Assembly (NCBI GenBank): GCA_945872355.1
Contig: CAMBZU010000033.1
Location: 1-35,836, forward strand
Source: Chitinophaga pinensis
Lineage (GTDB): Bacteria > Bacteroidota > Bacteroidia > UBA4408
DNA length: 35,836 bases
Reading direction: 5' to 3'
Position 1 is the stretch's first letter, and every line of letters starts with the position of its first letter. The translations under genes and the position numbers were made by a program. Below, in pieces: positions 1 through 35,836 of the stretch. Under the pieces are notes generated by a model. That model saw nothing but the letters and a program-made list of their open reading frames with translations, did no database searches and was not told the DNA's origin.

Positions 1-11
1 AAATAGAGCCA

Positions 12-19
12 CAAATATA
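12..19 (-). promoter_or_regulatory. Candidate -7 box of a leftward promoter
   Basis: Read on the minus strand this is TATATTTG, an exact match to the Bacteroidota -7 consensus TAnnTTTG. It points left, out of the window, so it would serve a gene whose start lies beyond position 1. No clear -33 TTG is present at the usual distance. The inverted repeat at 29-56 occupies the place where the -33 element should sit. The gene it would drive is not visible. Confidence 0.4.
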
Positions 20-28
20 CGTATTCTT

Positions 29-56
29 CTTTAACTATAAAATTCCATAGTTAAAG
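29..56. promoter_or_regulatory. Inverted repeat 1, operator-like (CTTTAACTAT-N8-ATAGTTAAAG)
   Basis: Perfect 10-bp arms at 29-38 and 47-56 flank an 8-nt spacer. The core TTAACTAT-N8-ATAGTTAA recurs in the dyad at 65-100 with the same spacer length, and the two centres (42.5 and 82.5) are 40 bp apart, about four helical turns. This is the geometry of a homodimeric repressor that binds two sites on one face of the DNA. It overlaps the -33 region of the leftward candidate promoter, so control of an off-window leftward gene is more likely than control of the operon starting at 289. The regulator family is unknown. Confidence 0.6.
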
Positions 57-64
57 TAAATGCA

Positions 65-100
65 TTAAGTTTAACTATAAATATTTATAGTTAAACTTAA
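65..100. promoter_or_regulatory. Inverted repeat 2, perfect 36-bp palindrome
   Basis: Positions 65-100 read identically on both strands over 36 bp. The inner part holds TTAACTAT (71-78), 8 nt, then ATAGTTAA (87-94), matching the dyad at 29-56 in both sequence and spacing. It is more likely a second operator for the same protein than a terminator, because no T-run or coding-gene end is next to it. A cruciform-prone palindrome is an alternative reading. Confidence 0.6.
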
Positions 101-118
101 AATGGCAAATAAATACTT

Positions 119-145
119 TATAAACCATACTGTATAAGGTTTATA
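119..145. repeat. Third dyad, TATAAACC-N11-GGTTTATA
   Basis: Perfect 8-bp arms at 119-126 and 138-145 enclose an 11-nt loop that itself contains ATAC-T-GTAT. It differs in sequence from the two upstream dyads. It lies about 145 bp before the first start codon and has no T-run on either strand, so it is not a convincing terminator. An operator or a 5' structure is possible. The rest of 146-264 shows nothing else that I can name. Confidence 0.35.
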
Positions 146-264
146 TAAAAATAGTACTTAATTTTTGTAAATTGTTAAAATAGAGTATTTATTTTAAAAG
201 TGTCAATTTAGGTTCATTGCTATATCGTATTTTAATAATAATTTTTTCATGTGCTAATTATTTA

Positions 265-272
265 TATTTTTG
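265..272 (+). promoter_or_regulatory. Candidate -7 box for the nSTAND operon
   Basis: TATTTTTG matches TAnnTTTG exactly and ends 16 nt before the ATG at 289, which would leave a leader of roughly 10 nt. No good -33 TTG is seen at about 20 nt upstream (the region is TTTTTTC), so this would be a weak or activator-dependent promoter. It is the only such box close to this start. Confidence 0.4.
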
Positions 273-288
273 AACTCTTATTATTCTT

Positions 289-3200
289 ATGAGCAACACT
301 ATCTGTCCATATCCAGGCCTTAGGCCTTTCAACGAAGAAGAGAGTATCTTCTTTAAAGGCCGTGAGCAACAGGTTGAACGCTTGGTAAAGCGGCTTGAGG
401 AAAAAAAGTTCCTGATGGTGAATGGTGCTAGTGGCGATGGAAAATCATCTTTAATATACGCAGGCGTTATTCCTTATGCCAAAGCAGGATTTTTTAAAGC
501 TAAATATAATAACTGGATTGTAGCAGATTTTAGACCAGAACGAAGCCCATTAAGGAATTTAACAGCTTCTATTTGCAAGCAATTAAAAATTGATGATGCT
601 GAAAAAACTGAAAAAGAATTAGGTTATGGTTTCAGTGCTTTATGCGATTTGTATAAAGCTTCTTCATTTTATATTGATGAAACATCTGCCACTTGGCTTA
701 ATGCTGATGATAAAGAAAAGAAGTTACTCAAACGCAAAGGCGCCAATTTATTGGTGTTGGTTGATCAGTTCGAAGAGTTTTTTACGAATCCAGAAAACTA
801 TCTGCACGGCATTCCAAGTATTGAAAGTCAGAAAACAGTAAATCTTTTACTTGAAACATATAAATTAGCTGCTGCCCAAGACATCCCAATTTATGTAGTT
901 TGCACCATGCGTAGCGATTATATTGGTCAGTGTGCAGCTTTCAGGGGTTTACCTGAAGCGATTGGATATAGTCAGTTTTTTGTGCCAAGGTTAAAAAGGC
1001 AAGAGATTGAGCAGGTGATTGAAGGTCCGGCAGAACTCGCAGGTTGTAAAATTAGCAAGCGTTTAACACAAACTTTGTTGAACAGTTTAACAGATGGTTT
1101 TGATCAGTTGCCTATTTTGCAACATGCGCTTAACCACATTTGGAAAATGGCTAAAAATGGCCAAGAAGAAATGGATTTGATTCATTTGGCCAAAGTAGGA
1201 GGAGTGTCATATAAACTATTATCAAGTGAGGATAAAATAGAATTTGAGCATTGGCGCGCAGCTTTGCCAGAATACAAACTGCAATTACTGGATAAACCAT
1301 CTTTAAGCAATATATTGAATGCGCATGCCAATGAGTTGTATTTAACAGCCCATCTGCATTACAAGAATTCTTTTGGAAAAGAGATAAGTATAACGCAAGC
1401 TCAAAAAATAATAAAGGTTGTTTTTCAATGCTTAACTAAAATGGATGCTTCCCGTGCCGTGCGAAACAGGATGACCTTACAAGAGATTACGGATATCATT
1501 AATGATGAAAAAATAAGCATTACAAAAGTTGACCAATTATTGCAAGTTTATCGCGAGCAAGGCAATACTTTTTTACAACCTTTTATTGGCGAACAAGGCG
1601 AGAACAAGGACCTAAGCCCAAATGCAGTATTGGATATTACACATGAAAGTTTAATCAGAAATTGGACACAATTAACCGAGTGGGCCAATGAAGAATTTGA
1701 TAATTTACAAAATTATTTAGATTTTAAAAAGCAGTTGCAACGATGGATTAACGCTAATAAAAACAGTGGTTATTTGTTGCCGATAGGTCCATTATCATTT
1801 TTTGAAAATTGGTTTGAAAAGTTAAATCCGAGTAAATATTGGATTCACAGGTATGAAGATTTTGAGGGTGATTTGGAGCAACAATTGGAGCATGCTGGAG
1901 AAATATTATCAAATGCTAAAAACTTTATTCAAAAAAGTGCCAAACGTTTAATTTTTTCGCGTACAGTTTTAAGGTATGGCGCACAACGCATTGCCATTGC
2001 CGCTGGGGTAATTTTATTGATTGGTTTGTGCACGTATTATTATTTTGATTATCGGAAAAAACAGAATGATTATGTGTTAAAGGAGTTGCTTTTGCATGGT
2101 AAGGAAATGTTATTATCTAAAAATGTGAGTGTAGAAGCCAAAGCGGATTTTTTAATTAACAATGACCGATTACTAGAGCTAAAAGGGGAGAAATCTGAAT
2201 TTGAAGGTCTATTAAATGAACTTAAAAACGATACTTTAGCTTTTGATGTTGGCTATGCTATGATTACTAAATGCCTAGCTAAGGTTGATTCAACCAATTT
2301 TGATAAGAAAGGGGAGTATAGTATGCGTTTATTTGATTATTTGTACAGAAATTTTGAATCAGAAGTCTCTCTAAAAATTGAAAAAATAAGTAAAGGGAAA
2401 GCCATTTCCTACAGTAAATATAGCAGAAATAGGTTGAATGATTTTTTGGGAATTTGTGCATTAATCAAACATGATGGTGTAAGCGATTATAAAGGCTTTG
2501 CGGATACCATTATTAATAAAACTATTTTTAAAGCACAATGGTTTTTGAATGACGCAATTAAATCTAAAACCTCTCAAAAATATTTAGTGGAGCACAATAT
2601 ACTATATACTTTTGCCTCTCTTATTGCTATTGATGATTTCCCCAACTATAGTGAATTTATTCATTTATTATCGCCTTTGGAGGGAGACACAGCGGCTTAT
2701 AATAGGTTTGATTCCATTTTTAAAAGCAATCAAGTTTATAGGTTTAATTGCCAAGATTTACCCAAGCAAGGTGGATTCCATCTTTTAGCCTTATTGTATG
2801 CTACACAATTTAAATCTGATATTACAGCTAAGGAGAAAATTGAGATGTTAATTGACTTTAATTTGTTTCAAAATAACAATTATAAGCCATTGGATATCTA
2901 TCTAACAATATATAAATTCAATGGAGACAGCGAACGGAATATTGATTTTGTAATTGATAGATTTGCAAAAAATGAATTTTCAAAAGCACAATTTATAGAA
3001 AGTGCTATTCAAAAATTATTTCAAAATTTGGAAGTGAGGTTAAACTTCCCTTCGTCTTTCATCAATTGTTTTGTTCCAAATACTTCGGCAATCGCTCTCT
3101 TTGATAGAGGCGAAAAAATGCTTTTGAATACAGATTTAAACGATAGTACCAGAATGAACTTGGCCGTTTATTATAAGAAAAGAGGCTTTTATTATAGTAA

Positions 3201-4305
3201 CTTCCTTCATCAAAATTCAAATGCTGAGATGTATTTTGGTGCCGCTCTCAATTATTATCAAATAGTTACAGAAGAGCATAAGTTGAAATTACATTATTTT
3301 GATAAAGTTAATTGGAATAATGCTTCAATTCCAAATTACCTATGGGTACTTTCTCCAAAACTATACAATGAATTTCAAACAGCATCTAATTATTGTAGCT
3401 TAACAACTATCGGTGATATTGATGCCGGTGGGAATGATAATTTTTCTCCTTTTTTAGATTTTTTGATTAAAAATAGGAGATTACATACAATTAGCAGTCT
3501 AACATATTTAAAAGTTTTAAATGAGTATGCTGCCTATGGTAATGATAGTCTTACGATGTCGGTATTGAAATTTTTATCAGAAATTAAATGCAGTAGTTCA
3601 GAGATTAGCTCAAATCTTCTTGCCAAAATAGGACTATATGAAAGTTATATATTATTTAAAAATAATGAATTGGATAATGCTAATACTAAAATTGATTCTT
3701 TATTTAAAGTGCTACCAAAAGTAATTAATGAAGATAATGGCTGGATTAAAGCCAACGCATTAATTTTAGCAGCAAACGGAGATACAGCAAGGACACTTAA
3801 ACTACTTAGTTATGTGCAATCGGCAGAGGAAAAAAACAAAATATTGCTGAACATTTGTTATCAATTGCAAGAAGGTCCTGGTGTAGAATACACGTATTTC
3901 TATTTAAATGAACTGCTTAGAAACTACAGCAAAGATGCTAAAATTGCGATGGCTTTGTACAGAGTGCTGGGTAAAATTGGAGGTTACGAAGCAGAAAAGA
4001 ACCAAGCGCGTAAAAAATATAGAAATACACCTGAATTAATGAAACCCTTAGCCTTGCAGAACTGGGTGCTTGGTACTGCAGAAAATGGTAATTATTATAA
4101 GGCCAAAAATCTTATTCCCGAAAACGTTTCAGAAACCAAAGAATTAATTTTAATAAATCAAATTTTAAAGGCTGAAATCATTCATCTAACAAAAAAGAAG
4201 CAGCAGAACGCCTATATCGGGAATTGGAACGACACAAGATATTTTGAGTTGGATTTGCAAATTGAATCAATAAACAATGATATTAAGCTCAATAGTTTAG
4301 AATAA
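289..4305 (+). CDS. Membrane-anchored nSTAND-type NTPase with large C-terminal region
   Basis: This is a signal-transducing STAND-class ATPase of 1338 residues. The N-terminus PYPGLRPF plus FFKGRE is the hallmark of the novel-STAND-1 domain. Walker A is GASGDGKSS (46-54), Walker B is VDQFEE (158-163), and the arginine-bearing strand CTMRSDYIG starts near 205. The NTPase and its helical extension run to about 550. A single hydrophobic helix (about 568-588) follows, then some 750 residues that resemble no domain I recognise; they look mostly helical, with one short TPR-like stretch near 960-1000. No WD40 repeats, which commonly follow this NTPase, are visible. With the NTPase in the cytosol, one helix would place the C-terminal region in the periplasm. 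The next gene starts 5 nt downstream, so this is the first gene of a three-gene operon. Family recognition is firm; the biological role is unknown. Confidence 0.85.
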   Translation: MSNTICPYPGLRPFNEEESIFFKGREQQVERLVKRLEEKKFLMVNGASGDGKSSLIYAGVIPYAKAGFFKAKYNNWIVADFRPERSPLRNLTASICKQLKIDDAEKTEKELGYGFSALCDLYKASSFYIDETSATWLNADDKEKKLLKRKGANLLVLVDQFEEFFTNPENYLHGIPSIESQKTVNLLLETYKLAAAQDIPIYVVCTMRSDYIGQCAAFRGLPEAIGYSQFFVPRLKRQEIEQVIEGPAELAGCKISKRLTQTLLNSLTDGFDQLPILQHALNHIWKMAKNGQEEMDLIHLAKVGGVSYKLLSSEDKIEFEHWRAALPEYKLQLLDKPSLSNILNAHANELYLTAHLHYKNSFGKEISITQAQKIIKVVFQCLTKMDASRAVRNRMTLQEITDIINDEKISITKVDQLLQVYREQGNTFLQPFIGEQGENKDLSPNAVLDITHESLIRNWTQLTEWANEEFDNLQNYLDFKKQLQRWINANKNSGYLLPIGPLSFFENWFEKLNPSKYWIHRYEDFEGDLEQQLEHAGEILSNAKNFIQKSAKRLIFSRTVLRYGAQRIAIAAGVILLIGLCTYYYFDYRKKQNDYVLKELLLHGKEMLLSKNVSVEAKADFLINNDRLLELKGEKSEFEGLLNELKNDTLAFDVGYAMITKCLAKVDSTNFDKKGEYSMRLFDYLYRNFESEVSLKIEKISKGKAISYSKYSRNRLNDFLGICALIKHDGVSDYKGFADTIINKTIFKAQWFLNDAIKSKTSQKYLVEHNILYTFASLIAIDDFPNYSEFIHLLSPLEGDTAAYNRFDSIFKSNQVYRFNCQDLPKQGGFHLLALLYATQFKSDITAKEKIEMLIDFNLFQNNNYKPLDIYLTIYKFNGDSERNIDFVIDRFAKNEFSKAQFIESAIQKLFQNLEVRLNFPSSFINCFVPNTSAIALFDRGEKMLLNTDLNDSTRMNLAVYYKKRGFYYSNFLHQNSNAEMYFGAALNYYQIVTEEHKLKLHYFDKVNWNNASIPNYLWVLSPKLYNEFQTASNYCSLTTIGDIDAGGNDNFSPFLDFLIKNRRLHTISSLTYLKVLNEYAAYGNDSLTMSVLKFLSEIKCSSSEISSNLLAKIGLYESYILFKNNELDNANTKIDSLFKVLPKVINEDNGWIKANALILAANGDTARTLKLLSYVQSAEEKNKILLNICYQLQEGPGVEYTYFYLNELLRNYSKDAKIAMALYRVLGKIGGYEAEKNQARKKYRNTPELMKPLALQNWVLGTAENGNYYKAKNLIPENVSETKELILINQILKAEIIHLTKKKQQNAYIGNWNDTRYFELDLQIESINNDIKLNSLE

Positions 4306-4310
4306 TTATT

Positions 4311-5270
4311 ATGAAAAAACATATTCATATAATCATCTTTTTTTTATGCCTTTGCTTAGTTGGCTTCTTTGCCAATTTTGCACAAAATGATTACGGATTA
4401 ACTATAGTTAATTACAGTATGCTTGCTGTTGCTTTGTTGTTTATAGATATGATGCGGCTAACAATTATCAAGTATAAAATTGCCGGTTATTTTATTTATC
4501 TAATGGTTTTGTATCCAGTAATTGCTGTATTTGTTGATTTGCAGGATACTAGTGAGGAGTTTTTAATGGTATATGTTTTGAGCATGCTTGCAGGCTTTAT
4601 ATACAATGCAATAGTTTTACCTGTGGTTTTGTTTTTTAAAGAAAGAAAGTTAGGTAATGCTGAAATCAGTTTTTTGAGCTATTATGAATTACTTTTTTTA
4701 TCCGTTTTACTTGTGGGTTTTAATCTAAAATCAAATCAATATACAGGGGCAGCTCCTATACTTTCTCTGAGTATGTTGATTGTTATTCCCGCTTTAATAA
4801 GGTTGGTGCAGCTCATAAAATTGTTGATATCGGGTAAATACTTCTCTGCTGTTTTTCAACTGTTAGTTTGCGTTTTTATAACGTTGACTATAGTAAGTAC
4901 TGTTTTTAAATTGGAACATTGGCCTGGTGCCGATTCGATATTAAATATTTGTAGGCCTATTATGTTTATTTCAGTATTGCTTTTGCTTTTTATTACCTAT
5001 TTAAAAAAAGAGATAAGGCCTTTTACTCACACCAACCCCGCTATGAAAACTGCTTACTTCTCTTTTTGTGTTACTTTTCTTTGGCTTACTTTGCATCATG
5101 CAGGAGTTGCTCCTTCTGTTTATTCAGATAGGTATCCAAAAGGGATGCAAATGTTGGGCGCCCAAAAAAACGGTTTTAATGCAGAAGGGAGGGAGTTCGG
5201 TAGAAAATATGAGATTTATATCGAAAATTTGGAGCATTTTGTTGAAGAGCAGAACAAAGCCAAACAATAG
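4311..5270 (+). CDS. Polytopic membrane protein with FKxxHWPGA motif
   Basis: This 319-residue protein has about seven or eight hydrophobic segments between residues 5 and 265, then a charged soluble tail of about 55 residues. I do not recognise the family as a whole. Residues 199-207 read FKLEHWPGA, between two hydrophobic helices. The same FK-x-x-HWPGA turn is known from the N-terminal helix pair of GldL, the T9SS/gliding motor protein, and it also occurs in other Bacteroidota membrane proteins, so it does not identify this gene as gldL. The start is 5 nt after the upstream stop and the next gene begins 2 nt after this stop, so translation is likely coupled. A membrane partner that links the STAND protein to the phosphatase is an inference from context. 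Confidence 0.75.
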   Translation: MKKHIHIIIFFLCLCLVGFFANFAQNDYGLTIVNYSMLAVALLFIDMMRLTIIKYKIAGYFIYLMVLYPVIAVFVDLQDTSEEFLMVYVLSMLAGFIYNAIVLPVVLFFKERKLGNAEISFLSYYELLFLSVLLVGFNLKSNQYTGAAPILSLSMLIVIPALIRLVQLIKLLISGKYFSAVFQLLVCVFITLTIVSTVFKLEHWPGADSILNICRPIMFISVLLLLFITYLKKEIRPFTHTNPAMKTAYFSFCVTFLWLTLHHAGVAPSVYSDRYPKGMQMLGAQKNGFNAEGREFGRKYEIYIENLEHFVEEQNKAKQ

Positions 5271-5272
5271 CA

Positions 5273-6475
5273 ATGGTAGTTATCGTTATATTATTTTCAA
5301 TATCACTCATCGTATGTTTTGTTTATCTGCATAAGCAAAAGAAGCAAATAGAAATTTTACAGCAACAACATGCTATAGAGATCAATTACGTTAGCCTTAA
5401 AACAATTGAAGAGGAGCGCATACAAACAGCGCATGAAAAACGTATTGCTGATATTGAGAATGATAAAATTAATCTTGCTTTGGAAAAAGAAAAGCTTGCC
5501 GAAAAAAACAAACGCATGTGGGCTATGAACGAGACTGTTTATAAGGAAAAAAAGAAAGTTGATGAGGAAATAGAAAAACTAAATGATGAAAAAGCAAAGC
5601 TTGAACAAGCGAAAAATAAATTAGATGAGAAGGTAAAAAAACTCTGGGCTACGAGCACTGCAGTGCATAAAGAAAAAGAAAGAATCAATATTATAAAGCA
5701 AGAAATAGAACGTAAGCATCAAGAAATTGTTGACAGTGTAACATACGCGCAACGCATTCAAGAGGCTATTTTACCTTCTAGAACAGAGATTAATCAAGCC
5801 ATTCCGTTTAACGCAATTATGTTTAAACCACGTGATATTGTGAGTGGCGATTTTTATTGGTTTTCGCAAAAAGGAGATGAAAGTATTTTGGCTTGTGTGG
5901 ATTGCACTGGGCATGGTGTGCCAGGCGCTTTCATGAGTATGATTGGAAATACCTTGCTTAATCAAATTGTGAATGAGCGCGATATTATACAACCCAATTT
6001 AATCTTAAACGAGCTCAATAAAGAAATAACCAGTGCCTTAAAACAAGATGCAGCTGGCAGCGATTCGCGCGATGGGATGGATATTTCTATTTTAAAAATT
6101 AATTTAATTAAAAATGAATTGCAATACGCAGGTGCAAACAGGCCATTGTATTATATTCGTAATAATGAATTGATTGAAACCAAAGCCAATAAAGTAGCTA
6201 TAGGCGGTCATATGCCAGAAGAAGAAAAAAACTTTAGCCTACATACATTTGATTTACAAAAAGGCGATACCATTTATCTTTCAACCGATGGCTATGCCGA
6301 TCAGTTTAATTCATCAGATAAAAAATTAATGACCAAGCGCTTTAAAGAAATATTGTTAAGCATACAACATTTAACGATGCTGGAGCAAGAGCAGTATTTA
6401 GCTCAATTTATTGATGAATGGCGAGGTATAATGGAACAAACCGATGATGTTTTGGTGATTGGGGTAAGGGTTTGA
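5273..6475 (+). CDS. Membrane-anchored coiled-coil SpoIIE/PP2C phosphatase
   Basis: A predicted serine/threonine phosphatase of the SpoIIE branch of PP2C, 400 residues. One N-terminal membrane helix (about 2-18) is followed by a long charged coiled coil (about 20-150) and the phosphatase domain (about 155-400). The metal-binding and catalytic set looks complete: GDFYW with Asp193, DCTGHG with Asp210, STDG with Asp339, and Asp391/Asp392 near the end. The coiled coil contains a 42-residue duplication (KLAEK at 74 and KLDEK at 116, each followed by a W-A and a KEK block). Family members usually dephosphorylate anti-anti-sigma proteins or similar partners, but no STAS or anti-sigma gene lies in this window. 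It is the third gene of the operon, and its catalytic domain closely resembles that of the sensor at 24256. Confidence 0.88.
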   Translation: MVVIVILFSISLIVCFVYLHKQKKQIEILQQQHAIEINYVSLKTIEEERIQTAHEKRIADIENDKINLALEKEKLAEKNKRMWAMNETVYKEKKKVDEEIEKLNDEKAKLEQAKNKLDEKVKKLWATSTAVHKEKERINIIKQEIERKHQEIVDSVTYAQRIQEAILPSRTEINQAIPFNAIMFKPRDIVSGDFYWFSQKGDESILACVDCTGHGVPGAFMSMIGNTLLNQIVNERDIIQPNLILNELNKEITSALKQDAAGSDSRDGMDISILKINLIKNELQYAGANRPLYYIRNNELIETKANKVAIGGHMPEEEKNFSLHTFDLQKGDTIYLSTDGYADQFNSSDKKLMTKRFKEILLSIQHLTMLEQEQYLAQFIDEWRGIMEQTDDVLVIGVRV

Positions 6476-6476
6476 T

Positions 6477-6546
6477 GAATTTTAAATTGTGAATTTTAAA
6501 TTGTGAATTTTAAATTGTGAATTTTAAATTGTGAATTCTAAATTGT
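6477..6546. repeat. Five tandem copies of a 14-bp unit
   Basis: The unit GAATTTTAAATTGT occurs at 6477, 6491, 6505, 6519 and 6533; the first four are identical and the fifth has one change (T to C). The array starts one base after the phosphatase stop codon, in a convergent intergenic region. The remaining 6547-6712 is AT-rich with no gene and no clear hairpin terminator. A related array in opposite orientation follows the second SpoIIE gene at 27474. Confidence 0.9.
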
Positions 6547-6712
6547 GGCTTTGTGAACAAAATTAATGCTCGATTTCTCTGCAATGATTGCTATTATTAG
6601 CTTTGATGCAAATTAAAGGTTGTGAATAAAAAATTACTTTTTTGCTCAAGGTCAATTACAAAGAAAAATGGTTTTGTAAATGGTGCTGCTATATTCAGCA
6701 TTGCCAGAAATT

Positions 6713-7654
6713 TTAATCTTTATAAATAGCTACTAAAAGCTCCTGATGCATGGCAACACTGGCTCTGTACATGCCATCTGAATTAAAGCACAAACTGATA
6801 TTTCCAAATTTATCAACTGCAATTAAACCACCTTCACCACCTATTTTAACTAACTTTTCTTTTACTACAATGCGGCAAGCTTCTTCTAAAGAAAGCTGTT
6901 TGTATTCCATTAAGCAAAAAACATCATAAGCCACCACCGCTTTTATAAAAAATTCGCCATGACCAGTGCAAGAAATAGCACATTGGGCATTATTGGCATA
7001 AGTTCCAGCTCCAATAATTGGGCTGTCTCCAACTCGCCCAAATTGTTTATTGGTCATGCCGCCTGTAGATGTGCCGGCGGCTAAATTTCCATGCATGTCA
7101 AGTGCTACAGCGCCTACAGTGCCAAACTTTTTTTCATCAGTTTTAATATTATGATCAAGCGCAATTTTATTTTCAGCAACCGCATTTTGCCATTGTGCAT
7201 GCCTTTGTTCGGTATAAAAATAGCTGTCAGGTGTAAATTCAAATCCCATTTTTTTTGCAAAAGTTGCAGCACCTTCGCCGCAAAGCATAACATGTTCAGA
7301 GTTTTCCATCACTTTGCGAGAAAGCTGAATAGGATTTTTAATATTTTTAATTCCGGCCACAGCACCCGCCATTAAATTGTCGCCACGCATGATTGAAGCA
7401 TCCATTTCATGTGTTTCATCATGCGTAAACACCGCGCCTTTTCCGGCATTAAAAAGTGGATTGTTTTCTAACGAAATTATTGCAGCTTCAACTGCGTCAA
7501 GCGCTGTTCCTCTTTGTTTCAAAATATTTTCACCTGCTAAAATAGCCGCTGTTAAGGCTTCTTTATAGGCAAGCTCTTTTTCAGCAGTCATTTCATTTCT
7601 TAAAATTGTTCCTGCTCCACCGTGTATGGCTATGCTATAGTTTTCTTTTTGCAT
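6713..7654 (-). CDS. iaaA: Isoaspartyl peptidase / type 2 L-asparaginase
   Basis: An Ntn-hydrolase precursor that cleaves isoaspartyl dipeptides and, more weakly, asparagine. It is made as one chain and self-cleaves before the nucleophile threonine. The 313-residue protein begins with the family motif IAIHGGAGT. It carries LENNPLFNAGKGA near 62-74 and the cleavage site GTVGAVA with Thr179 as the new N-terminus of the beta subunit. GGMTNK and GRVGDSP follow, lining the active site. There is no signal peptide, so it is cytoplasmic. It lies 40 nt downstream of the patatin-like gene and may be cotranscribed with it. Only a relaxed -7 match (TAATTTTTG, one base too long) is seen upstream. Confidence 0.93.
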   Translation of the reverse strand: MQKENYSIAIHGGAGTILRNEMTAEKELAYKEALTAAILAGENILKQRGTALDAVEAAIISLENNPLFNAGKGAVFTHDETHEMDASIMRGDNLMAGAVAGIKNIKNPIQLSRKVMENSEHVMLCGEGAATFAKKMGFEFTPDSYFYTEQRHAQWQNAVAENKIALDHNIKTDEKKFGTVGAVALDMHGNLAAGTSTGGMTNKQFGRVGDSPIIGAGTYANNAQCAISCTGHGEFFIKAVVAYDVFCLMEYKQLSLEEACRIVVKEKLVKIGGEGGLIAVDKFGNISLCFNSDGMYRASVAMHQELLVAIYKD

Positions 7655-7694
7655 TTACATGTTTTATTTTGGTAACAAAAATTACACTATTTTC

Positions 7695-8453
7695 TTAGAA
7701 TTGTACTTCAAGTGTTTTGGTGTAATCGTAACCTATTTGAATAATTTCTTTGGCTTTTTTTATTTGAAACATCCCATAATTGGCCAATAGTGGTGGCTCA
7801 ATGAAAATGTCACAAAGGTGCTTTTTGTGTATAATATCTTTATGTAAAGCAACTGAAATACATTTATCAATAAGTGCTTTATAGTTCAACTCATTTTCAT
7901 TGTTTCCTAAAGGATTTGCGTGACAGCCAATAATTTTATAATTACTTGGACTAATGGCCTCCACCGCAAAATTATCGGAAATTCCACCATCAATGAGTAG
8001 TTTATCATCAATGCTGATAGGTTTGTAAATAAGCGGAATAGCGCTTGTAGCCAATAAAGCGGGAATTAAATCACCACTTCGAATATAATGGGGTTTTCCT
8101 TTTTTAATATCAGTAGTTGCAACTACCAATTCAATATTTAAATGATCAAAAGTAATATTGCCAAGATATTTTTGTAAATTACGTTTGATTGAATGTGGCT
8201 TAAAAAGGCCTAAATTGCCAGGATTAAAAGTTCTAATGCTGATAATATTGGTTTTTGATGCTATTGCTTCAATTTCATCGGCATGAAAACCTTTGGCAAT
8301 AAAAGCACCAATGATTGCGCCTGCGCTGGTACCTGCAATTATTTTAGGGTTAACATTTAGTTCGCACAAGGCTTTATAAATACCTATGTGAGATAAGCCT
8401 CTGGCTACACCACCTGATAAGACTAATGCTGCATCAATTGATTTAGAATGCAT
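7695..8453 (-). CDS. Patatin-like phospholipase (RssA type)
   Basis: A predicted serine lipid acyl hydrolase of 252 residues, about the size of short bacterial RssA-like patatins. The oxyanion loop is SGGVARG (13-19), the nucleophile elbow is GTSAG (41-45, Ser43), and the dyad aspartate is in DGG (155-157, Asp155). There is no signal peptide or membrane helix, so it is probably cytoplasmic. The start ATG at 8453 lies 50 nt after the dnaN stop. No promoter box is seen in that gap, which suggests read-through from dnaN. The substrate is unknown. Confidence 0.9.
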   Translation of the reverse strand: MHSKSIDAALVLSGGVARGLSHIGIYKALCELNVNPKIIAGTSAGAIIGAFIAKGFHADEIEAIASKTNIISIRTFNPGNLGLFKPHSIKRNLQKYLGNITFDHLNIELVVATTDIKKGKPHYIRSGDLIPALLATSAIPLIYKPISIDDKLLIDGGISDNFAVEAISPSNYKIIGCHANPLGNNENELNYKALIDKCISVALHKDIIHKKHLCDIFIEPPLLANYGMFQIKKAKEIIQIGYDYTKTLEVQF

Positions 8454-8503
8454 CTGTAATTAAATAGAATTCAGCATCTTTCAGAAGGCTCTAAAAGTGT
8501 TGA

Positions 8504-9625
8504 TTAAACATTTAACATCACAGGCATTACCAACATTAAAATTTCTTCGTTGGTATTTTCTCCGTTTACCGGCAATAATATTCCTGCACGGTTGGGCATG
8601 CTCATTTCTAAACAAACTTGCTCAGTTTCAAGGTTAGCCAACATTTCTTGTAAAAATTTGGAGTTAAATCCAATTTCCATGTCTTCACCTTTATAATCGC
8701 AGGTTAAACGCTCTGTTGCGGCATTGTTAAAATCATAATCTTCAGCAGACACATTAAGTTCACTGCCTGCAATCTTTAATCTTACTTGATGTGTAGTTTT
8801 GTTAGAATAAATAGATGCCGTTTTAACTGTTCTCAAAAAAGAAACCCTATCAATAATTAATTTATTTGGATTTTCTTTAGGGATCACAGCTTCGTAGTTA
8901 GGATATTTAGCATCAATTAATTTACAAGTTAATGAGAAATTCTCAAAACCAAAGAATATATTTTGTTTGTTAAATTCAATTTTTACTTCTTCGTTTACCG
9001 AAGCAGCAATATTTTTTAAAATGTTTAAAGGCTTTTTTGGCAGAATAAAAGAAGCTTCAATTGGTGATGTTAATCCGTTTCTGCGGTAGCGCACCAATTT
9101 ATGTGCATCAGTAGCAACTAAGGTAATATTATCTGTAGAAATTTGACAGAAAACACCGCTCATTGCGGGTCTTAAATCATCATTACCTGTTGCGAAAATT
9201 GTTTTATTGATACCTGTGGATAATAATTCTGAAGGCACTTGCATGGCACTTGCATCATCTATGCTTGGTGTTTTAGGAAATTCTTCACCATCAAAACCCG
9301 ATAATTTGAACTTACCTGTACCGCTCGAAATTTCAATTGCAAAAGTTTTGTTATCAATTAAAAATGAAAGTGGCATTTCTGCAAGCTCTTTTAAAGTATC
9401 CATTAATATTCTTGCTGGAATAGCTACTTTACCTTTTTCTTCGGCTTTAACAGGAATTTTAGTTGTTAAAGTGGTTTCTAAATCTGAGGATGAAACCGAC
9501 ATTTCATTTGTATCAATATCAAATAAAAAGTTAGTTAATATTGGCAATGGGTTATTGTTGTTGATAACACCACTGATATTTTGAAGTTGCTTAAGCAGGG
9601 TAGTACTTGAAACGATAAATTTCAT
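8504..9625 (-). CDS. dnaN: DNA polymerase III sliding clamp (beta subunit)
   Basis: The replicative processivity clamp, which encircles DNA and tethers polymerase III. The 373-residue chain matches the family length and opens with the typical MKFIVSSTTLLKQLQ. Further family features are LPILTNFLF near 28, DGEEFPKTP near 123, TDAHKLVRYR near 170, and a C-terminal MLVMPVML tail. I chose the ATG at 9625. The frame stays open to a TTG at 9655, but that TTG is the last part of a -7 promoter box (9653-9660), so translation from it is unlikely. The gene sits downstream of the DUF4340 gene with an 80-nt gap and its own promoter. It is not beside dnaA here. Confidence 0.95.
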   Translation of the reverse strand: MKFIVSSTTLLKQLQNISGVINNNNPLPILTNFLFDIDTNEMSVSSSDLETTLTTKIPVKAEEKGKVAIPARILMDTLKELAEMPLSFLIDNKTFAIEISSGTGKFKLSGFDGEEFPKTPSIDDASAMQVPSELLSTGINKTIFATGNDDLRPAMSGVFCQISTDNITLVATDAHKLVRYRRNGLTSPIEASFILPKKPLNILKNIAASVNEEVKIEFNKQNIFFGFENFSLTCKLIDAKYPNYEAVIPKENPNKLIIDRVSFLRTVKTASIYSNKTTHQVRLKIAGSELNVSAEDYDFNNAATERLTCDYKGEDMEIGFNSKFLQEMLANLETEQVCLEMSMPNRAGILLPVNGENTNEEILMLVMPVMLNV

Positions 9626-9652
9626 TTGTTTTAATTTTAAATTTTGAATGGG

Positions 9653-9660
9653 CAAAAATA
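9653..9660 (-). promoter_or_regulatory. Candidate -7 box for dnaN
   Basis: The minus strand reads TATTTTTG, an exact TAnnTTTG match, 27 nt upstream of the ATG at 9625. This leaves a leader of about 20 nt. No -33 TTG is seen at the standard distance. The box explains why a TTG-initiated extension of dnaN should not be used. Confidence 0.5.
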
Positions 9661-9705
9661 AACTAAAGATTGACTTTTATGCGCCACCCTCATAACTAAT
9701 TTTAA

Positions 9706-10740
9706 TTATTTTTTAACAAAATGACTCGTACTTGGCGCAAAATAGTCTACAGGCACCATTAAGTTATCAAAAACAAAGTTTTGAAGCAGCAATAAGTCTT
9801 TTTTGTCATTATTGATGATGCCATAAAATCTATCAACATCAACATCCATTAATTTTCCGTTCATGTCGAATGTTTCGGCAATTAACTTTTTAGTAAAGCA
9901 CTTTAGTTCTTTAGTATTTCCAACAGTTGGAACAATGGTGAATATGCTTCTTGGCTTCGAATTTAAAATAGAATCCTTTCTTTCGGGCTCAATATCTTTT
10001 ACATAGCCTTCGCAGTTGATATTATAAAATTGGGTTAAAAATTCTCGTGCTTTTAAAGTGTCAAATTGTTTAATTTCATTACCTATATAATCTTTAATGC
10101 TAATGTTGCCCTTATCTTGATTTAATTCCCATGAAATTGTTGGATTTTGGGTATTAACATATTTGATGTTTTTAATATCATTTGCTCTGTAGCGATAAAA
10201 TGCTGTTGAGCGCCACAACTCTGGCATTGCATAGTATCTTGGATATAAATAACCTTCAAAGCCTGGGATATGCATAATAAAGGGCGCTGATGAGTTTTCA
10301 ATCATCATATAGTTGCCCATAAAATCTTCTGTAGTACCTCCTACATAATAGGTTTTAACCAATTGTCCTTTTTGATAAATTTCTACCTTGGTGCTTTTTA
10401 CAGCAAGTTTTTTCACCACATTGTTAAAGGAAGCTCTACCCACAGGCGCTTTTACTCTAATTTGTGTAATTGTTTCAAGCAAGATTTTAATAGCATCAGG
10501 GCGCGCTTCAAAGTTTTTATTCACCATCCATAAATTAGTGGCTTTGCGCTCTAAAAGCAATTTATAACCATCTTTATCTGATAAAAATATTTTGTCGATG
10601 GCAGCTGTATCATTCACTGCAAAGTCTGAAAGCTCCTCTTTTAAAGTGCTATTCTGGTATTTTGTGACTAAAAAAACTGCTGTCACGGCTAAAATACTCA
10701 TCAACAATATTGAAAGTGTATTTTTTGTGCTTTTTGTCAT
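9706..10740 (-). CDS. DUF4340 protein, partner of GldG
   Basis: This 344-residue protein has an N-terminal membrane helix (about 7-25) and a long periplasmic part with the DUF4340 pattern: LLERKATNLWMVN near 60-72, a YVGGTTEDFMGNYM stretch near 131-144, and the PELWRS motif near 178. DUF4340 genes commonly follow GldG-like ABC-2 auxiliary genes in Bacteroidota and other bacteria. The start lies 13 nt after the gldG stop, so it is the third gene of a gldF-gldG-DUF4340 operon. It probably works in the same envelope ABC complex; its molecular role is unknown. Confidence 0.8.
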   Translation of the reverse strand: MTKSTKNTLSILLMSILAVTAVFLVTKYQNSTLKEELSDFAVNDTAAIDKIFLSDKDGYKLLLERKATNLWMVNKNFEARPDAIKILLETITQIRVKAPVGRASFNNVVKKLAVKSTKVEIYQKGQLVKTYYVGGTTEDFMGNYMMIENSSAPFIMHIPGFEGYLYPRYYAMPELWRSTAFYRYRANDIKNIKYVNTQNPTISWELNQDKGNISIKDYIGNEIKQFDTLKAREFLTQFYNINCEGYVKDIEPERKDSILNSKPRSIFTIVPTVGNTKELKCFTKKLIAETFDMNGKLMDVDVDRFYGIINNDKKDLLLLQNFVFDNLMVPVDYFAPSTSHFVKK

Positions 10741-10753
10741 CTTGATGTAATTT

Positions 10754-12469
10754 TTAGTTGATATGGTTTGAGCTATCTATTTTTGAAGCATACTTTTTTT
10801 GACGCAACCAGCCTGCAAATAAACCATAAAGGATTACTAAAAAAATTGGACTTAAAATACAAATGAGTTGCCATTTTAGTTTACTTTCTTGTATCACAGT
10901 TTTATTTAAAAGTCTAATTTGAATATCTCTGGTGCGCACTGCAATAAGGCCTGAATCATCCAATAAATAATTCATACAGTTCATAATAAAATTTTTATTT
11001 CCAAATTGTTGTTGCGTGTATCTGTCGTAACCCAGCGGGAAAACTTTGCCAGTGCTGCTTTGAACTTGGTTTCTTATCACATCACCATCAGCAACTACAA
11101 TCATGGCTGTTTTAATTCCATTGGCTTTAAAAGCAAGTTCCTCTGAATTAGCAACAATTGGTACAATTCTATTTTTAAATATTGATTCGAATGCGCCTTC
11201 TAAAAGCACAGCCAATGGTATATTTTTTCGATAATATTCTTTTGGATTTGGTTCTTTCTTTAAAATGGCCAAATCAATTCTTGCAGGCGTGTTGATGCTG
11301 CGCGAATATTGTGAGCTTGCAAGTAAAATTGTTTTCTTAATTTCTTTGTTGTTTAAGGTATCAATACTGCTGGCAAACTCAAACTTAACAGCATTTAAAT
11401 TTTTTACAATTGGATGATCACAAAATGGGAATGCAACCGGAAAATATACCCAAGGGTAAAATTTATGTTGTGGTTGATTGCCTTGATATCCGGCCAATAT
11501 TGGAATTGGTGCTGATTGCGCATCTAAAACCAAATTGGTATTTAATCTAACACCATATTTAAAAAGGATGTCCTCTATGTTGATTGGATTAGCTAAACCT
11601 AAAGTTACATTGTTTTTGGTTAAACTATCCATACTGGCCATTACAGGATCAATCAACCATAACATTTTACCACCTTTCATCACAAATTGATCAATAATAT
11701 ATTTGTCTTTTTCATTAAAGGCACTGTCGGGTTTGGCAACAATTGCCGCTTTAAATCCTCTTAAAGAAAACAATTGATTGTTTAATCTTACACGCTCTAC
11801 TACATAATATTCTTCGAGGGCTTTTGTAATATCTTCAAGTTTTTTTCCATCAAGTTCTCCATGTCCTTCAATAATAGCAATTTTTGCTTTTTCTTTGGTT
11901 GTTAATTTTAAGATGGTACTTGCAAATTCGAACTCAAGATTTTCTATTGAAGCATTCAGCACTTCTTCTTCGGCCATGGCAACTTGGTTTTTTAGCAGTT
12001 GCATTGGAAAAGTTTTTTCGTGGTAGGTAACCAAAGCACCTGGAAAAATAAGTTGATTTTGCTCCCCATTTTCTGTCTTTACTTGCAATGAAGTTGGCAA
12101 TAATCCATCTTTATATAGTTGCTCGTAAACTTCGGTATTCTTTCTAATATCTTCATTTTGCGAAGGATTTATAAAAGTATACTGAATATTGTCGCCTGCA
12201 TAAGCTCTAAATTCGTCAAGCATTTCTTTGGTTTCACTTCTTAATCTTTTGAAACCTGCGGGAAATTCACCTTCTAGGTAAACTTTAAAATAAACTACAT
12301 CATCTAAATCAGTAAGTAGTTTTTTTGTTGCGTTAGATAAACTGTATCTTTTTTCGGCTGTTAAATCAAAACGATGAAATATAAAGTTGCCAATAATATT
12401 AAGCAATATTACAATGGCCACACCGGTAAAAAGTTGTAAGTAACTGTTGAATTTATTTTTGTTTTTCAT
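10754..12469 (-). CDS. gldG: Gliding-associated ABC transporter auxiliary component GldG
   Basis: The 571-residue protein has one N-terminal helix (about 12-31), a large periplasmic domain and a C-terminal helix (about 533-552). Recognisable family features are LTAEKRYSLS near 36-45 right after the first helix, FINPSQNED near 99, the IIEGHGELDGK block near 199, and the WLIDPV strand near 272. GldG works with the GldF permease and the GldA ATPase in an ABC complex required for gliding in Flavobacterium johnsoniae. Homologues are also found in non-gliding Bacteroidota, so gliding is not proven. It is 16 nt downstream of gldF. No ATPase gene is adjacent. Confidence 0.88.
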   Translation of the reverse strand: MKNKNKFNSYLQLFTGVAIVILLNIIGNFIFHRFDLTAEKRYSLSNATKKLLTDLDDVVYFKVYLEGEFPAGFKRLRSETKEMLDEFRAYAGDNIQYTFINPSQNEDIRKNTEVYEQLYKDGLLPTSLQVKTENGEQNQLIFPGALVTYHEKTFPMQLLKNQVAMAEEEVLNASIENLEFEFASTILKLTTKEKAKIAIIEGHGELDGKKLEDITKALEEYYVVERVRLNNQLFSLRGFKAAIVAKPDSAFNEKDKYIIDQFVMKGGKMLWLIDPVMASMDSLTKNNVTLGLANPINIEDILFKYGVRLNTNLVLDAQSAPIPILAGYQGNQPQHKFYPWVYFPVAFPFCDHPIVKNLNAVKFEFASSIDTLNNKEIKKTILLASSQYSRSINTPARIDLAILKKEPNPKEYYRKNIPLAVLLEGAFESIFKNRIVPIVANSEELAFKANGIKTAMIVVADGDVIRNQVQSSTGKVFPLGYDRYTQQQFGNKNFIMNCMNYLLDDSGLIAVRTRDIQIRLLNKTVIQESKLKWQLICILSPIFLVILYGLFAGWLRQKKYASKIDSSNHIN

Positions 12470-12485
12470 ACTACTTGCTTTACAA

Positions 12486-13217
12486 TTACCATTTTCTGCT
12501 TTCTAGCGATGTTTTAGCCATCAAAATAAAAATGGCTGAAAGACCAATAAAGTAAATAATATCTCTTGTATCAATTACGCCTCTGCTCATACTTATATAA
12601 TGTTGACTGACGCCTAAGCTGCCAATGATGTTGTCTATTCCTTTAAAAAGTTGTAAACTACTAAAAGAATCGAAGCCTTGATATACTATAAAACAAAGGA
12701 AAAGCGATACGATAAATGATATGACTTGATTATCGGTAATGCTTGAAGCAAAAATTCCAATGGAAACAAAGGCCGAAGCTAAAAACACCAAGCCAATGTA
12801 TGAACCATTTGTAGCGCCCACATCAATATTTCCGACAGGATTTCCCAATTGATAAACTGCAAAATAATACAATAGGGTTGGGGCAATGCTAAAAATAACG
12901 AGTACTATTCCGGCAAGGTATTTTGATAAGATGATATCTAAATCAGTAAGTGGTTTTGTAAGCAAGAGTTCAATGGTGCCACTTTTTTTTTCATCAGCAA
13001 AACTGCGCATGGTAATGGCTGGTATTAAAAATAAATATACCCAGGGCGCAATCATAAATAAGCCATCTAAAGAAGAGTAGCCGTTATCGAGCACATTAAA
13101 TTCACCCGGAAAAACCCATAGAAACAGGCTCACGATCAACAAAAAAACGATGATCACAACATAGCCTAAAACTGAGCTCAAAAAACTTTTGACTTCTTTT
13201 TTTAGTAAGGAATACAT
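12486..13217 (-). CDS. gldF: ABC-2 type permease GldF
   Basis: A 243-residue integral membrane protein with about six helices. The family motif MRSFADEKKSGTIELLLT (about 70-87) lies in the cytoplasmic loop, followed by KPLTDLDIILSKYL. It is the membrane permease of the GldA-GldF-GldG ABC complex. It is directly followed by gldG and DUF4340, which supports the assignment. It starts 84 nt downstream of the recN stop, and a near-consensus -7 box lies in that gap. Confidence 0.9.
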   Translation of the reverse strand: MYSLLKKEVKSFLSSVLGYVVIIVFLLIVSLFLWVFPGEFNVLDNGYSSLDGLFMIAPWVYLFLIPAITMRSFADEKKSGTIELLLTKPLTDLDIILSKYLAGIVLVIFSIAPTLLYYFAVYQLGNPVGNIDVGATNGSYIGLVFLASAFVSIGIFASSITDNQVISFIVSLFLCFIVYQGFDSFSSLQLFKGIDNIIGSLGVSQHYISMSRGVIDTRDIIYFIGLSAIFILMAKTSLESRKW

Positions 13218-13251
13218 TAAATAGCTTTATTGAAATTTATCATGCAGAGGG

Positions 13252-13259
13252 CGAAAGTA
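13252..13259 (-). promoter_or_regulatory. Candidate -7 box for the gldF operon
   Basis: The minus strand reads TACTTTCG, one mismatch from TAnnTTTG, 34 nt upstream of the gldF ATG. It lies in the only gap between recN and gldF. No -33 TTG at about 20 nt is visible, so confidence is modest. Confidence 0.35.
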
Positions 13260-13300
13260 AAAAGACTTGCCGGCTTTTGAATTAAAATTTGTTAACATAG

Positions 13301-14980
13301 TTATTGTTTCACGGTTTTCTTATTTGAAAACCCGAGTAATTCTTTGGCATTGCTTATGGCCGCTGCACTCATTTTTTCACTACTCAACATCTTCGCAATT
13401 TCATGAACACGCTCCTCTTGGTTTAAAATTTTTATGTGTGAACTTGTAATATCCTTATCGTTATTCTTGTAAACATACCAATGCTGATTGCCTTTACTTG
13501 CAATTTGAGGCAAATGTGTAATGCTAATTACTTGAAGGTGATTGGCCAAATCTTTTAAAATAAGCGCCATTTTAGCTGCCACATCGCCCGATACACCCGT
13601 GTCAATTTCATCGAACAAAATTGAAGGAAGTGTTTTTTCCTTTGCAATCAGTGATTTAATTGCCAACATAATTCTTGATAATTCGCCACCAGAAGCTACT
13701 TTTTGAAGCGCCGAAGGTGCAACACCTTTATTGGCACTAAACAAAAATATAACTTCATCGCAACCTTTGTATGTAAAGTGATTGAGTTTGTTTAACTGAA
13801 TTTTAAATTGTGTATTAGGCATGCCTAATTGTTGCAAGATGCTGGTTACTTCTTTTTCAAAGGAAGGAATTTTGCCACTGCGCTGCTTACTAAGTAAAGC
13901 AGCCTTTTCGGTTAAATTATTTTCAATTTCTTGGATTTTAATTTTTAGTTTTTCAATTTCATCAGCCACATTATCAACACCAGCAATTTTAGTTTCAAAG
14001 CTTAGTTTTAATTCATAAAGTGCTGTTTCATCATTTACTTGATGTTTTCGCATTAAGCGTTCTGCACTGCTTATGCGCTCATTTAAAAAATTCAATCTAT
14101 CAGGATCAAAATTTACTTGTTCAAGTTTAATATCTATTTCCTGGGCTATATCCTTTAATTCAATGATGCTGCTTTGCAAACGTTTTTGTAATTCGTTGAG
14201 ATCGCTATCATAACGGGCAATTGATGCAATGGCATTTTTGCTCTCATTTAATTGAGCAATGGTATTTCCTTCTTCTTCAGCCATTATATTATTGGCCTTT
14301 GAGAGGTTTAATTTTATTTCTTCGGCATGTGTAATGATTGCCAATTCAGCCTTGAGCGCTTTAATTTCATCTTTTTTAAGATTTAAGTCATCAATTTCTT
14401 GCCACTGAAATTGAAAATAATCAAAGTCTTTCCGCAATTGATTTTCATATTCAATTTTTTCGAGCAGTTTTTTCTGCTCCTCTTTATATTGATCAAAATC
14501 TAATTTGTATTCATCAACAGCTGATTCAAGCTTGGCCACAATATCCAAGTTATTTAATTGACTGGCTTTTTCATTTATTTCTAATGATTGGTGCTGCGAG
14601 TGAATGTCGATTAAATATTGAGAAAGTTCCTTTAATAGGCCAAGGTTTACAGGGGTATCATTTACAAATGCCCTGGTTTTTCCATTGCTATTAATTTCTC
14701 TTCTGATAATACTTTTCTTAGTGAAATCGAGGTCGTTTTCTTCAAAAAATGCCTTAAGGTTTAGGTTGCTGATGTCGAATTCAGCTTCCACGATACACTT
14801 GTTTTCTTTATTTAATAATACAGCTGTGTCGGCTCTTTGGCCAGCAATTAGGTTTAAAGCCCCAAGTAATATCGATTTTCCTGCGCCTGTTTCTCCTGTA
14901 ATAATGGTAAACCCCTTTTCAAAAGTGATTTCTAAATCACTTATTAATGCGTAGTTCTTAATGTGCAAAGAGGTAATCAT
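13301..14980 (-). CDS. recN: DNA repair protein RecN
   Basis: An SMC-like ATPase that acts at double-strand breaks in the cytosol. The 559-residue chain opens with MITSLHIKNYALI and has Walker A GETGAGKS (29-36). Long coiled-coil arms run from about 160 to 360, then come the signature ASGGELSR near 428 and Walker B SILFDEIDTG near 455. Length is normal for the family. I chose the ATG at 14980. The frame opens further to a TTG at 15004, but that TTG is the end of a -7 box (15002-15009). No LexA-like operator is evident to me. The upstream region 15005-15255 is shared with the divergent GWxTD gene. Confidence 0.95.
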   Translation of the reverse strand: MITSLHIKNYALISDLEITFEKGFTIITGETGAGKSILLGALNLIAGQRADTAVLLNKENKCIVEAEFDISNLNLKAFFEENDLDFTKKSIIRREINSNGKTRAFVNDTPVNLGLLKELSQYLIDIHSQHQSLEINEKASQLNNLDIVAKLESAVDEYKLDFDQYKEEQKKLLEKIEYENQLRKDFDYFQFQWQEIDDLNLKKDEIKALKAELAIITHAEEIKLNLSKANNIMAEEEGNTIAQLNESKNAIASIARYDSDLNELQKRLQSSIIELKDIAQEIDIKLEQVNFDPDRLNFLNERISSAERLMRKHQVNDETALYELKLSFETKIAGVDNVADEIEKLKIKIQEIENNLTEKAALLSKQRSGKIPSFEKEVTSILQQLGMPNTQFKIQLNKLNHFTYKGCDEVIFLFSANKGVAPSALQKVASGGELSRIMLAIKSLIAKEKTLPSILFDEIDTGVSGDVAAKMALILKDLANHLQVISITHLPQIASKGNQHWYVYKNNDKDITSSHIKILNQEERVHEIAKMLSSEKMSAAAISNAKELLGFSNKKTVKQ

Positions 14981-15001
14981 AAATCTGTTTTTTTTTGATG
15001 A

Positions 15002-15009
15002 CAAATGTA
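15002..15009 (-). promoter_or_regulatory. Candidate -7 box for recN
   Basis: The minus strand reads TACATTTG, an exact TAnnTTTG match, 21 nt before the ATG at 14980. This leaves a leader of about 15 nt. No -33 TTG is seen at the expected distance. Confidence 0.5.
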
Positions 15010-15052
15010 ATATATAGAAGTAATACTATGTTGCCTATTAATTAATCTTCTC

Positions 15053-15069
15053 AATCATTTTTAATGATT
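15053..15069. repeat. Small dyad AATCATT-TTT-AATGATT in a divergent promoter region
   Basis: Perfect 7-bp arms with a 3-nt centre lie between divergently transcribed recN and the GWxTD gene. With no gene ending here, a terminator role is unlikely and an operator is possible. The rest of 15010-15255 is AT-rich, and I see no further gene or clear promoter for the rightward gene. Confidence 0.3.
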
Positions 15070-15255
15070 TATTTTACCTCAACAAAGTTATTAAATAAGT
15101 TGCTTTTAAAATGCAATTCAAATTATGATATTGGTGAATGAATAAATTTATCTTAAGCTCTCTTTTATAGCAAGGTTATCCTTCACAAAAAAAAATACCA
15201 AAAAAAATATAAATTGCCAATAAGTTTATATTAATAATACTATTTTTACAATCTT

Positions 15256-16548
15256 ATGATTTTTAAAAAAATAAGATCAACTGCCTTATTCGTTTACAGT
15301 GCTTTTTTAATTGCAAATTTTGGATGTAATACAACCAACAAAATTTCCAATCAAAATCTGTCATTTTCATACCGTAAAAGTGAGAACATATTGCATCCAC
15401 TTTTTACTGTGCAGCATGTGAATGCGCAAACATCATACATTCATTTCTCAATAAGTACTTCTGAATTACTTTATGTAAAGTCGGGCGAAAGTAAATTATT
15501 TACAGCAAGGGTGGCTCTAACTTATCGCTTATTGCCTTCTTACGATGCAAAAGTTGCAATTGATACTGGTAGTGTATTGGTTATTGATAAAGATTTTTCA
15601 GAAAAAGCCTCCTTATTAATTGCCAAAACTGCATTTAATGCTGTTTATCCAAATAACTATGTGCTAGAATTGGTGGTACAAGATTTAAATAGAAACATCA
15701 GTTCAAAAAGCATTTTAAATATTTATAAAAGTTCATTTCAAACGGCTCAAAATTTTTTATTGACCGACACAGCTTATAATCAACCTATTTTTAGAAATGT
15801 GATAAGAAAAGATGAAACGGTGAACTTAAATTATACAGGTGGAATAAAGCAGTCAAAACTTTATGTGAGGTATTATAACCGACAATTCCCATTGCCTGCA
15901 CCCGCATTTAGCTCTTATACACCTAAATCATTTGATTATGCTGCTGATAGTGTATTTTCTTTAGCCATGGATACTTCAGGCTTGGCCAGTATTCGCTTTG
16001 AGAAATTAGGTTTCTACCATATTCAAATAGATACTACTGTAAAAGATGGTTTTACAATTTATAGATTTAATGAAGAGTTTCCGTATTTAACAGCCAGCGA
16101 GCAATTGGTTCCAATTTTAAGGTTTATAACCACTCGCCAAGAATATGAAGATTTAATGAATCAAGCTGATAAGAAAAAAGCAATTGATGATTTTTGGCAA
16201 AGAAATGGCGGTAATAATGAGCGCGCAAAATCAATCTTAAAGGTATATTACACAAGAGCGCAAGAGGCTAATCTTTATTTTACCTCCTATTGCGAAGGCT
16301 GGAAGTCGGATAGAGGTTTGATTTATACAATATTTGGTCAGCCCAACACTTTATATAAACAAGAAAATTCAGAAACTTGGGTTTATGGAGAAGACGCCAG
16401 TTACAAGTCGCTTTCTTTTGTTTTTGTTAAAGTAATTAATCCTTTTTCAGAAAACGATTTTCAACTCAACCGTTCAGATATGTTTAAAGATGAGTGGTAT
16501 AAAGGAGTAGATGCGTGGAGGCAAGGTAGGGCATATAACGAACATTAA
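15256..16548 (+). CDS. GWxTD domain-containing lipoprotein
   Basis: A 430-residue predicted lipoprotein. The N-terminal signal ends in NFGC, with Cys24 as the lipidation site. The C-terminal third carries the Bacteroidota GWxTD domain: an ILKVYYTRAQEAN helix, then EGWKSDRG, where serine replaces the usual threonine (GWKSD), then YTIFGQPN and ETWVYG. The middle is beta-rich and unassigned. Function of the family is unknown; these proteins are common in Bacteroidota envelopes. The rlmB-type gene starts 11 nt downstream, so the two are probably cotranscribed. Confidence 0.82.
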   Translation: MIFKKIRSTALFVYSAFLIANFGCNTTNKISNQNLSFSYRKSENILHPLFTVQHVNAQTSYIHFSISTSELLYVKSGESKLFTARVALTYRLLPSYDAKVAIDTGSVLVIDKDFSEKASLLIAKTAFNAVYPNNYVLELVVQDLNRNISSKSILNIYKSSFQTAQNFLLTDTAYNQPIFRNVIRKDETVNLNYTGGIKQSKLYVRYYNRQFPLPAPAFSSYTPKSFDYAADSVFSLAMDTSGLASIRFEKLGFYHIQIDTTVKDGFTIYRFNEEFPYLTASEQLVPILRFITTRQEYEDLMNQADKKKAIDDFWQRNGGNNERAKSILKVYYTRAQEANLYFTSYCEGWKSDRGLIYTIFGQPNTLYKQENSETWVYGEDASYKSLSFVFVKVINPFSENDFQLNRSDMFKDEWYKGVDAWRQGRAYNEH

Positions 16549-16559
16549 ATTTTATTATT

Positions 16560-17309
16560 TTGAATCATACAAATACAGAACATGAGAATATCATTTATGG
16601 TATTCACCCCATATTAGAGGCGATTGACGCAGGAAAAGAAATACAGAAGATTTTTATTCAAGATGGCGCAAAAGGCGATTTAATAAAACAACTCATTCAA
16701 AAGGCCAAGGAGCATAAAGTTTTTTATCAATTTGCACCTGTGGAAAAGTTAAATCGATTAACCAAGCAAAACCATCAAGGTGCAGTTGCATTTTCTTCGG
16801 AAGTAAATTTTTATGATATTGAACAAGTGTTACCAGCCGTTTTTGAAAAAGGAAAGGTGCCTTTGCTATTAATTTTAGATAAAATTACTGATGTGCGAAA
16901 TTTTGGTGCTATTGCGCGCACAGCAGAATGTTGTGGTGTTGATGCCATTATAATTCCTGTAAGAGGCTCTGCACCTATCAATGCTGATGCCATGAAAACA
17001 TCTGCAGGTGCGCTCAATAAAATACCTGTTTGTCGTAGCATGAACTTAAAAGATACCATAAAATATCTAAAGGAAACAGGTTTAACAATTGTTTCTTGCA
17101 CCGAAAAAACAAATGATCTTTACACGCAGGTGAATATGAAAAGTCCGTGTTGCATTATTATGGGAAATGAAGAAGAAGGGATATCTCCGGAATATATAAA
17201 ACTATCAGATTGTAAAGCCAAGTTGCCTATGAAAGGAAGTATAGGATCGCTTAACGTTTCAGTTGCTTGTGGTGTTATTTTATATGAAGCATTGAAACAA
17301 AGAAACTAA
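16560..17309 (+). CDS. rlmB: TrmH-family RNA 2'-O-methyltransferase (RlmB type)
   Basis: A SPOUT methyltransferase that probably methylates the 2'-OH of G2251 in 23S rRNA. The chain is 249 residues. An N-terminal substrate-binding domain begins with IIYGIHPILEAI. The SPOUT knot motifs follow: NFGAIART from residue 114 (catalytic Arg120), MGNEEEGIS from 201, and SLNVSVACG near 230. The start is TTG at 16560. No in-frame ATG occurs before the conserved core, and an in-frame stop at 16536 excludes a longer form. The unusual start may keep translation low. The stop overlaps that of the opposing DUF4294 gene in the sequence CTAA. RlmB versus another TrmH specificity rests on domain layout. Confidence 0.88.
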   Translation: MNHTNTEHENIIYGIHPILEAIDAGKEIQKIFIQDGAKGDLIKQLIQKAKEHKVFYQFAPVEKLNRLTKQNHQGAVAFSSEVNFYDIEQVLPAVFEKGKVPLLLILDKITDVRNFGAIARTAECCGVDAIIIPVRGSAPINADAMKTSAGALNKIPVCRSMNLKDTIKYLKETGLTIVSCTEKTNDLYTQVNMKSPCCIIMGNEEEGISPEYIKLSDCKAKLPMKGSIGSLNVSVACGVILYEALKQRN

Positions 17310-17923
17310 ATTTCTTGACGATCAATCATTCCAATAATTTCTTCAATTAAACGATCATCGCCTTCTTTGTCGTACCTTACTTTCATGTTTAGATCATCAT
17401 CGTAAATTACAGCAAATGACTGCCAAAAAAAAGCGGTCATTCTACCACGATACTCTTTTACCAAATCGTAGGAGCTATTGCCAGTTTCACGGTCAATCAA
17501 TTTCATTAAAATTTTACCTTGGTTTACGGTAAGATTTTCAAGGTCTTTTTTAAACTCTACTTTTAAGGTTCTTTCAGCCTCTTTCATTAATTTTTTGCGT
17601 TCCCTATTTTTTTTATCCGCAATTATTTCATTGTATTCTTTAATTCGTTGACCGGCAATTTTGGCGTAGGGATAAGCTTTTTTTACGTCTCTTACCAACC
17701 TGCGGTATTTTTTTTCAGCATCGGCATCTTTAAAAACCCTAGCCCCAGTAATTACAGCTGTTTTTAAATCTACAACTGCAATAGTGTCGCCTGCAAATAT
17801 GGTTGACCTGTATTTTTTTTCTAAATTTATTGGTGCGGTATTGGATTCGCCCAGAAGTTCATTTTGCGCATTGCAAACTTGAATAAATTGTGCACAAATA
17901 ATAAAAAGCAACAATGATTTCAT
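17306..17923 (-). CDS. DUF4294 secreted protein
   Basis: A 205-residue exported protein with signal peptide MKSLLLFIICAQFIQVCNA followed by Gln. The body shows the DUF4294 pattern: KKYRRLVRDVKKAYPYAK, a basic charged helix near 100-125, LMKLIDRETGNSSYDLVKEYRG near 142-163, and FFWQSFAVIYD after it. The family is specific to Bacteroidota and has no known function. I chose the ATG at 17923 because it gives a clean signal peptide; an in-frame ATG at 17953 is possible. The open frame continues to a TTG at 17971 that belongs to a -7 box. The gene converges on rlmB with overlapping stops, which leaves no room for an intergenic terminator. Confidence 0.82.
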   Translation of the reverse strand: MKSLLLFIICAQFIQVCNAQNELLGESNTAPINLEKKYRSTIFAGDTIAVVDLKTAVITGARVFKDADAEKKYRRLVRDVKKAYPYAKIAGQRIKEYNEIIADKKNRERKKLMKEAERTLKVEFKKDLENLTVNQGKILMKLIDRETGNSSYDLVKEYRGRMTAFFWQSFAVIYDDDLNMKVRYDKEGDDRLIEEIIGMIDRQEI

Positions 17924-17968
17924 AATGCGTTTTGTTTTCAATAAATGTGCCATGCTCATTTTATGAAA

Positions 17969-17976
17969 CAAAAATA
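17969..17976 (-). promoter_or_regulatory. Candidate -7 box for the DUF4294 gene
   Basis: The minus strand reads TATTTTTG, an exact TAnnTTTG match, 45 nt upstream of the chosen ATG. No -33 TTG is seen at the usual distance. Confidence 0.45.
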
Positions 17977-18052
17977 TCTTATTTTTTGAAACAGCCTTGT
18001 TAAAAAAAGTAGCGTGTTGCTATTATATAGCTTTTTTAAAAAAAAATATAGA

Positions 18053-18083
18053 TTGGTCGTTTTAAAATAAACTTTTAACTTTG
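18053..18083 (+). promoter_or_regulatory. Promoter for the large secreted protein gene
   Basis: TTG at 18053-18055, 20 nt, then TAACTTTG at 18076-18083. Both the -33 and -7 elements of the Bacteroidota consensus are present at normal spacing, 32 nt before the ATG. Of the promoters in this window that match both elements exactly, this one has the most regular spacing. Confidence 0.6.
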
Positions 18084-18115
18084 ATTTTTTATTACCTAAA
18101 TGTAAAAAATAAGAG

Positions 18116-21100
18116 ATGAAAAAACTATTTTTAATTGCCATATTAATAGCTGTAAAATTACATGTTTTTGCGCAAGCTATACAAATTACATATCCCGATG
18201 GTGGCGAAGTTTTGACGGCCAATAACAGTGATTTTATTACATGGACCGATGCTTCTTTAGCGCTTGTAAAATTAGAATACAGTAGTAATGGCGGCAGCAC
18301 TTGGAATTTTATTGCCAATGCAACTTCCTTTTCAGGTACTGGCTTTTATCAGTGGACAGTGCCCAGTATTACTTCAACTAATTGTTTGGTAAGGGTAAGC
18401 AATTTCTCTAATTTGTTAGAAAATGACGTTAGTAATGCTTCGTTTGAGATTACAGCCCCTTCTATTACTTTGATATACCCCAGTGGGGTGCAATATTTTG
18501 CTATTGGAAGTGCTGAAGATATAACTTGGTATGCACCTGGAGTAGATTTTATAGATATTGAATATTCTACAAATGGAGGTGCAACTTTTATGCCTGTGGC
18601 CAGCAATATTGATGCTGCTTTGGGCAGTTATACTTGGAGTCCTATTCCTAACACACCTTCAAATACTTGTAAAGTTAGGATTAAACAAAGTAGTAATGCT
18701 GGTTTAAATGATGTGTCTAATTTTGATTTTAGCATTCAAAGTGCAGGCCTTGTGCTCGATTACCCCAATGGTGGCGAAGTGCTTACATCTAATACTGGTT
18801 CTTATATCAATTGGACTGCTACAGGTGTTGCGAATTTAAATATTGAATATTCTATAAATGGTGGATCAACATGGAATGTTATAGCAAATAATGTATCAGG
18901 TACATGGTATTGGTGGAATCCTGTTCCAACTGCACCATCCACAAATTGTTTGATAAGAATTACAGATGCCAATAATGCAAGTATAACAGATATTTCAGAT
19001 GCAACATTTACTATTTCTTCAGGCACTATTGATTTAAGTTATCCAAGTGGGAATGAAATTTTTGCCGTTGGCACTACTGAGCAAATATGGTGGCAAGCGC
19101 CCGGCATTGCTAATTTTAAAATAGAATACTCTTATGATTCAATGCTTACTTGGAATACCATTGTGAACAATTACAATAATGGTAGTTCTTACGATTGGTT
19201 GATCCCCAATACGCCATCGAGCAATTGTTTTGTAAAGCTTAGTAATGCAAATGATTTATCTGTTTATGATATCAATGCCCTTGAATTTAATATAGTTGCA
19301 CCATCATTAACAGTAAATTACCCTAACGGAGGTGAAACCTTTCAGTCGGGAAATACTTATTACTTGCAGTATCAAGCTTATGGAATAGATTCAGTAGCTA
19401 TTGAATACAGTATAAATGGCGGTTCCAATTGGTTGGCCATTGACAATGGTATTTCTTCATTTGATGGAAATAATTATTATAATTGGTTAGTGCCAAATAC
19501 GCCTGCTAACAATTGTTTAATAAGGGTTAAAGATGTTGCAACAGGTTTAGTAATTGATCAAAGTAATTTCTCTTTTAGCATTGTTTTTGGCGGTTTGCCT
19601 AATTGCGCAAGTAATTTATATCCAGCAAATGGACTTAGCTCTTTTAGCAGAAACCCTGTATTTACATGGTCAGCAGCAGGAGGAACTGTATTGATAGATG
19701 GGTATGATCTTTATTTGGGTACGAGCGCCAATCCGCCATTATATCAGGCTGGCATCACTGTTTTATATCAGCAAGTATTGAATTTAAATCCTTCCACAAC
19801 GTATTATTGGAAAATAGTTCCGCAAAGTGTTAATGGCCCTGCTAATGCATGCATTATTAATAGTTTCACAACTTCGGCTACCAATATTTATAATATGGAT
19901 AATCAAGCAGAAACTGTTTGTGCTGGCACTTTTTATGATGCTGCTGGTCCGCAAGCAACTTATAATATTAATGAGTCCTTTATTAAAACATTTACTCCAA
20001 CTACAGTTGGACAAGTTTTAAAATTTAATTTTAGCAGTTTTGAAAGTGAGTTAAATTATGATCTTTTAAAGATTTATAACGGCACTAGCACTGCTGCGCC
20101 GCTCATTGGAACTTATTCGGGAACTGCTTCACCCGGCAGCGTTGTGGCTGCAAATGCGCAAGGCGCACTTACTTTTCAATGGGTGAGCGATTATAATAAT
20201 CAGGAAGTAGGTTGGCAAGCAGCAATTTCATGTGTTGCACCCGGCACACAAGCTATTAATTTAAACTCACCCAACGGTGGCGAAAGCTGGATTGGCAACA
20301 CCAATCATACCATCACTTGGACATCACAAAATGTAGCATTAGTAAATCTTGAATACTCAATTGATAGCGGTTTAACTTGGCAAAATATTGCAAGCAATTT
20401 AAATAATACGGGTAGTTTTAATTGGCAAGTGCCGCTTCCGGCATCAACACATTGTTTTGTTAAGGTTGTTGCTGCCAATAATGTAAATGTGTTTGATGCC
20501 AGCAATGCACAATTTGAAATTCAATACGTGCCAATTTATGTTGATTTATCATCGCCTAATACAGCACTTACCTTTTTAATAGGCACAACACAGCAAATTA
20601 CTTGGCAAAGCATGTTTGTGAGCAATGTTAATATTGAATACTCAATAGATGCAGGCGTAAATTGGATAAACATAGTATCAAACAATATAAGTTCAGATGG
20701 CTACAATTCATACAATTGGACTGTTCCTAATACACCAAGCAACCTTTGTTTAATAAGGATTTCTGATGCCAGTAATTCCACTGTAAGTGATGCTAGTCAA
20801 AGTGCTTTTTATATTGTGGCGCCCAATTTAGAAATGGTGCAGCCCAATGGCGGAGAAGTGTTAGCTGGTGGAACTTATTTCACAATTAATTGGACAGGTT
20901 ATATCAATAGTAATTATGTGAACTTAGCATATTCAACTAACAATGGCGGGGCATGGAATACCATAGCCACCAATCTATATCATTACAATGGTTATAATAA
21001 TTCATACAATTGGTTTATAGCCAATGTAAACAGTGCTAACTGTAGAATTAGAGTAAGTCAAGTAGCAAATCCAACAATCAATGATGAAAGTAATAACACT

Positions 21101-24004
21101 TTTACAATAAATGCGAATACCTCAAATATCACAATTGTGCAACCTAATGGCGGTGAAATATTGAGTGGCGGAGCAACTTATGCTGTGCAATGGAATTCAA
21201 GTTTTACTTCGGGTAATTATACAGTGAAGTTTTCTAATAATAATGGGGTTTCATGGACTAACTTAGCAAGTAACATCAGTAATAATGGGTATTTTAATTG
21301 GTTGGTTCCCAATCAGGCGCAGAGCAATTGTTTAATTAGAATTAACGATGTGCAGGACACCACTATTTTTGATGTTAGCGATGCCAACTTTAGTATTGTA
21401 GCAACAACACCTTCTATAACCAATGTTGTTCCTAATGGGGCAGAAGTGTTTGGGGTTGATAATTATGTCACTATCACTTGGAACAGTGTATTGGTAAGTA
21501 ATGTAGATATACTTTTTTCTAGCAATGGCGGTAATAGCTATTCAACAATAGTTTCAAATTATAATAATATTAACTACTACAATTGGTTGGTGCCAAATGT
21601 AATTTCAAGTAATTGTGTTATTAAAGTGAGGGCAGCTGGCAGCTCAACTTTGTTTGATGTAAGTGATGCTTCCTTTACTATTGAGCAAGGCACAGCTTCA
21701 TTAACTTTGTTAAGTCCTAACGGTGGTGAGAGTTTTTTAGCAAACACGCCTAACCATATTATAAAATGGGCTGGTTCGGGAATAGGCAACGCTATTAAAT
21801 TGGAGTATTCAATTGATGGAGGATCAAATTGGACTGTGATTATAGGTTCCTTTGCATCTATAAATAATATTTATTATTGGTTTACACCAAATTTAGTTTC
21901 AACGCAATGTTTGGTAAGAGTGAGCAGCACCAGCAACGCTACGTTAACTGATGTAAGTGATGCTGCATTTGAAATAATAGCATCAACACCAAGCTTAAGC
22001 GTAAATACACCCAATGGTGGTGAGTATTTGAACCAAGGCTATTGGTATAATATTACTTGGAATAGAAACAACGTAGCATTGGTGAATTTGAGTTATAGTG
22101 ATAACAATGGTGTAACATGGAATCCATTGCTAAATGCAGTAAATGCAGATAGTTATTATTGGAATGTACCAAATGTATCTTCCACACAGTGTTTAATAAA
22201 AGTTGAAAAATCAGGAACTGGCGCTGCCTTGCTCGACCAAAGTGATGCATTATTTACAATAGGACCTGTTTTAGCTAATGCTAATGCTTTAGTTATCGAT
22301 TCAATTAATCCTTTGCCATTTTGCAAATTGGATACTGTTTATGTATATTATACTGCCAATGGTATTTACAATTTAGGTAATTCATTCGATGTGCAATTAT
22401 CCGATAGCGTTGGTAATTTTAATAATGCAATACTGATTGGTCAGTTAAGTTCAACGGCCAATGCGGGAGTAATTGCCTGTGTGGTTCCAACAACAGTTGG
22501 CAATGGCTTGGGTTATAGAATTAGAATGCAATCGAGTGACTTGCCTTCAACTAGTAATGATAATGGCATTGACATCGTCATAAATAGTCCGCAATTTGAT
22601 TTTGCAGCCAATGATTTAATTAAATATTTACCTGATGGCGCAGTAACTTTTTATGTAATTCCTCAGCAATCAGCAACTGCTAGTTATGCTTGGGATTTTG
22701 GTGATGGCGCAACTGCCAATGCTGCGCAGCCATTGCATAATTATTCAACCATAGGAAAATTTGATGTGAGCTGTACCATACAGGATGCAGGTTGCACTGT
22801 TAGCGTTAATAAGCCATTATATATAAGAGTTGAGCAATTGTTTCCAAGTACAGCGTTAAATACTAATACTACAACAGATATCACAGCTATTTCAATGCTT
22901 TCACCTGACACGGCTTTAATGACAATGAAAGATGGCAATTGCTTGCGCAGCTTTGATGGAGGTAATACTTGGAATACATCAGTAACAGGTTTAATAGCAG
23001 GTACCGACACCTTATTGTCTTGCGATATGTACGCTGGAAAATGGCGTGTGGTAGGTTCTAATGGTTTAATTAGGGAATCAACAGATAACGGACAAACATG
23101 GAACCCAATGACAAGTCCAACTGCACAGCGTATGTATGGTGTGGCTACTTTTGATAACAATATTGCCTTTGCGGTAGGAGATGCTGGTGTGATATTAAAT
23201 TATGATGGCAACAATTGGGTACAACAAAATACAGGAGTTTCTGCGCGTTTTTGGGATGTTGCAGTTGATGAAAGTTCGGCAACACCAACAGCCTATGCGG
23301 TTGGAAGTGGAGGAACCATTTTTAAATATGAGGCAGGAAGCTGGGGCCCAAGAAGCTCGGGGATTACAGGCGGATTATTTGGCACCGCAGCTTTAGGCAA
23401 CAATGTTGTATATGCGGTTGGAGGTTTAACACAAGGTTTAATTTTAAAAACTACCAATGGAGGAACAACTTGGAATACTGTTTTGAATGGTGTAGATGTA
23501 AGTTTTAGAAGTGTAACTGGAATAGCAGATACAGCCTGGGCTTGCGCTTTTGATGGCATTATTTATGAAACCAGAGATGGTGGCTCAAGTTGGGTGAGAT
23601 ATAGTGTTGGGGATACTTATAATAATACGGGAATTAATTTTAGAACTTCGAGGGGGATTGTGGCAGGTAACGCAGGAGGAGGAAGGGTATTTGGATTACC
23701 AAGTAATGCTGATGATACAACAGGTTTAAAAAATAAATTTTATGCCCCTGATCAGTTGAGTTTGTTCCCCAATCCTGCTAATAGTATCGTTTATTTTGAT
23801 TGTAAATTTGAACATGCAAAGTCTGTAAAATTTACAATCAAAGATGTTGATGGTAAAACAGTATTAAGCGTTCCTATGCAGACCATCATTTATAAAAAAC
23901 TTTTATATAGTATGAATACCGACAAAATGAGCAACGGTATTTATTTTGTATTTGTAGAAGATGGTAGACAGAGCTTTGTTAAAAAGTTGGTCATTTCAAA
24001 ATAG
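18116..24004 (+). CDS. Giant secreted modular protein with T9SS sorting domain
   Basis: A 1962-residue predicted cell-surface or secreted protein. Signal peptide 1-19 ends VFAQ. Residues 24-490 hold five beta-sandwich repeats of about 93 residues. An FnIII-like domain (about 495-588) and a CUB-like domain (about 598-708) interrupt, and seven more repeats follow (about 712-1385). Next come an Ig-like stretch (to about 1492), a PKD domain with YAWDFGDG (about 1495-1572), a YCF48/sialidase-like propeller with several GGxTWN motifs (about 1578-1868), and a type A T9SS sorting domain (LFPNPANS near 1881, ending KKLVISK). The repeat is like the Ser/Thr-rich Kre9/KNH-type fold. An adhesin or surface-matrix role is inferred; no catalytic domain is seen. 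It has its own promoter and terminator. Confidence 0.9.
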   Translation: MKKLFLIAILIAVKLHVFAQAIQITYPDGGEVLTANNSDFITWTDASLALVKLEYSSNGGSTWNFIANATSFSGTGFYQWTVPSITSTNCLVRVSNFSNLLENDVSNASFEITAPSITLIYPSGVQYFAIGSAEDITWYAPGVDFIDIEYSTNGGATFMPVASNIDAALGSYTWSPIPNTPSNTCKVRIKQSSNAGLNDVSNFDFSIQSAGLVLDYPNGGEVLTSNTGSYINWTATGVANLNIEYSINGGSTWNVIANNVSGTWYWWNPVPTAPSTNCLIRITDANNASITDISDATFTISSGTIDLSYPSGNEIFAVGTTEQIWWQAPGIANFKIEYSYDSMLTWNTIVNNYNNGSSYDWLIPNTPSSNCFVKLSNANDLSVYDINALEFNIVAPSLTVNYPNGGETFQSGNTYYLQYQAYGIDSVAIEYSINGGSNWLAIDNGISSFDGNNYYNWLVPNTPANNCLIRVKDVATGLVIDQSNFSFSIVFGGLPNCASNLYPANGLSSFSRNPVFTWSAAGGTVLIDGYDLYLGTSANPPLYQAGITVLYQQVLNLNPSTTYYWKIVPQSVNGPANACIINSFTTSATNIYNMDNQAETVCAGTFYDAAGPQATYNINESFIKTFTPTTVGQVLKFNFSSFESELNYDLLKIYNGTSTAAPLIGTYSGTASPGSVVAANAQGALTFQWVSDYNNQEVGWQAAISCVAPGTQAINLNSPNGGESWIGNTNHTITWTSQNVALVNLEYSIDSGLTWQNIASNLNNTGSFNWQVPLPASTHCFVKVVAANNVNVFDASNAQFEIQYVPIYVDLSSPNTALTFLIGTTQQITWQSMFVSNVNIEYSIDAGVNWINIVSNNISSDGYNSYNWTVPNTPSNLCLIRISDASNSTVSDASQSAFYIVAPNLEMVQPNGGEVLAGGTYFTINWTGYINSNYVNLAYSTNNGGAWNTIATNLYHYNGYNNSYNWFIANVNSANCRIRVSQVANPTINDESNNTFTINANTSNITIVQPNGGEILSGGATYAVQWNSSFTSGNYTVKFSNNNGVSWTNLASNISNNGYFNWLVPNQAQSNCLIRINDVQDTTIFDVSDANFSIVATTPSITNVVPNGAEVFGVDNYVTITWNSVLVSNVDILFSSNGGNSYSTIVSNYNNINYYNWLVPNVISSNCVIKVRAAGSSTLFDVSDASFTIEQGTASLTLLSPNGGESFLANTPNHIIKWAGSGIGNAIKLEYSIDGGSNWTVIIGSFASINNIYYWFTPNLVSTQCLVRVSSTSNATLTDVSDAAFEIIASTPSLSVNTPNGGEYLNQGYWYNITWNRNNVALVNLSYSDNNGVTWNPLLNAVNADSYYWNVPNVSSTQCLIKVEKSGTGAALLDQSDALFTIGPVLANANALVIDSINPLPFCKLDTVYVYYTANGIYNLGNSFDVQLSDSVGNFNNAILIGQLSSTANAGVIACVVPTTVGNGLGYRIRMQSSDLPSTSNDNGIDIVINSPQFDFAANDLIKYLPDGAVTFYVIPQQSATASYAWDFGDGATANAAQPLHNYSTIGKFDVSCTIQDAGCTVSVNKPLYIRVEQLFPSTALNTNTTTDITAISMLSPDTALMTMKDGNCLRSFDGGNTWNTSVTGLIAGTDTLLSCDMYAGKWRVVGSNGLIRESTDNGQTWNPMTSPTAQRMYGVATFDNNIAFAVGDAGVILNYDGNNWVQQNTGVSARFWDVAVDESSATPTAYAVGSGGTIFKYEAGSWGPRSSGITGGLFGTAALGNNVVYAVGGLTQGLILKTTNGGTTWNTVLNGVDVSFRSVTGIADTAWACAFDGIIYETRDGGSSWVRYSVGDTYNNTGINFRTSRGIVAGNAGGGRVFGLPSNADDTTGLKNKFYAPDQLSLFPNPANSIVYFDCKFEHAKSVKFTIKDVDGKTVLSVPMQTIIYKKLLYSMNTDKMSNGIYFVFVEDGRQSFVKKLVISK
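18185..22270 (+). repeat. Twelve diverged protein-level repeats of about 93 residues
   Basis: Each unit reads approximately PNGGE, then W, then IEYSINGG-x-W, then YNW-x-VPN, then NCLIRV, then D-x-S-x-A-x-F-x-I. Five units precede the FnIII/CUB insert (18185 to about 19590) and seven follow it (about 20254 to 22270). The units are strongly diverged at DNA level, so this is an old expansion and not a recent slippage array. A single cysteine in the NCLIRV strand is present in all twelve. Confidence 0.85.
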
Positions 24005-24030
24005 AAACATTTTAACATTTATAGAAGGTG

Positions 24031-24067
24031 CAAGGGAAACTGTTTAAAATAATTTCCCTTGTTTTTT
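24031..24067 (+). terminator. Rho-independent terminator
   Basis: Perfect 9-bp stem CAAGGGAAA (24031-24039) and TTTCCCTTG (24053-24061), a 13-nt loop, then six T. It lies 27 nt after the stop of the large secreted protein. The following 24068-24200 is AT-rich with no gene or repeat that I can name. Confidence 0.85.
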
Positions 24068-24216
24068 ATAGCTTTCCAATAAGCCCAATCGTTTAATTAC
24101 TCCAGTATTTAATTCTATCATTGCGCGCCATAATTATTAAAAAAATTGGGTCTGGCTTCCTGATATGATTGTAAAACAGGGGCTATTAAATAATCAAAGG
24201 CTTAATTTGGATAAAT

Positions 24217-24250
24217 TAATTTTGAAATTACTTTTTTACATGTAGGTTTG
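24217..24250 (+). promoter_or_regulatory. Candidate promoter for the propeller-SpoIIE gene
   Basis: Two exact TAnnTTTG boxes occur: TAATTTTG (24217-24224) and TAGGTTTG (24243-24250). The second has a TTTG 18 nt upstream (24221-24224), which would be its -33 element and is also the end of the first box. If the second is used, transcription would start at or next to the ATG at 24256 and give a leaderless mRNA. If the first is used, the leader is about 25 nt but there is no visible -33 element. Confidence 0.45.
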
Positions 24251-24255
24251 TAAAT

Positions 24256-27200
24256 ATGAAGAGCAGGCTTTTGGCATTTTTTATTCTTATTTTGTTTCCC
24301 TTAGTGCTTTTTGCGCAGGGAAAGAGTTTCTATAAAACATATTCTGCCAAAGATTACAATGCCCACGCTCAAAATTGGTGTGCTCTGCAGGGTAATGATG
24401 GCATTATGTATTTTGGCAATACCATAGGCCTTTTAATTTATGATGGTGAAAACTGGCAATCACTTAAGCTCAATAATTCTGTTGTGAGAAGTTTGGATAA
24501 GGATAGCCAAGGAAAAATATATTATGGTGCCCAAGGAGAGTTTGGATACTTGTATAAGAATAATAAAGGACAGATGATAGGAAAAAGTCTCGTAGAACTG
24601 CTTCCCGATTCTTTAAAATTATTTGGTGATGTCTGGAAAACATACACCTATAATAACAAAGTTATTTTTCAGACTTACGATTTCCTGTTTATTTATGAAA
24701 ATAATAAAATTACAGTATTAGAAGCCGAAAACGTTTTTCATTTTGGATATAAACGAAACAACGATTTTTATATTATTGACCGTGAGATGGGCCTTAAAAA
24801 ACTGGTAAAAAACAAACTTGTTCTACTCAGTGGAGGTGATTTTTTTGTAGATCAAAGGATATATGGATGGATTAACTTTCCTGATTATAGTCTGGTTGCT
24901 ACGAGAGAAAAAGGTCTTTTTAAAATAGTTTTTGATCATAACAACGGAATCGTTATTACACCTTTCAATACACCAATAAATGAGGCGTTAATTGAAGGTG
25001 AAGTTTATTGTGCCATACAACTTAAGAATGGAAAATTAGCTTTTGGAACCTTATACCATGGGCTTTACCTTACTAATCATGAAGGTAAACTGCTTAAAAT
25101 AATTAACAAATCGGATGGTTTAAAAAGTGAAATGGTAAGGTGGTGCTTTGAAGATCAACAGCATGGATTATGGTTAGCCTTAAATATGGGAATCACAAGA
25201 TTAGAAATAAATAGTAATATAGCATCATTTGGCGAGGAACAAGGACTGGATGGTATTGTAACATCATTTGTAACCTTCAATAATAAGTATTATTGCGGTA
25301 CATCTAAAGGACTCTTTGAGATAGATGGTAATGCTGTTAAGCGTTTTGAAAACTTCAATAACGATGTAAGAAATATCCATAAGGTTAAATTGAATAACCA
25401 GGAATTTCTGATTGTTTTAACTGAGGTTGGCACCTTTAAGCTGGATACAAATAATAAACTTTATGAATTAAATAAAACAAATGGACTGTATTTAACGCAA
25501 AGTAAATATTCGCCAGGCATTTGTTATTTAGGTTCGATGACTGGCTTAGAAATTTTGAATCTGGAAAAAGATAATATCATAAAACTGGAAGAGCAGTCTA
25601 TACCAGAAGTAAGAAAGATTGTGGAAGAGAATGAATCAACCATTTGGATAGGAACATCTCACAATGGCGTATATAAAATAAAGAATTTGTTGCGTAAAAA
25701 GCCGGAATTTATAAGTTATGATACCCTTAGTGGGTTGCCAAATAACTCTTATAACCTGCCTTTCATGGTAAACTATAAAATACTGTTTGGTACCTATAAC
25801 GGGATATATAAATATAACCCAAACACAAATAAGTTTAAACAAGTAGAAGAATTTGATAAGGCCAATTATAAGTCAGGAGAGCAAATTTATCAGATCGTGG
25901 AGGGATTTAAAAACAACATTTGGTTATTTAAAACCAGTGAAACCACTCATGAATTTATAAGTTATAATTTGAAGACAAAAGCATCTGCATGGCCACTTAA
26001 AAGAATGTCAGATTACGATGCCTATCATTGTATTTTTCCCGAAAATGAAAATATTACCTGGTTTGGTGGACCTGATGGTTTATTCAGGTATGATGCTTCA
26101 AAACCAAGCAAGGATAGTATTGCTTTCAAAACAAAAATAAGAGGCGTATATTGCATGAACGATACTTTATTTGGCGGTTATTATGGTTTTGATAATGAAA
26201 ATAAAAAGATTGAAAAACAGCAATCCATTCCAGAAGTAATTTACAAAAAAAACAACATCAATTTTGAGTTTGCCGCTTTAAGCTACGATAATGAAAAGGA
26301 AAATGCTTACAGTTACTATCTCGAAGGCTTTGAAAACAGCTGGAGTGATTGGACCTATGAATCAAAGAAAAGTTACACCAATTTAAATGAAGGTACTTAT
26401 ACCTTTCATATCAAATCTAAAAATGTTTACGGAAAAGAAGGCGAGCAGGACACTTATACTTTTACCATTTTGCCACCCTGGTATCGCACCGCTTGGGCCT
26501 ATTTTGGCTATGTTATAGGTTCAATAATTGTGGTGTATATAATCACACAAATAAGTGTGCGCAGATTAAAAAGTGCAAAAATAAAATTAGAAGCCATTGT
26601 TGTTAACAGAACAGCTGAGGTGGTTGCCGAAAAAGAGGAAGTAGAAAAGCAAAAGAAAATTGTAGAGGTAAAAAATAAAGATATTACAGACAGTATTAAC
26701 TATGCGCAAAAGATTCAGCAGGCCATACTTCCTTTGCAAGATGAGTTTAGTAAAGTATTTCCTCAGTCGTTTATTTATTTTCAACCGCGCGATATTGTAA
26801 GCGGCGATTTTTATTGGTTTTATCCTCCACATAAGCTCAATCAAAATCATGTGTATTTGGCAGCAGCCGATTGCACAGGCCATGGCGTGCCGGGCGCCTT
26901 CATGAGTATGATTGGTAATACCTTGCTTAATGAAATCTTAAATGAAAAGCAAATTTATAAATGCGATGCCATTTTAAATCAACTACATACTGAGGTGCGC
27001 GCCGCATTGAAGCAAGATATTGCGCATAATACCACTAATGATGGTATGGATATAGCACTTTGTAGCATTGATTTGGATACACTTGAACTGCAATATGCCG
27101 GTGCCAATAGGGCGCTGTATATTTTTAGACAGCATACTGAGGGATATGAATTTATTGAAGTAAAGCCCAACAAATTTTCGATTGGGGGCTTTCAGGCAGA

Positions 27201-27459
27201 AACCACCAGGCAGTTTAATGCCCATACCATACAACTAAAACAAGGCGATACGTTTTATATGTTTAGTGATGGCTATGCCGATCAGTTTGGTGGCGCCAAT
27301 AACAAGAAGTTTATGGTAAAACGTCTTCAGGCAGAGTTGATGGCTATGCAACAAATAGCGCTAAGTGAACAAAAAATAGTGGTCGCAAAAATGCTCAATG
27401 ATTGGAAAGGAGATGCCGAACAAGTAGATGATATTTTAATGATAGGAGTGAGGGTATAA
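24256..27459 (+). CDS. Propeller-type sensor fused to SpoIIE/PP2C phosphatase
   Basis: A one-protein transmembrane receptor of 1067 residues. Signal peptide 1-20 (ends LFAQ). A periplasmic two-component-regulator-type propeller spans about 25-665, with blade motifs such as GLWLALNMGITRLE and TIWIGTSHNGVYKI. A Y_Y_Y domain (about 668-740, YYLEGFENSWSDW) follows, then one membrane helix (about 746-768), a coiled coil (about 770-810) and a SpoIIE phosphatase (about 811-1067). The metal ligands appear complete: Asp851, Asp872 (DCTGHG), Asp1005 (SDG), and Asp1058/Asp1059. In hybrid two-component systems this ectodomain usually drives a histidine kinase; here the output is a phosphatase. The ligand is unknown, and no SusC/SusD pair is adjacent. 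The domain order is confident. Confidence 0.92.
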   Translation: MKSRLLAFFILILFPLVLFAQGKSFYKTYSAKDYNAHAQNWCALQGNDGIMYFGNTIGLLIYDGENWQSLKLNNSVVRSLDKDSQGKIYYGAQGEFGYLYKNNKGQMIGKSLVELLPDSLKLFGDVWKTYTYNNKVIFQTYDFLFIYENNKITVLEAENVFHFGYKRNNDFYIIDREMGLKKLVKNKLVLLSGGDFFVDQRIYGWINFPDYSLVATREKGLFKIVFDHNNGIVITPFNTPINEALIEGEVYCAIQLKNGKLAFGTLYHGLYLTNHEGKLLKIINKSDGLKSEMVRWCFEDQQHGLWLALNMGITRLEINSNIASFGEEQGLDGIVTSFVTFNNKYYCGTSKGLFEIDGNAVKRFENFNNDVRNIHKVKLNNQEFLIVLTEVGTFKLDTNNKLYELNKTNGLYLTQSKYSPGICYLGSMTGLEILNLEKDNIIKLEEQSIPEVRKIVEENESTIWIGTSHNGVYKIKNLLRKKPEFISYDTLSGLPNNSYNLPFMVNYKILFGTYNGIYKYNPNTNKFKQVEEFDKANYKSGEQIYQIVEGFKNNIWLFKTSETTHEFISYNLKTKASAWPLKRMSDYDAYHCIFPENENITWFGGPDGLFRYDASKPSKDSIAFKTKIRGVYCMNDTLFGGYYGFDNENKKIEKQQSIPEVIYKKNNINFEFAALSYDNEKENAYSYYLEGFENSWSDWTYESKKSYTNLNEGTYTFHIKSKNVYGKEGEQDTYTFTILPPWYRTAWAYFGYVIGSIIVVYIITQISVRRLKSAKIKLEAIVVNRTAEVVAEKEEVEKQKKIVEVKNKDITDSINYAQKIQQAILPLQDEFSKVFPQSFIYFQPRDIVSGDFYWFYPPHKLNQNHVYLAAADCTGHGVPGAFMSMIGNTLLNEILNEKQIYKCDAILNQLHTEVRAALKQDIAHNTTNDGMDIALCSIDLDTLELQYAGANRALYIFRQHTEGYEFIEVKPNKFSIGGFQAETTRQFNAHTIQLKQGDTFYMFSDGYADQFGGANNKKFMVKRLQAELMAMQQIALSEQKIVVAKMLNDWKGDAEQVDDILMIGVRV

Positions 27460-27473
27460 CTCAAATTGAACAA

Positions 27474-27556
27474 TTCTAAATTCTAAATTAAAAAATTCAC
27501 AATTCACAATTAAACAATTCATAATTCACAATTCAAAATTCAACAATTAAACAATT
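27474..27556. repeat. AATTCACAATT-type imperfect tandem repeats
   Basis: A run of short units built on AATTC, ACAATT and TAAACAATTC. The 11-mer AATTCACAATT occurs three times (two overlapping); its reverse complement AATTGTGAATT is the junction sequence of the array at 6477. The array fills the convergent gap between the sensor gene and the acetyltransferase and runs into the last codons and stop of the latter. Units are more diverged than those of the first array. Confidence 0.75.
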
Positions 27557-28004
27557 CCTCAAGTACCATATCCACATGTTCAATGCCATCTTCATCATAA
27601 GTTTCGCTAATTGGCTTAAAACCTAGGCTGCTATAAAAATTTAAAAGATAGGTTTGTGCTGAAATTTTAATAACATTGGTATTAAATATTAGACAAGTTT
27701 CTTCAATAGATTTCACCATTAGTGCTCGTCCTAAGCCTTTACCTCTGTAGTTTTTGTCGCTAATTAACCTCCCTATGGCTGGCACATCAAATTTTATATT
27801 TGCAGGCACCAAACGCGTATAGGCAATAATTTTTTGAGTGATTTGATCTTCAGAAAATAAGTGGTAACAGGCTTGGTCAATATTATCTATATCGTGATAA
27901 ATACAGTTTTGTTCAACTACAAAAACAGTTTCTCTCAATTGAAGAATAGCATATAATTCATCAACAGTTAAATCTTTAAAAGCCTTTATCTTAAATTGGA
28001 ACAC
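27540..28004 (-). CDS. elaA: ElaA-type GNAT acetyltransferase
   Basis: A predicted acetyl-CoA-dependent N-acetyltransferase of 154 residues. The family opening LTVDELYAILQLRETVFVVE and NCIYHDID are seen at 12-43. The acetyl-CoA loop is RGKGLGRALM near 86-95, and LNFYSSLGFKPI follows near 121-132. Substrate unknown. The start is GTG at 28004, the only possible one, because an in-frame TAA lies two codons upstream and no ATG precedes the conserved core. It begins 8 nt after the prolyl oligopeptidase stop, so the two are translationally close. The final residues LFNC and the TGA stop are encoded within the adjacent repeat array. Confidence 0.85.
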   Translation of the reverse strand: MFQFKIKAFKDLTVDELYAILQLRETVFVVEQNCIYHDIDNIDQACYHLFSEDQITQKIIAYTRLVPANIKFDVPAIGRLISDKNYRGKGLGRALMVKSIEETCLIFNTNVIKISAQTYLLNFYSSLGFKPISETYDEDGIEHVDMVLEELFNC

Positions 28005-28012
28005 AGGTTATG

Positions 28013-30133
28013 TTATTTGTAATCGACACCTAAATTATAAAACACAAAAGACCAAATATCAGCTGCTTCTTCAATTTGTTTTGCGGTTGGTTTTCCTGCA
28101 CCATGCCCTGCATTCACATCAATACGCACCAAGGTTGGATTGCTACCTTGTTGTTTTTCTTGTAAGGTTGCAATAAACTTAAATGAATGCGCTGGAACCA
28201 CTCTATCGTCATGATCGCCTGTAGTAACCAATGTAGCGGGATATTCAGCTGGTTTAACATTATGTAAAGGCGAGTATTTTATTAAACAATCAAACTCTTC
28301 TTTATTTTCACTGGTGCCATAATCGCTGGCCCAAGCCCAACCAATAGTAAATTTATGATAGCGCAACATATCTAAAACACCAACTGTTGGAATAGCCACT
28401 TTGCAAATATCTGGGCGTTGTGTCATTACAGCTCCAATTAATAAACCACCATTGCTGCGGCCATTAATAGCCAATTTAGCTGATGAGGTATATTTTTCTT
28501 TAATTAAATATTCTGCAGCAGCAATAAAATCATCAAACACATTTTGTTTGTTACATTTTATACCGGCTTTATGCCATTCTTCGCCATACTCTCCACCACC
28601 TCTAATGCCGGGCACTGCATACACACCGCCTTGCTCTAAAAACACGGCTCTGTCAATTCTAAATTCGGGTGCATAGTAACTGTTAAAACCGCCGTAACCA
28701 AATAAAAAGCAAGGATTGCTACCATCTAGTTTGATGCCTTTTTTATGTGTAATAAACATAGGAACTTTTGTGCCATCTTTACTGGTATAAAACACTTGTT
28801 TGGTTTCGTAATCTTCCGTTTTAAAATCAATTACAGGTTTAAATGTTTCTTTTAATGCTTTATTATTGATGCTGTATTGATAGATGGAAGCTGGCGCTGT
28901 AAAAGTATTGTAAGAGAAAAACATCAGGCTATCATCTTTGTCGGTAGAAAGTCCTTCGACTTTGCAAAGGCCCGGAAGTTGAATTTCATGATCGAGCTTG
29001 CCATCTAACTGATGCACCAATATTTTTGAACTCACATCTTTTAAATAAAGGGCCACAAATTTTCCATAGCTTAAGCTTACACTCTCTAACAGATCATTGC
29101 CTTCGGGAATAATTGTTTTCCAATATTTTTCGTTTGCTTTGTTTATATCAACTTTCATCAACTGGTATTTGGGCGCATTTTTATCGGTATGGATATAAAA
29201 AATATTTTTTTCGTTGTGCACCACGCTGTAATTGTTTTCGAAGTTGGTAACGATGTTAATGAAGTTAGATGCTGGGCTATTTAAATCTTTAATCATTAAT
29301 GAGGTGCCACTGGTGCTCTCTGAACCGTAAATTAATAAATACTGTTCATCGTCAGTTACATTGGCAGCAAAGTTACGCAAGCCATGGGCTTTATCTTCAA
29401 AAACCAACACATCTTTATTTTGATTTTTTCCTATTTCATGGAAATATATTTTGTGAAATTCGTTCTTGCTGCTCAATTCACTTTTGCCTGTTGGCGCATC
29501 ATAGGCGCTGTAATAAAAACCATTTCCTTTCCAGGCAATGTCGCTAAATTTTACCCACTTAATTTCATCGTTCATTTTTTTGCCTGAGGCAATATCCAAT
29601 AAGTGAATTTCGCTCCAATCGCTGCCTCCTTTGTTGATAGTATAGGCTAAGTAATTTCCATCTTTACTTACTTTGGCGCCGCCTAATGAAATGGTACCGT
29701 CTTCGGCCAACAAGTTAGGGTCGAGCAATATTTTTGCATCACCATTCAAACCTTCTTTAACATAAAGCACGCTTTGATTTTGAATGCCATTGTTTTTATA
29801 AAAAAAGTAATACTTGCCTTTTTTACTCAGCGGCGTGTAACGTTCAAAATTCCAAATTTTTGTGAGGCGTTCTTTTACTTTATTTTTATAAGGTATTTTG
29901 TTTAAATAGTCAAATGTAATTCCGTTTTGCGCCTTTACCCAATCAGCTGTTTCGGCCGATTTGTCATCTTCTAACCAACGATAAGGATCTGCTATTTTTG
30001 AACCAAAATACGTATCAACACTGTCTGTTTTTCGGGTTTGCGGATACATCATTTTTTGTACAGTATTTTTGTTTTCAGTGCCACATGAAAATAGCATGAT
30101 GGCAATTAAAGCAATGGAGGTTGTTTTAATCAT
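28013..30133 (-). CDS. Prolyl oligopeptidase (S9A) lipoprotein
   Basis: A serine peptidase that cleaves short peptides after proline. The 706-residue chain starts with a lipoprotein signal ending FSC (Cys17), so it is probably envelope-anchored. The S9A N-terminal block DPYRWLEDD is at about 49-57. A seven-bladed propeller occupies the middle, and the hydrolase domain has GRSNGG with Ser560, DHDDR (640-644) with the acid residue, and His677 in NAGHGAG. It is followed by the elaA-type gene in one transcription unit. The TonB receptor gene lies 66 nt upstream on the same strand. Only a near-match -7 box (TACCTTTA at 30152-30159) is visible in that gap. Confidence 0.94.
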   Translation of the reverse strand: MIKTTSIALIAIMLFSCGTENKNTVQKMMYPQTRKTDSVDTYFGSKIADPYRWLEDDKSAETADWVKAQNGITFDYLNKIPYKNKVKERLTKIWNFERYTPLSKKGKYYFFYKNNGIQNQSVLYVKEGLNGDAKILLDPNLLAEDGTISLGGAKVSKDGNYLAYTINKGGSDWSEIHLLDIASGKKMNDEIKWVKFSDIAWKGNGFYYSAYDAPTGKSELSSKNEFHKIYFHEIGKNQNKDVLVFEDKAHGLRNFAANVTDDEQYLLIYGSESTSGTSLMIKDLNSPASNFINIVTNFENNYSVVHNEKNIFYIHTDKNAPKYQLMKVDINKANEKYWKTIIPEGNDLLESVSLSYGKFVALYLKDVSSKILVHQLDGKLDHEIQLPGLCKVEGLSTDKDDSLMFFSYNTFTAPASIYQYSINNKALKETFKPVIDFKTEDYETKQVFYTSKDGTKVPMFITHKKGIKLDGSNPCFLFGYGGFNSYYAPEFRIDRAVFLEQGGVYAVPGIRGGGEYGEEWHKAGIKCNKQNVFDDFIAAAEYLIKEKYTSSAKLAINGRSNGGLLIGAVMTQRPDICKVAIPTVGVLDMLRYHKFTIGWAWASDYGTSENKEEFDCLIKYSPLHNVKPAEYPATLVTTGDHDDRVVPAHSFKFIATLQEKQQGSNPTLVRIDVNAGHGAGKPTAKQIEEAADIWSFVFYNLGVDYK

Positions 30134-30199
30134 AATTACAATTTTTGCTTGTAAAGGTAAATAAATTAGACAATCATGAATGTTGGATGATATGCTTAA

Positions 30200-32392
30200 T
30201 TAAAATTTAGCGCCAAAACTTATAAAAATGCTTCTGCCATTTCCAGGAAGTATGCCAGGCCCCGGGTAACCGCCTGATCTGCGTGTTGCATACTTTTGGT
30301 CGGTTAAATTGTTTACACTTAATTTAATAGTGTATTGTTCAAGAAAATGATAAGATATAGTAAGGTCCATGAGCTGATAAGCGGGTAATTTGCCAACAGT
30401 AGCGGTGGCATTTGGCAGCTCAGTATTAGCGGCATCAGTAAATACAGCAGCAGTAGTATTATATTGATAGGTAGCAGTAAATTTTTTAAAACTATAGCTG
30501 CTTCCAAACCTATGAATGTAAGCAGGTGCATATTCTACTTTTTTATCCTTAATGCTTTTCAATGGATCTGCTGCTATGGCAGGATTATTCCATTCGGTAT
30601 ATTTGGCATCAATAAAGGCATTTGAAGCAAACACACTCATACTTCCAAATTTGCTTCTATCAGTAAATATTTTCATTACATCTATTTCAATATATGACTC
30701 AATACCTTGACTCACAGAAGCGCCAATATTTGTTTTAAAAGGCAGGCCATTTTGTGTAATGGTGCCTATTCTATTTTCATAACTCAAATAAAAAATACCG
30801 ATATCGAAATTGATAAATTTATTTACCGAACCGCGGTAACCCATGTCGGCATTAAAACCTTGTGCATCTTGTAAATTTTGATCTATTACTTCAGTAGTGG
30901 CGCTTGGTGTTAATTCAGAAAAAGTAACAGGTCGGAATGCGCGCGTATAATTGCCATACAAATTACTTTGCTGTGTTATTTTAAATTCAGCACCAGCGCC
31001 ATATAATAGGATGTTGCGTGTTCTTTTTTCGGGAATCACATTTCCGGCTGCAGTTGTGTTAATATAACCAGCTTTTGAATTTTCAATAATTTCAAAACGT
31101 GCACCAGGAACTACTTTTAGTTTATTGCCGATGTAAAAAATATTTTCTGCAAAAGAAGCGTAGTTGTTGGTTCTATATTGCATTGCCCTGCCGTAAGTTG
31201 GATTGCTTAATACTAAATCGAAATCATTTCCCGTGGAGCCAATACCTAATTGATTTCTATTTGTGTTGCCTTTATAAGCTCTTAATCCATAGGCCAACAC
31301 ATTTTGTTTGCCAAGCATATTGTATTTTGTTGACATTCTTAGTTCAGCCCCATAGTTCTCATATTTGTCGCGATCTACCTGGCGCGGATTGTATTGATCT
31401 GTTTGCGGATTGATACTGTCTTTGATGTTAATTGCCTTTACATAACCAACACTATTTCTTTGGGCAATATTTGCAAAAGCTTTTAATTTAAGGGCGGTGT
31501 TTTCAGTAATTTGAACATCGAAATTTAGCGCTGCTGTTTCAAAAGGGGCCCCAAACCAGTTTCTTGCGCGACCCGATTGGCGGTCGTTGTCATTAAATTG
31601 TTGATCGGTTAATCCGCCTGGCTGTTGGCTTTTGTAATTCATTTTGCTGTATTCAACACCTAAATTTATTTTGCTGCTTAGCTTGTAATTTACAGCCAAA
31701 TAGCCTGTAAAGGTTTGATAAGTTGAATTAGAACGCCAGCCATCGGCACTGCGATGATGCATAAAGCCATAATAAGAAACTTTTTTATAAGTGCCGCCAA
31801 TAGCATTAAAGGTGTTGAATAAACCATAGGAACCTGCTGTTTGTTGGGTTTCAAAGGCAATTACTTTATTAGGATCTGCTTTTTTTATTTTATAATTTAT
31901 TACGCCACCAAATTGAGGTCCATATTGTAATGAAGCTGCGCCTCTTATAACTTCTATTGTTTCCAAAGCTTCCATAGGAGGTGTGTAATAAGTTTCAGGA
32001 TAGCCAAATGCTTCGGAAGAAATATCATAGCCGTTTTGGCGAACATTAAATTCCCATGAGCGGTTTGGGCTTAAACCTCTAGAAGCTATGCCGGCTTGAA
32101 TGCCAGAGCCATCATTTTCCCAAATGGTCATTCCGGGTACTTTGCCAAACACTTGGCGGGTATTGTTGATACTTAAATTAGCATTCAATTTATCTAAACG
32201 AATTACAGATAACTTTTTGCCTGCATATATCACATTTTCTTTGCTATCGGGCATAGGTTCAATGCCGCCAATAGAACGGTTGGTATTGAATTCTATTAAG
32301 GGTAAAATGATTACTTTATTGCTATCTAAAGATTGGGCAAGCAAGCTTGTAGTGGCTAAAAAAAGCGAAAAGAAAAAAGCGCATTTTTGCAT
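30200..32392 (-). CDS. TonB-dependent outer-membrane receptor, FecA-like
   Basis: A 730-residue outer-membrane receptor with signal peptide MQKCAFFFSLFLATTSLLAQ. The plug domain (about 55-170) shows RQVFGKVPGM, ASRGLSPNRSWEF, and IEVIRGAASLQYGPQFGG, which is close to FecA-type ferric-chelate receptors. The 22-strand barrel follows, with a final YATRRSGGYPGPG block and a C-terminal aromatic (FGAKF). There is no N-terminal carboxypeptidase-like extension and no SusD gene, so it is not a Sus glycan receptor. Ferric citrate or another siderophore is inferred. It is upstream of the prolyl oligopeptidase on the same strand. Confidence 0.9.
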   Translation of the reverse strand: MQKCAFFFSLFLATTSLLAQSLDSNKVIILPLIEFNTNRSIGGIEPMPDSKENVIYAGKKLSVIRLDKLNANLSINNTRQVFGKVPGMTIWENDGSGIQAGIASRGLSPNRSWEFNVRQNGYDISSEAFGYPETYYTPPMEALETIEVIRGAASLQYGPQFGGVINYKIKKADPNKVIAFETQQTAGSYGLFNTFNAIGGTYKKVSYYGFMHHRSADGWRSNSTYQTFTGYLAVNYKLSSKINLGVEYSKMNYKSQQPGGLTDQQFNDNDRQSGRARNWFGAPFETAALNFDVQITENTALKLKAFANIAQRNSVGYVKAINIKDSINPQTDQYNPRQVDRDKYENYGAELRMSTKYNMLGKQNVLAYGLRAYKGNTNRNQLGIGSTGNDFDLVLSNPTYGRAMQYRTNNYASFAENIFYIGNKLKVVPGARFEIIENSKAGYINTTAAGNVIPEKRTRNILLYGAGAEFKITQQSNLYGNYTRAFRPVTFSELTPSATTEVIDQNLQDAQGFNADMGYRGSVNKFINFDIGIFYLSYENRIGTITQNGLPFKTNIGASVSQGIESYIEIDVMKIFTDRSKFGSMSVFASNAFIDAKYTEWNNPAIAADPLKSIKDKKVEYAPAYIHRFGSSYSFKKFTATYQYNTTAAVFTDAANTELPNATATVGKLPAYQLMDLTISYHFLEQYTIKLSVNNLTDQKYATRRSGGYPGPGILPGNGRSIFISFGAKF

Positions 32393-32428
32393 ATTAAATT
32401 TTGTAAATCTTGTAAAAGTTTAACGCCA

Positions 32429-32459
32429 CAAATGTTCTATTTTCAATAATGTAAGGCAA
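32429..32459 (-). promoter_or_regulatory. Candidate promoter for the TonB receptor
   Basis: Minus strand: TTG (32459-32457), 20 nt, then AACATTTG (32436-32429), one mismatch from TAnnTTTG. The spacing equals that of the promoter at 18053. It would give a leader of about 30 nt. The dyad at 32460-32475 is directly upstream of the -33 TTG. Confidence 0.4.
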
Positions 32460-32475
32460 TACCTTTTTTAAGGTA
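32460..32475. promoter_or_regulatory. Dyad TACCTT-N4-AAGGTA, possible operator
   Basis: Perfect 6-bp arms with a 4-nt T-rich centre, immediately upstream of the candidate -33 element of the TonB receptor, in the divergent region with the esterase gene. It lacks resemblance to a classical Fur box. The regulator is unknown. Confidence 0.3.
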
Positions 32476-32574
32476 AATGAATGATTCATAATTAGACTTA
32501 ATTATTTGAATGTGCATAGATTAAATTTGCTGCTGATAAGTCAACTTATTTTATTTTTTATATCATTACATTTA

Positions 32575-32582
32575 TATTTTTG
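32575..32582 (+). promoter_or_regulatory. Candidate -7 box for the secreted esterase
   Basis: TATTTTTG, exact TAnnTTTG, 50 nt before the ATG at 32633, with no visible -33 TTG at the usual distance. A second exact box, TAAATTTG, lies at 32522-32529, so the true start of transcription is uncertain. Confidence 0.35.
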
Positions 32583-32632
32583 TTACTTAGAATTACTTTT
32601 TAAATTAAAATTAAATTAAACTATTCATCGCA

Positions 32633-34069
32633 ATGAAATCAATTAAAGTTTATTGTTTAGTATTTTTCTTTTGTGGATTACTTCAACATGCAAAAGCACA
32701 ATTAAATTACACTGCCAATCAGTTTTCTTATGATAGTATATTAAATTTATCATACGGGCAAGCTACTGATTACGCTGGCAATCAGGTTGATTTGTTACTC
32801 GATATTTATAAGCCCAAGCTCGATTCAAATTGTTTGCGTCCCATGCTTGTTTTAGTGCATGGTGGAGCTTGGGTTGCTGGTTCAAAAGCTGATGTGAATA
32901 TGGTATTAATGTCGCGCGAGTTTGCTAAAAAGGGCTGGGTGGTAGCCAATATTAATTATAGATTAGGTACGCACAAAGCTGCTTCCTATGCCATGTATGC
33001 CTTGTGTAATAATTCAATTTCTGCGCCCTGTGGATATATTAGTGATAGTGCTGAAATATACAGGGCAAACTATAGAGGAATGCAAGATGCCAAAGGAGCT
33101 ATACGATTTATGAAAAATAGAAATTTTATGGACTCATCAGATGTAAACAATGTGTTTATTGTTGGTGAAAGTGCTGGTGCCTTTATTGCTTTTGCAACTG
33201 CATTTACCGATCAAGCAACAGAGAAAAGTACTTTGTGTAATGCCATTGCCGATGCGCCCAGCCCTGACAATAGTTTAAATATTTATGGTTGTATTCCAAC
33301 TAGTAATAATCTTACACGGCCCAATTTAGGGAGTATTGATGGAGATTTAAACTTGGGTAGTTATGATGCTTCGGTAAAAGGTATTGGTAGTTTTTACGGC
33401 GCAGCATTCGATTTATCTTTGATCAATCAGCTTGCTGATACGCCTTGTGTTTATTTGTATCATCAAGGGGCCGATGTAGTAGTAAATTATCAGTTTGGCC
33501 GTGTTTTGGGGCGCACCAGCTGGGAATGTTATGCGCAAACCAATCTTTGTCAATCCTATTATTTTTATCCTTTTGCTTATGGTAATGAAAGTATAAAGCA
33601 ATATTTTATCAGTTTAGGCGCTGCTGCGCCTGCTTACCAGGCCGATATTGTAAATAATTACGTTTATTTAAACAATTGTTTTTCAAATGGTCATTCTATA
33701 GATAATTTTAATTTAAGGGTTCAACATATGACTGATTTATTTGCGAATAAAATTGCACTTTCTAGCAACAATCCATCCGCAAATTGTACTTTAAATAATG
33801 TTTATTGGGCAAACAAAAACGAAAATAAAATCTTGATTTATCCAAATCCTAGCGCCAATGTCATTCATTTAAAAGTGCCAAGCAATAGGGTAGGAGCCTC
33901 ATACAAGGTATTAGATTTTACAGGGAGATTAATTTTATCAGATAAAATAGGCGCAGAAAATATTGTGATTAACGTGAATCATCTTAACAATGGCATTTAT
34001 GTAATTTGTGTTGGCGATCATAACGAATGCACTTATTTTGCTGTGCAATCACAATTAATAAATGAGTAA
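32633..34069 (+). CDS. Secreted alpha/beta-hydrolase (esterase) with T9SS sorting domain
   Basis: A 478-residue predicted carboxylesterase or lipase of the HGG type. Signal peptide MKSIKVYCLVFFFCGLLQHAKA, then Gln. The oxyanion motif HGGAW is at 76-80 and the nucleophile elbow GESAG at 178-182 (Ser180). Asp281 in HQGAD and His354 in NGHS are good candidates for the rest of the triad. The C-terminal 80 residues (IYPNPSAN, then DFTGRLI, NNGIYVI) form a type A T9SS sorting domain, so it is exported across the outer membrane and either released or anchored. It is divergent from the TonB receptor. Substrate unknown; related enzymes act on acyl esters or acetylated glycans. Confidence 0.9.
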   Translation: MKSIKVYCLVFFFCGLLQHAKAQLNYTANQFSYDSILNLSYGQATDYAGNQVDLLLDIYKPKLDSNCLRPMLVLVHGGAWVAGSKADVNMVLMSREFAKKGWVVANINYRLGTHKAASYAMYALCNNSISAPCGYISDSAEIYRANYRGMQDAKGAIRFMKNRNFMDSSDVNNVFIVGESAGAFIAFATAFTDQATEKSTLCNAIADAPSPDNSLNIYGCIPTSNNLTRPNLGSIDGDLNLGSYDASVKGIGSFYGAAFDLSLINQLADTPCVYLYHQGADVVVNYQFGRVLGRTSWECYAQTNLCQSYYFYPFAYGNESIKQYFISLGAAAPAYQADIVNNYVYLNNCFSNGHSIDNFNLRVQHMTDLFANKIALSSNNPSANCTLNNVYWANKNENKILIYPNPSANVIHLKVPSNRVGASYKVLDFTGRLILSDKIGAENIVINVNHLNNGIYVICVGDHNECTYFAVQSQLINE

Positions 34070-34246
34070 TAAAATATATCTAATCGAATAAAAAAACACT
34101 TTTAATCCATTGTATTTTTAACCCAAATTACGCAGTAGGAATTGTAGGTCAAACTAATTTCAGTAGATTTTTAAATCACATTGGTATAAATGGCATTAGG
34201 TCTTGTAGCTGTAATCTGTCTTAAATAATAGAGCACAATTAGATAA

Positions 34247-34290
34247 AAAAGGTTTAAATGAATGAAGCAATGCACCCATTTAAACCTTTT
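34247..34290. terminator. Bidirectional terminator hairpin between convergent genes
   Basis: A perfect 14-bp stem, AAAAGGTTTAAATG (34247-34260) and CATTTAAACCTTTT (34277-34290), with a 16-nt loop. On the minus strand it ends in a run of six T, which suits termination of the YfhO gene (stop at 34302). On the plus strand only four T follow, a weaker stop for the esterase. The rest of 34070-34246 is AT-rich with no gene that I can support. Confidence 0.8.
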
Positions 34291-34301
34291 GAAATAAAAA
34301 G

Positions 34302-35836
34302 TTAAGATTTTAATACTGTTTCTTTGTTTTGTTTCATTTGCATAAACACGCTGCCAATTATAAACAAGAACAATAAAATTGACCCAGCCATGGCAATTTT
34401 TTCGCCTTTATAATAGGCTTCTGGTTCAAATTTAAATACTACTTCATGTTTGCCCGCTGGCAATACCATAGCGCGAAGTACGTAGTTTACACTGAGGTGA
34501 TTGGTCAATTTTCCATCAACATAAGCATTCCATCCTTTAGAGTAATAAATTTCTGAAAATACTGTCATTTGTGGCTTTTCAGCTTGCGTTTCATAAACTA
34601 ACTCATCGGCTTTATAGCTTTTAAGTTTGATTGTTGCAGCAGAATCAAATTGGAAAGCATTGTTAGGTAAATCTTTCTCCCACTTTTTATCTACAACTGC
34701 GGTTAATGCTGGATTGAAATTGGTTAAGGCACTTATTTCAGAATCAGGATTGGCCACCCATTTTAACTCTTTTACAAACCATGCGTTGCCCATAGCACTT
34801 GGGTTTCTTTGCGCCAATAACTCACCACTTTGTTGGTTTTGAACAATAAAATATTTTGCGTTTAACATGTTTAGCACGCTCATATTATACTTAGAAATAT
34901 GACGTACATATAAGTCTTGATATCTTCTCAACTTAGCACCATGATAACCACCAATTGATTTATGAAAATATGAAGTTTCGGCATCTTGAAAAGGACTTAA
35001 AGCATTATTCAAAACACGATAATTTGGATCTGGATCTTTTAATATTTGCTCATCCGCAGGGCTCGGCATGTGATCACTTTCTAAACTGCTTTTAGAAACA
35101 AAATTTTTCTCATTCAAATACCTTTTATCCACTGCCCACAAATCAATTAGTATTAATAAGCCTAAACCTGCATACAAATAATTTTTATTGAATTGTTTAA
35201 CTGTATAAATCAATAATAAACCGGCACCTAAAATTATAAAAAGGAAACTACGCAAAGCATCTGCTTTAAATATGCTTATACGAGCGCTTTCCATGCCACT
35301 CATAAACATTTGAATTTGATCAGCACCAGCGCCAATTTTCTTTAATGAAGCAGTTACGTTTTCATATTCTCCTGCTTTGAAAAAATCTTGAAAGGCAGTG
35401 GGAGCAAGATAAAATAGTAAACACAGACCCGCAGTTAAACCCAAAGCGATGTATAAAGCATTTCGTTTTTCTTTCAGTATACTTGGTCTTAAAACGATTT
35501 CACGAACCGTTAAAATACCAATAAGTGGCATGGTAAACTCGGCAATTACTAAGGTCATGCTTACAGCTCTAAACTTGTTGTAGCCGGGTAAAAAATCCAT
35601 AAAGAAATTTGTAAAACCCATCAAATTTTTACCCCACGATAGCATAATAGCTAAAATAGTGGCAGTCAATAAATACCATTTTAAATTGTCCTTTAAAATT
35701 AACATACCTAGTACAAACAAGAAACAAATTAATGCGCCTATATATACTGGTCCTGAAGTGCCGGGTTGGTCGCCCCAATATTGATCTGTAGATTGTCCAA
35801 CATATTGACGCATTTCTGGATTTACATCAGCTAAAG
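34302..35836 (-). CDS. YfhO-family membrane protein, 5' end outside the window
   Basis: A partial polytopic protein; the frame stays open to the right edge (residues LADVNPE precede the first in-window Met at 35813), so the start is missing. The visible 500-odd residues have many hydrophobic helices: several near the N-terminal side of the fragment, one before the soluble stretch, and one at the C-terminus (about 475-493 of the in-window chain). A soluble domain with NAKYFIV and YYSKGWNAYVDG near 435-447 is characteristic of YfhO proteins of Bacteroidota. Firmicute YfhO proteins are linked to glycosylation of cell-wall polymers. The role in Bacteroidota is not established; envelope glycan modification is an inference. 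Confidence 0.85.
   Translation of the reverse strand, partial: LADVNPEMRQYVGQSTDQYWGDQPGTSGPVYIGALICFLFVLGMLILKDNLKWYLLTATILAIMLSWGKNLMGFTNFFMDFLPGYNKFRAVSMTLVIAEFTMPLIGILTVREIVLRPSILKEKRNALYIALGLTAGLCLLFYLAPTAFQDFFKAGEYENVTASLKKIGAGADQIQMFMSGMESARISIFKADALRSFLFIILGAGLLLIYTVKQFNKNYLYAGLGLLILIDLWAVDKRYLNEKNFVSKSSLESDHMPSPADEQILKDPDPNYRVLNNALSPFQDAETSYFHKSIGGYHGAKLRRYQDLYVRHISKYNMSVLNMLNAKYFIVQNQQSGELLAQRNPSAMGNAWFVKELKWVANPDSEISALTNFNPALTAVVDKKWEKDLPNNAFQFDSAATIKLKSYKADELVYETQAEKPQMTVFSEIYYSKGWNAYVDGKLTNHLSVNYVLRAMVLPAGKHEVVFKFEPEAYYKGEKIAMAGSILLFLFIIGSVFMQMKQNKETVLKS

What the first reader, a model, noticed from the sequence alone, without database searches (positions are those of the whole stretch)
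29..100. Twin operator-like palindromes with identical 8-nt spacers, 40 bp apart
TTAACTAT-N8-ATAGTTAA occurs twice, once inside a perfect 36-bp palindrome, with centres 40 bp apart, which puts both on one DNA face. The first copy overlaps the place where the -33 element of a leftward TATATTTG promoter should be. This looks like cooperative autorepression of a regulator gene just outside the window and may also affect the operon at 289.
Basis: partly seen in the sequence, partly recalled or inferred. Interest (0 to 1): 0.55.

Follow-up and report, generated by a model that had tools for sequence, protein, structure and literature searches.

The report
Twin operator of a Fic toxin-repressor
Two matching DNA palindromes 40 bases apart look like the docking sites of a Fic-type (SoFic) anti-phage protein that also has a DNA-binding tail and probably switches its own gene off; the same spacing recurs in front of related genes in several bacterial phyla.

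Summary
In detail: dyads with core TTTAACTAT-N8-ATAGTTAAA lie at 29-56 and 65-100 (a perfect 36-bp palindrome), centres 40 bp apart. In the 3.4-Mb genome the dyad occurs five times exactly and once with 2 mismatches, only at the start of this contig (C33) and of contig C69. C69 carries the mirror image of window 5-495 (89% identical) and, behind the same TATATTTG, a 378-aa Fic protein of the SoFic defence family with a C-terminal winged helix. Synteny in one of three same-genus genomes makes the contigs neighbours. Related fic genes elsewhere have twin dyads with the same 40-41-bp pitch but other half-sites: 65 of 90 loci and 16 of 30 in a second set, 6% expected. Half-site and pitch partly track recognition-helix residues. 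Two nSTAND homologues in genomes without a close Fic lack the dyads. Best reading: operator of a SoFic-type autoregulator, probably an autorepressor like Yersinia CccR but with other geometry. Binding, repression and any effect on the nSTAND operon are inferred.

The parts
29..56 (.). Dyad 1: CTTTAACTAT-N8-ATAGTTAAAG, proximal operator, over the -33 position of the leftward promoter
   Evidence: identical in C69 (28 of 28 bases)
65..100 (.). Dyad 2: perfect 36-bp palindrome, distal operator, centre 40 bp from dyad 1
   Evidence: 34 of 36 bases kept in C69, both changes in the spacer
12..19 (-). Leftward -7 element TATATTTG (Bacteroidota TAnnTTTG type; consensus recalled) of the Fic gene predicted beyond window base 1
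   Evidence: same element at C69:477-484, with 24 bases between it and the Fic start codon at C69:509
265..272 (+). -7-like element TATTTTTG of the nSTAND operon; not overlapped by the dyads
   Evidence: the TATATTTTTGAAC stretch is kept in G002, which has no such dyads there
289..4305 (+). nSTAND1 NTPase, 1338 aa, divergent neighbour; possible but unproven second target of the operator
4311..5270 (+). 319-aa protein without Pfam, PADLOC or NCBIfam match, hydrophobic by eye, same operon by position
5273..6475 (+). SpoIIE/PP2C-type phosphatase, 400 aa, SiaA-like below the NCBIfam cut-off, same operon by position

Best explanation
The twin dyads are the operator of a SoFic-type Fic protein whose gene starts about 14 bp left of the window (position inferred from C69). 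The protein has an AMP-transferase (Fic) domain held by an N-terminal inhibitory motif and a C-terminal winged helix. Dimers bind the two dyads through the winged helices (inferred), touch each other across the fixed 40-41-bp pitch (inferred), cover the -33 region of the fic promoter and shut fic off (inferred, by analogy with CccR). The toxin thus keeps its own level low; infection or another signal would loosen DNA binding and raise Fic (speculative). What is shown, by computation, is the twin-dyad architecture and its conserved pitch at related fic genes; the DNA-binding steps are inference.
For: The dyads occur only at the starts of C33 and C69. Mirror-image copy directly before a Fic gene on C69; flanking genes of the two contigs adjacent in G003; the C69 DUF4062 protein and the window's nSTAND are direct neighbours in G006. 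Fic_N + Fic, PADLOC SoFic E = 2e-112, winged helix 306-368 in the model (pLDDT 85.5), SoFic 3zcn Z 36.2 and, for the tail, Fur/PerR Z 10.8/9.9. Best dyad pitch 40 or 41 in 65 of 90 loci (shuffles flat over 33 pitches; 56 of 90 beat all but at most 1 of 60 shuffles, 53 of these 56 at 40/41); 16 of 30 in a second set (p = 2e-12; 13 of the 19 that beat the shuffles); 10 of 21 distant Fic genes, without shuffle test and several weak. Control 200-400 bp upstream: 6 of 87. Helix and site: K340 with AGTAAA 12 of 13 against 1 of 42; KPTA with TAACTATA 3 of 4 against 0 of 51; Y343 with TTAADTAA 11 of 22 against 1 of 32, second set 4 of 5 against 3 of 24; Y343 with pitch 41 or more 19 of 22 against 10 of 32; partial Mantel operator with winged helix given Fic domain 0.15, reached in 1 of 2000 permutations (54 loci). 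Precedent: CccR.
Against: No binding data. The Fic reading frame is not on the window's contig. The C33/C69 overlap is only 89% identical, so C69 may be a paralogous copy or another strain's allele. Adjacency of the flanking genes holds in 1 of 3 same-genus genomes; in G001 and G002 they have other neighbours. 25 of 90 and 14 of 30 loci do not show best pitch 40/41. A pair also lies downstream of fic here and in some relatives (15 of 85 downstream stretches at 40/41), which simple autorepression does not explain. TAnnTTTG occurs upstream in 23 of 55 loci, at no fixed place relative to the dyads. The winged-helix region as a whole is not enriched among the 20 columns that best follow the operator (6 of 20, p = 0.41), only helix 333-352 is (5 of 20, p = 0.008); the Fic domain also correlates given the winged helix (0.13, 71 of 2000); the K340 rule was not confirmed in the second set (1 of 2 against 3 of 28, p = 0.25).
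Confidence: 0.82

Rival explanations
1. Shared operator of the divergent pair: the Fic protein also controls the nSTAND operon at 289, as a controller protein would for a defence module.
For: The dyads lie between the divergent genes. In a few relatives a twin dyad of the same pitch stands before hsdR of a type I R-M system (L058, L102), a DNA methylase (L059) or RlaP (L060) (downstream pairs had no shuffle test).
Against: The nSTAND -7-like element is 165 bp from the dyads. The G002 nSTAND homologue keeps that stretch but has no dyads (0 matches at 3 mismatches) and no close Fic. Neighbours of Fic are mostly unrelated: the commonest downstream Pfam families are in 6 of 81, HSDR_N in 4 of 81.
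Confidence: 0.3
2. The dyads are bound by another regulator, not by the Fic protein.
For: No protein-DNA data exist for this locus; CbFic2 binds random DNA tightly (passages), so a Fic tail need not be sequence-specific.
Against: Different half-sites at different fic genes, mostly at pitch 40-41, that partly follow residues of the Fic recognition helix; a host regulator should have sites elsewhere in the genome (none).
Confidence: 0.1
3. Recombination sites (Xer/dif-like or cassette ends) flanking a mobile fic cassette; the dyads stand on both sides of fic in G000 and in L098.
For: Pairs at C69:401/441 and 1686/1726 flank fic, and the nSTAND 5' end is present on both sides; L098 has the pair on both sides.
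Against: 65 of 90 loci have the pair upstream, only 15 of 85 downstream; sites partly follow the helix of the Fic tail; no recombinase among the proteins scanned next to the dyads, though none was sought genome-wide.
Confidence: 0.05
4. RNA hairpins or terminators, or a chance repeat.
For: Each dyad could fold as a hairpin.
Against: At fic of C69 they lie upstream of the -7 element and so outside the transcript; no T-run follows them by eye; the pitch recurs at related genes.
Confidence: 0.02

Closest known systems
CccR of Yersinia pseudotuberculosis (class II Fic protein with HTH; PMC9755527)
   Same: Fic domain plus C-terminal HTH, N-terminal inhibitory motif, palindromes in its own promoter near the -35/-10 boxes, autorepression shown there (passages; first of two parts of section 10).
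   Different: Its footprint is one wide dyad AGATAATCAT-N26-ATGATAATCT; here two narrow dyads (N8) repeated at 40-41 bp. CccR is a secreted effector; secretion was not tested here.
SoFic / Sofic anti-phage defence protein (PADLOC SoFic; S. oneidensis 3eqx/3zcn; E. coli Sofic, PMC12249575)
   Same: Same family and fold; the E. coli protein is a dimer whose C-terminal domain matters for toxicity (passages).
   Different: No operator or DNA binding in the passages seen; 'winged', 'HTH' and 'transcription' occur 0 times in PMC12249575; PMC10628234 states that DNA binding of SoFic had not been shown (passage).
CbFic2 of Coxiella burnetii (PMC10628234)
   Same: Fic protein with C-terminal winged helix that binds DNA, which stimulates its activity (title and passages).
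   Different: Tested with random DNA, no specific site known; its target there is histone H3.
Type II toxin-antitoxin autoregulation and R-M controller proteins (recalled)
   Same: Level of a toxic protein set by binding to repeated palindromes at its own promoter.
   Different: Here toxin domain and presumed repressor domain are one polypeptide.

Membership tests
SoFic anti-phage defence family (PADLOC PDLC03963) | Match to the PADLOC SoFic profile over nearly the full length | tested here: met
   E = 2e-112, residues 16-376 on profile 5-358 of 361
SoFic anti-phage defence family (PADLOC PDLC03963) | Fic_N and Fic domains with HPFxxGNGR motif | tested here: met
   Pfam PF13784 and PF02661; H211-P-F-L-D-G-N-G-R219 invariant in 11 orthologues
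SoFic anti-phage defence family (PADLOC PDLC03963) | N-terminal inhibitory motif (S/T)xxxE(G/N), class II | tested here: met
   S75, E79, G80 invariant in 11 sequences; motif definition from PMC9755527
SoFic anti-phage defence family (PADLOC PDLC03963) | C-terminal winged helix as in 3eqx/3zcn | tested here: met
   AlphaFold model H306-322, H328-335, H339-351, strands 356-359 and 365-368 (the helix list joins 266-322); 3zcn Z 36.2 over 342 residues
SoFic equivalog of NCBIfam (NF046030) | Score at or above the curated cut-off of 550 bits | tested here: not met
   165 bits; so a family relative, not the narrow equivalog
SoFic anti-phage defence family (PADLOC PDLC03963) | Protects against phage through toxic AMPylation | not testable with these tools
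   needs experiment
CccR-type Fic autorepressor | Palindrome overlapping its own promoter | tested here: met
   C69 dyad 440-467 just upstream of TATATTTG 477-484 and start 509; mirror image in the window. The -33 overlap rests on a recalled promoter model.
CccR-type Fic autorepressor | Single dyad with 26-bp spacer | tested here: not met
   two dyads with 8-bp spacers at 40-bp pitch; CccR site
CccR-type Fic autorepressor | Sequence-specific binding and repression | not testable with these tools
   needs gel shift, footprint and reporter
Xer/dif-type recombination site | Associated tyrosine recombinase | tested here: inconclusive
   none among the five proteins next to the dyads scanned; not searched genome-wide

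The most novel reading that the evidence does not exclude
SoFic-type defence proteins in general are one-polypeptide toxin-repressors: a family-wide operator of two palindromes at a fixed 40-41-bp pitch, read by the protein's own winged helix through a helix-to-half-site code, holds the toxin gene (and in some loci a partner defence gene such as hsdR) silent. Release from the operator both induces and arms the AMPylator, so that DNA binding is part of the infection sensor.
Probability: 0.4. Interest if true: 0.75.

Novelty: new variant of a known kind. Interest (0 to 1): 0.62.

Why it matters
What the C-terminal domain of SoFic-type defence proteins does is open; a 2023 paper says DNA binding of SoFic had not been shown (passage). 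The conserved pitch and the locus-specific half-sites name binding sites to test for dozens of family members, and a tentative helix-to-site code predicts which site goes with which protein. If true, this defence family consists of self-regulated toxins, which would help explain how cells tolerate them and point to further targets, including R-M genes.

Tried and rejected
A meaningless DNA pattern of mine gave nothing. A second close fic copy in the own genome: none found (the other two hits are 28-29% identical). nSTAND as the owner of the dyads: rejected because the G002 and G006 homologues lack them (0 matches at up to 3 mismatches). A common partner gene: none stands out (only the first 25 families are listed there). 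Synteny: adjacency of the flanking genes in G003 was checked in G001 and G002 and not found there; in G002 the S9 peptidase is followed by a DUF4062-like protein, as in C69, up to a contig end. dif/Xer reading: considered because arms and spacer resemble dif (recalled) and dyads flank fic; left as a minor rival. Uniform overlap with TAnnTTTG: not seen. Enrichment of the whole tail among covarying columns: not seen. K340 rule in the second set: not confirmed, only two K340 proteins. An index slip tested Y at 344 instead of 343 (0 proteins); the count at 343 was redone from the printed tables, where the second set was counted over the whole upstream stretch, not the operator alone. Motifs were chosen after looking, so p-values are descriptive; the second set is only semi-independent. 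Dropped before counting: L051 (67 bp upstream); one of 55 loci (short protein; L099 by the table); L155 (no helix, in-frame stop). Literature: nine searches showed titles and abstract beginnings, none of which describes a twin operator of SoFic; only four papers were opened, in passages or one section part (PMC9755527, PMC12249575, PMC3667792, PMC10628234). The library holds open-licence papers only.

Full report
Observation. The two dyads are real: 29-56 with 10-bp arms and 65-100 as a perfect 36-bp palindrome, centres 40 bp apart, both with the core TTAACTAT-N8-ATAGTTAA. In the 3.40-Mb genome the exact core occurs at five places and the reversed control pattern at none. With 9-bp arms and up to three mismatches there are 20 places; the six with at most two mismatches lie at the starts of contigs C33 (the window) and C69, and the other 14, all with three mismatches, are no more than background (reversed control 34).

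The gene beyond the window. Window base 1 is the end of contig C33. C69 holds a pair of dyads at 401/441 in mirror-image order and a pair at 1686/1726 (the last with two mismatches), each again 40 bp apart. C69:1-491 matches window 495-5 at 89% identity: dyad 1 is identical in 28 of 28 bases, dyad 2 in 34 of 36 with both changes in the spacer, the stretch 101-288 in 159 of 188, and the first 207 coding bases of nSTAND differ at 20 positions with one amino-acid change. Between the two C69 pairs lies a 378-aa Fic protein, C69:509-1645, with TATATTTG at 477-484. By that alignment the start codon would be about 14 bp left of window base 1. In same-genus G003 the isoaspartyl peptidase (window 6713-7654) and the S9 peptidase (C69:3276-5285) are convergent neighbours about 20 bp apart by matched ranges, so the left ends of C33 and C69 would face each other. 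In G001 and G002 the two genes have other neighbours, so this holds in 1 of 3 same-genus genomes. In G006 a homologue of the C69 DUF4062 protein (47% identical) is the direct neighbour of an nSTAND gene, which also ties C69 to the window. Whether the overlap is one locus seen in two strains or a local duplication cannot be settled here; C69 has a 152-bp nSTAND 5' remnant behind fic (C69:1833-1984), so a duplication happened at least once.

The protein. Pfam Fic_N and Fic, PADLOC SoFic at E = 2e-112, below the cut-off of the narrow NCBIfam SoFic equivalog (165 of 550 bits). The nearest solved sequences are SoFic. The AlphaFold model (11 sequences, mean pLDDT 85.5) shows a long helix ending at 322, helices 328-335 and 339-351 and strands 356-359 and 365-368 at the C-terminus; it superposes on SoFic 3zcn (Z 36.2, rmsd 2.8, 342 residues) and its tail on Fur/PerR/TFE winged helices (Z 10.8 to 9.9). 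The Fic motif and the inhibitory motif S75xxxE79G80 are conserved in 11 orthologues.

Twin dyads at related genes. Of 119 genomes searched, the own included, 33 have a Fic relative at E <= 1e-30. L051 had 67 bp upstream and was dropped. In 90, up to 170 bp before the start were scanned for two dyads of like sequence at any pitch from 28 to 60 bp. The best pitch was 40 or 41 in 65 of 90; in dinucleotide shuffles it is flat. 56 of 90 beat all but at most one of 60 shuffles, and 53 of these 56 have pitch 40 or 41. By record titles, loci with strong pairs are labelled Bacteroidota, Poribacteria, Acidobacteriota, KSB1, Planctomycetota, Verrucomicrobiales, Proteobacteria and others; many are metagenome bins, so single labels may be wrong. 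Controls: 200-400 bp upstream, 6 of 87 at 40/41; downstream 170 bp, 15 of 85. A second set, the top 30 loci of a SoFic profile search over 395 genomes of the phylum (162 with a match), gave 16 of 30 (binomial p = 2e-12); 19 of 30 beat the shuffles, 13 of them at 40/41. Three of the 30 proteins are 98-99% alike; those three have pitch 30. Nineteen distant Fic loci and two of the own genome gave 10 of 21, without shuffle test and some with weak scores. Among 55 confident loci of the first set the closest proteins are 80% and the median pair 50% identical, and half-sites differ: TTTAACTAT, AAGTAAAATAA, CTGCAAATA, CTTAAATAA and others.

Does the Fic tail read the dyad? Over 54 loci operator distance correlates with winged-helix distance after correction for the Fic domain (partial Mantel 0.15, 1 of 2000 permutations); the converse partial is 0.13 (71 of 2000). 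Columns that best follow the operator include P340, A344, N343, T338 and K339 of the recognition helix, but also many outside the tail; helix 333-352 is enriched (5 of 20 top columns against 20 of 283 tested, p = 0.008), the whole tail is not (6 of 20, p = 0.41). K340 goes with AGTAAA in 12 of 13 against 1 of 42, and KPTA with TAACTATA, the window's core, in 3 of 4 against 0 of 51; Y343 with TTAADTAA in 11 of 22 against 1 of 32, in the second set 4 of 5 against 3 of 24; Y343 with pitch 41 or more in 19 of 22 against 10 of 32. The K340 rule was not confirmed in the second set (1 of 2 against 3 of 28, p = 0.25). These motifs were picked after inspection, so the figures describe rather than prove.

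The nSTAND operon. The window's divergent genes are an nSTAND1 NTPase, a 319-aa protein and a SpoIIE-type phosphatase. The G002 homologue (65% identical) keeps the TATATTTTTGAAC stretch but has no dyads, and G002 has no close Fic; the G006 homologue, in an operon with SiaC and a DUF4062/TIR-like gene, has no dyads either. So the dyads go with fic, not with nSTAND. Still, in some relatives a twin dyad follows fic and precedes hsdR (L058, behind an hsdS gene; L102), a DNA methylase (L059) or RlaP (L060), so a second regulated gene is possible.

Mechanism and comparison. Binding by the Fic winged helix, contact between dimers over the fixed pitch, and repression by covering the promoter are inferences. 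The precedent is CccR, a class II Fic-HTH protein that represses its own gene through AGATAATCAT-N26-ATGATAATCT (passages and part 1 of section 10 of PMC9755527). The geometry here differs: two narrow dyads. For SoFic, PMC10628234 says DNA binding had not been demonstrated (passage), and the passages of PMC12249575 do not treat the C-terminal domain as DNA-binding. No title or abstract beginning listed describes this operator.

Verdict. The regulator is of an unexpected kind, a SoFic-type Fic toxin with a DNA-binding tail, and the operator pitch looks like a conserved mark of that family.

Noticed in passing
L006 (contig C69) 1686-1751 and 1833-1984: Behind fic lie a second dyad pair (40-bp pitch) and a 42-aa remnant of the nSTAND N-terminus (88% identical), so fic is flanked on both sides by operator and nSTAND 5' sequence: trace of a duplication or insertion.
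   Followed up: partly
L058:1653-8472 and L102:860-2377: Fic gene followed by a twin dyad in front of a type I restriction hsdR gene (in L058 behind an hsdS gene; in L102 a 113-aa hsdR fragment): the Fic protein may act as a controller of restriction.
   Followed up: partly
L098 and L167: A twin dyad of pitch 40 stands both upstream and downstream of fic.
   Followed up: no
window 289-6475; L006:2309-3193; L147:217-1917; L181:495-3487: nSTAND1 + 319-aa protein + SiaA-like phosphatase belong with a DUF4062/TIR-like protein (C69, G002, G006) and in G006 with SiaC: possibly an uncharacterised signalling or defence module.
   Followed up: partly
window 1-495 and L006 1-491: Two contig ends overlap at 89% identity; 20 of 207 coding bases differ with one amino-acid change: strain variants or a tandem copy; the assembly break hides the fic start.
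   Followed up: partly

Follow-up and report, generated by a model that had tools for sequence, protein, structure and literature searches.

A candidate four-component transmembrane STAND signalling system of Bacteroidota with exchangeable envelope modules and a SpoIIE-type phosphatase

The stretch of DNA analysed here (the window; 35,836 nucleotides) is the whole of contig C33 from a 3.4 Mb genome assembled in 133 contigs and placed in the Bacteroidota by its relatives. The contig starts 288 nt ahead of the start codon of an nSTAND NTPase gene, which is followed by genes for a polytopic membrane (TM) protein and a membrane-anchored PP2C phosphatase, with intergenic gaps of 5 nt (nSTAND/TM) and 2 nt (TM/PP2C). 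The reading frames, Pfam matches and motifs agreed with the gene number, gaps and domains given in the initial annotation. Its treatment of the three genes as a complete operon had to be revised, as a fourth gene, the first in order and encoding a DUF4062 protein, had been missed on a separate contig (C69). The features of the window locus are as follows.

1..288, + strand: region upstream of the nSTAND gene, with inverted repeats overlapping at 28-100 (blastn)
289..4305, + strand: nSTAND1 NTPase of 1338 aa, with an NTPase/winged-helix half predicted to be cytosolic, one TM helix and a long C-terminal half (ORF, Pfam)
424..450, + strand: Walker A motif GASGDGKSS, residues 46-54 (motif inspection)
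748..783, + strand: Walker B motif LLVLVDQFEEFF, residues 154-165 (motif)
1990..2046, + strand: sole TM helix of the nSTAND protein, residues ~568-586 (TM prediction)
2047..4302, + strand: C-terminal half of the nSTAND protein, ~750 aa, predicted periplasmic and fast-diverging, its family tracking the type of envelope partner (sequence comparison)
4311..5270, + strand: polytopic (~8 TM) envelope partner protein, 319 aa (ORF, TM prediction)
4725..4751, + strand: degenerate first copy of the hairpin motif, LKSNQYTGA (motif alignment)
4905..4931, + strand: FKLEHWPGA motif, in the TM7-TM8 hairpin aligned with the GldL motor hairpin (hhalign)
5273..6475, + strand: SpoIIE-type PP2C phosphatase with a membrane anchor, 400 aa (ORF, Pfam)
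5273..5332, + strand: N-terminal TM helix of the phosphatase (TM prediction)
5354..5767, + strand: coiled-coil linker of the phosphatase (sequence inspection and weak coiled-coil family matches)
5846..6472, + strand: PP2C catalytic domain with GD, DCTGHG, TDG and DD motifs (Pfam, motifs)

The first protein matched nSTAND1 (PF20703, E=1.9e-71) and carried both Walker motifs, GASGDGKSS and VDQFEE, the latter within a Walker B that includes LLVLVDQFEE from residue 154. Judging from hydropathy and charge, it probably spans the inner membrane with its C-terminal half in the periplasm. Our sister-species comparison revealed 82% identity in the NTPase vs 44% in the C-terminal half, dropping to ~29% where the compared stretch ends, and the corresponding values for tandem nSTAND copies were 80% vs 36% in one locus (L196) and 77% vs 63% in another (L189). 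A constant NTPase joined to a diverging C-terminal half resembles the pattern of a diversifying sensor. Tandem arrays with at least two nSTAND-module-PP2C units per locus were observed in three rumen Bacteroidales loci (L196, L189 and L186); their NTPases are conserved, and the C-terminal halves in L196 and L186 are strongly diverged.

The membrane protein, with ~8 TM helices, matched no family in our Pfam scan, and its AlphaFold2 model (mean pLDDT 59) was not relied on. Its TM7-TM8 hairpin, which bears the FK..HWPGA motif, aligned with GldL (hhalign probability 93%, E=3.4e-7, 47 columns), but in the TM family this hairpin lacks the TM2 Glu that the GldL alignment shows to be invariant. Identification of the protein as a GldL was therefore rejected, given the missing Glu and the 8 TM helices in place of 2; the genome encodes a separate GldL of its own. 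The third protein matched SpoIIE (PF07228, E=7.9e-19), with the metal-binding motifs GD, DCTGHG, TDG and DD at residues 192, 210, 337 and 390. The genome as a whole contains 14 SpoIIE matches vs one strong RsbW-type kinase, whose HATPase gene lies elsewhere, outside the operon, and whose presence makes partner switching possible. Pfam detected no STAS or anti-sigma kinase gene among the window operon genes, nor did such a gene turn up in relatives, whose operon genes were classified by similarity and only partly by Pfam scan. Further along the window lie a second SpoIIE phosphatase (24256-27459; 1067 aa), with a Reg_prop propeller and Y_Y_Y domains, and a secreted protein (18116-24004; 1962 aa) that combines reelin-like, CUB and PKD domains with one for type IX sorting.

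A genome search with the NTPase identified two partial copies of the nSTAND start on contig C69, where the gene order is S9 peptidase, DUF4062, a 70-aa ORF, a truncated nSTAND start, a Fic gene in the opposite orientation and lastly, where the contig stops, an intact nSTAND start. Window positions 5-495 matched the end of C69 (blastn), and an end-to-end join of the two contigs by identical overlap failed because this overlap is 89%, not 100%. An asparaginase gene lies just downstream of the window phosphatase, and G003, a sister species, has the S9 peptidase and asparaginase genes adjacent, convergent and 8 bp apart, an empty site. It follows from this empty site that C69 and the window would flank one site and that the whole block of ~9.5 kb is an insertion; synteny is thus the basis for placing the two contigs side by side, and another tandem nSTAND copy may lie between them. 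In another sister species (G002), the S9 peptidase is followed by DUF4062, an nSTAND fragment and a stretch matching the Fic region of C69, and in a different genus of the same family (G006), a CopG/MazF-like pair, read from sequence, lies between the nSTAND and TM genes. Guest genes seem to accumulate at this locus.

Truncated 5' copies of nSTAND stand beside the inserted genes, namely Fic in C69 (L004 1-2000) and, in G002 (L226/L052), the match to the Fic region and an aspartyl-protease ORF, as if guest cassettes brought or duplicated the first ~120 bp of the nSTAND gene. AT-rich palindromes (AACTATAAAATTTTATAGTTAAA-like) occur on both sides of the C69 Fic gene (L004 1680-1760 and 400-475) and recur at window positions 28-100, ahead of the nSTAND gene; they might serve the HTH-bearing Fic protein as operators. 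No nSTAND was found in phage records, and the six plasmid records with nSTAND, including a Hymenobacter plasmid, indicated no general plasmid linkage. On the complete plasmid of Hymenobacter tibetensis (L246 737-6651), a 530-aa hypothetical gene, comparable in size to TIR-DUF4062 proteins, lies directly ahead of an nSTAND relative.

The C69 protein matched DUF4062 (PF13271) above the cut-off and so shares the domain of Swarozyc, an antiphage system in which DUF4062, a TIR-like NADase family, requires a catalytic Glu (PMC13174449, a 2026 preprint). In the operon proteins, the motif reads S.xx.Q[FYL]xxA vs S[YI]T..E[YF] in canonical DUF4062, and Gln thus replaces the catalytic Glu. This Gln was present in 58 of the 70 aligned rows of the operon clade, some of the remaining rows not being DUF4062 proteins; a controlled alignment gave Gln in 10/10 operon proteins vs Glu in 8/8 canonical ones, the latter a small control because the motif pattern recovered 8 of ~32 loci. 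Simple membership in Swarozyc was rejected on the loss of this residue. The AlphaFold2 model of a DUF4062 relative (pLDDT 90) was compared with solved folds over residues 1-150, which matched DNPH1 (Z ~15) and TIR domains (Z 11-13), and the model contains a second alpha/beta domain that is more conserved than the DUF4062 domain itself. Searching PDB sequences with the DUF4062 protein returned chance-level matches only. PADLOC found no model for the operon DUF4062, nSTAND and TM proteins or for X356/lipoprotein examples and gave just weak coiled-coil-type matches for the PP2C; no known antiphage system was recognised in this way.

These data bear on the possibility of an abortive infection system of the Swarozyc/TIR type, in which DUF4062 would hydrolyse NAD+ upon nSTAND oligomerisation, with the PP2C and the membrane protein merely restraining it. 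Such a role would agree with the demonstration of DUF4062 as a TIR-like NADase antiphage effector (PMC13174449), the usual position of its gene next to the STAND switch, the patchy, inserted nature of the locus and the TIR/NDT-like fold of the model. We nevertheless regard it as improbable, given that Gln occupies the catalytic column across the operon clade where canonical proteins retain Glu, that conservation is highest in the second domain, outside DUF4062, and that PADLOC recognised none of the tested proteins beyond the weak PP2C matches. The lack of the catalytic Glu leaves a simple NADase suicide system unsupported. Judging from its sequence, the operon DUF4062 is probably not an NADase of the Swarozyc kind, and its role is probably that of an adaptor or ligand-binding part.

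Relatives of the nSTAND protein (E<1e-40) occurred in 49/395 genomes of the class, and 78 further named loci were added to the survey. The initial annotation had suggested searching genomes for co-occurrence of the three families in a fixed order, and the order nSTAND-TM-PP2C indeed recurred in four genomes (G006, G234, G270 and G137) and in a Sphingobacteriaceae MAG (L195), with protein identities of 25-60% and, in some loci, small or lipoprotein genes in between. In most loci, DUF4062 adjoins nSTAND or is fused to it (~1500 aa). Four arrangements were distinguished. Type A consists of DUF4062, nSTAND (~1090 aa), a beta-barrel/TPR protein, a lipoprotein (~410 aa) and PP2C, reduced in rumen Bacteroidales often to nSTAND-PP2C preceded by DUF4062. 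Type B, that of the window, consists of DUF4062, nSTAND (~1340 aa), the 8-TM protein, in some cases a GldM-like lipoprotein, and PP2C; L195 is an intact four-gene copy with gaps of 2, 15 and 0 nt. Type C has TIR+DUF4062, two nSTAND genes in tandem and TM, often with a TPR-S protein, and PP2C is absent; type D is a DUF4062-nSTAND fusion. A PP2C gene lay in the same directon for 37 of the 134 distinct nSTAND ORFs, against an expectation of ~0.04 SpoIIE genes per 10 kb in this genome, a contrast that is descriptive and not a test because the loci are related. The conserved core is DUF4062 plus nSTAND, to which PP2C is frequently added, and the three window genes make up the distal portion of a recurring four-component Bacteroidota system.

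The earlier proposal of a STAND switch combined with an envelope protein and a phosphatase therefore stands in outline, with its core corrected to DUF4062 and nSTAND and the TM protein reduced to one of at least two exchangeable modules. It had also been held that the membrane protein and the phosphatase should not routinely occur without the NTPase, and here the picture is mixed. One locus (L051 7388-9457, in G366) encodes a 689-aa fusion of the TM-hairpin protein with PP2C and has no nSTAND neighbour, and the tandem-nSTAND type has TM without PP2C; in nearly all loci found, however, the TM protein adjoins an nSTAND with the long C-terminus.

The C-terminal half of nSTAND comprises two families whose HMMs do not cross-match. 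The long family was accompanied by the TM protein in 37/37 loci and the short one by a beta-barrel partner or by PP2C alone in 38/38, giving a fit between C-terminal type and module in 75/75 loci (Fisher p=2.9e-22, uncorrected for kinship among the loci). Across types A and B, identity was at similar levels in the core, 54-62% in the NTPase, 57-65% in the DUF4062 C-domain and 44-60% in the PP2C catalytic domain, vs 22-32% for the envelope parts in all but one short comparison. In our tree, the window PP2C fell in a supported clade with PP2Cs from both type A and type B loci; the operon PP2Cs as a whole did not form a single clade. The paired C-terminal families, the mixed-type PP2C clade and the similar core identity across types are most simply read to mean that the cytosolic core stays constant while the envelope module is exchanged, each module having to fit its C-terminal half.

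STAND/CBASS-type defence commonly employs TM effectors, and the 8-TM protein might accordingly depolarise or perforate the inner membrane, with PP2C resetting or silencing it, an idea to which the pairing of TM with nSTAND even where PP2C is absent (the tandem type) lends some weight. We consider such an effector highly unlikely: in much of the family the TM gene is swapped for beta-barrel/lipoprotein genes while the core is unchanged, which fits a sensor module better, and the divergence of the TM protein follows that of the sensor half.

Beyond the GldL-like hairpin, a lipoprotein with GldM_3rd and GldM_4th domains directly follows the TM gene in L043, and two homologues of it occur in L108. 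L045 encodes OmpA proteins, one of which has FG-GAP and carboxypeptidase-regulatory domains and resembles the type IX secretion system (T9SS) component PG1058 (PMC5053529). Some modules are thus composed of relatives of type IX secretion proteins. The same proteins, including the likeness to PG1058 (PMC5053529), together with the RsbW-type kinase in the genome, could be taken as signs of a housekeeping regulator of envelope, secretion or gliding, in which the module would monitor the type IX secretion/gliding machine and PP2C would tune partner switching, with no part in conflict. This appears rather unlikely to us, since patchiness, insertion into a conserved intergenic site, a fast-diverging sensor half and guest Fic and toxin-antitoxin-like genes are unlike core motility genes, and the TM protein lacks the conserved Glu of GldL.

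The initial annotation had allowed for a role in defence while stating that nothing pointed specifically to it, which now seems too weak: DUF4062 is the Swarozyc domain (PMC13174449), the insertion is clean and absent in a sister species, guest Fic and toxin-antitoxin-like genes are present, and the sensor diverges rapidly. Conflict or defence is thus favoured over housekeeping on the strength of the insertion, the patchiness, the guest toxin-type genes and the sensor divergence, a preference short of proof. We picture a four-component transmembrane STAND signalling system of DUF4062, nSTAND, envelope module and PP2C, a proposal that we judge about evenly balanced between right and wrong. The nSTAND protein would place its ATPase half in the cytosol, cross the inner membrane and expose the fast-evolving C-terminal half to the periplasm, where it would cooperate with a matched partner (the 8-TM protein with GldL-like hairpins, GldM-like lipoproteins, or a beta-barrel/TPR protein with a lipoprotein). 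An envelope cue, probably an attack on the envelope or on surface or secretion machinery, would be read by the C-terminal half, whereupon the NTPase would exchange nucleotide and oligomerise, altering two cytosolic partners. One would be the TIR/nucleosidase-like DUF4062 protein without its catalytic Glu, probably as an adaptor or ligand-binding part; the other would be the membrane-anchored coiled-coil PP2C, dephosphorylating a Ser/Thr protein as the output of a defence or envelope-stress response. As PP2C is missing from the tandem type and from many other DUF4062-nSTAND loci, the phosphatase cannot be the sole output of the family. A bolder version, which we advance only tentatively and do not expect to hold in full, is an NLR-like transmembrane receptor family with a constant core (pseudo-NADase adaptor, STAND ATPase and PP2C) and interchangeable periplasmic sensors, some derived from relatives of the T9SS motor, that would convert an envelope event into reversible dephosphorylation and not suicide.

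As far as is known, most of the STAND NTPases examined in bacterial defence reside in the cytosol, and most have destructive effectors as their output. The system proposed here would contrast with them in its membrane-anchored switch, its variable half predicted to be periplasmic, and its recurrent partners, one a phosphatase, the other TIR-like but lacking the catalytic residue. If this is true, Bacteroidota would gain a receptor-like immune or stress module, some of their SpoIIE phosphatases (14 matches in this genome) would be offered a role, and the new DUF4062 NADase family would gain a probably non-catalytic branch. The initial annotation knew of no characterised system of this composition, and our literature search likewise found no description: none of the papers searched contained both nSTAND and SpoIIE, or both GldL and SpoIIE. 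With RsbU/SpoIIE partner-switching phosphatases, the operon shares a SpoIIE-type PP2C with complete motifs behind a coiled coil, whereas this PP2C sits with a STAND NTPase and not with a stressosome or sensor domain, and no STAS or anti-sigma kinase gene was seen beside it. The GldL/GldM motor of the T9SS shares the FKxxHWPGA hairpin of the TM protein and the GldM_3rd/GldM_4th domains of one relative's lipoprotein, with homologues in another, but differs in that the TM protein has 8 TM helices in place of 2 and lacks the GldL Glu, and no gldKN was seen. Swarozyc, described as a single protein that binds the phage portal (PMC13174449), has in common with the operon the TIR/NDT-like DUF4062 domain and a patchy distribution; the operon protein differs in its Gln for the catalytic Glu, its second conserved alpha/beta domain and its regular nSTAND neighbour. 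The nSTAND1/EAD conflict systems (Kaur et al. 2020, PMC7159879; 2021, PMC8195603) share nSTAND1 as the central switch and TIR-family partners, whereas the operon adds a transmembrane architecture, a probably periplasmic sensor half, an exchangeable envelope module and a SpoIIE-type PP2C; by term search, DUF4062 appears in neither paper, and SpoIIE is absent from PMC7159879. The closest known systems are thus the nSTAND1 conflict systems (PMC8195603, PMC7159879) together with Swarozyc, and the operon is a variant of STAND-centred systems.
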